The position numbers and the translations under genes were made by a program. The notes beneath the pieces are model-generated. The model was not told where the DNA came from. It saw nothing but the letters and a program-made list of their open reading frames with translations, and did not search any database. Shown here one piece after another: positions 1 to 55,863 of a DNA stretch of 55,863 bases. The stretch spans positions 1 to 55,863 of the forward strand of contig JAGYNZ010000016.1 of the NCBI GenBank assembly GCA_018399745.1. The letters are read 5' to 3'. Positions within the stretch are counted from its first letter, which is position 1; every line of letters starts with the position of its first letter. This stretch comes from Deltaproteobacteria bacterium (GTDB taxonomy: Bacteria > Desulfobacterota > Dissulfuribacteria > Dissulfuribacterales > UBA3076).

Positions 1-234
1 GCCCAGGAAGCTATTTTAGAGACCAAGATTTCTAACCTTTCTTTAATACCCTCGCATATTCGCCTTGACAAAGCAGAACAGCAGCTTGCTCCGGAATTGT
101 TCAGGGAGGCCATAACATCTAAAATAAACCCACTTTTAAAAACTTCGATCAAGATGGAGCTTTTCACCCGTTGTGGGATAACTTCTGACACCAGCAATTG
201 CTCACTAATGAGTCGCAATGATCTGGGGCATTGA
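1..234 (+). pseudogene. 3' remnant of a ParA-family partition ATPase gene
   Basis: A reading frame open from the window edge ends in TGA at 232-234 (77 codons visible). Its first ~40 residues match the middle of ParA/Soj proteins: an N-L-x-L-I-P-S-x-I-x-L segment, then A-E-x-x-L and an R-E pair, which in ParA lie just before the Walker B strand. The expected hydrophobic strand and D-C-P-P motif do not follow. The frame instead runs into Ser/Thr/Asn-rich sequence and stops, so the gene appears truncated or recombined around 120-150. The 5' part, including the P-loop, lies outside the window. CRISPR-repeat-like sequences follow directly. The ParA assignment rests on a short motif match and could be wrong. 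Confidence 0.45.
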
Positions 235-274
235 TTCTCACGGAAACTGGAAATTAGAAATTGGAGATAATTAT

Positions 275-379
275 GGTCGCAATCCCCTCCTAATCAGGTC
301 TCAGTTTAGAACTGGTTTTTCCGAATTTCCAATTTCCAATATCAAATACCAGAGGTCTCAATCCCCTCCTAATCAGGTC
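275..379. repeat. Two CRISPR-repeat-like direct repeats (275-300 and 354-379)
   Basis: Two 26-bp copies sharing the core CAATCCCCTCCTAATCAGGT differ at one base (25 of 26 identical) and start 79 bp apart. The core resembles CRISPR repeats of the GT(C/T)(G/T)CAATCCC...AATCAGGTC kind. A 36-37 bp repeat plus a spacer of about 42 bp would fit. Only two copies exist, the sequences beyond the core diverge, and no cas gene is in the window. This is either a degenerate two-repeat remnant or an unrelated intergenic repeat. AT-rich sequences containing AAATTGGAAATT-like motifs lie beside both copies in opposite orientation. Confidence 0.4.
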
Positions 380-514
380 AATTGAAAAGCCAGCTCCATT
401 TTGGTATACTTGATTTAGCTAACGTATTAAAAATACTGAATAAACGAGCTGCTATAAACTAGTTTAAATCACGATCTCTGTAGATAGAATCGCACAGAGA
501 AATATCAGTCATCC

Positions 515-1939
515 ATGAATTCCGTCATAATCACTTTTCTCATATTCCTCTTAATATTTGTCCTTATAGGGGTATCTTCCACCCTGAAGGGCCGCAAGAC
601 AAAGGAGGATTATCTTATTGCAAGCAGAGACATCCATCCCTGGCTGGGGGCGATTTCCGCAGCCGCCACCAATACCAGCGGCTATATGTTCATCGGCCTT
701 ATCGGCTTCACCTATAAATTCGGCATATCATCAATATGGGTGACTGTAGGCTGGATTACCGGTGATTATTTCTTGTGGCGCCTCATGTATAAACGGATGC
801 GCGAAGAAACGGAAAAAGTCAAAGCCAATACCGTGTCATCATTTATCGGATACTGTCAAAAAACAGGGGTGGATCCGCTTATTAAAGCTGCAGCAGGTAT
901 CGTTACCCTGATTTTTCTGGCGACCTACGCCTCGGCCCAGCTTACCGCAGGGGGCAAGGCGCTTCATGTCCTCTTTGATTGGAATTACTCAACCGGTGCG
1001 ATAATCGGAGCAACCATTGTACTCATCTATTGCTTTTCAGGGGGAATCAGGGCATCAATCTGGACCGACGCGGCCCAGGCCACTGTCATGATCATCTCTA
1101 TGAGTATACTGCTCATCATATCGGCTGTGCATGTTGGTTCACCCATGTCGCTCTTCAGCCAGCTCGGGGCTATTGATCCAAAGCTCGTGACCCTGTTTCC
1201 TGAGCGACTGGAGTTCGGAATTGCCCTTTATGTTCTTGGCTGGGTGGCTGCGGGCGTCGGCGTGGCCGGAGAGCCTGACATGCAGATCCGCATCATGAGT
1301 ATCTCATCTCCTGAACGCATGAAGGCGGGCAGACGAACCTATTTTGCCTGGTACATTCCCTTTTCAATAGCATCTGTCCTGGTGGGCCTCTATTCACGGG
1401 TCCTGCTTCCTGACGTAAAGACCTTTGACCCGGAACTGGCGCTGCCGACCCTTTCAATGAACATGCTGCCCGAGGCATTTGTCGGCCTCATACTTGCCGG
1501 ACTCTTTGCTGCGACCATGTCCACTGCCGATTCACAGGTCCTGTCAAGCGGCGCCGCCCTGACCCAGGACATCTTTCCAAAGCTTGGCAAAACAAGGAGA
1601 AATACCAAGATCGGCACGCTCCTTATCGTCACCTTTGCTTTGAGCTTTGCGATCTTCGCCCAGGGCAGACAGAATGTGTTCGAGATTGTTACCATGGCGT
1701 GGTCAGGCCTGGGGGCATCACTGGGACCGCTGATGATCCTGCGTTCCTTTGGCAAAGAGATCGGCAGAAAAACTGCCATTACCATGATGATCTCTGGTGT
1801 TCTTACGGTACTGCTCTGGCGCTATCACTTTAAACTGTTTGGATCTCTGTATGAAATACTGCCGGGGCTGCTTGTGGCCTTTTCCATCTATTATCTGTCA
1901 TTACTGATCAATACCCTGCAGGCTAGAAGGAATACGTAA
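515..1939 (+). CDS. Sodium:solute symporter, PutP-like (SSS family)
   Basis: Polytopic inner-membrane transporter of 474 residues, a usual SSS length, with about 12-13 hydrophobic segments. It starts with a hydrophobic helix followed by the K-T-K-E-D-Y-L-I-A-S-R segment typical of the family. The T-N-T-S-G-Y and F-S-G-G-I-R-A-S-I-W-T-D-A-x-Q stretches are PutP/SSS hallmarks near helices 2 and 5. Such proteins import proline, pantothenate, osmolytes or carboxylates with Na+; the substrate cannot be read from sequence. No strong ribosome-binding site precedes the ATG. The gene converges with the PagL-like gene. Closeness to ectoine-type genes makes an osmolyte role conceivable, but that is inference. 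Confidence 0.88.
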   Translation: MNSVIITFLIFLLIFVLIGVSSTLKGRKTKEDYLIASRDIHPWLGAISAAATNTSGYMFIGLIGFTYKFGISSIWVTVGWITGDYFLWRLMYKRMREETEKVKANTVSSFIGYCQKTGVDPLIKAAAGIVTLIFLATYASAQLTAGGKALHVLFDWNYSTGAIIGATIVLIYCFSGGIRASIWTDAAQATVMIISMSILLIISAVHVGSPMSLFSQLGAIDPKLVTLFPERLEFGIALYVLGWVAAGVGVAGEPDMQIRIMSISSPERMKAGRRTYFAWYIPFSIASVLVGLYSRVLLPDVKTFDPELALPTLSMNMLPEAFVGLILAGLFAATMSTADSQVLSSGAALTQDIFPKLGKTRRNTKIGTLLIVTFALSFAIFAQGRQNVFEIVTMAWSGLGASLGPLMILRSFGKEIGRKTAITMMISGVLTVLLWRYHFKLFGSLYEILPGLLVAFSIYYLSLLINTLQARRNT

Positions 1940-2054
1940 AATCATCCCTGTTCTGTGCTGTTGGACAACATCAACGGCTTGATAAAACCGGGGCTCGGGC
2001 GTGTTAACGAAAGCTGAGTGAAACATGGATCTCTGTAAACATGATAACTGAGAT

Positions 2055-2651
2055 TTAAAAAAAGCAAGCAAACCCTATGGAAGCACCAAGGGAATTCATT
2101 CCATCATTCCGGTTACTCAAACCTGCATTTGAAATATGGTGACATTTCCCTTCCGCGATAATGGACCAGTTGTTGGTCAGCATATAATGGATCCCGAGGC
2201 CTATTTGAGGTGTGAATTCCAGGTCCTGTCCAATGGCATCCTGAGAACGGTCTTTATAGACATCATTAAAAAGAATGCCGACCCCGCCCTGGATAAATGG
2301 TATTAGCCTTCTACCAGGTGATACAAAATTATAACGCAAGAGGGCTGAAAAACCTTCCATATCATTACCAGGGCCTTCAGTAACAATTGATCGACACAGC
2401 TCAAACATTAGTTCCCAGTTGCCCTCCGGCAGAAACCGTGATGGACCAGGGTTATTGAGCATCCAGCCCAGACGCAGGATGGTCTGTGTGTATTCAAAAT
2501 CAGGCGTTTCAGGTCCAAGATCTATGTCAGTGAAATAACCCTGCAGGATCTCGAGGGAAATTCGATTTTTTGTAAAGAACCCTTTTTCCGATAGGGAATA
2601 CTCATCCAAAAGAGTATCATCCGCCTTGACCGGATCAGGCGAAATAAACAA
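2055..2651 (-). CDS. pagL: PagL-like lipid A 3-O-deacylase (outer-membrane beta-barrel)
   Basis: The C-terminal part holds H-H-I-S-N-A-G-L followed by N-x-G-M-N-S-L-G, the His-Ser catalytic region of PagL, which removes the 3-O-linked acyl chain of lipid A in the outer membrane. The protein ends in a terminal Phe, as barrel proteins often do, and alternating strands fit a small eight-stranded barrel. The start given is a TTG in the middle of what should be the signal peptide. The same frame stays open upstream and encodes a hydrophobic Cys/Phe-rich leader. It could begin at an ATT codon (2715-2717), seven bases after a GGAGG, giving about 220 residues with a proper export signal. No ATG or GTG is available in frame. 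The family call is good; the start is uncertain. Confidence 0.75.
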   Translation of the reverse strand: MFISPDPVKADDTLLDEYSLSEKGFFTKNRISLEILQGYFTDIDLGPETPDFEYTQTILRLGWMLNNPGPSRFLPEGNWELMFELCRSIVTEGPGNDMEGFSALLRYNFVSPGRRLIPFIQGGVGILFNDVYKDRSQDAIGQDLEFTPQIGLGIHYMLTNNWSIIAEGKCHHISNAGLSNRNDGMNSLGASIGFACFF

Positions 2652-2971
2652 AAGTGAGACACAGAAACAACAAAATATGAAAAAGCAACATTTTATTTTA
2701 CTGACTGGATTACTAATTTTTTTGCCTCCGGAGGTTTTTAAAAAAGTGATCTGTTTAAGTACAATTAACGACTTGATTTATATGGAGGGAATTCCTGGCT
2801 TAAGATGTATTCCAGAACAGTAAAAACACGCCGCCACCTCTTCTTTCCACGCTTCTACCGATTACTGTGAACTGCAACTATATAATCGTTTATCAAGTTG
2901 GAATAGGGCTGTCAATAGATCAGACGTTTTTTGAACTGTCTTGGAGTATAAAAGGCGTGAATCTGAAGGGC

Positions 2972-4381
2972 CTATGTTTCTACGAGAGCTTCGTGCAGCA
3001 CCTTTATGGCTGTTTTAAAATCACTTTCCGAAACAATGAATTTGGCCTCCACGTTTCGGCGATCCTTTTGTGTGGCCAGCAATTCCACGCCTGCCTGCTC
3101 AAGGGCCCTGGTTGCGCGCGCCATGAGTCCGGGCACCGCCATATTGCTGCCGATGGCCGACACCATGGCCACAGTGGCCATGTCGATCACTGCATCGGAA
3201 TAGTATTTTTTCCAGTCATCCACAAGCCTTTTGGCGGTTTTTAGAGAGATGGGCAGGTAGTGGATAATGGTATTGGCGTTGGTGGTCTTGGCAATGTAGC
3301 GCAGGCCCCGATTATCCAGATCTTTACAGAGTTGCTGATCATATCCGGTACGGCCCACCATGTCCTGATCAATGTAACTGATTTCGATCAAACCCTTACG
3401 GCCCGTAACGATCTCCACACATGGTTCATCACTGATATAATCTCGCGTGATCAAGGTACCAGGATGCTCGGGTTCAAAGGCGTTTTTGATGCGGAGGTCA
3501 ATTCCGGAATTGCGAAGACCTGTGGCCGCGCCTGGATGAATGGCCTCCATCCCCAGATCCGCCAGTTGGTCCGCAACGTGATAACTGGTTTGACCTATGG
3601 TTTTGACACGATCTTCTCCCACCAGTTTGGGATCAGCACTGGACAGGTGAAACTCCTTATGGATAATCGCCTCACCCGCCTGGGTCACAGCGGCCACTTT
3701 GCTGAACGTGATTTCACTGTACCCGCGGTCATAGATATTCATGAGTCCTTCTCTGCACTGAGTATAGCCGGTGACAATGGGAAGCTCCTCATCCAGTCTC
3801 AGGTTTTGAAAAAATTTTTTAATCTTTTCCGTAAACGAAAGGTTTAGCTCCTCCCGCCAGCCGGTCAGATCGATATATCGGGCATTGATCCCTTTGTCCT
3901 GAAGAATCAGGGTGGTGTTATACGCGCTGTGGGCCTCTCCTATAGCAGAAAGCATTTCGCGGATAGTCAAAAGATGCTCGGACAGCTGAAAATGACCGTA
4001 TGAGCACAGCCGGTGAAGGTCTAAAAGACAACTTCTCGCCCCTTCGATGCGGTCCCTTACAAAACGGTCGGCCTGGTCGGTATCCAGGCCCAGGACCTGC
4101 AGTCCGGCATTGATAGCCAGCATCTTTTCACCCACCTTGGTGATGGCATCGCCCCAGGCCCAGGACGACGCATCATTTTCCACAAACATGCCGTATACGC
4201 CGGGTTCATGTGTCTTTTTGTGCTCAAGCAGCAGGTCTGTCAGCCCGGCATAGGCGGACACCACAATAATCCGTCCATAGAGATCCGGACCCCTGCGGTC
4301 CCCGATTAAAATATTGTCCAGTACATCGGCAAATCGGGACATGGTGGTGCCGCCGATCTTTTCTACTGTATGTGATTTCAT
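2972..4381 (-). CDS. ask: Aspartate kinase, ectoine-cluster type (Ask_Ect)
   Basis: Phosphorylates L-aspartate, the first step toward aspartate semialdehyde. The protein has 469 residues and opens with V-E-K-I-G-G-T-T-M, the N-terminal substrate/ATP motif in the form seen in the ectoine-linked subgroup rather than general LysC (K-F-G-G-T-S). A further diagnostic stretch is V-S-A-Y-A-G-L-T-D-L-L-L. ACT regulatory repeats occupy roughly residues 320-469. A GGAG lies five bases before the ATG. It sits 155 bp downstream of ectB on the same strand, as in ect operons, where this dedicated kinase feeds the pathway. ectA and ectC, normally in the same operon, are not present here. Confidence 0.88.
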   Translation of the reverse strand: MKSHTVEKIGGTTMSRFADVLDNILIGDRRGPDLYGRIIVVSAYAGLTDLLLEHKKTHEPGVYGMFVENDASSWAWGDAITKVGEKMLAINAGLQVLGLDTDQADRFVRDRIEGARSCLLDLHRLCSYGHFQLSEHLLTIREMLSAIGEAHSAYNTTLILQDKGINARYIDLTGWREELNLSFTEKIKKFFQNLRLDEELPIVTGYTQCREGLMNIYDRGYSEITFSKVAAVTQAGEAIIHKEFHLSSADPKLVGEDRVKTIGQTSYHVADQLADLGMEAIHPGAATGLRNSGIDLRIKNAFEPEHPGTLITRDYISDEPCVEIVTGRKGLIEISYIDQDMVGRTGYDQQLCKDLDNRGLRYIAKTTNANTIIHYLPISLKTAKRLVDDWKKYYSDAVIDMATVAMVSAIGSNMAVPGLMARATRALEQAGVELLATQKDRRNVEAKFIVSESDFKTAIKVLHEALVET

Positions 4382-4450
4382 TTTCTCCGGCTTCCTGTCT
4401 TTAATGGTTATAAAAACATGATCTCTCTATAAATTCTCAGGCCTTAGAGA

Positions 4451-4540
4451 TCAAGTCAGACCTTCTTGTTCATGGTCTTCTTGAAAGACGTGAATATCAC
4501 TCCCTATGCCCATGAATTTATACGAATGTGCGACAATCAT
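4451..4540 (-). CDS. Possible 29-residue ORF coupled to ectB
   Basis: An ATG at 4540 overlaps the ectB stop in an ATGA arrangement typical of translationally coupled genes and opens a 29-codon frame ending in TGA at 4451. It begins M-I-V, as EctC proteins do, and occupies the position ectC would have, but nothing after the third residue clearly matches EctC. It may be a vestige of ectC, a real small peptide, or chance. Only the overlap and position support it. Confidence 0.2.
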   Translation of the reverse strand: MIVAHSYKFMGIGSDIHVFQEDHEQEGLT

Positions 4541-5814
4541 TCAAACAGTCCTGTCAATTTTTTTTCTTTTTGTTTCAGGACATCATCAATAGCCTCTTCC
4601 ACAATGGATATGCCTTTGTCCAACGTCTCTTCCGGAGTGACCAGCGGAGGCAGAAATTTGAGTACCTGGCCATCGGCACCGGCCCGTTCGATTACCAGTC
4701 CCTTTTCAAAGCATGTGGTGGATACCTCCTTGGCAAATCCGTTCTCAGGGATCTCAAGGCCCAGGATCATACCCCTGCCACGGACCGAGGCCTCAAGAGA
4801 GGGATACTTTTCAGCTATCTGTTCCAATCGGTTGTCCATGAATCCGCCCTTATATTTAATGGCATCACTCAAGTCATTGTTCTCCCAGAATCGAAAGGCT
4901 TCTGTAGCAGCTACAAAGGCCAGGTTGTTCCCCCGAAACGTCCCGGTATGCTCACCCGGTTTCCACTGGTCCAGATCAGGGCGAACAAGCAGAAGCGACA
5001 ACGGGAGTCCGCCGCCGATGGCCTTGGAAAGAATTACCATATCGGGCTTGATCCCGGATTTCTCAAAACTGAAAAAATCACCGGTGCGGCCATTGCCCAC
5101 CTGAATATCGTCTACAATCAGCAGAATATCCCACTCATGGCATATATCGGCCAGCTCCGCAAGCCATTCGGGACGGGCCACATTGACACCGCCTTCTGCC
5201 TGAACGGTCTCAAGAATAACGGCCGCAGGCAGATCCAGTCCACTGGAATTGTCCGTGAGCAACTTTGTAAACAGATCCAGTGTATTGATATCCGGTCCCA
5301 TGTAACCATCAAAGGGTAAAAAACTGACATCGCTGCGGCTGATGTGGGCTTCATCCCGATAAAAGGCATTACCAGTCACTGCCAGAGCACCCATGGAAAG
5401 CCCGTGATATCCATTGGTAAAGGCCACAACGTTGGAACGCCCTTTGACCATACGTGCCAGCTTGAGTGCGCTCTCCACGGCATTGGTGCCGGTCGGACCT
5501 GTGAACTGGATCTTGTACTGAAGGTTGCGGGGTTCCAGAATAGTGGAGACAAAGGTCTCAAGAAAACGCTGTTTCGCGGTTGTGGCCATATCCAGCCCGT
5601 GGATCACTCCCTTGTCCTGAATATGTTTCATCAGGGCGTTACAGACGCTTTCATTGTTGTGCCCGTAATTAAGGGTCCCCGCGCCTGCAAAAAAATCAAT
5701 ATATTCTTTACCCATGGTGTCGGTCAGGACCGCACCTTCGGCCTTCTCAAAAATTACCGGAAATGCCCGGATATACCCCCGGACGCGGGATTCATAATTT
5801 TCAAATACGCGCAT
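4537..5814 (-). CDS. ectB: Diaminobutyrate-2-oxoglutarate transaminase EctB
   Basis: PLP-dependent class III aminotransferase that converts aspartate semialdehyde and glutamate to L-2,4-diaminobutyrate. Its 425 residues match EctB length. The N-terminus carries the E-S-x-V-R-x-Y-x-R-x-F-P segment characteristic of EctB. The phosphate-binding G-P-T-G-T-N-A-V-E is at 106-114, the V-D-D-I-Q-V-G ring-stacking motif at 234-240, and the Schiff-base lysine is K264 in S-K-A-I-G-G-G. An AGGAGG sits eight bases before the ATG. The kinase gene follows. With no adjacent ectA or ectC, diaminobutyrate could feed ectoine made by genes elsewhere, or another product such as a diamine or siderophore. Confidence 0.92.
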   Translation of the reverse strand: MRVFENYESRVRGYIRAFPVIFEKAEGAVLTDTMGKEYIDFFAGAGTLNYGHNNESVCNALMKHIQDKGVIHGLDMATTAKQRFLETFVSTILEPRNLQYKIQFTGPTGTNAVESALKLARMVKGRSNVVAFTNGYHGLSMGALAVTGNAFYRDEAHISRSDVSFLPFDGYMGPDINTLDLFTKLLTDNSSGLDLPAAVILETVQAEGGVNVARPEWLAELADICHEWDILLIVDDIQVGNGRTGDFFSFEKSGIKPDMVILSKAIGGGLPLSLLLVRPDLDQWKPGEHTGTFRGNNLAFVAATEAFRFWENNDLSDAIKYKGGFMDNRLEQIAEKYPSLEASVRGRGMILGLEIPENGFAKEVSTTCFEKGLVIERAGADGQVLKFLPPLVTPEETLDKGISIVEEAIDDVLKQKEKKLTGLFE

Positions 5815-6349
5815 GAATTTATCCTCCTTAGTTATATAGGTTAATATCTTTCTGAATCAACTGGAAAAAGGGTTTATTCTCATAATGTTCCCTGTTTCAT
5901 AGACAGGCTTTTTCAGCAGGCATAAAGCAAAAAACAGAATTTCGGCTACCACCTGGGAAAGGCTGATTCTTGTTTGGCTGTGATAAAAGAAAACCCGCCG
6001 GCACCCTATGAGAGCATATTGAGGCCCGATCCCAATTTTGATAAGGGATTCAGTTGTATATAAATACCTTGATGATTATTCGTAATAAATTTCAATTAAA
6101 ATAAAGTTTGTAATAAATATATCAATACAAAGTATAATTGTCAACGACCGGATAAATTAGAGGGATCGAGATTAAAATTGTCTGAATATTCGATTAATCA
6201 AGTTAGGATTTATTTGGGATTATTTTTAGATCAGACTCCATTTATACAGATAGTCTCTCAAATTCCTCACAGAATACCAAGCCATATCTAAATTTTGGCT
6301 TTTTGCATCTGTTGTACAAAATGAAAAATGGAAAAGTAACGATATCTTT
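5815..6349. other. AT-rich intergenic region upstream of ectB
   Basis: 535 bp between ectB and the 3' end of hrpA, both on the minus strand. No credible coding frame, no ectA-like remnant and no clear strong terminator for hrpA were seen. The sequence from about 6040 to 6320 is very AT-rich, as expected for an osmotically regulated promoter region of ectB, but no convincing -10/-35 pair or operator is asserted. Confidence 0.5.
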
Positions 6350-9300
6350 TTACAAAAGGGACCTTATTCTCTCCCATGCCGCAGTAAGACGCTTGGGAGA
6401 GACCGGTATTGAGGTGCCGAATTCCGGAGCAAATAGAGATACCCTGTATTCATCAATGAGCTTCTCGAAGTGCTTTATTCCTTCTGCGAGTTCTTTTGTT
6501 ATATTCGCATTGAGAGAGGTCCTGGCCTCGTTTAGATGTGACAAAAACGGTTCCAGTCTGGATGCCTTTGTCATGTCCTTAATGGGATCGACATATGCCC
6601 TTTGGGCCCTGACAGCAAGGGCATTCAGATACCTTGGCAGCTCAGGAAGCTGGTCCGGACTTGCATTTCCAGGAAAGCCGGGCGGCGTGAGTCTTGTCAG
6701 CTCTGTTTCGAGGTCCGCAAAGACCCGCGAATAGCTCCTGGTCTTTGTCGCATTATTGCGAAGACGCATTATTTCACGTTGCGCTGCGATTCGGGCCTCA
6801 AGCACTTCTTTCAGTAATTGTATTTTCGGGATGGCCTGCTGAAAGATCTTTCCCTCCAATTCCCTGGCCTTCTTAATAAGGTCAGATCTGCTCGGGATTT
6901 GACTCCAACTCCCTAACAGCTCTTGGTATAAAAAGGCATATATTGACTGACGCAGTTTCTGTATGCCTCCCAGGGCAAGAAAGGACTTGGGGGGCAAACC
7001 GGCGGGGATACAGTTTCTTTTGAGATATCCAAATTCCTTGCTCAGGTAATCAGCAAGGATCCGCCTTGCCCCATGCTGGGTTTTTGAAATGGCCTCATCC
7101 TGATTGAGAAAAAGTCTTATACATACACTGTTATTTTCTGCCACAATTCCTGGAAAGGCCTTCATGGTATTCTGTTTATCTCCTGAAGAACCCATGATTG
7201 AGACCGGCAGGTCCGGAAAATTTTTCAGGTTGATCCCGAATGCCTCCCATTTGATCTTGATTCTTAACCACTCTGGATCATTTTGATCAAAAGCGGCAGG
7301 GGACTTTCCCAGTCTATCCTTTAAGCGGTTGAGATCATGTCCTGAATCAAGGACTTTTCCATTCCGGTCTATTATCTCAAATCTCATCAAGAGGTGAGGG
7401 GGGATATCGTCAAGCGCCAACCACATTTTGCTCTGTATAGTTATTCCATATTGTCTGAAGATTTCTTCCTGTAACGATTGAAGCAGGCCCTTTTCGGTCT
7501 TTTGGAGTTTTTTCGCTATATTTTCCGCAACCGCAGGTATTGGTACCAGCTGCTTGCGAATCTGCTTGGGCAACGTTTTCAATAGATAGATGATCTTTTC
7601 CTGAAGAAGGCCGGGGACCAGCCATTCAAAAGGCTTGGGGGATAAAGAGGCGACTAAGCCCGAAGGGATACTTGCAGTGACACCATCCGCCCGGTCTCCT
7701 GGACAAAAACAGTAACTTAGAGATAGTCTGTGCCCTGAAACCTTTATGTATCCAGGAAATTGGCCGATCACATCAATATCCGGAATGGATCTGAGCAAAT
7801 CTTCTCTCGTAAGGAACAGGACCGGAATATTATTGGAGGCAATACGTAAACCCCTGGCCAAAGAACGCTCATTACATATCAATTCCATCCGATGATCCTT
7901 CTTTTTCTTACAGGATTTGAGTCTGAACACCACCTTTTCTAATTCCCTCAATCCCTGGTCATAGAAGTAATAGAGAATCTCTTCATCCACCATGATGTCA
8001 CGTCGCCTGGTCCTGTCCTCCAGGTCCCTGACCTCTGATATGAGTCTCATGTTGTGTACAATAAAAGGGTACTTACCTTTGAGTTCGCCGGGAATGAGAG
8101 CCTGACGTATAAAGATGTCTCTGGATTCAACAGGGTCGATTTTCCCGTATCCGACCTTTCGCCTTTCCACTATCGGGAGGCCAAAGAGCGTAACCTTTTC
8201 CCATGCCGATACCTCACCACGCCGTTTTTCCCAGTGCGGCTCGGAATAGCTGTATACGCAGAGATCACCTGCCAGTCTTTCTATCCATTCAGGTTCAATA
8301 GCAGCTGCCATCCTGGCAAAAGGCCTGGATGTCTGTACAAGCTCTGTTGCCACTATCCATTGAGGGCCTTTTTTATATAGTGAGGAACCGGGAAAGAGGA
8401 AGACTTCTCTGCCGCGGGCTGCGAGGTAACGGGATCCTTCCTGCTTAAGGGCGATCTGCCCCAGAAAGCCCGAGAGAACAGAACAATGAACAGACATATA
8501 GGTTTGCTGATTTTGGGCCCTGGTGAATGCGGGAGAATCCGCTGATTTGGTGATTTGCTGATTGGATTTTTCGAAGGCCTGATGAAAATCCTCCGCTCCA
8601 TGGAGTATATTCATTATCTGATCGTGTATATCCTTCCATTCCTGCATCCTGTTGTAAGACAAGAAGTTCTCTTTACAGTATTTCCGTAATTGATTCCTGC
8701 TGCGTGAGGCCTTCAGCTCTCTGTGATAGGCATTCCATATCTTGATAAAGGTCACCAGATCAGAAGAATTGTCTTTAAAAGGGCTGTGGGCCTGGTCTGC
8801 CTGGCTTTCCTTATCCACCGGGCGTTCTCTGGGGTCCAGAATGCTCATGGCCGACGCAACTATGACCACCTCTTTCAGTGCCTTCTCATGCCTGGCTTGA
8901 ATAATCATTCTGGAGATTCGAGGATCAAGAGGCAGTCGCGCCATAATTCGCCCTGTCCTGGTCAGCCTGCCCGATACATCCAGTGCCCTCAACTCTCTCA
9001 AGGTGGTAAATCCTTCTTTTATGGCTTGGGCAGACGGAACATCCACAAAAGGGAATTTATCAACAGGTCCAAGTTTCATTGCATGAAGACGCAGTATCAC
9101 CTCAGCCAGATTTGATCTCCGGATTTCAGGCAACGTGTACTGGGGCCGATCCTCGTAGTCCTCTTCGCTATAAAGCCGGACACATACACCGGCATGGACT
9201 CTCCCCGCTCGTCCTGCCCTTTGATCCGCGCTCGCCCTTGATATGGGGACGATTGGAAGTGCCTTTGTGCGGGACCTGATGTTATAGCGGGCAATTCGAG

Positions 9301-10231
9301 CCAGACCCGAATCCACTACATACATAATTCCAGGGACTGTAATGGAGGTCTCGGCTACGTTTGTAGCCACTACTATCTTCTGAACAGGGGCTGACCTGAA
9401 TATGCGCTTCTGGTCCAGGGAGGCCAGTCTGCCATACATGGGAAGTACCAGTGCCTCATCCCGGCACCCGGCCTTCAGTATCTTTACCGTTTCCAGTATA
9501 TCTCTCTCTGTGGGAAGAAATACAAGTATATCACCCAAGGGATCTCTTTTCCTGATTTCTTTCACGGCAGAGATGACCTGTTCAACCGCGGTCAAATCGG
9601 TCTGAGCTTCTTTTCCAGCAGGACGATACTCTATCTTCACGGGATAACCGCGACCTGCAATCTCTATTACCGGGACATTGCTGAATGCCTGGCTGAAATG
9701 TGCGGTGTCCATTGTGGCGGATGTGATAATGACTTTGAGATCAGGCCTGAGTGGCAGAAGTCTCCTGAGTAGCCCCAGAAGAAAGTCTATATTAAGGCTT
9801 CTCTCATGGGCCTCATCCACGATTATGGTATCGTATGCCTTGAGATTGGGGTCCTGCTGCACTTCAGCCAGAAGCATGCCGTCTGTGACAAACTTGATCC
9901 TGGTTTCAGGTCCGGTAGTGTCTCGAAAGCGTATTTTATAACCCACGAGTCTGGATTTCGGCTGTCCCAGTTCTTCGGCAACCCTGGCTGCCACTGTAAC
10001 GGCCGCTACCCGCCTTGGTTGTGTACAGGCAATCTTTCTACGCTTACCTCTTCCCGCTGCAAGGCATATCTTGGGCAATTGCGTGGTCTTTCCGGAACCT
10101 GTCTCCCCACTGACAATTATGACCTGGTTCTGCTCTAAAGCAGAAACCAGGTAATCCCACACACTGCAAATAGGAAGGCCGGGAAAGCAATTAGGGGTCT
10201 GGAATTGAAAATCAGGAATTCTGTTCCTCAT
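6350..10231 (-). CDS. hrpA: ATP-dependent RNA helicase HrpA (DEAH box)
   Basis: A 1293-residue protein, close to the ~1300 residues of enterobacterial HrpA, which in E. coli acts on mRNA and rescues stalled ribosomes. Motif I G-E-T-G-S-G-K-T is at 42-49, DEAH at 139-142, S-A-T at 171-173 and motif VI Q-R-A-G-R-A-G-R at 337-344. These are followed by the winged-helix/ratchet (HA2) and OB regions and the long C-terminal domain specific to HrpA. The ATG lies two bases after GGAG. The first ~20 residues are unlike other HrpA proteins and coincide with a low-complexity AATTCC-rich stretch, so the real start could be slightly downstream. It lies 23 bp after the MBL hydrolase gene and probably shares its transcript. 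Confidence 0.95.
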   Translation of the reverse strand: MRNRIPDFQFQTPNCFPGLPICSVWDYLVSALEQNQVIIVSGETGSGKTTQLPKICLAAGRGKRRKIACTQPRRVAAVTVAARVAEELGQPKSRLVGYKIRFRDTTGPETRIKFVTDGMLLAEVQQDPNLKAYDTIIVDEAHERSLNIDFLLGLLRRLLPLRPDLKVIITSATMDTAHFSQAFSNVPVIEIAGRGYPVKIEYRPAGKEAQTDLTAVEQVISAVKEIRKRDPLGDILVFLPTERDILETVKILKAGCRDEALVLPMYGRLASLDQKRIFRSAPVQKIVVATNVAETSITVPGIMYVVDSGLARIARYNIRSRTKALPIVPISRASADQRAGRAGRVHAGVCVRLYSEEDYEDRPQYTLPEIRRSNLAEVILRLHAMKLGPVDKFPFVDVPSAQAIKEGFTTLRELRALDVSGRLTRTGRIMARLPLDPRISRMIIQARHEKALKEVVIVASAMSILDPRERPVDKESQADQAHSPFKDNSSDLVTFIKIWNAYHRELKASRSRNQLRKYCKENFLSYNRMQEWKDIHDQIMNILHGAEDFHQAFEKSNQQITKSADSPAFTRAQNQQTYMSVHCSVLSGFLGQIALKQEGSRYLAARGREVFLFPGSSLYKKGPQWIVATELVQTSRPFARMAAAIEPEWIERLAGDLCVYSYSEPHWEKRRGEVSAWEKVTLFGLPIVERRKVGYGKIDPVESRDIFIRQALIPGELKGKYPFIVHNMRLISEVRDLEDRTRRRDIMVDEEILYYFYDQGLRELEKVVFRLKSCKKKKDHRMELICNERSLARGLRIASNNIPVLFLTREDLLRSIPDIDVIGQFPGYIKVSGHRLSLSYCFCPGDRADGVTASIPSGLVASLSPKPFEWLVPGLLQEKIIYLLKTLPKQIRKQLVPIPAVAENIAKKLQKTEKGLLQSLQEEIFRQYGITIQSKMWLALDDIPPHLLMRFEIIDRNGKVLDSGHDLNRLKDRLGKSPAAFDQNDPEWLRIKIKWEAFGINLKNFPDLPVSIMGSSGDKQNTMKAFPGIVAENNSVCIRLFLNQDEAISKTQHGARRILADYLSKEFGYLKRNCIPAGLPPKSFLALGGIQKLRQSIYAFLYQELLGSWSQIPSRSDLIKKARELEGKIFQQAIPKIQLLKEVLEARIAAQREIMRLRNNATKTRSYSRVFADLETELTRLTPPGFPGNASPDQLPELPRYLNALAVRAQRAYVDPIKDMTKASRLEPFLSHLNEARTSLNANITKELAEGIKHFEKLIDEYRVSLFAPEFGTSIPVSPKRLTAAWERIRSLL

Positions 10232-10254
10232 TTCTCCTTCTTCATTCCTGATTA

Positions 10255-10896
10255 TTAGCTGTCTGTTTTAAGGTAAGGGTTGGTCTTTTTCTCTTGTTCA
10301 ATAGTGGACGTGGGACTATCTCCGTAATCGTGTCCGGGGAGCACTATAGTGTTGTCAGGAAGGGGAAAAATGTAGGATCTGAGGGAATTAATTAAGGTCT
10401 CAAAGGAACCGCCGGGCAAATCAGTCCGGCCGGCGGCACCCACAAACAGGGTATCTCCGGTAAATACATGGCCATGCCCATAAAGACATACTGAGCCAGG
10501 CGAATGCCCCGGGGTGTGGATTACCTCAAATCTCAGATTACCAACCTTGATCAGGTCTCCGTGTGAAATATATACGTCTGCCGGAGGGGCGGGCTCAAAA
10601 CCCCATGCCCTGAATATTTCAATTGTGTCCGGGTCTCTGAACATGATGTCGTCGGCCTTGTGCATCAACACCGGTGCCCCTGTGAGGGCCTTCATTTTCT
10701 GGTTTCCGCAGGTATGGTCCGGGTGACCATGGGTATTGACTATGTAACGCAGGGTAAGACCGGAATCTGTTATTGCCTTTGCCAGCCTTTCTTCACTCCC
10801 TGCAGGGTCGATGATCATGGCGTCACCCATATCGGGGCATCCTATTATATAGGCCAAAACATCCAGAGGACCAACTGTATAAACCTTTAATATCAT
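10255..10896 (-). CDS. MBL-fold metallo-hydrolase, glyoxalase II-like
   Basis: A 213-residue metallo-beta-lactamase-fold protein with the metal motif T-H-G-H-P-D-H at 55-61. Further metal ligands are in H-T-P-G-H-S-P-G-S and the G-D-T-L-F motif, with a final P-G-H-D. The pattern matches the short glyoxalase II-like/YcbL group, which hydrolyses thioesters such as S-lactoylglutathione or related substrates in the cytoplasm. It lacks the C-terminal helical domain of classical GloB, so the substrate is uncertain. It precedes hrpA by 23 bp on the same strand. Confidence 0.85.
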   Translation of the reverse strand: MILKVYTVGPLDVLAYIIGCPDMGDAMIIDPAGSEERLAKAITDSGLTLRYIVNTHGHPDHTCGNQKMKALTGAPVLMHKADDIMFRDPDTIEIFRAWGFEPAPPADVYISHGDLIKVGNLRFEVIHTPGHSPGSVCLYGHGHVFTGDTLFVGAAGRTDLPGGSFETLINSLRSYIFPLPDNTIVLPGHDYGDSPTSTIEQEKKTNPYLKTDS

Positions 10897-11077
10897 CCGG
10901 TCTGAGTTTCCTCCCGCCTTTTTTTTGAGTGCAAAGCTGCCTGCTGAAAGGCCGGCGACACAATATTTAATTTATGTCGAAACAGGAGATTCAAAACCTA
11001 AAATCAGATAATTAAACACCTCTCAGCGTTTTCCCAATTTTAAGTTTCAAATTCCACTGCCGAGTGTCTTTAAATGA

Positions 11078-11788
11078 TCAGAGAAGTGTAGGCCTTCGCT
11101 TGCGTCCGCGAGTTGTTATAAGGCCTATAATCCATCCAACCAGAAGAAGTCCGCCACCGGCAAGAAACCACTTTATTCTGCTGTTATTTCTGAGATGTTC
11201 ATTTTCCTGCTCGGCTATATTGTATTTATGTTTTAATTCCCTGAGTTCTTCAGCTGTTTCTGAAAGGGCATTTTTGAAATTCAGTACATTTGCAGCATCC
11301 TCTTTAAGGCTGTCATAGCTCTTTCTTAATTTATCTCTGTCTATAATACAGGCCTTTAAGTCCTGTTCATGCTGATTCCGCGCGTCTGAGACCTCATTTA
11401 ATTGTTTGTTGAGATCACTTATCTGTTTTTTGAGCCGATCTCTCTCAGACTGCAATGAAGCAACCGCGTCCTTCAGGGGTGGGGAGGCGCTTAAATACCT
11501 TTTGGGCATCCAGCCTTCTTTATTATCTGATGTGCGTATCTTTGCCCAGTCCCCGTCCTCTTTCAGCAACTGCACTCGACTGCCGTTCACGATAACTGCT
11601 ACTACCCTGTATTCATTACCTTTACCGCTTCTCAAGGCGATCTCGGCCGTGGGTATCACGTACAGGCTTTTCGCCTGAACTGTTGAGGGAATACTCAAAA
11701 AAACAAAGGTGATTACTATTACTAAATATAAACCCATCAAGTAACCTGGTAGGGTCTTTAAATTCATTCTTATGAGTTTTATAGTCAT
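11078..11788 (-). CDS. SH3 domain/coiled-coil membrane protein (TIGR04211/YgiM type)
   Basis: A 236-residue envelope protein. An N-terminal hydrophobic signal (roughly 14-38, ending near Q-A-K) is followed by a bacterial SH3 domain (about 42-100) with the typical L-R-S-G-K-G-x-E-Y and D-G-D-W-A-K-I-R features. A long charged coiled coil (about 105-200) and a C-terminal transmembrane helix (about 208-226) end in a basic R-G-R-K-R-R tail. This order matches TIGR04211/YgiM proteins, whose role is poorly known and probably linked to the cell wall. The coiled coil would lie in the periplasm with the tail in the cytoplasm. Confidence 0.82.
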   Translation of the reverse strand: MTIKLIRMNLKTLPGYLMGLYLVIVITFVFLSIPSTVQAKSLYVIPTAEIALRSGKGNEYRVVAVIVNGSRVQLLKEDGDWAKIRTSDNKEGWMPKRYLSASPPLKDAVASLQSERDRLKKQISDLNKQLNEVSDARNQHEQDLKACIIDRDKLRKSYDSLKEDAANVLNFKNALSETAEELRELKHKYNIAEQENEHLRNNSRIKWFLAGGGLLLVGWIIGLITTRGRKRRPTLL

Positions 11789-12167
11789 TACCCCTGTACT
11801 CCTAGAATATTAAAATTCATAAATACAACTGTATCTGTAAATTTTGATCAAATGTTATATACCATACATGTATCTGCCTGCAAAATTCAAGATTTGGTGT
11901 AAGGTCAGGATGCAATGAAATGGAAAAATGTAGAAAAAATACTTTTCTCAAATTCGAACTACGTGTATGTTTTTATGCTGATAAATATTATTTTGGTTGA
12001 TTTTTCTGGTATCTCTCTTGTGGCCGGCATAAATGCAGAGTTATAAAAGACAGCAGGTGTTATGAATCCAAATCAGCAGGATGCGGTCTTTTAATCATAA
12101 TTTGTCCTGTTGAATTTTATCATTAGTTTTATTGTAATAAACTAAACATTCAAAAAAGGAGTTGAGT
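11789..12167. other. Divergent intergenic region between the SH3 gene and adk
   Basis: About 380 bp of AT-rich sequence separating two divergent starts, so it should hold a promoter for each. AT-rich blocks around 11810-11880 and 12100-12150 fit, but no specific box is claimed. No small ORF with a ribosome-binding site was found, except the GGAG directly before adk. Confidence 0.45.
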
Positions 12168-12845
12168 ATGAACATTTTGACTTTCGGACCTAATGGAAGT
12201 GGTAAAGGAACCCAAGGCGCAATAATTCAGAAAAAATATAATATCGCCCATATTGAGTCAGGTGCAATCTTCCGAAAAAATATCGGCGAAGGCACAGAAC
12301 TTGGTTTAAAGGCCAAGGAATATATCGATCGAGGTGACCTGGTCCCGGACGATATTACGATTCCGATGATACTCAACCGGCTCAAGGAGGACGATTGTAA
12401 GAATGGCTGGCTCCTGGACGGTTTTCCCAGGAACAAGGTACAGGCGGAGACCCTGGCAAAGGCATTAAAAGACGAGGGTATGGACCTGGATTATGTCGTG
12501 GAAATAGTCCTGGACCGGGATATAGCCAAACTGCGAATCATGGGGCGCCGACTCTGTGTTAATGACAATAACCATCCCAACCATATTGCATTTGATGCTA
12601 TTAAACCCGTGGAAAAAGACGGCAAACTTGTATGTCGGATATGCGGTGGTGATCTTGTAACAAGGCCGGATGATCAGGACGAAGTAGCCATAAACAAACG
12701 CCACGACATTTACTATGACGATAAGACCGGAACAATGGCTGCGGTCAATTTTTTTAAAACCCTGGAAGGTCCCAAGGTTATTTCCGTAGATGGATCCGGT
12801 TCTATCAGTGAAGTATCTGAAAAAATTATGAAAGAGCTTCCTTAG
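12168..12845 (+). CDS. adk: Adenylate kinase
   Basis: Catalyses ATP + AMP to 2 ADP. Counting from the ATG at 12168 it has 225 residues. The P-loop G-P-N-G-S-G-K-G-T is at 7-15 and the AMP-binding D-G-F-P-R-N follows. The long LID region includes G-R-R-L-C and a C-R-I-C pair; only part of the four-ligand zinc set of zinc-type Adk proteins is evident. A TTG two codons upstream is in frame, but GGAG at 12158-12161 is ideally spaced for the ATG. The G-P-N-G variant of the usual G-x-P-G-(A/S)-G-K P-loop is a little unusual. A bidirectional terminator follows. Confidence 0.9.
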   Translation: MNILTFGPNGSGKGTQGAIIQKKYNIAHIESGAIFRKNIGEGTELGLKAKEYIDRGDLVPDDITIPMILNRLKEDDCKNGWLLDGFPRNKVQAETLAKALKDEGMDLDYVVEIVLDRDIAKLRIMGRRLCVNDNNHPNHIAFDAIKPVEKDGKLVCRICGGDLVTRPDDQDEVAINKRHDIYYDDKTGTMAAVNFFKTLEGPKVISVDGSGSISEVSEKIMKELP

Positions 12846-12873
12846 AATCAGTCAGGATCATAATTGACTAGCA

Positions 12874-12901
12874 AAAGCGGAGTTATTTTCACCTCCGCTT
12901 T
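12874..12901. terminator. Rho-independent terminator between adk and glgP
   Basis: A perfect AAAGCGGAG/CTCCGCTTT stem with a 10-base loop is followed on the plus strand by a T-rich run (TTTTTATTTTT). On the minus strand it is followed by four T residues. It sits between two convergent genes, so it probably terminates both, chiefly adk. Confidence 0.85.
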
Positions 12902-12979
12902 TTATTTTTATATCCATACGGCCTCTGCTGGAAAAGGGATACAACAGTCTCAGGCACCTCAAATCCGGTTGAAAGCCAA

Positions 12980-15550
12980 CTACCTCTCCGCTTCCCACCA
13001 GGTCAGAAGTCCGAGCTCAAATTTGTGGCTGAGCGCTTTTTGGAAAGGATAGCATCTAATAGTAAAACCTATACGTCCGCTTGAAAGACAAAGCAGTGTC
13101 CCTTCAAAGACAGATCCACCTGTTTTCTGCTGTTCTTTTATTGGCAGCATTGGTAATGGATGACCTTCAGGGATCTCTCCTTTATCATCCAATCGACCGA
13201 TATAGGCCTCAACTCTCACCTCTTCAGGGTCCAGTCCACCAAGATCCAGTACGATTTTGATCGGCAAACGATCTCCGACCTTTGGCGATCCATTAATCGG
13301 GACCTGCAAGTCCAGTATTTTGACTTTATGCCAAACCTCCGATACATCCGTTTTCCAACGGGACAATTTCCTGGCCTCCTTCCAGTTGTCCTTTGCGAAT
13401 AAATGCCATTTGGAGATATTGGACAGATAAAACTGGCTGGCATATTCTTCCACCATGCGGTTGGTATTGAAGTAAGGGCACACTGTCTGAATGGAATTTT
13501 TAATCATCTCAACCCATCCGTGAGGCACCCCATGGGCAGATCTATCAAAAAACAAGGGTATTACTGTATTTTCAAGCAGTTCATAAAGAAGCCGGCTTTC
13601 CACTTCATCCTGGTATTCGCTGTCTTCATATTCCTCACCCGCGCCTATAGCCCAGCCATTGTTGCCCTTATAACCTTCACACCACCAACCATCAAGGATG
13701 CTCAAGTTGATTCCTCCATTGGCCGGGACCTTCATGCCGCTGGTCCCGCTTGCCTCCATGGGACGACGAGGGGTGTTAAGCCATACATCTACTCCCTGGA
13801 CCAGGTATCTGGCCACTTCTATGTCATAATTTTCAATAAAGACAATGTGCTTTCGAAACTCCGGATTATTGGCCATTTGCACTACTTTGTGAATGAGTTC
13901 CTTGCCAAACTTATCCCGTGGGTGGGCCTTGCCACTGAAGATAAGCTGTACAGGACGCTCTTCATTAGATAATATTCGGCTGAGCCTGGCCAAATCACGA
14001 AAGAGCAGGGTGGAACGCTTGTATGTAGCAAAACGTCTGGCAAAACCTATGGTAAGGGCCTCAGGATCCAAGACCTCGTCAGCCTGCTTCATCTGGTAAC
14101 TCGGGGCACCTTTGGTTCGGAGCTGCTTTCTTAGTCTCTCTCTCGCAAAAGATATAAGCCTTTCTCTCAGCCTCTCTTTGCTTCTCCATAGCTCAAAGTC
14201 AGGAATTTGCTCGATCCTTTTCCAAATGGAGTAATTTGTAGGCTCATCGATCCATCTGGATCCTAAATATCTTTCGTATAACAGGGACATCTCACTTGAC
14301 AGCCAGCCAAGTGTATGTACTCCATTAGTAATATGGGTTATCGGGATTTCATGACGTGGAATCTGGGGCCAGATTCCGCCCCACATCTTTTGTGTAACCT
14401 CACCGTGCAGTTTGCTGACGCCGTTGGTTTGAGAAGCCATATTGATAGCCAGTACTGCCATGCAGAATTCTTCAACCTGATCACCAGGATTGATTCGACC
14501 AAGACCTAGAAATGAATCTATGCCGATCCCCATTTCATCTGCTAATCCAGTGAAATATCGCCGGATCATTTCAGGGGGGAAGCGGTCTATTCCTGCGGGT
14601 ACGGGCGTATGAGTAGTAAATATGCTTGTTGCACGCACTGCCTCCAGGGCCACGTCATAAGGCAGACCATCTTTGTGCATTATCTGTCTTATACGCTCCA
14701 GTGCCATAAAGGCGCTATGGCCTTCATTCATGTGGCAGACTGAAGGCCAGGTGTCAAGGGCCGTTATTAACTTTATTCCACCCATGCCCAGCACTATTTC
14801 CTGCTGGAGCCTGGTTTCAAGACTTCCACCGTAGAGATAGGAAGTTATCTGTCTATCTAAACGCGAATTTAATGGAACATCAGTATCCATCATATATATT
14901 ATGACCCGTCCCACATTAAGCGACCAGGCCCTTATATGAACCACTCTGCCTTCAAGTTCAACCTGCACTGTCAAGGGATCCCCGTTTTTATCTCTGACCA
15001 GGCTTACCGGCATATTATAAAAGTCATTTGAGGGATAGATCTCGAGCTGCCATCCATCAGGATTGAGATATTGTTGAAAATACCCGTGCTTATAAAGAAG
15101 ACCGATTCCTATCAAAGGAAGCCCGAGATCACTGGCTGACTTCATATGATCACCAGCAAGGATCCCCAGTCCCCCTGAATATAGTGGAAGGCTTTCGTGC
15201 AACCCGAACTCAGCGGAAAAATAGGCTATTATCCCGTCATCTCCTTTTTTACTGATCTTTTTATACCATGTCTGGGCCTTAATATAGCGGTCCAGCTCTC
15301 TTTGCACCTTTTCCATCCTGGCAAGAAAGATGTCATCCCGCTCAAGCTGTTCCAGTCGAGGTTGCTCAATTGTGCCTAATAATGAGACCGGGTTATGCCT
15401 GCATCTCTCCCAGACATCCCGGTCCATGTCCTGAAAGAGATGTATAGCCTCAGGTGTCCATGTCCACCAAAGGTTTCGAGCAATAGTCATCAGAGGCTTC
15501 AAGCGCTCTGGCAGACTAGGAATAATTGTGATTGTTTGAATTGTGGGCAT
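12980..15550 (-). CDS. glgP: Alpha-glucan (glycogen/maltodextrin) phosphorylase, short GT35 type
   Basis: An 856-residue GT35 enzyme that releases glucose-1-phosphate from alpha-1,4-glucans. The PLP-lysine region E-A-S-G-T-S-G-M-K is near residue 610, followed by N-G-G-I-N-L-S-I-L-D-G-W-W. The N-terminus (P-E-R-L-x-P-L, then N-L-W-W-T-W) and S-A-E-F-G-L-H-E-S-L-P-x-Y-S-G-G-L-G-I-L are those of the TIGR02094 alpha-glucan phosphorylase subfamily rather than classical GlgP. AAGGA lies ten bases before the ATG. No other glycogen gene is nearby; clpA begins upstream on the same strand. Confidence 0.93.
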   Translation of the reverse strand: MPTIQTITIIPSLPERLKPLMTIARNLWWTWTPEAIHLFQDMDRDVWERCRHNPVSLLGTIEQPRLEQLERDDIFLARMEKVQRELDRYIKAQTWYKKISKKGDDGIIAYFSAEFGLHESLPLYSGGLGILAGDHMKSASDLGLPLIGIGLLYKHGYFQQYLNPDGWQLEIYPSNDFYNMPVSLVRDKNGDPLTVQVELEGRVVHIRAWSLNVGRVIIYMMDTDVPLNSRLDRQITSYLYGGSLETRLQQEIVLGMGGIKLITALDTWPSVCHMNEGHSAFMALERIRQIMHKDGLPYDVALEAVRATSIFTTHTPVPAGIDRFPPEMIRRYFTGLADEMGIGIDSFLGLGRINPGDQVEEFCMAVLAINMASQTNGVSKLHGEVTQKMWGGIWPQIPRHEIPITHITNGVHTLGWLSSEMSLLYERYLGSRWIDEPTNYSIWKRIEQIPDFELWRSKERLRERLISFARERLRKQLRTKGAPSYQMKQADEVLDPEALTIGFARRFATYKRSTLLFRDLARLSRILSNEERPVQLIFSGKAHPRDKFGKELIHKVVQMANNPEFRKHIVFIENYDIEVARYLVQGVDVWLNTPRRPMEASGTSGMKVPANGGINLSILDGWWCEGYKGNNGWAIGAGEEYEDSEYQDEVESRLLYELLENTVIPLFFDRSAHGVPHGWVEMIKNSIQTVCPYFNTNRMVEEYASQFYLSNISKWHLFAKDNWKEARKLSRWKTDVSEVWHKVKILDLQVPINGSPKVGDRLPIKIVLDLGGLDPEEVRVEAYIGRLDDKGEIPEGHPLPMLPIKEQQKTGGSVFEGTLLCLSSGRIGFTIRCYPFQKALSHKFELGLLTWWEAER

Positions 15551-15593
15551 TGTAAGGGTGTCCTTGTGATATTCTAAAGGCTGGAACTATTTA

Positions 15594-17852
15594 TCATTTG
15601 CGAATAACAAGCCGTCCATCTTTTAAGTCAACTATAACTTTGCCCCCCTTTGAAAGTCCATCGAAAAGGATGGCATCAGACAAAGGATCTTTTATTTCCT
15701 TTTGTAAGACACGGGCCAAGGGACGTGCTCCAAATTTAGAGTCAAATCCATTTTGGGCAAACCAGGATCTGGCGGCAGGTGTGACATTCAATTTAATATT
15801 ACGTTGAGATAACTGATCCTGGATCTCCTGCAGAAGTTTATCCACTATCTGCTTCATTACTGAAACAGTCAAATGGCCGAAAGGTATAACAGCCTCCAGC
15901 CGGTTTCGAAATTCCGGGCTGAAGAGTTGTTTTATTGCATTCTCGCCTTTATAGTTGCTATCATCCGCTTTTGCACCAAAACCAATTATCTGGCTTTCCA
16001 TCTCTCTTGTGCCTGCATTCGAGGTCATAATCAATATTACGTTACGAAAGTCTGCGCTTTTACCTGTATTGTCGGTAAGGGTAGCGTAATCCATGACCTG
16101 AAGCAAGATACTGAAAAGGTCGGCATGGGCCTTCTCTATTTCATCCAAGAGAAGAACACAGTATGGGTGCTTACGGATTGCTTCAGTGAGGAGACCTCCC
16201 TGATCAAATCCAACGTAACCTGGAGGCGCACCAATGAGCCTGGCTACGGCATGCTTTTCCATATATTCGCTCATGTCGAATCGCAGGAACTGTATACCAA
16301 GTACCGCGGCTGTCTGCCGGGCAAGCTCTGTCTTTCCAACTCCCGTGGGTCCTATAAACAGAAAAGAGCCTATTGGACGTTCTGGATGAGAAAGACCGGC
16401 ACGGCAGCGCTTGATGGCTTTTGACAAGATTTCTACCGCTTTATCCTGGCCGAACACGAGGGACTTTATGGATTGCTCAATTTTTTCCAGACGAACGCGG
16501 TCCGACTTCGTGATAGTCTTTGCGGGCAATCGTGCCATTTTGGCAATCACTTTTTCCACGTGACGTGTAGTAACGAGCCTTGATCTATTTCCAGCATCGC
16601 CTGAAAGCCTCAATACAGATGCTGCTTCATCTATTACATCAATAGCCTTATCCGGCATATAACGATCCGTAAGGTATCTGCCTGATAGTTCGGCTGCAGT
16701 TTTCAGGGCCCTGTCAGTGTATTTTATTGCATGATAATCTTCGTAGTGTGATCTCAGCCCCCTGAGAATCTTTATTGTCTCTTCCACACTGGGCTCCAAA
16801 ATCTCTATTTTCTGAAAACGCCTTGACAGTGCCCGGTCTTTTTCAAAGAAATTCCTATAATCTTCATAAGTGGTAGAACCTATACACTTCAGATCACCAT
16901 TTGTCAGCGCCGGCTTCAGGATATTTGAGGCATCCAGAGATCCTCCACTGGCAGCCCCCGCTCCAACAACCGTATGAATTTCATCGATAAAGAGTATTGC
17001 TTTTGGGCACTTTTTGATCTGAGCAATGACATCTTTGAGCCTGGCTTCGAACTCCCCCCTGTATTTGGTGCCGGCAAGAAGCGATCCCATATCCAGGGCA
17101 TATATTTCTGTATTCTGTAAAAGAGATGGTGCTTCGCCACTGCGCACTATAAGTGCCAATCCTTCAGCCAATGCGGTCTTGCCAACTCCAGGTTCGCCCA
17201 CATAAATGGGATTATTCTTTCTTCGTCTGCAGAGAATCTGCATTGTACGTTCCAGTTCCACCTTTCGTCCGACAAGCGGGTCAATTCCTCCATTAGCCGC
17301 CTTCATCGTGAGATTCACTGTAAAGGCATCCAGTGCGCTCGCTGGTTTTGCTGAGGAATTGGCCTGTTTCCCTGTTTTGGACTCTGTCTTTCTTTGGGAG
17401 CTAATGGTTTGGTAAGAACAAGTTTTCTCAATCCCATGCGATATAAAATTCAATATATTCAGCCTGGTGATTCCCTCCTGATGGAGAAAGTGTGCTGCAT
17501 AGGAATCCTCCTCCGTCATTACGGCAGCAAGAAGATCTCCTATGTCGGCCTCTTCTTTTTCGGCAGACTGCACGTGCATAATGGTCCGCTGAAGCACCCT
17601 CTGCAGAATAGCTGTGGGCTGGGGGCCTTCTTTTCGATCTTGCGGCAATTTCTCAAGGTGAGTCTCGAAAAATGTCACAATTTTGGATTTCAGCCGTTCA
17701 GGATTGCCCCCGCATGCCATTATGACCTCTTCACCCTTTTGGTGATGAATTATTGCAAAAAGCAAATGCTCAAGAGATAAATATTCATGATGCCTGATAT
17801 GGGCCTCCCTGGCCGCTGCACCTAGCATTATTTCCAGGTCCTTGCTTATCAT
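15594..17852 (-). CDS. clpA: ATP-dependent Clp protease ATP-binding subunit ClpA
   Basis: Unfoldase that feeds substrates to ClpP. Its 752 residues nearly equal E. coli ClpA (758). Two Clp-N repeats occupy about 1-140. AAA domain 1 has G-E-P-G-V-G-K-T at 219-226, and AAA domain 2 has G-P-T-G-V-G-K-T near residue 500. The I-G-F tripeptide in the D2 loop (in Q-I-I-G-F-G) is the ClpP-docking signature, so this is a protease partner rather than ClpB. There is no ClpB-type middle coiled coil. clpS lies 13 bp upstream on the same strand, the standard arrangement. clpP is not in the window. Confidence 0.96.
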   Translation of the reverse strand: MISKDLEIMLGAAAREAHIRHHEYLSLEHLLFAIIHHQKGEEVIMACGGNPERLKSKIVTFFETHLEKLPQDRKEGPQPTAILQRVLQRTIMHVQSAEKEEADIGDLLAAVMTEEDSYAAHFLHQEGITRLNILNFISHGIEKTCSYQTISSQRKTESKTGKQANSSAKPASALDAFTVNLTMKAANGGIDPLVGRKVELERTMQILCRRRKNNPIYVGEPGVGKTALAEGLALIVRSGEAPSLLQNTEIYALDMGSLLAGTKYRGEFEARLKDVIAQIKKCPKAILFIDEIHTVVGAGAASGGSLDASNILKPALTNGDLKCIGSTTYEDYRNFFEKDRALSRRFQKIEILEPSVEETIKILRGLRSHYEDYHAIKYTDRALKTAAELSGRYLTDRYMPDKAIDVIDEAASVLRLSGDAGNRSRLVTTRHVEKVIAKMARLPAKTITKSDRVRLEKIEQSIKSLVFGQDKAVEILSKAIKRCRAGLSHPERPIGSFLFIGPTGVGKTELARQTAAVLGIQFLRFDMSEYMEKHAVARLIGAPPGYVGFDQGGLLTEAIRKHPYCVLLLDEIEKAHADLFSILLQVMDYATLTDNTGKSADFRNVILIMTSNAGTREMESQIIGFGAKADDSNYKGENAIKQLFSPEFRNRLEAVIPFGHLTVSVMKQIVDKLLQEIQDQLSQRNIKLNVTPAARSWFAQNGFDSKFGARPLARVLQKEIKDPLSDAILFDGLSKGGKVIVDLKDGRLVIRK

Positions 17853-17865
17853 TCTTCGCGCCCTT

Positions 17866-18180
17866 CTATATACATTCCATACTGGATTTAAGCGGAAAGC
17901 CTGCCTTTTTTGCGCTCATGTGAACGGCATTTACCTTTGTTTCTGCAATCTCACTGGTATAATATCCACAAATCCCAAAACCATTATAATGCACGTTCAG
18001 CATGATCCCTGTTGCCTCTGAAGGTGACTTATGAAATATATCTTCCAAGATCCGTACCACAAAATCCATTGTCGTATAATCGTCATTATATAGCAGGACC
18101 TTACACATTGGTGGCTCCTTAAGTTCCTGCTCTGCAGAATCTTCCAATTGGCCTTGTTTTTCAATATCGAGCCGGCTCAT
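17866..18180 (-). CDS. clpS: ClpS N-degron adaptor
   Basis: A 104-residue adaptor that delivers N-end-rule substrates to ClpA. The core reads V-L-L-Y-N-D-D-Y-T-T-M-D-F-V-V, whose N-D-D segment forms the N-degron pocket. It is followed by V-H-Y-N-G-x-G, G-Y-Y-T-S-E-I-A-E-T-K and a C-terminal P-L-x-x-S-M-E. The disordered N-terminus of about 25 residues is usual. The gene is 13 bp upstream of clpA and co-directional, so the two are almost certainly co-transcribed. Confidence 0.96.
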   Translation of the reverse strand: MSRLDIEKQGQLEDSAEQELKEPPMCKVLLYNDDYTTMDFVVRILEDIFHKSPSEATGIMLNVHYNGFGICGYYTSEIAETKVNAVHMSAKKAGFPLKSSMECI

Positions 18181-18361
18181 CTTTCCGCACTTCCTAATTT
18201 TAGTTCGTCTTAATTATAAATTATCTAAAAAAATTTAAGATATTAAACACTGAAGTGTTGGTTTAATATAGACAACTCTTTAAAACCTTATTTAATCGGC
18301 AAAACCTGAGGTCACCCCCTGAATGGTCATATTTTAACACCTTTTGCAAGGCTGTTCCAGA

Positions 18362-18402
18362 AAAACGAAATACAGCAAAAATCTGATGGCTGATTTCGTT
18401 TT
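18362..18402 (-). terminator. Hairpin downstream of tlyA, possible terminator
   Basis: A perfect 10-bp inverted repeat (AAAACGAAAT/ATTTCGTTTT) extends inward by CAGC/GCTG with a one-base bulge. It lies 34 bp past the tlyA stop on the minus strand. The stem is AT-rich and the T-run is built into the stem's 3' arm, so termination strength is uncertain. It could instead be a processing structure. Confidence 0.4.
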
Positions 18403-18435
18403 AAGGATCTCTACAGTTTAATACTGACTAATGTG

Positions 18436-19248
18436 TTATGCCGCTTTATGACATTTAGAATACTCAATCAGCATGAAAAATTCCTTGTTGCCTTTTGCCC
18501 CCAGGATAGGCGATGGCGTAATACCTATGACATTAAGCTTCAGTTTATTGCAAAAGATACTTAGTCTATCCAGGACCTCTTGGTGCAGCTTTGGATCTTT
18601 TACTATCCCGCCTTTTCCAACCTTTTCTTTTCCTACCTCAAATTGAGGCTTGACAAGGGCAATGATACTGCCTTCCCGATGCATAAACGGCAGAATAGAT
18701 GGTATTACCAGTCTGAGCGAAATAAATGATGTATCTATTGAAACCAGATATATCAGAGTATCCAAGGCGTCAAGCTTCAAATACCGTATATTTGTCCTTT
18801 CGACAGGTACAACCCTCTTGTCATTTCTGAGCCTCCAGTCCAGCTGACCATAGCCGACATCGACTGCGTATACTTTTGCCGCCCCCCTTCGAAGCAAACA
18901 ATCAGTAAATCCACCTGTAGATGCCCCGACATCCATACAGACAAGATCGTGAACGTCTGTTGAAAAATGATCAAGTGCGTGCGCAAGTTTTACTCCGCCG
19001 CGGCTGACATAAGGATGCGGAGGTTTTATCAGATCTATTTGGACATCAACAGAAAACCGGTGTCCTGCTTTATCGACCACGTTCCCTTCAACTCGCACCT
19101 TGCCCGCACTAATAAGAGCTTGGGCCTTATTTCTTGAAGCGACAAGCCCCTTCTGCAACAAAATAACGTCAAGTCGTAATAATTTTTTTTCCAAAACAGG
19201 TAATTTTGTGGTAGGTCTATAGATTAAGTTGTATTTAAAACAAATCAA
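18436..19248 (-). CDS. tlyA: TlyA family rRNA (cytidine-2'-O)-methyltransferase
   Basis: An N-terminal S4 RNA-binding domain (about 24-85, with L-R-L-D-V-I-L-L and the A-L-I-S-A-G-K-V-R-V pattern) precedes an FtsJ-type SAM methyltransferase domain with D-V-G-A-S-T-G-G-F-T-D. In mycobacteria TlyA methylates 16S and 23S rRNA; older annotations call it hemolysin. The start used is TTG at 19246-19248 without a good ribosome-binding site. The S4 domain itself begins about 22 residues in, and a second in-frame TTG near 19193 would give about 252 residues, closer to typical. The downstream hairpin could end the transcript. Confidence 0.9.
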   Translation of the reverse strand: MICFKYNLIYRPTTKLPVLEKKLLRLDVILLQKGLVASRNKAQALISAGKVRVEGNVVDKAGHRFSVDVQIDLIKPPHPYVSRGGVKLAHALDHFSTDVHDLVCMDVGASTGGFTDCLLRRGAAKVYAVDVGYGQLDWRLRNDKRVVPVERTNIRYLKLDALDTLIYLVSIDTSFISLRLVIPSILPFMHREGSIIALVKPQFEVGKEKVGKGGIVKDPKLHQEVLDRLSIFCNKLKLNVIGITPSPILGAKGNKEFFMLIEYSKCHKAA

Positions 19249-19361
19249 GGGATTCAGGAATTAAAATCCAGATCTCTCAATTCACAACTTTTTAATTATA
19301 TGATTATATGTAAGATAATTTCTGCTATTTGTAAAATAATCTAAAGATAAGGAAATTTGAA

Positions 19362-20426
19362 ATGGCTGTTACAAAAGAAAAAATTTTAGATGTACTAAAG
19401 AAAGTTGAAGACCCGGGTCTCAAAAAGGATCTTGTAACCCTCGGGATGGTCAGAGATATTGAGATAGCCGGTTCAGCAGTACGAGTTACCATAGCCCTTA
19501 CGATGTCCGGCTGTCCTATGAAAAATCAGATTAAGGATGATGCAGAGAAAGCTATACGTAATTTAGAGGATGTGAGTGAGGCCAGGGTAATCTTCACTAC
19601 CATGACCTCTGAGGAGAGGGCAAAGCTTTTAGGCAAAGAGCCATCTGAGATGCAAGGGATAGAAAAGGTAAAACACATAATTGCTATTGCCAGCGGAAAG
19701 GGCGGGGTAGGCAAGACTACCGTTACTGTGAATCTGGCAATCGCCCTTTTAAAAAAGGGGTTTAAGGCAGGTATCCTCGATGCTGATATGCACGGCCCGG
19801 ATATCCCCATAATGCTTGGCATAGATGAGCGGCCCCTGGGTTCCAGAGGCATGCTTCTACCTATTGAGAAATTCGGTCTCAAGGTTGTATCGACAGCCAC
19901 TTTGGCAGGGGAGGGGGTGCCGATAGTATGGCGTGGGCCCTTGGTCAACAAAGCTATCAAAGAGTTCCTGGGACATGTGGCATGGGGAGAGCTGGACTTT
20001 CTTTTGGTAGATCTGCCCCCCGGCACTGGAGATGCTCCTCTTACTATGGCGAAATTAATTTCCCTTGAAGGTGTCATAATAGTTACAACCCCTCAGAAAG
20101 TTGCGCTTGCCGATGTACGTCGATGTATTGGCCTATTCGTAAGTCAAAAAATCCAGATCTTCGGAATAGTGGAAAACATGTCTTTTCTGCGTGTTCCTGT
20201 TCCAGGTGTACCTGAAGGACAGATCCTGGAGATATTCGGTAGTGGAGGAGGTAAAAAAATGGCTGAGGCATTCAGGGTCCCCTTATTGGGTAAAGTTCCT
20301 CTAGATCAGGAAATCAGAAAGGGCGGCGATATGGGTACACCGAAGGCACTCGATGCTGATAGTGAATGTGGCAAGACATTTGATATTATAGCGGAAGCGT
20401 TGTTGAAACATATCAAAATAATTTAG
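19362..20426 (+). CDS. mrp: Mrp/ApbC-type P-loop ATPase with N-terminal MIP18 domain, lacking the CXXC
   Basis: A 354-residue iron-sulfur carrier-type ATPase. A MIP18/DUF59 domain (about 3-80) has the conserved Cys in M-S-G-C-P-M (C51). The ParA/Mrp ATPase domain has the deviant Walker A S-G-K-G-G-V-G-K-T-T at 111-120, D-A-D-M-H-G-P-D at 140-147 and D-L-P-P-G-T-G-D at 217-224. Family members normally continue E-N-M-S-x(4)-C-x-x-C for a bridging Fe-S cluster. Here residues 271-280 read E-N-M-S-F-L-R-V-P-V, so the cysteine pair is missing. It may therefore act without the usual bridging cluster. A methyltransferase gene follows 63 bp on. Confidence 0.9.
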   Translation: MAVTKEKILDVLKKVEDPGLKKDLVTLGMVRDIEIAGSAVRVTIALTMSGCPMKNQIKDDAEKAIRNLEDVSEARVIFTTMTSEERAKLLGKEPSEMQGIEKVKHIIAIASGKGGVGKTTVTVNLAIALLKKGFKAGILDADMHGPDIPIMLGIDERPLGSRGMLLPIEKFGLKVVSTATLAGEGVPIVWRGPLVNKAIKEFLGHVAWGELDFLLVDLPPGTGDAPLTMAKLISLEGVIIVTTPQKVALADVRRCIGLFVSQKIQIFGIVENMSFLRVPVPGVPEGQILEIFGSGGGKKMAEAFRVPLLGKVPLDQEIRKGGDMGTPKALDADSECGKTFDIIAEALLKHIKII

Positions 20427-20489
20427 ATTATTAACTTAACATATCTATATAATGTAAGTTTAGCATTTAGGTATCAAAATAATCGAACT

Positions 20490-21158
20490 TTGAATAATTT
20501 TTTCCATAGAGGTATTTTCCCCCAGGCTTCAGAGGCATTTGATAAAATCGCTGAAACCTATGACGAGTGGTATGATGATAATCCACTCTTTGATTGTGAA
20601 CTTCGTGCCTTAAGTGAGGTCACCTCGGTATCTCCTCTCTCTCTGGAAGTGGGAGTAGGCTCCGGTCGTTTCTCTCAGGCCTTGGGCATAAGATACGGAG
20701 TGGACCCTGCTCCTGGACTGTTGAGATTGGCCAAGCGCAGAGGGGTGCAGCCTGTGCAGGCCTTGGCCGAGGCATTGCCATTCAAAAAGAGCAGCCTGGA
20801 GCAAATATTTTTTATCTTTTCACTCTGTTTTTTAGAAGATTCGTTTAAGGCCCTGCAGGAAGCAGCGGCCGTCCTCAAGACAGGGGGTCTATTAATAATC
20901 GGCTTTGTACCCAAACATTCCAGTTGGGGCGTTTGTTATGAACAAAAGAAACAGAAAGGACACCCTCTTTATAAATACGCCTCATTTTTCTGCCTACAAA
21001 ACCTTTTATCAAATATTGATAAAGCGCAATTCAGAATAGAAGGTGGAACTTCCACCCTTTTCCAATCTCCAAAATTGAAAAAATATCGCACGGAAAAACC
21101 CGTCAAGGGACTACTATCCAGGGCCGGATTCATTGTGCTTGCAGCCAGAAGACTTTGA
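20490..21158 (+). CDS. Class I SAM-dependent methyltransferase
   Basis: A 222-residue cytoplasmic methyltransferase of the Methyltransf_11 type. Motif I L-E-V-G-V-G-S-G-R-F is at 52-61, the acidic ribose ligand is in G-V-D-P-A-P-G-L at 70-77, and L-K-T-G-G-L-L-I-I-G marks motif III. The start is TTG without a strong ribosome-binding site. It lies between mrp and the degenerate-GGDEF gene, all co-directional with gaps of 63 and 23 bp, so one operon is likely. The substrate is unknown. Confidence 0.82.
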   Translation: MNNFFHRGIFPQASEAFDKIAETYDEWYDDNPLFDCELRALSEVTSVSPLSLEVGVGSGRFSQALGIRYGVDPAPGLLRLAKRRGVQPVQALAEALPFKKSSLEQIFFIFSLCFLEDSFKALQEAAAVLKTGGLLIIGFVPKHSSWGVCYEQKKQKGHPLYKYASFFCLQNLLSNIDKAQFRIEGGTSTLFQSPKLKKYRTEKPVKGLLSRAGFIVLAARRL

Positions 21159-21181
21159 ACGTCCTTAATGGAGACTGAATC

Positions 21182-22303
21182 ATGATAGAAACAGAGAGCG
21201 GATTGGGAAACATGGAGGACTTTATTGAAGACCTTAAAACTACGCTTGCCAGTGCCAGAGAGAACAAAAATCAGACAACCCTGCTCCTTGTCGAGCTGGA
21301 TAGTGGAAAAAATGCGGACAAATCTTCAAGGGGATTTAATTTAGAGAGGGTTTATAATCATATTTCTAAAATATTGAGAAACAACGATTCGTTATATAGG
21401 ATAGCTGAAAACAGGTTTGCTGCTATCTTGCCGACAACATATGAAGCAGGAGGGGAAGCGGCTGCCCTGAGGCTCAAAAAACAGATTCCCAAAAGAGTTC
21501 CAGGATATCTGAACACCCCGTGTTCTTTGTCTGTTGGAGTCTTGAGTGTAGAGCCGAATGAAACTACAGATCATAAAAACTTGTTTGATTCCCTTGAAAA
21601 AGACCTTTTTAGAGATCAAGACAGCCGGAAACTCGACTTCGCATCAATTAAGAGAGAGTCAAAAGAAGGAAAAACAGGGCATGTAGTGATACTTGGAGAT
21701 AAATCACAGGAATTGGATGCCGTGGCCTCTGTTTTATCGCTTAAAGATTGCAAAGTTCACTGCATCAGTACACTGGAAAAGGGACTTCATGCCTTAAGAG
21801 GAAGGGAAAAAGGGGTGCTGATCGTCGCTTCTGATATTTCATCAAAGTCCAGACTCGAGACATGTACAAAGATTCGTTTGGATAGGGAGTTACACGATAC
21901 ATATGTAATTTGCCTTCAGGAAAGTTCCAGCATGTCCCATGCAAATGAGAATCCTCCCGGATTAGTAGATGAGATACTTCCAGCGGATATAGGAATAGAT
22001 CAGATCGTTAGAAGTATTTCAGCTGCTTTCAGGATCATGGATCTTAAAGCGGAAATTTCAAAGATTCCTGTACTTCTCAATATTATTGATTTTGTTGGAC
22101 GCACATCTCATCAACTAAACCAGCCTTTGCAGGTAATTATCGGAAAAATCGAAATTATGCTATTAAATGAGAAGGGAGATGAGAATACTTCTTCGGCGCT
22201 GAAAGAAATTCGAAAACAGGCCTTGCGCGCAGCAGACATCAATCAAAAAATCAGTCGGCTGGTAAAACACGACATCTTTAGTAATTCAAAATTCAGTAAT
22301 TAA
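21182..22303 (+). CDS. Degenerate GGDEF - receiver-like - DHp protein without an ATPase domain
   Basis: A 373-residue soluble regulator in three parts. Residues 10-150 have a diguanylate-cyclase fold pattern, but the catalytic GGDEF is replaced by E-N-R-F-A (76-80), so no cyclase activity is expected. Residues 166-285 look like a receiver domain with strand-loop features (H-V-V-I-L-G-D) but no convincing phospho-acceptor context. Residues 296-365 form a histidine-kinase dimerisation helix pair with H-box S-H-Q-L-N-Q-P-L-Q, phospho-acceptor H310. No HATPase domain follows, and the protein ends 60 residues later. It could be a phosphotransfer or scaffold protein, or a decayed hybrid kinase. It follows the methyltransferase gene by 23 bp. 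Confidence 0.7.
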   Translation: MIETESGLGNMEDFIEDLKTTLASARENKNQTTLLLVELDSGKNADKSSRGFNLERVYNHISKILRNNDSLYRIAENRFAAILPTTYEAGGEAAALRLKKQIPKRVPGYLNTPCSLSVGVLSVEPNETTDHKNLFDSLEKDLFRDQDSRKLDFASIKRESKEGKTGHVVILGDKSQELDAVASVLSLKDCKVHCISTLEKGLHALRGREKGVLIVASDISSKSRLETCTKIRLDRELHDTYVICLQESSSMSHANENPPGLVDEILPADIGIDQIVRSISAAFRIMDLKAEISKIPVLLNIIDFVGRTSHQLNQPLQVIIGKIEIMLLNEKGDENTSSALKEIRKQALRAADINQKISRLVKHDIFSNSKFSN

Positions 22304-22492
22304 AATCAACAACATGAATCCAAATAAATCCTATTCTTGGGTAGATTATATTTTACATAATATATCTTATACGACATTATTAAAAGAACAGAAGAGATCA
22401 CCTCCGGCCTTTCGTGTCCCTGAATTGTTATTTGTGGTTTTGGCTTAGGTAAAAAATCTTATTGTAGTGCTGAACAAAAAATATTGTCCGGT

Positions 22493-22702
22493 TTACAGCA
22501 AGTCTTTTATGAGTTCCTTGAGCATACTCTCTGCGACCTTGTCTGCATCTACTTTATAAGTGCCCTTTTGGACCCGTTTTTTAAGGGATTGTATCCTGGC
22601 AACTCGTTCGGGGTCTGGGGTATTCATGGCTTCACTTACTTTATGCATCAATCGAGAGCCTGAAAAAAGCCTGTCTTTATCTGCTGAATTCGAATTTTTC
22701 AT
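22493..22702 (-). CDS. flgM: FlgM-like anti-sigma-28 factor
   Basis: A 69-residue protein counted from the ATG at 22700-22702 (a TTG two codons upstream is also in frame). The C-terminal half matches the FlgM sigma-28-binding segment: R-V-A-R-I-Q-x-L-K-K-R-V-Q-K-G-T-Y-K-V-D-A-D-K-V-A-E, then a Leu-rich end. FlgM holds FliA inactive until hook completion and is exported. The N-terminal half is polar and probably disordered, as in known FlgM. No flagellar gene is nearby and the ribosome-binding site is weak, so this is an isolated copy. Confidence 0.75.
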   Translation of the reverse strand: MKNSNSADKDRLFSGSRLMHKVSEAMNTPDPERVARIQSLKKRVQKGTYKVDADKVAESMLKELIKDLL

Positions 22703-22767
22703 GTTCAAAAGTTAAGGAAATCCATGAATTTTACTGGCGACCTCGTTATTTTATTTATACATACAAT

Positions 22768-22808
22768 CGGCAAAAAAATAGAATGCCGTTAATTCTATAC
22801 ATTAACGG
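22768..22808 (-). terminator. Hairpin with T-run, possible terminator of the HU operon
   Basis: Perfect inverted repeat CCGTTAAT/ATTAACGG (22786-22793 and 22801-22808) with a 7-base loop. On the minus strand it is followed after six bases by a run of seven T residues. It lies downstream of the HU gene and upstream of flgM. The stem is short, so strength is moderate. Confidence 0.45.
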
Positions 22809-22865
22809 GATTGCTTTGCTAACGCCCGCATTGCAAACTTTTCAGGCACTTGTCGTTTTGATGAA

Positions 22866-22913
22866 GGCGGGAATCCGAGAGTCAGGCCGCTTCAGCGATT
22901 CAGAATCCCCGCC
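22866..22913. repeat. GC-rich imperfect palindrome downstream of HU
   Basis: GGCGGG at 22866-22871 pairs with CCCGCC at 22908-22913. A second pairing of AATC with GATT lies inside, leaving a bulge and an inner GTCAGGCCGC loop. The style is that of dispersed intergenic palindromes. It may act in mRNA 3'-end stabilisation. No second copy was noticed in the window. Confidence 0.35.
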
Positions 22914-22983
22914 GCTTTCGATTGCATAGACAGCATTAAAAAAGTCACCTGCTTGTACTCTTTATGCCCGAACTGAGTGTCTT

Positions 22984-23256
22984 TTATTCTGCGGATTCAG
23001 ACAGCTTTGTTCCCGGTTTAAATTTTACGACTTTCTTGGCAGGAATTTCCATTGGCTTTCCTGTGCGAGGATTACGGCCTGTACGTGATTTTCTCTCGGT
23101 TACTGAAAAGGTTCCAAAGCCTACCAGCGTCACCTTCTCTCCTTTGTTGAGCGATTCAGTGACAGCTTCCATAAATCCATTTAGCGCCTTGTCCGCAGCG
23201 GTTTTGAAAATGCCGGCTGACTTTGCCATACGATCTACCAGTTGTCCCTTGTTCAT
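22984..23256 (-). CDS. hup: HU family nucleoid protein
   Basis: A 90-residue histone-like DNA-binding protein, the canonical HU length, counted from the ATG at 23254-23256 with GGAGGG just before it. It begins M-N-K-G-Q-L-V-D and carries the F-G-T-F-S-V-T-E-R-K-S-R-T-G-R-N-P-R-T-G beta-arm region that intercalates into DNA. The end of larE is 27 bp upstream on the same strand, so it may be read through from the sulfur operon as well as from its own promoter. Confidence 0.95.
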   Translation of the reverse strand: MNKGQLVDRMAKSAGIFKTAADKALNGFMEAVTESLNKGEKVTLVGFGTFSVTERKSRTGRNPRTGKPMEIPAKKVVKFKPGTKLSESAE

Positions 23257-23283
23257 ATTACCCTCCAATAATGTAATTTTGTG

Positions 23284-24057
23284 TTATACCTTGACCCCAA
23301 GATATAAATAGTTGAATCCGATGTTCTGCAAAAGGCCTTTAATTTTTTTCCATTGGCCTTCCACATATAACCTTTCCTCTTCTAAGACCTCTAAATACGC
23401 CCTGCTGCCACTCACACGCAATTTTGCATTCCTTATATTCAAATTTTTCAGCACCTCCTCAGCTGATTCTATCCTTTCAACTAAATTTGGCGTGATAAAA
23501 GTACCCCTGGCCACTCTGGTGGCAAGGCATGAATGGCTTGGCCGGTCCCATGTCGGCAAACATAACTTGTAACTTAATATCCTTATATTGTTTTTATTCA
23601 GATTACAATAGACTAAAGGAATTTTTACTGATAATTCCTGTATTGCTTTGAAACCGGGTCTATCACTGCCTATATCATCCAGCTGGGTACCGTCGAGCAG
23701 ATTCGAAATTCCATGATCTCGACAAAAGGACCATAACTTTGAGTACATTACATATTTGCAGTAATAGCATCTGTCAATCCCATTCTTCCAAATACAATGG
23801 AAATCAAAAGGTTGCCAATGTAATTCTCTAAACGGTATACCTATTTCATCAGCGACCCTATATGCCCACGTTCGTTCCCTTTTTGACAGAAAGGGTGATA
23901 CCAGTAAAAAAGAAACAACCTGCCCATGGCATGCTTCCTTAGCTACTCTCAGCAAATAGGTACTGTCTACTCCACCTGAAAAGGCAACACCCACCCGGCC
24001 TTTTATGCTGCTCAGGTATTCTATCAACAGTTCTGAGTCACTTGATTTATTGTTCAA
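23284..24057 (-). CDS. larE: LarE-like ATP-dependent sulfur transferase
   Basis: A 257-residue PP-loop protein with S-G-G-V-D-S at 27-32 for ATP pyrophosphatase chemistry. LarE inserts sulfur into the nickel-pincer nucleotide precursor. The sulfur-donor cysteine of Lactobacillus LarE (Cys176) corresponds to C177 in H-S-C-L-A-T-R. C97 and C100 in R-C-Y-Y-C-K make a three-cysteine set like the Fe-S cluster-binding LarE subgroup. The start overlaps the DUF39 gene end by 4 bp (ATGA), so translation is coupled. Joint placement with a homocysteine-forming protein suggests it may serve sulfur trafficking there instead of, or besides, pincer synthesis. Confidence 0.85.
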   Translation of the reverse strand: MNNKSSDSELLIEYLSSIKGRVGVAFSGGVDSTYLLRVAKEACHGQVVSFLLVSPFLSKRERTWAYRVADEIGIPFRELHWQPFDFHCIWKNGIDRCYYCKYVMYSKLWSFCRDHGISNLLDGTQLDDIGSDRPGFKAIQELSVKIPLVYCNLNKNNIRILSYKLCLPTWDRPSHSCLATRVARGTFITPNLVERIESAEEVLKNLNIRNAKLRVSGSRAYLEVLEEERLYVEGQWKKIKGLLQNIGFNYLYLGVKV

Positions 24058-25232
24058 ACTTTGTTTTTGACTGGCAGAAGTTCCTGGGGCTCTCCAAGTT
24101 CAAATCGGCCCCTGCCGATCCATTTTTTAAGTATCTCAGCGATCTCCCGCGCCCTGACGTAACTGGACAGAGAGGCGGTTGGGACATCCTTTCCCCCTAT
24201 CCTTATACTTCCGCTCTTTAACTGTGCGTAACTGACTTCCGCAAGGCATGTGCTCTTTCCCAGAGGATAATCATGACCGTAATCTACTACCTGGGTTACA
24301 ATATCCTCATCGGATATAGCTGTTCGCATGGCCATCTCCTCGTTGAGAATGGGTATTGGTATTCCGAGTCCTACGGCAAGAGAACATCCGTATCCCAAGA
24401 TACTCACTCCCACCAACCACCTCGGGTGCATCTGTTTGAGATCGCCGAATACCATGAGTGAGCCCGCAGGCTTACGCGGAAGGCCTTTTTCATTTCGAGG
24501 AACTTCTGGATTATGCTGTGTTCCGGAACAAAGCACATAGCCCGACCCACCCCCCAGGAAGATGTGCGTTCCAGTACCGATAGTTTGATAATATGCGTCA
24601 TTGAGCAAAGGGCTTAACTGCCCGGAAGTGCAGTAATTGGCATTGCCAAGACTTGGTCGCAAAGTACCCATATATGTATAAACGGTTTTTTTTGTAACAT
24701 TTACTGCACAGTTGTAATTCTGGGTTGAATTTCTTGGATTACAAAGCCGGGCAAAAGGCAGATCTGCAAGAGTGACTTTTTTATCCAGGCACCTGCTCGG
24801 ATAACAGTGGCTCCCGTAAGACTCTGCCTTTAAAGTTATTGAGTTGCCGGCCACTAAATCCTGTATTACATGTCCTCCACCGTAGAGAAATTCACCAGGA
24901 TAGATATTGTTAAGGGGGTCGTCTTGTCGAGGTTCTGTAGCCCCGAGGTACACGTCCAGCGCAGCAAGACTGGCATAAGCCGATACACCGTTAAGCCATA
25001 CTTTAGTAGCCTTTATCCCGGGTACGCAGGGTCCGAGGTTGATAAAGGCCCCTGAAGAACACATGGGTGAAAAAGTACCTGTAGTCACAACGTCTATCTT
25101 TCTTGCCGCCTCAACTTCCCCATGTTTCCGGACAATGCCGATCATCTCCTCGGCAGTAGCCACAACCGCCTTTCCGGATCGGATTTTCTCATTTATTTCC
25201 TTGAAAGTCTTATTGACCTGATAGTGAGCCAT
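24054..25232 (-). CDS. DUF39 homocysteine biosynthesis protein (aspartate semialdehyde sulfurtransferase type)
   Basis: A 392-residue member of the DUF39/COG1900 family, shown in methanogens and implicated in sulfate reducers to build homocysteine from aspartate semialdehyde and sulfide. The nucleophile-type cysteine is C58 in S-P-M-C-S-S-G-A-F. Further conserved cysteines are C143 and C148 (S-H-C-Y-P-S-R-C), with long Gly-rich stretches such as I-F-L-G-G-G-S-G-Y. Archaeal versions can carry C-terminal CBS domains; this protein lacks them, and a separate CBS-ACT protein is encoded 23 bp upstream. larE overlaps its stop. The usual NIL-ferredoxin partner is not in the window. Confidence 0.85.
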   Translation of the reverse strand: MAHYQVNKTFKEINEKIRSGKAVVATAEEMIGIVRKHGEVEAARKIDVVTTGTFSPMCSSGAFINLGPCVPGIKATKVWLNGVSAYASLAALDVYLGATEPRQDDPLNNIYPGEFLYGGGHVIQDLVAGNSITLKAESYGSHCYPSRCLDKKVTLADLPFARLCNPRNSTQNYNCAVNVTKKTVYTYMGTLRPSLGNANYCTSGQLSPLLNDAYYQTIGTGTHIFLGGGSGYVLCSGTQHNPEVPRNEKGLPRKPAGSLMVFGDLKQMHPRWLVGVSILGYGCSLAVGLGIPIPILNEEMAMRTAISDEDIVTQVVDYGHDYPLGKSTCLAEVSYAQLKSGSIRIGGKDVPTASLSSYVRAREIAEILKKWIGRGRFELGEPQELLPVKNKV

Positions 25233-25255
25233 GTTTAAATTCCGCAGCTATTCCA

Positions 25256-25858
25256 TTAATCCAGTATAGAAACAACCTTGTGGTCCTCATCCTCCAGTGC
25301 ACGAACAATAGAAGACAGTTCTCCCTTTTCCAGCCTGATGTAATAGACCTTTTTTTTAGACGTCAGTGCCTCTACTCCCACACTGATTACCTTTCCCCCC
25401 ATCTCACGAATCAAGCGAAGAACGTCATCGAGCGTACCACCTTTTTCAGATAAATTGATATCCAGCCGTGAACTCCCCTTCAAAAGCCCAAAAAGTTCTA
25501 TAAAAGCAGCAAGTATATCCGTAATTGTGAGCATTCCGATCAGTTGTCTCTTTTCTAGAACAGGTAAGCCGCCTATCTTGTATTTATGGATTATCTGTGC
25601 GGCGGAATCAATACTGGTATTGGGATCCACAGTAATAGGATTTACAATCATAACGTCTGAAATGGAGAGTTCGTTGACCATGGAGGGAAAAAAATATTGT
25701 CGCAGATTGCTTTCCGTAACCAGACCTTGCATTGCATTGTCTTCTACAACGGGTAAATGCCTTATCGAATGCTGGTGCATTAGTTTTACAGCGGCATCTA
25801 TGGAGGCACGAGGCCCAATTGTTATTATGTCCTTGGCCATCCAGTTTTTGACTTTCAT
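25256..25858 (-). CDS. CBS-pair and ACT-like domain protein
   Basis: A 200-residue soluble protein from the ATG at 25856-25858; a TTG five codons upstream is also in frame. Two CBS motifs (about 1-60 and 68-122, each with an H/G-L-P-V-x-E pattern and D-I-L-A-type helix) make one Bateman module that would bind an adenosyl ligand. An ACT-like domain (about 130-200) follows. It begins the DUF39-larE operon. Since DUF39 fusions elsewhere contain CBS domains, it is probably the allosteric sensor (S-adenosylmethionine, AMP or an amino acid) of this sulfur-assimilation step. That role is inference. Confidence 0.82.
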   Translation of the reverse strand: MKVKNWMAKDIITIGPRASIDAAVKLMHQHSIRHLPVVEDNAMQGLVTESNLRQYFFPSMVNELSISDVMIVNPITVDPNTSIDSAAQIIHKYKIGGLPVLEKRQLIGMLTITDILAAFIELFGLLKGSSRLDINLSEKGGTLDDVLRLIREMGGKVISVGVEALTSKKKVYYIRLEKGELSSIVRALEDEDHKVVSILD

Positions 25859-26099
25859 TATTCTCTCGCTCAAAAGATTCTATGCATCAAATTCCCCCAT
25901 CCTACCCCTTTCTAAAGATAGAAAATCGGGCGCGAATCAACAAACACATCTTATGATACGGCAAATATCATTTCAAGTCATGTATCCGCCTTAAATGGCT
26001 ACATACTAAAACCTTGCGATTTTGCAAGGGGCTCTCTTGACTTATCTGGTGTCATCTCTTATCAATAACGCATTAAATTTCTTCTCATGAGGAGGGTAA

Positions 26100-26204
26100 A
26101 TGTCTAGGCACAAAAAGATCGAAAGGCGCAGAGAAATCGAAAGAAGACGTAAAAGACGTGAAAAGCGACGCAAGTTGCGGGCTAAAGGATTGCTTGAATC
26201 CTGA
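26100..26204 (+). CDS. 34-residue Arg/Lys-rich small protein (DUF6800-like)
   Basis: ATG at 26100-26102 is preceded by a strong GAGGAGGG five bases upstream, and TGA is at 26202-26204. The peptide is almost entirely Arg, Lys and Glu in the pattern I-E-R-R-R-E-I-E-R-R-R-K-R-R-E-K-R-R-K-L-R, predicted to form one basic helix. This resembles short DUF6800-type proteins, which may bind RNA or ribosomes. It stands alone on the plus strand between LarB and the CBS gene. The excellent ribosome-binding site argues it is translated; its function is unknown. Confidence 0.6.
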   Translation: MSRHKKIERRREIERRRKRREKRRKLRAKGLLES

Positions 26205-26238
26205 TGCATGATACCCCTGCCCTACTGTATCTATAGTA

Positions 26239-26994
26239 TCAGGCTCGATTTACCATGGCTGCAAAGGCCCCGGCGCCAAAACCATTGTCTATATTTACCA
26301 CTGCAACTCCAGTGGCACAGGAATTAAGCATGGTAAGCAACGGAGCGAGGCCTTGGAAATTGGCACCATAGCCCGTACTGGAGGGGACTGCCACTACAGG
26401 AGCACTGACAATGCCTCCAAGAATGCTCGGCAACACGCCATCCATACCCGCCACGGCTATTATGACACTGGCCTGACGTAATTCGTCCAGATGATCAAGT
26501 AATCTGTGAATTCCAGCGACTCCTACATCGTAGATACGTTTATAAGGATGTCCCATAAGATCCAGGGTCAGACAGGCCTCCTCTGCAACCGGGAGATCAG
26601 CCGTACCGGCTGAAATTACCAGGACGGTTCCTTTATTCGGCGGCATGGGATTGGAAGTCTTTCCGGACCATGTAAGTGATTTGGATATCGGGTGGAACTC
26701 TATCTCCGGTATGGAACGGACAACATAATCTGATTGTTCCTTCGATACCCGTGTCACCAGTACCGGCCCACCGACGGAAATAAGCCTTGAAACAATGCCT
26801 GTTAATTGTTTACATGTCTTCCCTGGTCCGTAAACGACCTCTGGAAAACCCTCTCTTATGTATCTGTGGTGATCAAGGCAGGCCCAGCCCAAATCCTCAA
26901 AAGGCAGTCTTTTAAGGCTTTCTATTGCCAGATTTACAGACACATCGCCAGCCTTTATTTTCTCCAGCAGATTTCGGAGCTTTGTTTCATTCAT
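26239..26994 (-). CDS. larB: Nickel-pincer cofactor biosynthesis protein LarB
   Basis: A 251-residue LarB, which carboxylates and hydrolyses nicotinic acid adenine dinucleotide in the first step of nickel-pincer nucleotide synthesis. The C-terminal half has the PurE-like fold with S-A-G-T-A-D-L-P-V-A-E-E-A at 128-140 and a Gly-rich A-x-P-S-S-T-G-Y-G-A near the end. The N-terminal helical part includes D-H-H-R-Y-I-R-x-G-F-P-E-V-V-Y, typical of LarB. LarE is encoded 2.2 kb downstream on the same strand; LarC and LarA are not in the window. No good ribosome-binding site is visible. Confidence 0.92.
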   Translation of the reverse strand: MNETKLRNLLEKIKAGDVSVNLAIESLKRLPFEDLGWACLDHHRYIREGFPEVVYGPGKTCKQLTGIVSRLISVGGPVLVTRVSKEQSDYVVRSIPEIEFHPISKSLTWSGKTSNPMPPNKGTVLVISAGTADLPVAEEACLTLDLMGHPYKRIYDVGVAGIHRLLDHLDELRQASVIIAVAGMDGVLPSILGGIVSAPVVAVPSSTGYGANFQGLAPLLTMLNSCATGVAVVNIDNGFGAGAFAAMVNRA

Positions 26995-27060
26995 AAGGAC
27001 AAATTGATTTAATTATTCTTATTAACTTATGAATATAATATATAATTTATGAGCTATAAT

Positions 27061-27642
27061 CTATAGCTGCTTCAGGTATTCCTTGAGAGGTATCAACTGT
27101 TGCTCAAATTGATCAGTGATTTCAATCGAAATTCGAGACCACTCCTTTTGAAATTCGGGCAATGAATTAACATCTATCTGGCTGCCTATAGCTGTACCAT
27201 ACTGTTGTGAAATGGCCTGTCTTATTCCGCCGAGCTGGTCTTCCATCTGCATTTTTAACTGTTCATGGTATTGATCACGGGTCTGCTCATAATTTTTCAG
27301 CAACTGCTCGATGCGAGGGATGATCTGATTTACCAGGCTTCCTTTAAGCTCTACAAAACCGCTCAAGGCCTTTTTAATACCCGACCACTGGTCTTTATCC
27401 CTGGGCAGAACAATATTCCTCAACAGTATTTCCGTGACCCCCTTTAATACCAGCGGCATCTCTTTCTTGGAGATATCGCTGAGGCCTGCTGCAAGTCCCT
27501 CAATTTCACCCTGCATATACGTGGCAACTATTCGGTGGCCGCAATCCAACCACTTCTCAGTCTCTAAATCTTCTTTGGTGATACGACCAAGACGATCCGC
27601 CTTTTCCATAGCGATTTCTATACTGCTTCTAATCTCTCCCAT
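27061..27642 (-). CDS. Conserved helical protein of unknown function
   Basis: The ATG at 27640-27642 has AGGAG nine bases upstream and gives 193 residues. The frame stays open upstream, but that part is not supported by a start signal. The N-terminus reads M-G-E-I-R-S-S-I-E-I-A-M-E-K-A-D-R-L-G-R. The rest is almost wholly alpha-helical with a long amphipathic coiled-coil region (about 105-150), no signal peptide and no membrane segment. It may belong to a little-studied family in this phylum. Placed between LarB (minus) and the APH-AAA gene (plus), its context gives no firm role. Confidence 0.65.
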   Translation of the reverse strand: MGEIRSSIEIAMEKADRLGRITKEDLETEKWLDCGHRIVATYMQGEIEGLAAGLSDISKKEMPLVLKGVTEILLRNIVLPRDKDQWSGIKKALSGFVELKGSLVNQIIPRIEQLLKNYEQTRDQYHEQLKMQMEDQLGGIRQAISQQYGTAIGSQIDVNSLPEFQKEWSRISIEITDQFEQQLIPLKEYLKQL

Positions 27643-27788
27643 TTTAAATAAACTCCTACAATTGTACTCGACAAAACCAGAATATCCCGATAAAACTGAA
27701 ATCAGCATAATCACGCTGGCAACAAGAATCAAGATCAGACTTCCGGCCAAAAAACGGCAAAGGCAGAAAAGCCGCCCAGGAGGATTCT

Positions 27789-29366
27789 ATGTTCCAAAGC
27801 CCTGTCTGGATGAAAACAATGTCAGATCCGGCATCATATCCACATACGGTTGATAATGTACCTATGATTCAGACACATATTTCATGGGTATTCCTCGCAG
27901 GAGAGAGGGTCTATAAAATCAAAAAACCTGTAGACTTTGGTTTCCTGAATTTTACAACACTGGATAAGAGACACCATTTTTGTCTGGAAGAGCTACGCTT
28001 GAATCGCCGGCTGTGTGAAGAAATTTACCTTGATGTTCGGCCTGTCACCAAAGATGACGGTCAAATAAGAATTAATGGGACCGGAACGCCTATAGAGTGG
28101 GCAGTGGTTATGCAGCGTATGCCTGAAAAAGGCATGATGGCCTCCTTACTTTCTGAAAACATGATAGGCAATGCCGAAATCGATGCAATTGTCAATAGAC
28201 TGGTGCCCTTTTACAAAAAGGCAGCCGCAGGGCAGGAAATTAAAAATTTCGGGACAATAGACATAATAAGTCAAAATACAGAGGAAAATTTCGACCAGAC
28301 CACAGATTTTGTCGGGAATCTAATTGAAGAAACTACTTACAGTCATATCTGTCATTACACCAGATCTTTTATTAACAACAACAAACCCCTGTTCCTGTCA
28401 AGAATAGAACAAGATTTCATCAGAGAAGGTCATGGAGATTTATATTCTGCAAATATCTGTTTTGACCAAATAAATAACGCTGTTTACGTCTTTGATTGCA
28501 TTGAGTTCAATAAACGCTTTCGGTGTGGAGACATTGCCTCGGATGTGGCTTTTTTGGCCATGGATCTCGATTATCACGGCCTTCCAACACTCTCCAACTA
28601 TTTTGTCAGGTCGTTTTCGGATCAGATCGGAGATGCCCAACTTCGTGAATTAATGGACTTCTATAAGTGTTACAGGGCATATGTAAGGGGTAAAATCGGT
28701 TGTTTTACATGGGCATCCGATGGAATAGATATGGAAACAAAAGAAAATGTCGGACGCCAGGCCTCAGAATACTTCCGCCTGGCATTGAATTATGCAGGCG
28801 GCATAGATGTCCCCGACCTTTATGTTTTCTTCGGTCTCTCCGGTACCGGCAAGTCTACAGTTGCTTCCGCCTGGGCAAAAGACCATAGACTTCCCTTTTA
28901 TAACTCAGACAGGGTCAGAAAGGAGTCTGTGGCCCGAATACCCTTGCAGGAACGTCACTGGGAGCCTTTTGATCAGGGCATTTACAGCCGGAAGCACACC
29001 CTCAAAACATATAAGGCTTTGGCCTGCCATGCAGGACGACATCTGATGCAGGGGGAGTCGGTAATACTGGATGCCACTTATCGGGACAAGGAAGAGAGAT
29101 TAAGGCTCCTGGATTTGGCCAGGGAAGCCAAAGCAAACATACATTTTATCTTGTGTACGTGTCCTGAACATGAAATAAAAGGACGCTTGATACAGAGGGC
29201 ACGAATTAAAACCCAGGTTTCAGACGGTCGATGGGATATATACTTGAAACAGAAAGAACAATTCGCACCAACGGATAACCTTGACCAGGACAATTTAATG
29301 ATACTGTCCACCGACAGATCCGTACAGGAGACGCTAAACGAACTAGATGAATATTTCCGCTATTAG
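27789..29366 (+). CDS. Aminoglycoside-phosphotransferase-like/AAA kinase fusion
   Basis: A 525-residue two-domain protein. The N-terminal ~330 residues are APH/choline-kinase-like: K-I-K-K-P-V-D-F-G-F at the lysine region, a catalytic G-H-G-D-L-Y-S-A-N-I loop and a D-C-I-E-F-N metal motif. The C-terminal ~190 residues form a P-loop kinase domain (V-F-F-G-L-S-G-T-G-K-S-T, then D-A-T-Y with R-D-K-E-E-R) like gluconate/zeta-type small-molecule kinases. This fusion is widespread in bacteria; its substrate is not known and it is not evidence of antibiotic resistance. AGGAGG sits six bases before the ATG. It ends 19 bp from the convergent ubiB end. Confidence 0.85.
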   Translation: MFQSPVWMKTMSDPASYPHTVDNVPMIQTHISWVFLAGERVYKIKKPVDFGFLNFTTLDKRHHFCLEELRLNRRLCEEIYLDVRPVTKDDGQIRINGTGTPIEWAVVMQRMPEKGMMASLLSENMIGNAEIDAIVNRLVPFYKKAAAGQEIKNFGTIDIISQNTEENFDQTTDFVGNLIEETTYSHICHYTRSFINNNKPLFLSRIEQDFIREGHGDLYSANICFDQINNAVYVFDCIEFNKRFRCGDIASDVAFLAMDLDYHGLPTLSNYFVRSFSDQIGDAQLRELMDFYKCYRAYVRGKIGCFTWASDGIDMETKENVGRQASEYFRLALNYAGGIDVPDLYVFFGLSGTGKSTVASAWAKDHRLPFYNSDRVRKESVARIPLQERHWEPFDQGIYSRKHTLKTYKALACHAGRHLMQGESVILDATYRDKEERLRLLDLAREAKANIHFILCTCPEHEIKGRLIQRARIKTQVSDGRWDIYLKQKEQFAPTDNLDQDNLMILSTDRSVQETLNELDEYFRY

Positions 29367-29385
29367 TCCTCTGGGTAAAAAGTCA

Positions 29386-30936
29386 TCATTTCAGGGCGAT
29401 AAATAGCTGCAAAACCCCAAAAATAAAAAGCATAACAGCAACTTCCTGATGAAAGGAAAAGCTAAGGTTCTGCACGAAAAATGCCGCTGTGAGCAGAATC
29501 ACGCCCATTCCTATGGGTTTCAGGTAGGCACGTAAATATTCTCCCAGGATCTCCATGGTCTCTCCCGAAAGTTTTACGTGCAGATTCTCCTCACTTAAAT
29601 GTGTGATAATTATCTTCAAACGCCGCACAGTAAGGGGCAGAGAGATGAGTTCGCTTTTGAGCGTCGGGAATAACCTGGTCTCCGCACCCAGTGCCCTGTT
29701 AATATTTTTTATGAGAACAGGCAGGATATCTTTGATACCGTTAAAATTTTCAATGAAGGTGGTCCCCATTCCCTCTACAAGAGAGCTGGCGCGCATGACA
29801 TAGACCAGTTCCTGCGGTATTTTGAAGGGTAGTTCACGCATTGAGTCCAGCAAATCAAAGGCCAGGTTCTGCATGGTAGTGGCATTCAAGTTTTCATTTC
29901 CAAAGATATCAAACATGCGTTCAGCCAGTTCCTGCATTTGGTCCTCTCTTGCCGTGGCAACGATTACACCTAACCGCTTGCAAGAGGCGATAAAGAGCTC
30001 AAAGTCCTGCTCATTGGCGGCCTTTATCATCTCAATCATGGCGATTCGGGTGGAGTTGGACAATCGCTTTACCATTCCGAAGTCCAGGACAATCAGCGTA
30101 CCGTCGTCCCCAACTAAAAAATTTCCTGGATGAGGGTCGGCGTGAAAGAGGCCGCATACCAGCATCTGTTCCATATAGAAGGAGATCATCCTGTCCATAA
30201 GGGTTTTGAATGAAATATTTGAATGGTGCAAGCCATCTTTATCATCAATACGCATCCCTGTCTCAAAACTCATAACCAGGGCATCGGAGGTGCAATAACT
30301 TGGATATATCTCTGGAAATCGAATGCCGTTCAGCTTATATACCTCTCTGAATTTACAAAGATTATCCATTTCAATGGACAAATCCACCTCTTTGACGATC
30401 ATATTGGCGAATTCATTGAGTACTGCCTCCAGAGAGTTTTTTGTCAGGCGACTGAAGAAAGGCTGGAAGATTCTGAGAAAAATACCAATGATTCTAATAT
30501 CATCAAGTACGTCTTTTTCAATGTTCAGGCGGCGTATTTTTACAGCCACTTTTGTACCGTCGTCCAGCTCGGCACTGTGCACTTGGCCTATGGAAGCACT
30601 GGCTATGGGAGTATGTACAAAATGACGAAAAGGCCTGACTGAGCCAAATGCCCGATGGTACATGACCTCGAAATCGGCCCGGTCCATAGGCTCGACCTCA
30701 TCGTGGATGGTCTTGAGCTCGCGCAGATATTCCTCTGTAAAGAAGTCGGCCCTGGTAGCCAAAACCTGCGCCAGCTTGATAAAGCTTACGCCCAGATAAA
30801 GTATGGTTTGCTTGAACGCGATTGGATCCAGTGGACGTAAATAAAGAAAGCGTTCCTTTTTGCGCACAATAACAAATACGGTAAGCAGAAAACGAAATGT
30901 CTTCCACACCCGACCTGGATTGTAGTTTCTGAGCAT
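29386..30936 (-). CDS. ubiB: ABC1/UbiB family atypical protein kinase-like protein
   Basis: A 516-residue member of the UbiB/AarF family, which assists synthesis of quinones or other isoprenoid lipids at the membrane. The family's K-x-G-Q motif appears as K-L-A-Q (54-57). The Ala-rich nucleotide loop A-S-A-S-I-G-Q-V-H is at 112-120, followed by V-A-V-K, H-A-D-P-H-P-G-N-F catalytic and L-D-F-G-M metal motifs. Two C-terminal hydrophobic helices (about 470-515) would anchor it. Its start overlaps the stop of the preceding small gene by one base (TGATG), so the two are coupled. Confidence 0.9.
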   Translation of the reverse strand: MLRNYNPGRVWKTFRFLLTVFVIVRKKERFLYLRPLDPIAFKQTILYLGVSFIKLAQVLATRADFFTEEYLRELKTIHDEVEPMDRADFEVMYHRAFGSVRPFRHFVHTPIASASIGQVHSAELDDGTKVAVKIRRLNIEKDVLDDIRIIGIFLRIFQPFFSRLTKNSLEAVLNEFANMIVKEVDLSIEMDNLCKFREVYKLNGIRFPEIYPSYCTSDALVMSFETGMRIDDKDGLHHSNISFKTLMDRMISFYMEQMLVCGLFHADPHPGNFLVGDDGTLIVLDFGMVKRLSNSTRIAMIEMIKAANEQDFELFIASCKRLGVIVATAREDQMQELAERMFDIFGNENLNATTMQNLAFDLLDSMRELPFKIPQELVYVMRASSLVEGMGTTFIENFNGIKDILPVLIKNINRALGAETRLFPTLKSELISLPLTVRRLKIIITHLSEENLHVKLSGETMEILGEYLRAYLKPIGMGVILLTAAFFVQNLSFSFHQEVAVMLFIFGVLQLFIALK

Positions 30937-31208
30937 CAGGCCTTTTTTATCATCATTTTCAGTTCTTCTAAGTCCTCCTTGGTGACCAGGTTCATCTCAC
31001 GGATTGTCTCCTTTAGTCTTTCATGGATACGCGAGTCAAGGGCCTCCTCTTCCTTCCTAGCCCTGTCCTTGGCGTCCTGAATAAACTTCTTGGCATCTTC
31101 CTTATTGATTTCTCCGCGTTTTTCCAGTTCTTTAATCCGTTCCCTGAGCTTATCCTTTGCCAGGAAAGCGGCCCCGAGTCCGAGATACAGCATGTCCTTC
31201 GCTTCCAT
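30936..31208 (-). CDS. Small helical phasin-like protein coupled to ubiB
   Basis: A 90-residue charged helical protein with a short hydrophobic N-terminus (M-L-Y-L-G-L-G-A-A-F-L-A) followed by a K/E/R-rich coiled coil. The pattern K-D-K-L-R-E-R-I-K-E-L-E-K-R-G-E-I and the final T-K-E-D-L-E-E-L-K resemble small phasin/PhaF-like helical proteins often encoded beside UbiB homologues. Its stop overlaps the ubiB start (TGATG), suggesting a complex or stoichiometric synthesis. The function itself is unknown; no PHA synthase gene is present. Confidence 0.7.
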   Translation of the reverse strand: MEAKDMLYLGLGAAFLAKDKLRERIKELEKRGEINKEDAKKFIQDAKDRARKEEEALDSRIHERLKETIREMNLVTKEDLEELKMMIKKA

Positions 31209-31224
31209 TGTCTTTCCCCCTTTT

Positions 31225-31938
31225 TTATTTTTTCATAATCAGGTGTTTTATCCCCCTGATCTGTCTGAATGTGGCCCCTTCACTGATGCAGCGAATGGCC
31301 CTTTGCGGATCAATTACTCTTGAACCGGCGATCATATCAACTCCGTAGTCAAAAAGTACAGGTGATAAAGGCGAAGTGGCTCCTACCATCATCACGAAAC
31401 TATCTCTGCACAGACCTAATAATTCATCTACCGTATTATTAATAAACGACGTCCCTGTAATAGCAACAACATCAGCTATAGGCATTACACTTTCAGCCTG
31501 TTCCGCCGGCAAGTCTCCTTCCTGGGGCCTTTTCTCAATTACCCAGAGTCTTTTGGCCAACTTCCGCATCCTGGGAATAAAAGGGAAATGGCCCACAATG
31601 CATACGTTTTTGCCCCTTGCCTTTTCCGCTAATATATCAAAGGCATTCAGGTCAATACAGCGGTCTTCATCGACCTCTATAAGGGAGTTCAGGGCAGCCA
31701 TGCCTATTGATGCCTCTACCGGATTGTTTGATCGAGCATATTCCACTACTTCCAATGCGGTCTTTTTAGCCAGGTCACCCACACCCCTGACCGGCTCATG
31801 AGGAACGCTGTCACCCTTAAAGGTGGAGGACAGGCCACAACCAAGGCTTGATACGGCTGTCCAGTGTATACATGTATGGATTTCAGTTATTTTATAATCT
31901 TTTTTTACAGCAGAGATGATATCACTTAGTATTCTCAT
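31225..31938 (-). CDS. DUF364/DUF4213 Rossmann-like protein
   Basis: A 237-residue cytoplasmic protein with the two-domain DUF4213-DUF364 arrangement. The N-terminal part contains the G-L-S-S-T-F segment. The C-terminal Rossmann-like part has V-C-I-V-G-H-F-P-F, V-V-A-I-T-G-T-S-F-I-N-N-T and M-M-V-G-A-T-S-P-L-S-P. The family is thought to bind or chelate heavy metals or small ligands. AGGAAG precedes the ATG. It lies 16 bp upstream of the phasin-like/ubiB pair on the same strand and may be co-transcribed. Confidence 0.83.
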   Translation of the reverse strand: MRILSDIISAVKKDYKITEIHTCIHWTAVSSLGCGLSSTFKGDSVPHEPVRGVGDLAKKTALEVVEYARSNNPVEASIGMAALNSLIEVDEDRCIDLNAFDILAEKARGKNVCIVGHFPFIPRMRKLAKRLWVIEKRPQEGDLPAEQAESVMPIADVVAITGTSFINNTVDELLGLCRDSFVMMVGATSPLSPVLFDYGVDMIAGSRVIDPQRAIRCISEGATFRQIRGIKHLIMKK

Positions 31939-32452
31939 GCAGTCTTCCTGAAGAATAATATATATTCATAGTATAGGAATTTTTCATTTCCGGCCACGGC
32001 TTTACAGGTATATCCACTGATTGTATCTCGAGCAGTAAGGTATGTATGTTTAATAGACCATATATGATCTGCCATGAAAATAGTTTTTGAATTACCCAAA
32101 GACTCATACAGACTGTTTCTCTGCGTTAATGGCCACGCAAGCAGGACACGGCAATCACAGGCGGATAAAATTATATTTTTTATTTCAGCCACCAAGCCGA
32201 ACTATAAAATGGCTTTATCCGTTTTTGCTGACATAAATGGACATATTAGTCCCTCTATCTAGCTCTTTTTATAGTGATCTTGAAAATTTGATTAAAAAGA
32301 TGGATACTGATGCCATTTTGATATTGCATGAAACCCCGAATGACATCAAACGAGCAGAGTAAAAAAATGACTATACCTAAATATTAAGCAAGAATTTATA
32401 TGATGTCAGCGTTTAATTAACCGGGCAAATAAAAAGAATATGGAGCAATTCC
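31939..32452. other. Intergenic region upstream of the diguanylate cyclase gene
   Basis: About 514 bp of AT-rich sequence between divergent genes. A minus-strand frame (31935-32195) abuts the DUF364 start in an ATGA overlap, but it starts with TTG without a ribosome-binding site and resembles no protein. No clear repeat or RNA gene was seen. Promoters for both flanking genes are expected here. Confidence 0.4.
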
Positions 32453-33505
32453 ATGAACCAGCAGGAAAACAATATTGAGAAGCAATACTTTGGCCGGATT
32501 TTGCATGGTCGGTATTCCAGCGCCCTTAAGACCAGAGTCTCTGAAGGCATCAAAGCCCTGATTGAGTGTGAGAAACTGGCGCATAGTATAATTCCATATA
32601 TTGCGGCCTGGCATGAGGATGAAAGAATAATCTGGTATGAATATGCTGGGCAGGAATTTTCTGATCTTCTTGATTGCAGCTTTAAAAGCCTGGCTGAATC
32701 CTTTCGAAAATCAATTATTGACCAGCGAGTTTATCGTTATACGAATCGTGAGAGAAAGGTGGAAGAAAGAATTATAAGCAGAGATGAGCTTCGGGGGGCC
32801 TGGAAAGGGCTCCGTGAGGAAGTCAAGGAATCCGGCCGGGTTGAAGCGGTCTATAAGGTGTTGACAAGTGATAATAACACGGTATGGCTCAAGGATCAGG
32901 CCTCAATCGAGACCTTTGAAGAAGATAATACCTGCATTTCAATAGGCTTTCTGACCGATGTTACCAAGGAAATGGAGCTTAAAGACCTTTTTCAACGGAT
33001 TGGTTACATTGATGAACTGACAAAACTGCCCAGGAGATCGATTTTAGATAGGATACTTGAGATCAATATCGGTAATTTGCAGCGGGGACATATTGAAGAT
33101 TTTGTATTGATGCTGATTGACGTGGACCACTTCAAGCTGGTAAATGACAGACATGGACATCAGGCGGGTGACCATGTTCTGGCGACTCTGGCAGATGTTA
33201 TGAAATCCACCACCAGAAAACAGGATGAGATAGGCCGATACGGTGGAGAGGAGTTTTATGGCTTCACGGTTGGAGATATAAACATCGGCCTGAAATTTGC
33301 CGAAAGACTTAGAAAGCGGGTAGAGAAATACAGGTTTACTTACAAGAAAGAGAATATTCCGATAACTGTCTCCATTGGACTGGTTTCGGCAACACAGGTC
33401 GGCAAAGTTGAATCGCTGACTGCAGACCAGCTTATTTTTCTGGCAGACAAGAGTCTATATGCGGCAAAGCAAAGCGGACGAAACAGGGTTGCCTCTGCCG
33501 TATGA
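32453..33505 (+). CDS. Diguanylate cyclase with N-terminal PAS-like domain
   Basis: A 350-residue soluble GGDEF protein. Residues 50-175 look like a PAS/PAC-type sensor (W-x-E-Y-A-G-Q-E-F and a D-V-T-K-E linker). A D-E-L-T-K-L-P-x-R entry to the cyclase domain is at 187-195. The active site G-G-E-E-F is at 264-268. The product-inhibition I-site R-x-x-D (R255-K-Q-D258) is exactly five residues before it. Active c-di-GMP synthesis with feedback control is therefore expected. No signal peptide or membrane helix is seen. Confidence 0.92.
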   Translation: MNQQENNIEKQYFGRILHGRYSSALKTRVSEGIKALIECEKLAHSIIPYIAAWHEDERIIWYEYAGQEFSDLLDCSFKSLAESFRKSIIDQRVYRYTNRERKVEERIISRDELRGAWKGLREEVKESGRVEAVYKVLTSDNNTVWLKDQASIETFEEDNTCISIGFLTDVTKEMELKDLFQRIGYIDELTKLPRRSILDRILEINIGNLQRGHIEDFVLMLIDVDHFKLVNDRHGHQAGDHVLATLADVMKSTTRKQDEIGRYGGEEFYGFTVGDINIGLKFAERLRKRVEKYRFTYKKENIPITVSIGLVSATQVGKVESLTADQLIFLADKSLYAAKQSGRNRVASAV

Positions 33506-33548
33506 GGAGGAGCTATAGACTTTAAAAAAGTGGCCGCCGCCATTAATT

Positions 33549-34223
33549 TCAGGAAGAAACTCTTGAAAACAGCCCATTCTCCAGGAAGTGATATATCTCG
33601 TAAGCGACCCTTTTCGACACTAAAAGACCCATATGACTTACTTTCAGGGTGATAAAATCCCGGACCTCAGGGATACACATCTCCTCAATACAGACGGTTC
33701 CGTCTCCGCAAGGGCCAACAGCACCGATCAGTCTGCCAAGACCTAAATTCAGGGTACCACCAATGACACCGAGGTCCCGCTCGCCCGACCATCCAGGGAC
33801 ATCACCTTGCAGCAGCTGGGTTATACTGCGGCCGAGCAGATTCCGGCCGCCGGGGAAACGAATGAAGCGCCGCGCTGTTTCACTGCCTTGATATGGCGGA
33901 CTCAAGACGACAATGCGTCCGGGATGCTGACTGGGAAAGGCCTCAAAGAGCTTCAGGATAACCAGCCCTCCCATGCTGTGTCCTACAAAATGGATTGTTC
34001 GGGCCGGAATTTGCTCAATAAAAGCATTAAGGCGAGCCGCTATCTCGGCAAGGTCCAGACGGGTACTGGAATAACGGAAAGACCATGGTCGATAACCAAA
34101 GCGATTAAGCCTGTATCTGAGCAGCCTCATTTCCATCCCGGTCATCCAGAGGCCATGAACAAGTATGACGGATGCCTTCTTATCCTTCGGTTTCCTGCTT
34201 TTCGTATTCAATGTCAAAATCAA
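33549..34223 (-). CDS. Alpha/beta-hydrolase, lipase-like
   Basis: A 224-residue alpha/beta-hydrolase. The oxyanion-side motif is V-H-G-L-W-M-T-G, and the nucleophile elbow is G-H-S-M-G-G. The acid and histidine are likely in the C-terminal third (S-H-M-G-L-L near the end). There is no export signal. It resembles small esterase/lipases acting on acyl esters. The TTG start at 34221-34223 lies inside the preceding small gene, a 44-bp overlap, without a strong ribosome-binding site; a later start would also be possible. Confidence 0.8.
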   Translation of the reverse strand: MILTLNTKSRKPKDKKASVILVHGLWMTGMEMRLLRYRLNRFGYRPWSFRYSSTRLDLAEIAARLNAFIEQIPARTIHFVGHSMGGLVILKLFEAFPSQHPGRIVVLSPPYQGSETARRFIRFPGGRNLLGRSITQLLQGDVPGWSGERDLGVIGGTLNLGLGRLIGAVGPCGDGTVCIEEMCIPEVRDFITLKVSHMGLLVSKRVAYEIYHFLENGLFSRVSS

Positions 34224-34401
34224 TCATTTTTTTTGCATTTTCAAAGGCAATAGTCTCATTTTTCCCGGCGCGGCTGCTATATTTTATTTCTTTTCCTTCT
34301 TTGTTGAATATGGTTACGGCAAATAAGGAGCACCTGTCTTCTTGAGGCGTGACCTCGATAGTATGATCTCTGTAGTTTATAACTTTTTTAGAATTTTCCA
34401 T
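34180..34401 (-). CDS. Small conserved-looking protein of unknown function
   Basis: The ATG at 34399-34401 is preceded by GGAGG five bases upstream, giving 73 residues; the frame also contains an earlier ATG without that signal. The protein starts M-E-N-S-K-K and has an alternating strand pattern (I-E-V-T-P, F-A-V-T-I-F-N) followed by an acidic C-terminal helix. It may be a single small beta-alpha domain. It overlaps the lipase start by 44 bp in another frame. The family was not recognised. Confidence 0.6.
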   Translation of the reverse strand: MENSKKVINYRDHTIEVTPQEDRCSLFAVTIFNKEGKEIKYSSRAGKNETIAFENAKKMIDFDIEYEKQETEG

Positions 34402-34583
34402 AAAGACCTCCATAGGCATTTACAGGTTCATGGTCCACCTTATCACGCACACTACAGCGCCTTTTGCAAAATTCAAGCATGCACCAAAAAAGAATTTAAA
34501 CATACCAGATACCCGTGGTCAGATTTTGTTTTGTGCAATTCTTATAAATACTTAAATTAAATTTATAACTTTATTAAGCATAG

Positions 34584-35258
34584 TTATCTAAAATAGTTAA
34601 CCAGGACTCTTGGATCATTGGTCCCAATAGCATCCACGCCCATATCCATATAAGGCCTTAAGAGGTCCTGGTCGTCAATATTCCATATAAACACCTTCAG
34701 GCCTTGGCTGTGGGCCGTTTTGACAAGTTCCCTGTCCACGAAGGAATATTTCATAACCAGAGTATCTGCAGAGGCATGGGTGGCAATACATGTATCCACG
34801 GGAGACCCTACAAGCAGCACACCCGTCTTTATGCGGCTGTCCGTCTCTTTTACTGTCTTTACCAGCCTGTGCCAGAATGATATTACACAGGCCTTTTCAA
34901 ACAGGTCGTTCCGTCTTATGAGATCGATCACCGGCACTTCTGTCCCCTTTTCCTTCAACTCAATTACCAGCAAGACCCGCCTGTCGATTACGTCGATGAC
35001 CTCCTGAAGCGTGGGTATCGACTCACCTTTGCCTGCATCCAGCCGCTTGATGTCCTGTATGGTAAAACCACTGACCGGTCCTGTTCCATTTGTAGTCCGG
35101 TCCACCGTGGCGTCATGTATCACCACCAGTTCCTTGTCTTTGCTCAGGTGGATGTCTATCTCAACTGCATCCACCCCGAGGTCAATAGCCCGCTCAATGG
35201 CAAGCAGGGTGTTCTCCGGTTCAATGGCTGCGGCCCCTCGATGTCCCATGATTATCAT
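34584..35258 (-). CDS. Glycerophosphodiester phosphodiesterase (cytoplasmic)
   Basis: A 224-residue GDPD-family enzyme hydrolysing glycerophosphodiesters to glycerol-3-phosphate and an alcohol. It opens with G-H-R-G-A-A-A-I-E-P-E-N-T, the catalytic His-Arg and metal Glu. V-E-I-D-I-H-L-S-K-D and V-I-H-D-A-T-V-D-R-T complete the active site. No signal peptide is present, so the UgpQ-like cytoplasmic type is likely. AAGGGG precedes the ATG by nine bases. The TIGR02757 gene begins 150 bp upstream. Confidence 0.93.
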   Translation of the reverse strand: MIIMGHRGAAAIEPENTLLAIERAIDLGVDAVEIDIHLSKDKELVVIHDATVDRTTNGTGPVSGFTIQDIKRLDAGKGESIPTLQEVIDVIDRRVLLVIELKEKGTEVPVIDLIRRNDLFEKACVISFWHRLVKTVKETDSRIKTGVLLVGSPVDTCIATHASADTLVMKYSFVDRELVKTAHSQGLKVFIWNIDDQDLLRPYMDMGVDAIGTNDPRVLVNYFR

Positions 35259-35408
35259 TTTTGATACCCCTTAATCCGCGGATTATACTCGACCTGTTTC
35301 ATAGGCATGATTACCGCCTGCATTCCTCGAGCGATTAAATTTTGCTATACACTATCATAAAATATGTACCGGACGGTCAGTCCAGCACATATTTTAAAAC
35401 TACCTAAA

Positions 35409-36209
35409 TTAGATACCACCGAACTGCTCTAGAAACACGACCATATTCGCATCTTTTCGGATTCCCAGACGGGTTAGACAAAAATCATACCTGACCGGGT
35501 CAGAAGGGGCAATGTTTCGAAAGGCCTTAGTAACCTCCAGTGCGGAATGCAAGTCTGCCTGCTTTCTTGCTGTAAGCCCGAGCGAAAAACAAATCTTATG
35601 CATATGGGTATCAACTGGGATTATCAGCTTTGAGGCCGGCACACTTTCCCACCCTCCAGGATCTACTTCGTCTGAGCGAACCATCCATCTGAGGAAGAGG
35701 TTGAGCCGCTTGCATGCGCTCCCTTTGCCAGGCAACGGCACCAGGTGCTCCAGTTTGTCGCCGGCACTTGAGATCAGTTCTCCTGTAAAGGCAGAAAGGG
35801 CGGGAAGTATTGTATCATTACAGTCATTCAAGCCGGCTGAAAAACACGCCTGAAGCGTACCGTAGCGTTCCAGAACCTTTTTCACACCAAACAGCATGGC
35901 GCAAAGCTTTTGGTCTTCGGTGAACCGGTGCTTGAAGCCTGAAAAGGTCCGGCATATGGTCTTAAGGGATGACTGCTTCAGAAAGACCGATGGAGTCGGC
36001 TCCATCCGTTCAAGAATAAAGGAAATGCTCTTTAGAATATAGGCCACCCTTCCATAGGCGAGAGATGAGGCTACAAATGCCACGATTTCACGGTCACAAG
36101 GGTCCTCATAATGGTATAGGAACTCAAGGGGATCAGGATGTACAAACTCGCGGCTGTTATACTGACGGTATAGCCTTTCAAGACTATCTTTAAGGATTAC
36201 CTGAGGCAT
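35409..36209 (-). CDS. TIGR02757 family protein
   Basis: A 266-residue protein with the TIGR02757 signature: Y-R-Q-Y-N-S-R-E-F-V-H-P-D-P-L-E-F-L-Y, D-R-E-I-V-A-F-V-A-S-S-L-A-Y-G-R-V, a K-R-L-N-L-F-L-R-W-M-V-R segment and V-D-T-H-M-H-K-I. The fold resembles HhH-type DNA glycosylases, but a biochemical function is not established. It follows the lytic transglycosylase gene by 13 bp on the same strand, so the two are probably co-transcribed. Confidence 0.88.
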   Translation of the reverse strand: MPQVILKDSLERLYRQYNSREFVHPDPLEFLYHYEDPCDREIVAFVASSLAYGRVAYILKSISFILERMEPTPSVFLKQSSLKTICRTFSGFKHRFTEDQKLCAMLFGVKKVLERYGTLQACFSAGLNDCNDTILPALSAFTGELISSAGDKLEHLVPLPGKGSACKRLNLFLRWMVRSDEVDPGGWESVPASKLIIPVDTHMHKICFSLGLTARKQADLHSALEVTKAFRNIAPSDPVRYDFCLTRLGIRKDANMVVFLEQFGGI

Positions 36210-36222
36210 CAGTATTAGTGCG

Positions 36223-38160
36223 CTATTCCCCGATCAGGCACTTTGAGACGTTCTGGAATTGACCTGTTTTTACCCAGGTGTATTTTTCCAGAAAGAGTTT
36301 ATCGCTTGTGTAGAGTTTCCCTGATTTTTTTCTTTTGAGAAACTCATGAAATTGACTCGGTCCTCCATTATACATGGAATAGACCAGCTGGGCCAGGGTA
36401 TCATCATCAACCTGTGTTTCGGTTTTCATCTTGTCCAGCCTTTTCAGAGTATATTTCCTGAGATACAATTCCAGGATTTCACAACCCGCTATTACATTAT
36501 ATTCTATATTCCACCTCAGGTGATGACGATCATATAATCCCCTCCATACACGTTCATTTATTTGCATCAGGCCTACGGATGTCCCATTATAAGACCTTAG
36601 GTATGTTATTTTCCTTTTTTTCCTGTCAATTATGAACTGTCGATAACAGCTCTCCTGCCAGCCGGTGGCCAGCACAATTATATCATAGAGTTTGTGGTAT
36701 TTTTCATCGATATCGCTTTTCTCCAAGTTCGAGGCAGACTTCTTTATGATAAGGTCTTTAACGTCTTTAAGGTAGCCGTCAAAGTTGTATTTGGTTACCA
36801 TCCATTTTTTAATTTCATCTATTGTTATACTGGAATTATCCGCTGCATGGACCTGGGAGCGGGAAGAGATCCACCCCCATATTCCGGCTTTCAAAAGACC
36901 CACTGATATTTGGGATAGAGGTAAAAATGAGGAAGTATTTTGGATTTCAATCTCTAATTCTTCGCCATCAAAGGACGGGGACGTTGTCTCCGGCAACGGA
37001 CCGAACCCCAATACATTTCTGAGTTTTTCATTTACACCATACTGATATACAAGATTTACCGGCTCCCCTGTTGCCAATAATCGAGCGAGTCGAATCAGAC
37101 CGTTTCTGCTTATCTCTATTCCCAGTGTCGGACCGAGCTTATCCAGGACCGAGAGGGCGTCAATGGCGTTGAAAAAGCCTAGATAACTCAATAGAGATTG
37201 GTTTTGATTATCGCTGAGATGACTTCTGAAAATGGGAGACAGCTGATTCCATACAGAGATAAATTGGTCCCTGACAAAATCCTTTTCAGAGCTTCCTTTT
37301 ATTAATTCCTCTACAAATCTGTGCCGTGTCTCAAGTTCCGCAGACAAAATGATAATTTTCTCTTCTTCGGAAAGTGGTTCGTTGAATAAAGAGGTTATTA
37401 CATGGACAAGGAATGCATCCCATATTTCCCAGAGATTAACGAACTCTTTGATTTCCTCCTCTAATACAGGTCTTTTCTGTATTTCTTCGTCTTCCTCTTT
37501 CGCTTCAGGTATTTCCACATTCGTAAGGATACCGATCTGCAAGGCCTCCGGAGTTGTCAAGACATCTCCCGGTCTCATGCTTTTCAGCATATTTGTTACT
37601 CCCGGCTGTACATCAGGAGAAAAAAGCAGATTAAGAAATGATTTCAGATCGAATAAGGGCGGCGCAATATCTATATAAATATTTTCAAGATAATCATAGA
37701 TATCGGCCTTGACAAAGCCCCATGCAATACCGGCAAGCCTTGCAGGTTTTCGCTCTATGTCGTAAAGGTTAGAATCGATGGTATCAAAGGACAGAGACCA
37801 TTTGTCATCAATCACAGGCCTCTGTGTAAAAACGATGTACCCATCCCATTCAACAGGCATTCGGCATTTCTCCATTATATAGACGCCTGCACGAATACTG
37901 ACCCTTGTCTCAAAGAGCAAGGTTGTGTCTTTTACCTTAAAATTTGGTTCTGAGATTGTGATTTTCAGGCAACTCATATTTTCATTTATTAAAAGTTTAG
38001 TCTGATTTTCATCGGTATAGGCACTTTTTATGACGAGTGATTTCAGTAGTTGATAATCAATGGAAAGGGGGAGCGTGACAGTTTTTGAACAGGCATTACC
38101 CTGGAAAATAACCAAAAATATAAATATGGTGATAATATTATTTTTTGATATTAGTTTCAT
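36223..38160 (-). CDS. Large lytic transglycosylase-like envelope protein
   Basis: Counting from the ATG at 38158-38160 there are 645 residues; the frame extends upstream but only this start yields a signal peptide (M-K-L-I-S-K, a hydrophobic core, then G-N-A-C with C24 as a possible lipoprotein cysteine). A long N-terminal part (25-480) is mostly unrecognised. The C-terminal SLT-type lysozyme-like domain has catalytic Glu503 in T-G-W-Q-E-S-C and the G-L-M-Q-I-N-E-R-V-W and M-Y-N-G-G-P motifs of peptidoglycan lytic transglycosylases. The long novel N-terminus suggests extra binding or regulatory functions at the cell wall. Confidence 0.78.
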   Translation of the reverse strand: MKLISKNNIITIFIFLVIFQGNACSKTVTLPLSIDYQLLKSLVIKSAYTDENQTKLLINENMSCLKITISEPNFKVKDTTLLFETRVSIRAGVYIMEKCRMPVEWDGYIVFTQRPVIDDKWSLSFDTIDSNLYDIERKPARLAGIAWGFVKADIYDYLENIYIDIAPPLFDLKSFLNLLFSPDVQPGVTNMLKSMRPGDVLTTPEALQIGILTNVEIPEAKEEDEEIQKRPVLEEEIKEFVNLWEIWDAFLVHVITSLFNEPLSEEEKIIILSAELETRHRFVEELIKGSSEKDFVRDQFISVWNQLSPIFRSHLSDNQNQSLLSYLGFFNAIDALSVLDKLGPTLGIEISRNGLIRLARLLATGEPVNLVYQYGVNEKLRNVLGFGPLPETTSPSFDGEELEIEIQNTSSFLPLSQISVGLLKAGIWGWISSRSQVHAADNSSITIDEIKKWMVTKYNFDGYLKDVKDLIIKKSASNLEKSDIDEKYHKLYDIIVLATGWQESCYRQFIIDRKKRKITYLRSYNGTSVGLMQINERVWRGLYDRHHLRWNIEYNVIAGCEILELYLRKYTLKRLDKMKTETQVDDDTLAQLVYSMYNGGPSQFHEFLKRKKSGKLYTSDKLFLEKYTWVKTGQFQNVSKCLIGE

Positions 38161-38424
38161 CTTTATAATCTCAGTATAGTGTAAATGAAAAGTTTGACCA
38201 TTGACACCCACAGACATAATAATATAGTCGCCTGCTTTCATAGGCCAGGCAGATGCACTCATCCCTTGAGATCCCCTCCAGATGCCGCCATGAAACATTC
38301 TGCCCAATAAACATGGATAGCTCAAGGCAAACTATGACAAAGGCCATGACAAGTATTCAGGCCTCTTCTGTGCCCAAAGATAAAAAGATTCGCGTTGATT
38401 TTACTTCTTAAGGAGGCAGTGGAC

Positions 38425-39330
38425 ATGAAAATTTTTATGACCGGCGGGACCGGCTTTGTCGGAGCCACCCTGACACGCAAACTCGTTGAACAGGGCCATC
38501 AGATCACTGTTTTAACTAGAAAAAATTGGGGCGTTATCCCTGAAAAAGGGGTATCCTTTATAGAGGGAGATCCTACCAGAGAAGGGACCTGGCAGGAGCA
38601 TTTAGCCCATCATAAAGCAGTTATAAACCTGGCAGGCGCCTCTATTTTTAAGCGCTGGACAAAAGAAAGCAAGGCGATAATTCGAGACAGCCGCATCCTG
38701 ACTACTAAAAACATTGTCAGTGCCATGAAAAATTGCAAAGGTAAGGAAACGACTTTGATCAGTTCCTCTGCCATAGGTTACTATGGTTCGCACGGCGATG
38801 AGGAATTAGACGAAAACTTTGGCCCGGGGGATGATTTTATTGCCTCGCTATGCAAAGACTGGGAAGCGGCGGCTCTGGAAGCAAGGCGTTATGGCGTGAG
38901 GGTAGTGATCTGTCGTATTGGCATTGTTCTGGGTACCCGAGGAGGGGCCTTGGAGCAAATGATTCCTGTGTTCAAACTGGGCCTCGGAAGCCCCCTGGGT
39001 AACGGAGAACAGAGGCTCTCCTGGATACATGAACAGGACCTGGTTCGAATCTTTCTATTTTTACTGAGTCAGAAAAATCTGGAAGGAGCGGTCAACTGTA
39101 CGGCACCTGATCCCGTTACAAATAGAGAGTTTACAAAGACCCTTGGTAAGGCGCTTAAAAGACCGACCTTTATGCCACCTGTACCTGGCTTTATTCTTAA
39201 AATCATAAAAGGAGAATTTGGAAACGTCCTTTTAGAGGGACAACGGGTGGTCCCTAAAAAACTGTTGAATGCCGGATTTGATTTTCAATTTCCCCGGCTA
39301 ACTGATGCCCTTCAAGATCTTCTGGGATAA
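38425..39330 (+). CDS. TIGR01777 family NAD(P)-dependent epimerase-like protein (SDR39U1)
   Basis: A 301-residue extended SDR starting at the ATG at 38425, eight bases after AGGAGG; an earlier in-frame ATG lacks this signal. The dinucleotide-binding G-G-T-G-F-V-G-A is at the N-terminus (M-K-I-F-M-T-G-G-T-G-F). S-S-A-I-G-Y-Y-G-S carries the catalytic Tyr region, and L-S-W-I-H-E-Q-D-L-V is diagnostic of the TIGR01777/YfcH family. Its reaction is unknown. The Nudix gene begins 16 bp downstream and is probably co-transcribed. Confidence 0.92.
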   Translation: MKIFMTGGTGFVGATLTRKLVEQGHQITVLTRKNWGVIPEKGVSFIEGDPTREGTWQEHLAHHKAVINLAGASIFKRWTKESKAIIRDSRILTTKNIVSAMKNCKGKETTLISSSAIGYYGSHGDEELDENFGPGDDFIASLCKDWEAAALEARRYGVRVVICRIGIVLGTRGGALEQMIPVFKLGLGSPLGNGEQRLSWIHEQDLVRIFLFLLSQKNLEGAVNCTAPDPVTNREFTKTLGKALKRPTFMPPVPGFILKIIKGEFGNVLLEGQRVVPKKLLNAGFDFQFPRLTDALQDLLG

Positions 39331-39346
39331 AGGAGTTGCATTAAAA

Positions 39347-39889
39347 GTGAAATACTGCAGCGATTGTGGAGCCAGGTTAAGCTATAGGATACCGAAAAAT
39401 GATGATAGACCCCGCTTTATATGTGACAGGTGTGGGGTGATTCACTATAAAAATCCCAATATGGTGGTTGGTTCTATTCCCATCTGGCAGGAGAGCATCT
39501 TGTTGTGTCGGCGGGCCATTGAACCGAGGTATGGTAAATGGACCCTTCCCGCGGGATTTCTGGAAAATGGTGAGACCGTCGAAGCAGGGGCCAAAAGGGA
39601 GACCCTTGAAGAAGCGGGTGCCAGTATCGTAGAGCTGAAACCTTATGCCCTCTATAATCTCGCGTTTATCAATCAAGTCTACATCATGTTTCGTGCGAAG
39701 CTGCCTGAGCCTCTTTTCAACGCCGGGCATGAGAGTCTGGAGGTAAGGCTCTTTAAAAGACATGAAGTGCCATGGAACGAACTGGCCTTTTCTGCGATAC
39801 ACAAGACACTTCAGGACTATTTTGATGACCTGGAAAAAGGGATTTTTTCTTTTCACATGGACGATATAGTCCAAAAATGGGATTACTAA
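39347..39889 (+). CDS. Zinc-ribbon Nudix hydrolase
   Basis: A 180-residue Nudix protein. The GTG at 39347 follows an AAGGAG and gives M-K-Y-C-S-D-C-G; the in-frame upstream ATG lies inside the SDR gene. A four-cysteine zinc ribbon (C-x2-C, then C-x2-C) at about 3-28 precedes the Nudix box G-x5-E-x7-R-E-x2-E-E, seen as G-F-L-E-N-G-E-T-V and R-E-T-L-E-E-A-G. This layout recalls NudC-like/ADP-ribose pyrophosphatase relatives that cleave NAD(H)-like or nucleotide-sugar substrates. The exact substrate is unknown. Confidence 0.9.
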   Translation: MKYCSDCGARLSYRIPKNDDRPRFICDRCGVIHYKNPNMVVGSIPIWQESILLCRRAIEPRYGKWTLPAGFLENGETVEAGAKRETLEEAGASIVELKPYALYNLAFINQVYIMFRAKLPEPLFNAGHESLEVRLFKRHEVPWNELAFSAIHKTLQDYFDDLEKGIFSFHMDDIVQKWDY

Positions 39890-40004
39890 ACTTTATCGGG
39901 GAAAAGATGACACCCTCTTTAAAGCAGGTTATTGGGAAGCGAACGGCTGTTTAATAAGTTTTGGCGATTAACTCGCTTTCTGTTTCATCCTTCCGTCTTC
40001 CTGT

Positions 40005-40406
40005 TTACACCTGCCTTAATCCGTCTTTTTCATCACCTGCGCCGATAAGGGGCAAGACTTTATCCAATTGAAAGACCACCAGAAATCGCGCGCCGGTCTT
40101 TTCATTCCGGTATTTCCTGCGACTGAGGGATTGAATGAGATCCTTGTTTTCTTCTTCGCGGATTTTGGTGAGGTAAAGGCGTTTTCCTTTATACTCAAAG
40201 CCCTCTTCTATAAAGAGATAGGCCGCATAAGGATTTGACAGGAGATTGTGGCGGGTGAGACGGTCGCTCATGATAAAGGCGATGGAATCGTCCTCCAGGA
40301 AATGAGGCCTGGAATATATCGCCGCGTTGACTTTTCCCTCCTTGTCCGCTGTGGACATGACTCCTGTTCCCATGGTGTTTTCAAAATAGTCTTTTAAGCC
40401 TTTCAT
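40005..40406 (-). CDS. Pyridoxamine 5'-phosphate oxidase-like protein
   Basis: A 133-residue split-barrel FMN-binding-type protein starting at the ATG at 40404-40406, six bases after AGGAGA; the frame runs upstream but overlaps the SDR gene. Typical features are G-V-M-S-T-A-D-K-E-G-K-V-N-A-A-I-Y-S-R-P, and R-H-N-L-L-S-N-P-Y-A-A-Y-L-F-I. It probably binds flavin (or F420 or heme in relatives); its substrate is unknown. It may be transcribed with the SDR-DUF2867 gene upstream (gap 62 bp). A second such protein is encoded at 42123. Confidence 0.85.
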   Translation of the reverse strand: MKGLKDYFENTMGTGVMSTADKEGKVNAAIYSRPHFLEDDSIAFIMSDRLTRHNLLSNPYAAYLFIEEGFEYKGKRLYLTKIREEENKDLIQSLSRRKYRNEKTGARFLVVFQLDKVLPLIGAGDEKDGLRQV

Positions 40407-40468
40407 TTTTTCTCCTGTCAAATAATAAGATTGACGCTGCACCTGAAGTGTGCGGTATTTTTCGGATT

Positions 40469-42007
40469 TCAGGCATTCTTCGTTGGATCGACTCGGCAAA
40501 CGTAGGAAAGACTCGGGACATAACTGTCCGGGCCTTCGAGAATGCGGCCTCCCACAGATCGGGCGATGCCTCTCAACATCCCCTTAAAGACGTATTGATG
40601 AAAGGGGTAGAGGGCATACCAGTAAATAAGACCTGAAGTCCCTTTGGTCAAAAACCGGGAGAGCTGCTGTAGCTCCGTACCCCCTTCAGGGAGAGAAGAG
40701 AGTCGGAATTCCAGAGTTGCCTCTCCGGGAAATTTCATTTCCGAAATCAGAGAAATCAGCTTGGATTCCTGCACCTCGAGGACACGAAAGAAATCCACCG
40801 AATCGCCCGGTCGAAGCCGAACCGGATCCGTACGGCCCCTCCTGAGACCCACTCCGCCCACCAGCCGATCGATAAGGCCCCTCACAGCCCACAGAAACCT
40901 GGATGAAAACCAGCCCTTCTCCCCTCCGATGCATGCAATGGTTTCCCATACCTTTTCGGGTGTGGCTTCCAGCACCACACGGTATCCCGACTCCATGACT
41001 GTCCCGCCCGCATATGGGACGTCACCGCATTGTGCCCATTCAGGATAGGTAATAGGCCCGGCATCCGCCCAGCAGGTCTCAACACACTTCTCCTTCACCA
41101 GGCCCAGTGCTAGCCGGATCGTTTCCCTGCAGTCCTGCAGATTTTGGGGGATTATGGACCGGATACGGTTTTCCTGGCAGACCACAGGGTTACGGAGCCC
41201 CTCGGCAAGGGGTCTCGCGATATAGGAAGGCACAGGGGTGACCAGGTGAATCCAGTAAGAACTCATGCGGGGAGTAAAGAACGGCAGGGGGATGATCCAC
41301 CGTTTCCTCAGACCTGCTACTTCTGCATAGATCTCCATGAGCTGCTTGTAGGTGAGCACATCTGGTCCTCCGATATCAAAGGTGCCGCCGATGGTCTCAT
41401 CATGCTCAAGGCAACCCTTCAGATAGCCTAAGACATTATTTATGGCAATAGGTTGTACGGGATTGTTGACCCAGCGAGGCACGATCATGACCGGCAGACG
41501 TTCCACCAGATATCTCATTATTTCAAAAGAGGCACTTCCTGACCCCAGGATCATGGCTGCGCGGAGGAATGTTGTGGGGACGCCGCTGGACTGAAGGATT
41601 CTGGCCACTTCTGTGCGGGAACGCAGGTGCTTGCTCAAGGTCTTGCCCTCAATCCCTAAGCCGCCAAGATAAATGATCCGCTCCAGACCCGCTCGGCATG
41701 CCGCCCTTCCCATGTTTAAAGCCGCATTGCGGTCGGCCCTGGCAAAATCCCTGTTTAGAGGGTTCATGGAATGAACCAGGTAGAAGGCCGCCCAACAGCC
41801 TTCTGCGGCCTTCTCAAGAGAAGCGTAATCCAGAAAATCGGCCTGCACTATCTCAAGATTATTGTGTCCGGCCCAGGACCGCGATTCGAGTTTGGAAAGG
41901 GAACGACCCAGGACACGGACGCGGTACCCGGAATCCAGCAGCAGTGGAACAAGCCGTCCTCCCACGTATCCTGTGGCTCCACTGACTAAAACAGGCTCGC
42001 TTCGCAT
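40469..42007 (-). CDS. NAD(P)H-binding SDR fused to a DUF2867/SRPBCC-like domain
   Basis: A 512-residue protein. Residues 1-300 form an atypical SDR with V-S-G-A-T-G-Y-V-G-G at 8-17 and A-F-Y-L-V-H-S-M, common in this family. Residues ~340-500 match DUF2867, a START/SRPBCC-like ligand-binding domain with hydrophobic C-terminal W-Y-A-L-Y-P-F-H. The fusion is widespread; reported relatives bind lipids or quinone-like molecules, but the reaction is unknown. Its location among oxidases and an SDR39U1-like gene fits general redox metabolism. Confidence 0.88.
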   Translation of the reverse strand: MRSEPVLVSGATGYVGGRLVPLLLDSGYRVRVLGRSLSKLESRSWAGHNNLEIVQADFLDYASLEKAAEGCWAAFYLVHSMNPLNRDFARADRNAALNMGRAACRAGLERIIYLGGLGIEGKTLSKHLRSRTEVARILQSSGVPTTFLRAAMILGSGSASFEIMRYLVERLPVMIVPRWVNNPVQPIAINNVLGYLKGCLEHDETIGGTFDIGGPDVLTYKQLMEIYAEVAGLRKRWIIPLPFFTPRMSSYWIHLVTPVPSYIARPLAEGLRNPVVCQENRIRSIIPQNLQDCRETIRLALGLVKEKCVETCWADAGPITYPEWAQCGDVPYAGGTVMESGYRVVLEATPEKVWETIACIGGEKGWFSSRFLWAVRGLIDRLVGGVGLRRGRTDPVRLRPGDSVDFFRVLEVQESKLISLISEMKFPGEATLEFRLSSLPEGGTELQQLSRFLTKGTSGLIYWYALYPFHQYVFKGMLRGIARSVGGRILEGPDSYVPSLSYVCRVDPTKNA

Positions 42008-42122
42008 GCCGAATACCTCCCTTCTTCTCCTCCCTGCCAGTCCTGCACAGGGATCTGACCGTTACTCAGAGCCTCATTCTGTTCAACAATGGGATGCGTA
42101 TACCTTGTGCCCCGCATTAACT

Positions 42123-42578
42123 TTACAACTCCGAAATAGTTTTATAATGGGCCCTTACAGGACCTTCGAGCAGCAAATAGGATTCAATGATGATTTTAAC
42201 AGGTTCTAATTTCGGATTCAGGAAAAAGTCTTTAAGCCCGGGATGTTTCCGTGACAATTCCTTGCGTATTCTTTCCTTTTCTGCGTTATCAATAATCTTG
42301 TCAAATCGGCCAGAAACCGTAAGGGCCATGGTCCCGGCATAGTCGGATTTTAACCTGTCCCGTCGCGTATCAATAAGAAGACTTACAGCCGGATTTTCAC
42401 ACATATTTTTATACTTTCGGCTTTCAGTAAGCGTCATGAGATAGATTTCGTCACATGAAGAATTAGTAGCATAGGCCATCAACGAACAATGCGGCCGGTT
42501 TTCCGAGGCGGTGGCTAAAACGCAGGTAAACTGTTCCCGTACCAGAGCCCTGATCTTTTGGCCTATGTTTTCATCCAT
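42123..42578 (-). CDS. Second pyridoxamine 5'-phosphate oxidase-like protein
   Basis: A 151-residue protein of the same split-barrel superfamily as the one at 40005 but only distantly similar. It has C-V-L-A-T-A-S-E-N-R-P-H-C-S-L-M-A-Y and R-K-Y-K-N-M-C-E-N-P-A-V-S-L-L-I-D-T-R, typical of the FMN-binding general-stress-like subgroup. GGAGG lies three bases before the ATG. It is encoded 115 bp upstream of the SDR-DUF2867 gene on the same strand. The function is unknown beyond the likely cofactor. Confidence 0.85.
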   Translation of the reverse strand: MDENIGQKIRALVREQFTCVLATASENRPHCSLMAYATNSSCDEIYLMTLTESRKYKNMCENPAVSLLIDTRRDRLKSDYAGTMALTVSGRFDKIIDNAEKERIRKELSRKHPGLKDFFLNPKLEPVKIIIESYLLLEGPVRAHYKTISEL

Positions 42579-42807
42579 TGCCTCCCCCTTGCAGGATCAT
42601 TTTTTTGCCAGCCCATTATAACATAACATTGCCCGGGGATAAAATTGCGTTTTCCCCCTGCTGTTTAAAGGTCTTTTTATGGAGATTGTGCCGGGAACAA
42701 CTTACTGCACTATACCGACTGGGTATTAATTAAGATAAGGAGTTCAGCATGTTCAGAAGGTATGAATCAGATATCTGCTCCTGAATGGCTGCAAATAACC
42801 CGCTTTT

Positions 42808-43020
42808 TTACCTGTCTCTATCTTCTTCCCAGGAAACACAACGGCCGGGGCAGTTCTTAATAATTTCATCTATCTCTTCTCTTGGGTATTCTTTCAGGTC
42901 AACCACCTCTATATAGCCTAAGTCGTTACTTCTGAAGACCGAGGGGCACAGCTCCACACATGCCTCGCAATCGTCACATTCACTCTTATCAATGACTGGA
43001 ATCTTCATATTCATAATCAA
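42808..43020 (-). CDS. Ferredoxin, [4Fe-4S] type
   Basis: A 70-residue small ferredoxin with one cluster motif C-D-D-C-E-A-C-V-E-L-C-P and a distant fourth cysteine in N-C-P-G-R-C. The D-D-C ordering resembles the monocluster ferredoxins of sulfate reducers (Desulfovibrio ferredoxin I type). It would carry electrons in the cytoplasm. The start could equally be the third or fifth codon (M-N-M-K or M-K-I-P). It lies 78 bp downstream of the Grx-TrxR gene. Confidence 0.9.
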   Translation of the reverse strand: MIMNMKIPVIDKSECDDCEACVELCPSVFRSNDLGYIEVVDLKEYPREEIDEIIKNCPGRCVSWEEDRDR

Positions 43021-43097
43021 ACGATATACGATCGAAAATCTAAAATCATAATTTAAATTTACACCTATCTCTGCTTGAAACCCTTCACTGTAAGCGC

Positions 43098-44285
43098 TTA
43101 CCTCTGTTTTATAATGTAATCATAGGCAGACAAAGCGGCCTTGGCCCCCTCTCCTGCCGCAACAATGATCTGTTTGTAGGGAACGTTGGTCACATCCCCG
43201 CAGGCGAAAACCCCTGAAACACCTGTATGGCACCTTGAGTCCACTATGATCTCCCCTGTACGATTGGTTTCCACGATATCCATTACAAGCTCGGAGTTAG
43301 GGAGCAGGCCGATCTCCACGATAATACCCTGCACACTCAGCTTTTTAGTCTTACCGGTCTTCAACGACTCGATCTCAATTCCCTCAACTGAGGACTCACC
43401 CTCAATCCGGAGTATTTTATATTCAGTGAAAATCTCGACCTTTGGTGAGCTCATGACCTTGTCCTGAAGTATCTCGTCACCAGTAACGGAAGTCAAAGAT
43501 ACCATATAGATCTTGGGTGAGACTTTCATCAGATCAAAGACTGACTCAAGGGCTGAGTTGCCGCCGCCCATTACGGCCACATCAAAACCTTCAAACAGGG
43601 CGGCATCGCATGTGGAACAATAAGTCACCCCCCTTCCTGTCAATTCCTTTTCCCCAGGCACATTGAGCGGCCGGGGACGCTTTCCCGTGGCGATGATCAG
43701 AGTTTTGGAAAGATATGAGTCTCCGTCAACCGTGGTTACCTTTTTTAACTTCCCGGTCAACTCAAGGGCCTTGACCTCAGCCCCCACAAGCTTTTCCACA
43801 CCATACTTCTCCACGTGATCTTCAAACTTTGCAATGAGATCAGCGGTATCTACCTGGCTGAAACCCAGGTAATTATCCACATCATAAGTCCAGGCCACCT
43901 GTCCGCCAATATCTTTGCTTACAACAAGGGTCTTGAGGATCTTTCTGGCTGCATACACTGCGGCACTCAGACCGGCCGGCCCGCCGCCAATAATTATCAC
44001 GTCATAAAGGGGGACACCCTTCCCTTCTTCAGCCAGCCCCAATTTCTGACTCAACTCACCGCCGGCCTCCAGGTTAACCAGATCACTGTATCCTCCGACC
44101 GGTTCATCTCCTATCAGGATCTGCGGAAGCGAACCGCTGCCGGTCTTTTTTTTCATTTCCTCCCAAACACTCGATCCTGACTGGACTTCAATTCCATCGT
44201 AACTGATCCCCTTTTCCGTCAGGAATGACTTTGCCTTGGCGCAAAAAGGGCAACCGTCAGTGGAATAGATGATTACTTTGGCCAT
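43098..44285 (-). CDS. Glutaredoxin-thioredoxin reductase fusion
   Basis: A 395-residue flavoprotein. A glutaredoxin domain with C-P-F-C (C12/C15) occupies about 1-78. A TrxB/AhpF-type reductase follows, with FAD motif G-G-G-P-A-G at 100-105, the redox-active C-S-T-C (C223/C226) and NAD(P) motif G-G-G-N-S-A. The layout parallels AhpF, in which an N-terminal Trx-like domain passes electrons onward. Here it probably reduces the glutaredoxin encoded 18 bp upstream or the rubrerythrin system. GGAGG precedes the ATG. Confidence 0.92.
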   Translation of the reverse strand: MAKVIIYSTDGCPFCAKAKSFLTEKGISYDGIEVQSGSSVWEEMKKKTGSGSLPQILIGDEPVGGYSDLVNLEAGGELSQKLGLAEEGKGVPLYDVIIIGGGPAGLSAAVYAARKILKTLVVSKDIGGQVAWTYDVDNYLGFSQVDTADLIAKFEDHVEKYGVEKLVGAEVKALELTGKLKKVTTVDGDSYLSKTLIIATGKRPRPLNVPGEKELTGRGVTYCSTCDAALFEGFDVAVMGGGNSALESVFDLMKVSPKIYMVSLTSVTGDEILQDKVMSSPKVEIFTEYKILRIEGESSVEGIEIESLKTGKTKKLSVQGIIVEIGLLPNSELVMDIVETNRTGEIIVDSRCHTGVSGVFACGDVTNVPYKQIIVAAGEGAKAALSAYDYIIKQR

Positions 44286-44303
44286 AATTACCTCCGTGCC
44301 GGC

Positions 44304-44567
44304 TTACTCAATCTTTGAGCTCTGTTCCAGACAACTCAAAGCCTGCTCGAGGCGACCACGGTCAAATCCCACCATCACCTCGTTGCACACTGATATTACA
44401 GGCACTCTGAGGGCCCCGCCGGATATTTTCTTCATTTCCTCGCGGGCATCCTTGTCGTTCTTGACGTCATAATCAATGAACTCGACACCTTTTTTCAAAA
44501 GAAACTCTTTCGCCATCTTGCAATATGGACACCCGGGATTCGTATAGATCTTTATTTGTTTACTCAT
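44304..44567 (-). CDS. Glutaredoxin
   Basis: An 87-residue glutaredoxin starting at the ATG at 44565-44567 with GGAGGA just upstream; five earlier codons in frame lack support. The redox motif is C-P-Y-C in T-N-P-G-C-P-Y-C-K. It ends with a conserved V-P-V-I-S-V-x-N-E-V-M-V-G-F-D segment, though the usual T-V-P glutathione contact is R-V-P here. It lies directly upstream of the fusion reductase, its likely partner. Confidence 0.92.
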   Translation of the reverse strand: MSKQIKIYTNPGCPYCKMAKEFLLKKGVEFIDYDVKNDKDAREEMKKISGGALRVPVISVCNEVMVGFDRGRLEQALSCLEQSSKIE

Positions 44568-44734
44568 GGAAATATCCTCCACATTTTTGCCATTTGAACC
44601 GAATTTCTGACAGAATCAGGCCAGGCGCTCGAGTCACCCCATTTTCGGGATTTGCAGCCTTTTTAATCCTGATGCTTATAATAATCCACGTTACCGGCCC
44701 GCAGTATTTCCTTGGATTCCAGAAGACTGGACAT

Positions 44735-45247
44735 TCATCCGGTAGTTAAGAGTTTTTCCCGTAAGCCGGATAGAAGCCTGATATGTCCCATTTCCTCTCT
44801 TATAATCTTATCAATCTTGTCTTTTCCCAGTTTTTCCGGGACCAATTCCTTCATTCCCAAGTAAAAAACGATTGAATCTTTTTCAAGGCACATGGCTGTT
44901 CGAAGAATTTTTTTTATTTTTTCCTGTTCTGACAGGTCTTCATGCAGGGTGAAATCCTCCTCTCCCTCCTTGCTGAACACCTGAAGATCCGCCAGTGCCC
45001 TCAGATAAAGAGCCGCCTCTCCTTCGGGATCGAAAACAGTAGGTCCTTTTTCTTCATTCGAAAGAGCGGTCCTCATGGATGCGAAAACCTTTTCATGTTC
45101 GACTTCCATGGCGGCGAGATCGTGAAAGAGTGGACGTAATGATTTGTCTGATATCTTTTCAGCCGCCTCGAGGTAAAAGCTCACCCCGTTTCTTTCAATC
45201 TGTTCCGCCATTTCAAATACCTCATCCGCATTGAAATCGTAACCCAT
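44735..45247 (-). CDS. Rubrerythrin-like ferritin-fold diiron protein
   Basis: A 170-residue four-helix-bundle protein from the ATG at 45245-45247 with AGGAG upstream. Metal-ligand helices include E-Q-I-E-R-N-G-V-S-F-Y, A-A-M-E-V-E-H-E-K and E-E-M-G-H-I-R-L-L, the E-x(2)-H patterns of rubrerythrin and bacterioferritin-like proteins. It has no rubredoxin domain of its own; a separate rubredoxin-like protein is encoded just upstream. It probably reduces hydrogen peroxide in the cytoplasm with electrons from that protein or the glutaredoxin-reductase system. Confidence 0.88.
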   Translation of the reverse strand: MGYDFNADEVFEMAEQIERNGVSFYLEAAEKISDKSLRPLFHDLAAMEVEHEKVFASMRTALSNEEKGPTVFDPEGEAALYLRALADLQVFSKEGEEDFTLHEDLSEQEKIKKILRTAMCLEKDSIVFYLGMKELVPEKLGKDKIDKIIREEMGHIRLLSGLREKLLTTG

Positions 45248-45355
45248 TATAATTCTCCTTTTCTCTTGATTAATTGCAGGCACTTGATCATTTGCATAGT
45301 TGAGCACTGCCGGCAAGGAAGAATCAACTGCCAGACCATGCCGCCGTCGAATGAT

Positions 45356-45607
45356 CTACAGGCGTGTATCAACGTGACCCGGCCCTCCGCACTCCGGCGT
45401 ATAACAGGTGACATTTCTAAAATCACACTTCTCGCCGCATGAAGGACAAGTGTCCGGCGGCATTGCCGCTGTCATAAGAAACCCGCACTTTGGGCACTTC
45501 CAGTAAGTCATGTTGCATTGAGGACAGATATCTCCTTCAAATTTGCCTGACGCCGTGTAACCACAATGGGCACATACCCATTTTTTCTCCTCCTTGTTGT
45601 TTCCCAT
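45356..45607 (-). CDS. Tandem rubredoxin-like cysteine-knuckle protein
   Basis: An 83-residue protein from the ATG at 45605-45607 with AGGAGG upstream. Two rubredoxin-like iron or zinc sites are visible: W-V-C-A-H-C-G-Y with D-I-C-P-Q-C, and W-K-C-P-K-C-G-F with D-T-C-P-S-C-G. The tail is Cys-rich (V-T-C-Y-T-P-E-C-G-G-P-G). It is likely an electron donor for the rubrerythrin-like protein encoded next. It sits 16 bp downstream of copA on the same strand, linking metal and peroxide functions. Confidence 0.85.
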   Translation of the reverse strand: MGNNKEEKKWVCAHCGYTASGKFEGDICPQCNMTYWKCPKCGFLMTAAMPPDTCPSCGEKCDFRNVTCYTPECGGPGHVDTRL

Positions 45608-45623
45608 GTTACTTCCTCCTTTT

Positions 45624-47879
45624 TTACGCAATGTTAAACCGCCGCAAACGCAGTGAATTGCTGACCACGGAAACTGAGCTCATAGCCATGGCACCCGCGG
45701 CGAACACCGGATTCAAAAGAATCCCAAAGAATGGATACAGGACACCGGCCGCAATGGGAATCCCCAGACTGTTGTAGAAAAATGCCCAGAAAAGGTTCTG
45801 CTTGATTACTCGCATTGTCTGAAATGAAAGCCTGATAGCCGCCGGAACTGATCTAAGATCTTCCCTCATAAGAGTTATATCGCTTGCCTCCATGGCCACA
45901 TCAGTCCCTGCGCCCACTGCAATACCGATATCGGCCATTGTCAGGGCAGGCGCATCGTTAATGCCGTCTCCCACCATGGCTACAACTTGGCCCTGAGTCT
46001 GAAGTCTGTGTATTTCTTCGGCCTTATCACCGGGAAGTACATCGGCATGTATCTGACTTATGCCCAGAGCATCCCCAACGGCCCGGGCTGTCTCTTCATT
46101 ATCTCCGGTGATCATTGCTACATTCATTCCCATGTCCCTGAGGATGGAAATCGTTTCATGCGCAGATTCCTTAGGCATGTCAGAGAGGGCAATAAGGCCG
46201 GTAACCCGACCTTCTGCAGCTATAAAGACACAGGTCTTGCCTTCCTGAGCAAGCCTTTGCGCATCCTTAATGAACCCGTCCATTACCACGGCCTCTTTTT
46301 CCATAAATCTGAGGTTACCCAGGAGACACTTCTTTCCATTTAAGACCGCCATTGCCCCAAGGCCTGACAGGGCCTCAAAGTTTTCAACAGGGCCGGGCTC
46401 CAGTTTCTCCTGACGGCCTTTTTCCACAATGGCCTGGGCCAGGGGGTGCTCTGAAACGGCCTCAATGGAAATAGCCGTTTTTAAAACGTCTTTTTGCTCA
46501 ACGCCCTCTGACGTCAGTATGTCTGTTACTTCAGGTTCTCCCCTGGTCAGGGTGCCGGTCTTGTCAAAGACGACGGTGGTAAGTTTATAGGCCCTCTCAA
46601 GGCTCTCTCCACCCTTGATCAAAATACCGTTTTCCGCCCCCAGCCCCGTTCCCACCATCACCGCAGTGGGTGTTGCCAGACCCATGGCACATGGACAGGC
46701 AATAATAAGTACCGATACAAAATTCAGCAGGGCACGGCTGAAAACAGGCTCGGGTACGAAGAAGTACCAGACAGCGAAGGTCAATACTGCGACGCCGAAT
46801 ACCACCGGCACAAATATGGATGCCACCCTATCGGCCACCCTCTGAATAGGGGCCTTGGACCCCTGGGCGTCTTCAACCAGCCTGATGATCTGGGCAAGGG
46901 CCGTCTCCGACCCTACCCTGGTTGCCCTGAATGTAAAGCTTCCACTCTTGTTCAGTGTAGCGGCAAACACGTTACTGTCGGTCTGTTTCTCCACGGGAAC
47001 ACTCTCTCCCGTAAGCATGGACTCGTCGATTGAAGATGACCCAGAGAGTATCACTCCATCTGTGGGTATCTTTTCTCCCGGCCGCACCAGTATCACGTCT
47101 CCTTTCATCACTTCATCAATAGGTATATCAGTCTCCTTGTTGTCCCTGATAATTCTTGCGGTCTTGGGCTTGAGCCCCATCAGCCTCTTTATGGCCATGG
47201 ATGTCTTGCCTCTGGCCCTGGCCTCCAGCAGGCGTCCGAGGAGAATAAGGGTTATAATCATGGCTGCACCGTCAAAGTACACATGCGGTGTCAGTCCGGC
47301 CTCTGCAAAAAAATGAGGAAAAAAAGTGGCCGCAGAGGAATAGAGATAAGCTGACAGGGCCCCCACGGCTACCAGAGTGTTCATGTCGGTGGTCTTCTGC
47401 TTTGCAGCCTTAAAGGCCCCTATATAAAACCGGCTCCCGACCCAGAACACCACGGGCGTTGTAAGTACAAAAAGGCAATAGAGCATGGTCTGCCTTGGAA
47501 CCGACCGGAGATATGGGAACCATTGCTGCATGGAACCCATGAAGATGACCACGCTCAAGACCAGGCCCACACCAAGTTTGATCTTCAGCCCTTTAATTTC
47601 CCTTTTCCCTGCGGCCTCGGCAGGGTCTTCCGGAGTCGCACCGAATACGCCCAGAAATTGGTAACCGGCATCAGAGACCGCTTTTTTCAGGCCATCTTCA
47701 CCGCCCCAGTCTGCTCCGTGAATTACCGTTGCTCTGGCTGTGGTAAGATTGACAGTGGCGTCGTTCACACCAGCAACCGCCTTCAGGGCCATTTCCACAC
47801 GCCTCACACAGGCCGCGCAGGTCATGCCACCGACTGAAATGGTGGTCTTCAGGGTATTTTCTGTGACCTCATCAGACAA
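45624..47879 (-). CDS. copA: Copper-exporting P-type ATPase CopA
   Basis: A 751-residue P1B-type ATPase. An N-terminal heavy-metal-associated domain has G-M-T-C-A-A-C (C21/C24). Eight transmembrane segments follow, with the intramembrane C-P-C at 395-397, the phosphatase T-G-E-S at 290-293 and the phosphorylation motif D-K-T-G-T at 439-443. The C-P-C with the single N-terminal domain and downstream Y-N and M-S-S residues predict Cu(I) export. The start is a TTG overlapping the copZ end by 8 bp, so translation is coupled. Confidence 0.95.
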
Positions 47880-48066
47880 CTTCGTAGCCCGCCTTCTTGA
47901 CCTTTTCTCTCACCAGGTCCATATCAATGGATTCTCCCTCAAAAAAGGCCTCTCCTTTTTCAAGATGAACTTTGACGTTCTTAATCCCTTTTATCTCATT
48001 CAGTGCCCTGGTAACTGCCATAACACAGTGATTGCAGGTCATCCCCTTTATCTTGATCACGGCCAC
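47872..48066 (-). CDS. copZ: Copper chaperone CopZ
   Basis: A 64-residue heavy-metal-associated domain with G-M-T-C-N-H-C, the Cu(I)-binding pair. The ferredoxin-like fold ends with [11 protein letters not shown] at 48064-48066 has AAGGAG eight bases upstream. It delivers Cu(I) to CopA, encoded directly downstream with an 8-bp overlap. No copper regulator (CueR/CsoR) gene is adjacent. Confidence 0.93.
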
Positions 48067-48481
48067 GATGTCTTCTCCTTATCCTGCAAAGTCAATCAAC
48101 GGCTAACTCCATTTGAAAGGGTTCACAAGTTCAGGGTTCAGGGTCAGAAAGCGACAAAAACTGAACCCTAAACGGTTACCTGTATCTCTCATAGATGCCC
48201 GGCAGGCATATTGCTCGTTTAATTAAACCGTGAGCATATGATTATTTTGTACCACCACTAGAAACCAACGGTCAAGGAGTTTGAAGGTCAGAGCCTTCAG
48301 TTTTGATCTGTGGATCGCGGTGCGGAGGCAGCAAAAATCCAGGCGGCTGGTGAGAGACAATCGACTCGTGAACTGCTGTAGTGTAAAATATCTCAAGTGA
48401 ATTCTGAAGACCAGAAAACAGGCAAAATCAACAACCGGCCTCGTGGCCCTCTGAGCAGTCAGATTTGGAGGGGCCGGGATC
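48067..48481. other. Intergenic region between copZ and mgtE
   Basis: About 415 bp between divergent starts. It contains the palindrome listed separately. No copper-operator-like inverted repeat and no convincing magnesium riboswitch (M-box) structure was recognised by eye before mgtE, although the length would permit a leader RNA. The end carries the GGAGG of mgtE. Confidence 0.45.
48129..48173. repeat. 13-bp intergenic inverted repeat
   Basis: GTTCAGGGTTCAG at 48129-48141 pairs with CTGAACCCTAAAC at 48161-48173 (12 of 13 positions, one mismatch), with a 19-base loop. The left arm is itself an internal direct repeat of TTCAGGG. It looks like a dispersed intergenic palindrome; no T-run follows in either direction, so it is not a typical terminator. 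Confidence 0.5.
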
Positions 48482-49867
48482 TTGTTTAAAGGACCAATTT
48501 TGAAAAATTTTGAGACTGAAAACATCAATGGAAAATTGATCGATAACGTCAAGGCTTCTATTGAAAAAAAAGATTCCGGTGCCCTGGGCAAAATCTTTGA
48601 TAAACTCCCCTCTGCGGATACGGCAGATATCATAGAGCACCTGGAAACCAGAGAACGCCATTTCCTTTTCAATAGCCTGAAACCTGAAGCAGCTGGAGAC
48701 ATCCTGGTGGAAATTGAGGCCCCGATCCAAAAAAGCATTTTGGATGGACTTGATAACCGGTTGATCTCTAAAATCCTCATGCAGGTTGATTCTGATGAAG
48801 CGGCGGACATCATTGGTAATCTCCCTGACAGACGGGCAAAAGATGTCATTAAAACACTTGCGGATGAACAGTCAGAGAAACTTGAAAGGCTTCTGCAATA
48901 CGGTAAAGATACGGCCGGCGGCATTATGGACCTGGAAGTTGTTTCCGCACTGGAGGACACCACGGTTGGAGATGTCGTCAAAACGATTCGTGAAAAGAAA
49001 AAGGGGGTGGAAAACCTCTATCACGTCTGGGTCGTGAATAACCTGAAAAGACTGGTAGGGGTTGTATCTCTTAAAGATCTGGTTATTGAGGCCCCTGATC
49101 GGAAAATCAGTGAGATTATGAACCCAGAGGTGATCTCGGTCGATGTCCATAGAGATCAAGAGGATGTGGCCCAGTTGTTCAAGAGGTATGATCTGGTCGA
49201 CATACCTGTAGTGGATGCGAATTACCTGTTAGTGGGTCGCATCACCCACGATGATATCATTGACGTAATGGAGAAAGAGGTTGACGAAGATCTTTCTCTG
49301 ATGACCGGAGTCATTGGACAGGAAATTGCCGAAGAATCTACCCTGAAAATCTCCAAGGCCCGCCTGCCGTGGCTGATCACAGGAGTATTCGGCGGCATTG
49401 TTGCCGCTGCCGTGATCAACCAGTTTGAGACCTCTCTGGAAACGGTCATGGCCCTGTCATTTTTCTTCCCTGTAATCATGGCCGTAGGGGGGAATACAGG
49501 CACCCGCGCCGCGACCATCGTTGTAAGGGGAATGGCCACGGGTGACATCAGATTTGTGAGTATTCGAAAGCGACTGTGGCTGGAAATGAAGGTCGCATTT
49601 GTGAATGGAATCATATGCGGGATCCTCCTGGGACTGATTGTAGGCGCATGGCTTTCTGATTTCGGTTTGGGAACCATTGTAGCTCTGGCCGGGGTGTTGA
49701 TCATTTTAAACTCGGGTTTTACTGGGTCCGCCGTACCGTTTTGCCTGAAAAAGCTGAACATCGATCCTGCTCTTGCAACCGGTCCGTTAATAACTACCTT
49801 AAACGATATCCTGAGTCTTCTTATTTATCTGGGACTCATGACCCTTTTCTTGCGCCTGTGCGCCTGA
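48482..49867 (+). CDS. mgtE: Magnesium transporter MgtE
   Basis: A 461-residue Mg2+ channel/transporter. A soluble N domain (helical repeats, about 1-130) and two CBS motifs (about 140-260, with V-V-S-A-L-E-D and D-I-P-V-V-D) sense cytoplasmic Mg2+. Five transmembrane helices (about 285-460) include the pore-lining P-V-I-M-A-V-G-G-N-T-G-T segment. TTG at 48482 is the start, supported by a GGAGG about nine bases upstream. Confidence 0.95.
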   Translation: MFKGPILKNFETENINGKLIDNVKASIEKKDSGALGKIFDKLPSADTADIIEHLETRERHFLFNSLKPEAAGDILVEIEAPIQKSILDGLDNRLISKILMQVDSDEAADIIGNLPDRRAKDVIKTLADEQSEKLERLLQYGKDTAGGIMDLEVVSALEDTTVGDVVKTIREKKKGVENLYHVWVVNNLKRLVGVVSLKDLVIEAPDRKISEIMNPEVISVDVHRDQEDVAQLFKRYDLVDIPVVDANYLLVGRITHDDIIDVMEKEVDEDLSLMTGVIGQEIAEESTLKISKARLPWLITGVFGGIVAAAVINQFETSLETVMALSFFFPVIMAVGGNTGTRAATIVVRGMATGDIRFVSIRKRLWLEMKVAFVNGIICGILLGLIVGAWLSDFGLGTIVALAGVLIILNSGFTGSAVPFCLKKLNIDPALATGPLITTLNDILSLLIYLGLMTLFLRLCA

Positions 49868-50015
49868 AATCGATTCTGTGAAATCATGATTGTGGTCCGT
49901 CCACTGGAATCACGCCCTAGCATCATAAGCGAGACACAGAAATAGAGACGGTCCAATGGATCACATCGGCAGAGGGCGAAACAAAAATACAAAAACAAAC
50001 TGCAAGGAGGATAAC

Positions 50016-50210
50016 ATGGGGATAGAAGCCGGCGGCCTTTTGGGAATTATCATCTTGATCGCAGATGTCTGGGCTATTGTCAAAACTATTGAGAGTTCGG
50101 CGTCCACAGGCGGGAAGGTTTTTTGGATCATTCTGGTTCTCATTCTACCTGTTTTAGGACTTATTATCTGGCTTTTTGTGGGACCCAGGCGGGGCAGGAA
50201 AGGCATATGA
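50016..50210 (+). CDS. PLDc_N-type small membrane protein
   Basis: A 64-residue protein from the ATG at 50016 with AGGAGG five bases upstream. Two transmembrane helices (about 7-23 and 33-55) are followed by a basic end W-L-F-V-G-P-R-R-G-R-K. This is the phospholipase D N-terminal (PLDc_N) family pattern, with no catalytic part. It may be a short signalling or anchoring membrane protein. It leads the group of coiled-coil proteins and the histidine kinase, though gaps of about 240-270 bp separate the first genes. Confidence 0.8.
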   Translation: MGIEAGGLLGIIILIADVWAIVKTIESSASTGGKVFWIILVLILPVLGLIIWLFVGPRRGRKGI

Positions 50211-50451
50211 CGTGTGAGATCGCCGAAATGCCTACAAAAAGGCGTGCCCCCTGACGACATGTTCCTCCGGGAGTGATGGTCCATATGGTGAATCGCTGCA
50301 CGGCCTTGCTGCGGATTTCTTTGTCCAGATTGTTGGATCTGTGAATGTGGGTATATATGAAAAGAAGCAGTCCGACGGATACTCCTTGAAGAATACATAT
50401 ATTCCAGGGCACCTGAATCATTAAATCAATAAACAAAAAAAGGAGAAGATT

Positions 50452-50739
50452 ATGGATATGAGAGAGGCCTATCAAAGGAAAATAGAGGCACAACTGGAGG
50501 AATGGAAAGCTGAAATCAACAGGATGAAGGCAAAAGCCGACAAGGCAGATGCCGATGTACAGGTTGAATATTATAAGCAGATCGAAGATTTACAGTCAAA
50601 ACAGAAAGCAGCCCAGGAGAAGCTTAAAGGGCTTAAAGAGGCCGGTGAAGGCGCATGGGAAGATCTCAAATCTGGTGTTGAGCTTGCCTGGGAATCACTT
50701 GGGGAGGCGGTGAAATCAGCAAATTCTAGATTCAAGTAA
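50452..50739 (+). CDS. Cytoplasmic coiled-coil protein
   Basis: A 95-residue, charged, entirely helical protein with AAGGAGA upstream. Residues 1-65 form a coiled coil rich in Lys, Glu, Gln and Ala. The C-terminal part A-W-E-D-L-K-S-G-V-E-L-A-W-E-S-L is amphipathic with aromatic residues and resembles the tail of the exported protein encoded at 51009. No signal peptide. The role is unknown; apolipoprotein-like or PspA-like membrane association is a possibility. Confidence 0.7.
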   Translation: MDMREAYQRKIEAQLEEWKAEINRMKAKADKADADVQVEYYKQIEDLQSKQKAAQEKLKGLKEAGEGAWEDLKSGVELAWESLGEAVKSANSRFK

Positions 50740-50930
50740 AACCTTATGTTAAGAGTATAACATCTCTAGATTTTGTATTTAAATGGCAATAAAAAAGGAA
50801 TTGTTTTAAATGGTCTATCCCGGTAAACTCTAATAAACCCAGCTCTGAATTCGAATATGCAATAAGACACTCCGGTTATGAGCGCCTATTCATGGCAATG
50901 GTTTTTGAATTGCTGAGGGACAATAATGTT

Positions 50931-50962
50931 CCGGGAAATTTAAGGCCATGACCTTTTCCCGG
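50931..50962. repeat. Stem-loop upstream of the exported coiled-coil gene
   Basis: CCGGGAAA pairs with TTTCCCGG around an inner AAGG/CCTT pairing (loop CCATGA), giving a bulged hairpin about 45 bp before the ATG at 51009. It could be a leader structure or a small dispersed palindrome. No T-run follows. Confidence 0.4.
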
Positions 50963-51008
50963 CATTAATATGCTGTCAGACCGCATGCAGAAAAACGGAG
51001 GATTCGCA

Positions 51009-51470
51009 ATGAAGATCAAAACAGTGATAAACATGGTAATAGCGTTAATTTCAGGTATTTTTTTCATGGCAGGAGGGATTTCCTTTGCCGATCAAAGGCC
51101 GCAGGACAAAACGACGCTGAAAAAAGTCAGGCAAGAGGTCAAAGAGGTGGTTGAGGCTATGGAGAACTATTCTGCAGCCCAGCGGGCTGATGCCCTTGAA
51201 AAGGTCAGGGCCGCCATGGACGACATGGATACCCGGATCGCTGACCTGGAGGTCCGAATAGAGAAAAACTGGGAGCAAATGGACCATGCAGCCCGTGATC
51301 AAGCGCGTGCTACCTTGAAATCGCTCAAGAAAAAGCGTAATGAACTGGCCGAGTGGTACGGCGGCTTGCAGTACAGCTCGGTCAATGCCTGGCAACATGT
51401 GAAGAAGGGTTTTCTGGACAGCTATGAGGCCCTATCCAAGGCTTATGACAAGGCGGTTAAGGAATTTTAA
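51009..51470 (+). CDS. Exported coiled-coil protein, paralogous in its tail to the preceding gene
   Basis: A 153-residue protein from the ATG at 51009, with GGAGG seven bases upstream. A signal peptide (hydrophobic core to about residue 25, ending S-F-A) is followed by a long coiled coil (about 35-120) and a tail A-W-Q-H-V-K-K-G-F-L-D-S-Y-E-A-L-S. The spacing of W, G and aromatic residues in the tail matches that of the cytoplasmic protein encoded at 50452. It probably acts in the periplasm. The paired cytoplasmic and periplasmic versions beside a kinase suggest an envelope-linked function. Confidence 0.7.
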   Translation: MKIKTVINMVIALISGIFFMAGGISFADQRPQDKTTLKKVRQEVKEVVEAMENYSAAQRADALEKVRAAMDDMDTRIADLEVRIEKNWEQMDHAARDQARATLKSLKKKRNELAEWYGGLQYSSVNAWQHVKKGFLDSYEALSKAYDKAVKEF

Positions 51471-51520
51471 AGGGCATTTTGTCTGACTACCCGTGCTATT
51501 TGAATCTTAGGAGGTGACTA

Positions 51521-52273
51521 GTGGCTTCAGATAATAAAGAAAAGTGTGTACCAGCGGATTTTCTTGCAAATTTAGTGCACGATTTAAAGGCCCCGGTCGT
51601 TACCATTGGGGCCTTGGCCAAGCGCCTCCTTAACGGAAAAATGGGACCTGTGACGCCTGAGCAAAAAAAGGGGCTTGATGTCATACTGCGAAGTTGTGAA
51701 AGGCTTGAATATGACGTGCAAATGGTCTCGCAACACATGAAGGTTGACCTTGTCAAGCGTTTGTCACCGAAAGTGTTTGACATCGAAAAAATTGCAAAAA
51801 GGGTCTATGAAACCCTAAAACCTAAAGCGGATGAGAAAGGCGTTGCTTTGCGCTTTCAGGCGCCGGCCGAGGCTGTTTCCATTGAAGCGGATCCATTCAT
51901 TATCGAAAAGGCCGTTTTCAATCTTCTTGATAATGCGGTCCGGCATACGGATCAGGGCGGGCATGTTCAGGTCGCTCTTTCCTTGCGCGAAGAGCTTGTT
52001 GAGATCAATGTGGCGGATGATGGAGAAGGTATGGAAAAAAAGAAGCTTGATCTGGTCCTTCGGCCTTTTGAAGAGGTGATGGGTGTGAGAGATAGAGAGC
52101 TTCGCGGTTTCGGCCTGGGGCTTGCAAATGTCAAGCAGTACGCCGAATTACACGGTGGAGCGCTGAAAGCGGACAGTACGCCGGGAAAAGGAAGCGTCTT
52201 TACCATCCAGATTCCCAGATATTACAAAAAAAATCGGCAGAAAAGGAAAGAAGCCTCCCATATAAGTCAATAA
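51521..52273 (+). CDS. Soluble sensor histidine kinase
   Basis: A 250-residue kinase without membrane segments. The DHp domain has phospho-acceptor H20 in V-H-D-L-K-A-P-V (an H-D-x-K-x-P variant of H-E-x-x-x-P). The HATPase_c domain has N-box N-L-L-D-N-A-V, G1 D-D-G-E-G-M and G2 G-F-G-L-G-L-A. GTG start with AGGAGG upstream. No sensor domain precedes the DHp, so input may come from a partner, perhaps the adjacent coiled-coil proteins. No response regulator gene is next to it. The C-terminus is a basic tail. Confidence 0.92.
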   Translation: MASDNKEKCVPADFLANLVHDLKAPVVTIGALAKRLLNGKMGPVTPEQKKGLDVILRSCERLEYDVQMVSQHMKVDLVKRLSPKVFDIEKIAKRVYETLKPKADEKGVALRFQAPAEAVSIEADPFIIEKAVFNLLDNAVRHTDQGGHVQVALSLREELVEINVADDGEGMEKKKLDLVLRPFEEVMGVRDRELRGFGLGLANVKQYAELHGGALKADSTPGKGSVFTIQIPRYYKKNRQKRKEASHISQ

Positions 52274-52539
52274 TTCCTTACCTCGTTTATTAAAAACAGA
52301 AATTTAAGTTACCGCCCAAACACATTATCACATAGATGCAAAAATCATAATCATTGAAATCATATATATATTGTTGGCGGTCTCAAGCTTTATTAAAAGC
52401 CTGATCAAGACTTGCTGATAGCCACATGCGTATTACTGCTATAATCCATTAAAAGAATGGGTTAATGCTGAGGCTCTCTGTATAATTATCAATTGGGCCA
52501 GACACTTGCTCTATATTCTTTATACAGTAGGAGAAATTT

Positions 52540-52770
52540 ATGCCTGATAAGTGGCTTTCAAAAAGCAAATATCTGAATGGCCTTCAGTGTCCAAAGCTTT
52601 TATGGATTGCGGTCAATGAACCGGAAGGAATGCCAGAGCCGGATGCGGCAACCCAACAGATCTTTGACCAGGGACATAAAGTTGGAATTTTTGCTAAAAA
52701 GCTTTTCCCCCGAGCTGATGAGCGATTTCGCCCCATATGCCTAATGGTGCGTCAGACTGTCGCCCGGTAA
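52540..52770 (+). pseudogene. 5' fragment of a DUF2779 (Cas4-like nuclease) gene
   Basis: The ATG at 52540 has AGGAG seven bases upstream. The 76 residues start L-S-K-S-K-Y-L-N-G-L-Q-C-P-K-L-L-W, the N-terminal Cas4/RecB-like Cys motif typical of DUF2779 proteins, which are normally several hundred residues long. Similarity to the expected family pattern fades after about residue 60 (A-K-K-L-F-P), after which the frame runs into foreign sequence and stops. The 3' part is missing because the gene meets the convergent DUF499 fragment. The 5' end appears intact, so a short product may still be made. Confidence 0.6.
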
Positions 52771-53118
52771 ACCCACGACCCTTACAGGTCCCAATCCGGA
52801 ACCAGGGCCATTATTGCCAAGAATTCGCGATCGTAAAGCAGGATTTTTAGCCAGCAATCCAAGGGCGATCATAAGATGTGTCTTTCCACCTCCCATTGCC
52901 TGGGTAAGGAGAAAGGTGCTTGCCTTATCACTGACACCCTCAAGACGACTGAAGGTTTTCTCAAGGAGGATTTTCATGCCGGAGGTAACAAAATTCTCTT
53001 CAAAAAATTTCGAAGATTCTATCTTATCCTCTAGAAGGTCCGAGAGGTCCAAAACCACATCCCGTCTTTCCTTATTAAAAACACTTTTTCTCGGTGTGCA
53101 TGCTTCCTTTAAAAACAT
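52741..53118 (-). pseudogene. 5' fragment of a DUF499-type ATPase gene
   Basis: The ATG at 53118 has GGAGG six bases upstream. The 125 residues contain a P-loop-like A-M-G-G-G-K-T-H-L-M-I-A-L, the start of DUF499 ATPases, which are normally over 900 residues. The family pattern breaks off at about V-R-V-V-G and the frame ends after ten more codons. DUF499 genes often accompany DUF1156 DNA methylases and helicases in predicted defence loci. The two truncated genes overlap tail-to-tail by 30 bp, as expected of a deletion that removed both 3' ends. Confidence 0.6.
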
Positions 53119-53486
53119 CGCTTACCTCCGGTGCCAGCTTATAGACCTCTTTGACCCTATATCGTCAATTTGAATAGAATTTTACCGAAAATGTTTTGTT
53201 TTTTAATGACACTCAAAACAGCAATCGCCAGCTAAAGTCCTGATGTAAAGGCAAAGTTAGGGTTGCTTTAAGACTTTCAATGCTTTGTTGGTTTCTATTT
53301 TCATATATCTTATTTACTCTGAGAAATAAGCCGTTGTAAAGATTCAAACATGGATTGCCGTTTTTCCGGTAAGAATTCATCCCATGCCTCCATTATGAAA
53401 AGGGGCTTGAGTGCTAATCCTAATATAAAAGACCCCTGTTGACCTCTTTTAAAGACTCTAGAGACTGTCGGCGAATCAAAAACCAG
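53119..53486. other. Intergenic or decayed sequence
   Basis: About 370 bp with no supported gene. A minus-strand frame of 61 codons (53310-53495) lacks a ribosome-binding site and starts within the palindromic repeat, and no family was recognised. AT-rich around 53160-53330; it may contain residue of the deleted defence genes. Confidence 0.4.
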
Positions 53487-53520
53487 GGGAGGCATCCCTA
53501 GGCCGGGAGGTATCCCTAGG
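53487..53520. repeat. Tandem REP-like palindromic units
   Basis: Two 16-bp units, GGGAGGCATCCCTAGG (53487-53502) and GGGAGGTATCCCTAGG (53505-53520), differ at one base and are separated by two bases. Each contains a GGGA/TCCC inverted repeat, and the second runs into CCCTAGGG, a perfect palindrome. They lie about 65 bp before the RAYT remnant. This is the arrangement expected for REP/BIME elements mobilised by RAYT transposases. Further copies would be needed to prove it. Confidence 0.5.
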
Positions 53521-53587
53521 GTACGCTGTGTTCTGAATGAACTTTACGGCTGCAATAATTGGGCATAAAGTATTTTAGGCCAGATAA

Positions 53588-53650
53588 GCCGGAATGGATG
53601 ACTTTGGGATATTTCATCATTTAATGGGGCGTGGGATTGAAGAGAAAAAG
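53588..53650 (+). pseudogene. REP-associated tyrosine transposase (RAYT) N-terminal remnant
   Basis: After a stop at 53585-53587 the plus-strand frame reads A-G-M-D-D-F-G-I-F-H-H-L-M-G-R-G-I-E. This clearly matches the start of Y1_Tnp/RAYT transposases (A-R-L-D-x-P-G-x-x-H-H-x-M-x-R-G-I-E). Family similarity ends after the glutamate stretch, and the catalytic tyrosine part is absent. The same motif recurs at the right edge of the window, so the two-gene unit between 53.7 and 55.5 kb is flanked by RAYT sequence on both sides. Confidence 0.65.
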
Positions 53651-53708
53651 CTATTAAATTTCGTTCAGATATGGCTTCCCTTAGCGATTCAATTAATCCG
53701 ACTAAAAA

Positions 53709-55298
53709 TTAATCTATTGGCTGTTCTTTGAACCATTCCAAGATCCTGTTAGCTGGACTTTCCGCAAAATTTTTTACCACTGCTTCTTCTTTTGCTACTA
53801 TTCGAAGAACTTTCGCAATAATTAGATCATGTTCAATGGCTCGAAGGAAGAAGTTTCCTTGTTCGATGTCCGTTGCATCAAACAACAAATCTAATACGGG
53901 ACTGTCCTGATTATGGGCTGTGGCGCGCCAGATGAAACGAGGCATATTTTCCGTCAAGGCATCTTTTCGATATGAGCCATTAAAAGTTTTGCTATTCAAT
54001 AAGTCCTTTTTTACTTTATTAATGGTTGTAAAATAGATTTCCCACTCAAGACGCTGGACCAATGAAGGGAGGAACCCCTTCTCCCTGAGCTGTTCGAAGA
54101 AAAGGTCGAAAAATAGAACGCTATGATGAATTGTTTCGAAAGTTATTCTGAGTTTATGGTAAATAGGAATAAGTACGCATTCTGCTACAGCTCTCGCGCT
54201 TCCAATGGGACCGTTACCATTGTCCCCTCTCCAAGACGTGGATATAGACGATGTCTCTTTCGTCTCTTTCTCTTGATCAAAAACCACTTTTTTGCCATCA
54301 AACTTCATACGTGCAAATGGTCCAACCTGGTCGTCGTGAACATAAATTTTATCTATTTGGGATGCCTTTAACAGAAATCCTATGTTATCCAACGGCTTGG
54401 CTTCGGAGAGTCCTAAACTGTAGCCGGTAATCGCTACGGCGTGTTTGCCCATGAGGTGCGCCTTTTTGCCCGTAACGTCATACAGCCTTATTCCCATAAT
54501 CAAAGGAACTGCGCCTTTCAGATAGGCATACAGAACGCCTTTCAAAATGTAATGGTTCCTGACATGAACAAGTATAGGTTCTAAACCAATATTTCGAATC
54601 ACATGGGCCATCTGGGCAATATTAAGTCCATGACTGGGAATCGCCCTGTCTTCGATTGGGAAATTATCAGTTGCTTTTTTGGTAATTTCCACTGGAGAAG
54701 GAATAGGATGCTGAAACAACATGCCGGTTCCATGAAAGACCGACCATAAGGCACTGGTTGCACAGGCAGCAACTACCTTGTCTTGTTCTTGAAAGGCCAG
54801 GGATTTTGTCCGGAGGGAAAGGCCGAAAAGATTAGCTTTATACGGTCGAAGGATTGGAAAATATCTACGACCACTATCGCTCGGGTATGCTGTTAAACAT
54901 GTACGTCCGATAACTGTCTGGGGTAGTGGTTTAACAACTATGAAGCCAAGGTAGGCTTCCTGAAATTTTGATTCTGAAAAATCATCAGGCCCCGATGATA
55001 GAAGCGCATCCAGATCCTCAGATGAAAGCAAAGATCTAAAAAAGTGGAGACGAGTACATTTACGCCGGTAATGTTTGAAACACTTTACATAATATTCAGC
55101 ATAGTCGTTCAGAAAATCTCTATCTATATAACCGTTTTCAACGATTATTGTTCGAGCGCTGATTCCATCAAAATAATTTTCAAAATAACAACGATGTAGT
55201 TTTTTGTTTACAGCCTTAAGTGAGGCCCCTGACTTCTCAGCAATTATCTTCGAAACCTTATCAATATGGTACTCGAAAACTTCAAATGGCTGGAACAC
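53709..55298 (-). CDS. Papain/C39-like cysteine peptidase-type protein, second gene of a two-gene unit
   Basis: A 529-residue cytoplasmic protein with no signal peptide or membrane helix. The order of motifs fits a papain-fold peptidase: Gln172 then Cys179 in V-V-A-A-C-A-T-S-A-L-W (seven residues apart, as for an oxyanion Gln and nucleophile), His286 in M-G-K-H-A-V-A-I-T-G-Y, and Asp322/Asp323 in Y-V-H-D-D-Q-V-G-P. The N-terminal ~165 residues and the C-terminal ~190 residues are not recognised and could bind a target. GTG start, 11 bp after the stop of the small upstream gene. The nearest recognisable class is C39-like or Peptidase_C1-like; substrate and role are unknown. The toxin or effector role is inference from context. 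Confidence 0.7.
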   Translation of the reverse strand: MFQPFEVFEYHIDKVSKIIAEKSGASLKAVNKKLHRCYFENYFDGISARTIIVENGYIDRDFLNDYAEYYVKCFKHYRRKCTRLHFFRSLLSSEDLDALLSSGPDDFSESKFQEAYLGFIVVKPLPQTVIGRTCLTAYPSDSGRRYFPILRPYKANLFGLSLRTKSLAFQEQDKVVAACATSALWSVFHGTGMLFQHPIPSPVEITKKATDNFPIEDRAIPSHGLNIAQMAHVIRNIGLEPILVHVRNHYILKGVLYAYLKGAVPLIMGIRLYDVTGKKAHLMGKHAVAITGYSLGLSEAKPLDNIGFLLKASQIDKIYVHDDQVGPFARMKFDGKKVVFDQEKETKETSSISTSWRGDNGNGPIGSARAVAECVLIPIYHKLRITFETIHHSVLFFDLFFEQLREKGFLPSLVQRLEWEIYFTTINKVKKDLLNSKTFNGSYRKDALTENMPRFIWRATAHNQDSPVLDLLFDATDIEQGNFFLRAIEHDLIIAKVLRIVAKEEAVVKNFAESPANRILEWFKEQPID

Positions 55299-55309
55299 GA
55301 AATTGCCTG

Positions 55310-55495
55310 CTAAAGGGTCATAGGCTCAAATATGCTTTTAGGATCAATCTGACTCTCTTTTTCCAATCTTTCGGTAACAGAAGTGGCCTTTACCAGAACT
55401 TCCTTCATTGCACGTTTGCCACGAGAGGACGCCAACCACTTTTTTGCTTTTTCCGCGATTTCATTTGGATCGTGATCGTATGATCTTGCCTTCAT
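55310..55495 (-). CDS. 61-residue charged protein, antitoxin-like, first gene of the two-gene unit
   Basis: The ATG at 55493-55495 is preceded by GGGAG at eight bases. The protein is helical and charged (E-I-A-E-K-A-K-K-W-L-A-S-S-R-G-K-R-A-M) and ends I-D-P-K-S-I-F-E-P-M-T-L, a compact acidic/hydrophobic tail. Size, charge and position upstream of a larger gene resemble antitoxins of type II modules, but no named antitoxin family was recognised and no DNA-binding fold is obvious. An 11-bp gap to the peptidase-like gene implies a shared transcript. Confidence 0.65.
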   Translation of the reverse strand: MKARSYDHDPNEIAEKAKKWLASSRGKRAMKEVLVKATSVTERLEKESQIDPKSIFEPMTL

Positions 55496-55749
55496 TATTA
55501 AATCTCCCTTTTTGCCATTGGAATGAAGGTAAAAGTAACCATTTTAACATTTATTAAAGTTATTCTGTTTATCGACACGCTACTTATTTATCTAAAAATA
55601 AGATGATTTTTAAATAATGAAAAGATGTATGCTACGTGACAAAAGCCAGCATATAAAATGAGGAACCATTCATTTCATTCCTCGACCATTTTATATTCGA
55701 TATGTTTCTTTATAGTCAAGAATTATTTTGAGGTAGGGGACAAGCCCGA
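55496..55749. other. Intergenic region with a bulged palindrome before the edge RAYT
   Basis: About 250 bp, AT-rich, carrying the expected promoter of the two-gene unit (minus strand). An inverted repeat at 55653-55694 pairs ATAAAATG with CATTTTAT and AGGAA with TTCCT, with a four-base bulge (CGAC) and a 12-base loop. It lies about 55 bp before the RAYT reading frame and may be its cognate palindrome. No promoter boxes are asserted. Confidence 0.45.
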
Positions 55750-55863
55750 TTGGATGCGCCTGGTGTTTTGCATCATGTTATGGCACGTGGAATTGAGCGA
55801 CGGCCAATTTTTATTGATGACCGTGACAAAGATGAGTTTGTTCGCCGTCTATCAAGTCTTGCC
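55750..55863 (+). CDS. REP-associated tyrosine transposase (RAYT), 5' part at window edge
   Basis: The plus-strand frame reads R-L-D-A-P-G-V-L-H-H-V-M-A-R-G-I-E-R-R-P, the highly conserved N-terminus of Y1_Tnp/RAYT single-strand transposases, whose His-x-Met-x-Arg-Gly region belongs to the HUH-like fold. It continues with I-F-I-D-D-R-D-K-D-E-F-V-R-R-L to the window end. The first in-frame start is a TTG at 55750; a stop at 55729 prevents the usual M-x-R-Q-A start, so the 5' end is atypical or slightly damaged. The catalytic Tyr lies beyond the window. Confidence 0.8.
   Translation, partial: MDAPGVLHHVMARGIERRPIFIDDRDKDEFVRRLSSLA

Follow-up and report, generated by a model that had tools for sequence, protein, structure and literature searches.

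Two convergent genes, one of the DUF499 family and one of the DUF2779 family, are both cut short at a single junction near the right-hand end of a Deltaproteobacteria contig (C8), and both the truncations and their common junction are genuine features of the assembly. The explanation favoured overall, which we hold to be probable, is that a microhomology-mediated deletion removed a DUF499 operon together with the 3' end of the DUF2779 gene, with a separate frameshift in DUF499. On sequence grounds the DUF499 stump is what remains of a known anti-phage system, DUF499-DUF3780-DUF1156 (Type-2 'BREX-related'), and the removed DNA most likely included an anti-phage operon of this known type. The scar is ordinary gene decay and not a new system. 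The window, i.e. the whole stretch of 55,863 nucleotides that was analysed, is the entire contig and belongs to a draft genome of 2.65 Mb (88 contigs, 97.5% complete, 0.8% contamination). The features are listed below; L041 and L042 are intact DUF499 loci with which the stump was compared.

52540 to 52710, plus strand: 5' stump of a DUF2779 gene, about 57 codons of some 490-500 (tblastn and genome search; homology stops at LFP)
52711 to 52770, plus strand: DUF2779 frame running on by chance through antisense DUF499 to a stop at 52770 (other-strand alignment to the L041 DUF499)
52702 to 52711, no strand assigned: deletion junction with about 8 bases of microhomology, TTTTCCCC on the plus strand (identity to L041 drops below about 52700; DUF2779 homology ends at 52710; similar T/C runs occur in homologues)
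52770 to 52773, minus strand: loss of a single base, which puts the DUF499 stump out of frame and creates its stop at 52741 (single gap against L041 and L042; two frames matched separately)
52702 to 53118, minus strand: 5' stump of a DUF499 ATPase gene, about 139 of 1031 codons (84% amino acid identity over residues 1-119; NF042962; PADLOC DUF499)
53119 to 53329, minus strand: conserved DUF499 upstream leader, common to L041 (185 of 212 columns identical; homology limit at 53329)

The open reading frames run tail to tail (52540-52770, plus strand, 76 aa; 52741-53118, minus strand, 125 aa) and in the ORF list they overlap by 30 bases, 52741-52770. The first-pass annotation had described this overlap, intact starts with strong ribosome-binding sites and truncation of both genes at one common novel junction, and all three descriptions stand. 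Shine-Dalgarno-like AGGAG precedes the ATG at 52540 (start region AGGAGAAATTT-ATG) and GGAGG the ATG at 53118 (start region GGAGGTAAGCG-ATG). No more than about 10 bases separate the points at which the two homologies stop, in TTTTCCCC(C) on the plus strand, and the relatives do not end naturally at these positions; they are full length, at about 490-500 and 1031 aa.

Residues 1-119 of the DUF499 frame are 84% identical to the 1031-aa protein of L041, the best relative, a match far above chance within the candidate set (E=7e-65). The NCBIfam model NF042962 (anti-phage-associated DUF499) matches the 125-aa ORF over profile positions 3-119 of 1025 (E=2.8e-32), and its score of 111.7 bits against a cut-off of 1200 places the stump short of a full-length DUF499. 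The PADLOC DUF499 model also matches (E=7.4e-29), no Pfam match was returned for the 125-aa stump, and a plasmid search gave only distant DUF499 matches. A Walker A-like motif, MGGGKTH, is kept, and everything beyond about residue 139 is gone. At the protein level the match stops at residue 119 (about 52762), while the DNA match continues past this point. The DNA alignment of the region to L041 is 86% identical over 646 columns, with one single-base gap at about 52770-52773; identities are 299/346 at 52773-53118, 53/62 at 52712-52772 and 36/61, i.e. background, at 52640-52700. When the genome is searched with the protein of an intact DUF499 gene, the stump comes up as two matches in two frames. 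Since the alignment crosses a one-base gap and the two frames match separately, the loss of DUF499 homology at about 52762 is a frameshift and not the junction, which lies apart from it. Loss of similarity in both genes had been placed at about 52720-52775; for DUF499 this range reflects the frameshift, and alignment to full-length homologues narrows the true junction to about 52702-52711.

The plus-strand frame matches the N-termini of full-length DUF2779 proteins (about 490-500 aa) over residues 5-61, with 52% identity to a frame of 501 aa in G039 and 47% to the genome's own intact paralogue of 492 aa on contig C1 (E=3e-14 per genome, far above chance). Across several full-length members identity is 36-52% over residues ~5-61, so the shared N-terminal Cas4-like lead-in is present, and the stump consists of this lead-in only, LSKSKYLNGLQCPKLLW...AKKLFP. 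Published work assigns the DUF2779 family (PF11074) to the RNase H-like proteins, within a 3'-5' exonuclease clade that has a PD-(D/E)XK-like DUF83 region, and not to a named defence system (PMC3985635). In the C1 paralogue and the G039 protein PF11074 lies at residues ~298-422, with Cas4-like similarity before it, whereas a Pfam search of the 76-aa ORF gave no match. The earlier assignment to DUF2779 holds for the N-terminal 57 residues, which match full-length members, but the stump lacks the PF11074 domain and the nuclease core. Homology limits were taken from tblastn matches, most of which finish at or just past the conserved LFP (codon 57, base 52710). In two relatives the match seems to run on to about residue 73, which was treated as chance; this stretch aligns well as antisense DUF499. 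No relative of this stump was found in phages or viral contigs.

Intact DUF499 relatives carry a similar purine run at the junction position (CTCGGGGAAAAAG in L041), and the KLFP codons of DUF2779 relatives often read TTTTTCC or TTCCCC. About 8 shared bases at the join are as expected for a microhomology-mediated deletion, which is the simplest and most likely account of the junction. No sequence closely related to the DUF2779 stump at the DNA level was found, so the breakpoint can be fixed only to the interval 52702-52711. No element ends at the junction in a repeat search, and promoter and terminator scans around it gave nothing above shuffled sequence.

By the proposed mechanism, a DUF499-DUF3780-DUF1156 (Type-2 BREX-related) operon would once have read leftward from 53118, and a DUF2779 nuclease gene rightward from 52540 on the operon's far side. 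Deletion through the shared bases would have joined DUF2779 codon ~57 to DUF499 codon ~139, removing both 3' ends and all that lay between, and the separate one-base loss would have given the DUF499 stump its short wrong-frame tail. The deletion would measure at least ~4 kb for the two gene ends, and more than ~7.5 kb if DUF3780 and DUF1156 were present; that the operon was complete beforehand, and in which order the two lesions arose, we infer. Neither stump is predicted to yield an active protein. The DUF499 stump keeps the Walker A-like motif but has lost the remainder of its ATPase core and every C-terminal domain, and the DUF2779 stump lacks the PD-(D/E)XK-like and exonuclease domains.

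The identity of the lost operon is drawn from intact relatives. In L041 the 1031-aa DUF499 gene is followed by DUF3780 and then by a DUF1156 methyltransferase, and among 80 DUF499 loci DUF3780 occurs in 71 and DUF1156 in 64; in each of the 9 loci that lack DUF3780 the contig ends inside DUF499 or shortly past it. Type-2 BREX-related systems comprise a DUF499 ATPase, DUF3780, a DUF1156-type N6-methyltransferase and a helicase (PMC12839542; NCBIfam NF042961-NF042963); the hallmark of Type 2 is DUF3780, and Fn3-like domains are present in roughly half of the DUF499 proteins (PMC12839542). The stump resembles this type in its 84% amino acid and 86% DNA identity to an intact DUF499 that precedes DUF3780 and DUF1156, and the Fn3-associated matches of the full-length L041 protein suit the Type-2 form. 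It differs in keeping only ~139 of 1031 codons, frameshifted, in a genome without DUF3780 or DUF1156: the standalone DUF3780 and the DUF1156 methyltransferase, both seen in intact relatives, occur neither in the window nor elsewhere in the genome, and in the ORF list no frame of the size of the Type-2 helicase (often fused to an HKD nuclease) adjoins the stump. The Hma system, with its HmaC ATPase, is also counted among the DUF499-centred BREX-related systems (PMC12839542). PADLOC HmaC matches the stump weakly (3.4e-10), but the DUF499 model does so far better (7.4e-29), and the relatives have DUF3780, which marks Type 2. The first-pass annotation had proposed a larger lost defence island that perhaps included a methylase, and a methylase operon does lie behind DUF499 in relatives with enough flank. 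A complete island likely once stood between the two genes; this we infer, as no undeleted orthologous site was found. The suggested check of related genomes for such an island found no undeleted or empty orthologous site in congeners, in which the best matches of the flanking histidine kinase and MgtE genes are ~30% identical.

L041 (QMVM01000110.1) is filed as a Methanosarcinales MAG. The peptidase gene adjoining its operon is 96% identical at the amino acid level to that of G004, from the window's genus, and 91% to that of G000, the window's own genome (94% and 87% in DNA), so L041 is very probably a mis-binned bacterial contig of the same genus. The gene beside the L041 operon has its counterpart in the window's genome on contig C13 and not on C8, which puts the L041 operon at another chromosomal site.

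The main rival is an artefact of assembly or binning, in which 52702-52711 would be a false join of two unrelated contigs, with no deletion in any cell. The draft is metagenome-like and in 88 contigs, the contig ends at 55863, 2.7 kb right of the junction, and the junction has been seen in no second genome, the scan for the junction 44-mer having covered viral contigs only, where it was not found. Assemblers normally need a longer overlap than the ~8-10 bases that the join shares, however, and an independent frameshift 60 bases away suits real decay; we regard the artefact as unlikely. Quite unlikely, too, is an illegitimate import of a ~630 bp DUF499 fragment (52702-53329) that cut DUF2779 in the same event, with no resident operon lost. 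Such an import would suit the bounding of the L041-shared sequence on both sides, at ~52702 and 53329, and the start of the L041 operon at another chromosomal site, but the upstream limit has the look of any operon's promoter-proximal boundary, and a simple insertion should leave the remainder of DUF2779 to the right of 53329, whereas this remainder is not in the genome.

The same junction would result from an inversion or translocation that carried both 3' ends elsewhere. When the 97.5%-complete genome was searched with a 2084-aa query made up of DUF499, DUF3780 and DUF1156, only the stump was found, and the genome's sole PF11074 domain is that of the intact C1 paralogue; the lack of any other piece of these genes, or of a second DUF2779 body, argues against such an event, which is already disfavoured and highly improbable. 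Of the earlier proposal that a single deletion or inversion explains everything, the deletion at a shared junction is retained; the inversion is not, nor is the single event, since the DUF499 frameshift is separate.

It is scarcely credible that both short ORFs are functional small proteins ending there naturally, despite their good ribosome-binding sites and a dN/dS of 0.18 between the window and L041 over 115 codons: relatives run to ~490-1031 aa, the tails read a conserved gene in antisense or in the wrong frame, and a low dN/dS can mostly reflect history before the deletion, with intact L041 versus L042 lower still (0.057 over the same codons, 0.046 over the full gene). Under the favoured deletion, the dN/dS values are compatible with a fairly recent loss of constraint, although the branch comparison gives no separation and is not significant (Fisher p=0.35).

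The region to the right of the scar has features of its own. Two 16-base copies of GGGAGGYATCCCTAGG, their starts 18 bases apart, lie at window 53487-53520, in the spacer that separates the DUF499 stump from the next gene. The gene that follows (window 53709-55298) encodes 529 aa and has no known family and no Pfam match. In the congener G007 (L171 1127-1317 and 5418-5572), an HTH/M78 antitoxin-like gene and a TaqI_C specificity fragment lie between pieces of its two ends, and G002 has pieces of the 3' end at two sites. These end pieces suggest an insertion/deletion hot spot. Elsewhere in the genome, on contig C1 (L122:12262-14853), a Mur ligase (Mpl-like) and a tRNA-guanine transglycosylase are joined in one ORF of 863 aa; the two look fused in most congeners checked and form an adjacent gene pair in much of the order.

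Membership of DUF2779 in the same defence system, which the proposed island had implied, is not supported by the tests made. Among the 80 DUF499 flanks examined, not one contains DUF2779, and PF11074, present in 5 of 40 DUF499-bearing genomes, was found beside DUF499 in none. A PF11074 match in the genome of L047, seemingly convergent with DUF499, was rejected: the two lie on different contigs (23,627 bp and 18,792 bp). In the window's own genome as well as in G039 and G094, the neighbours of DUF2779 are transporters and metabolic or housekeeping genes. Because DUF2779 is not seen beside DUF499 elsewhere, the ancestral convergent layout is drawn from this junction alone; DUF2779 may have been a neighbour or accessory of the operon here, which the evidence does not require. 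It is very doubtful that the DUF2779 nuclease was an auxiliary effector of the Type-2 BREX-related system in this lineage; if it was, the lost island would be a composite defence locus not described before.

For annotation, the locus corrects a trap, in that the frameshift had made the DUF499 homology seem to end ~50-60 bases before the real junction. For the genus, it records the loss of an anti-phage system of a recently defined class, of which a close, intact relative in the genus very probably occupies a different chromosomal site, and this loss is in keeping with the rapid turnover known for defence genes.
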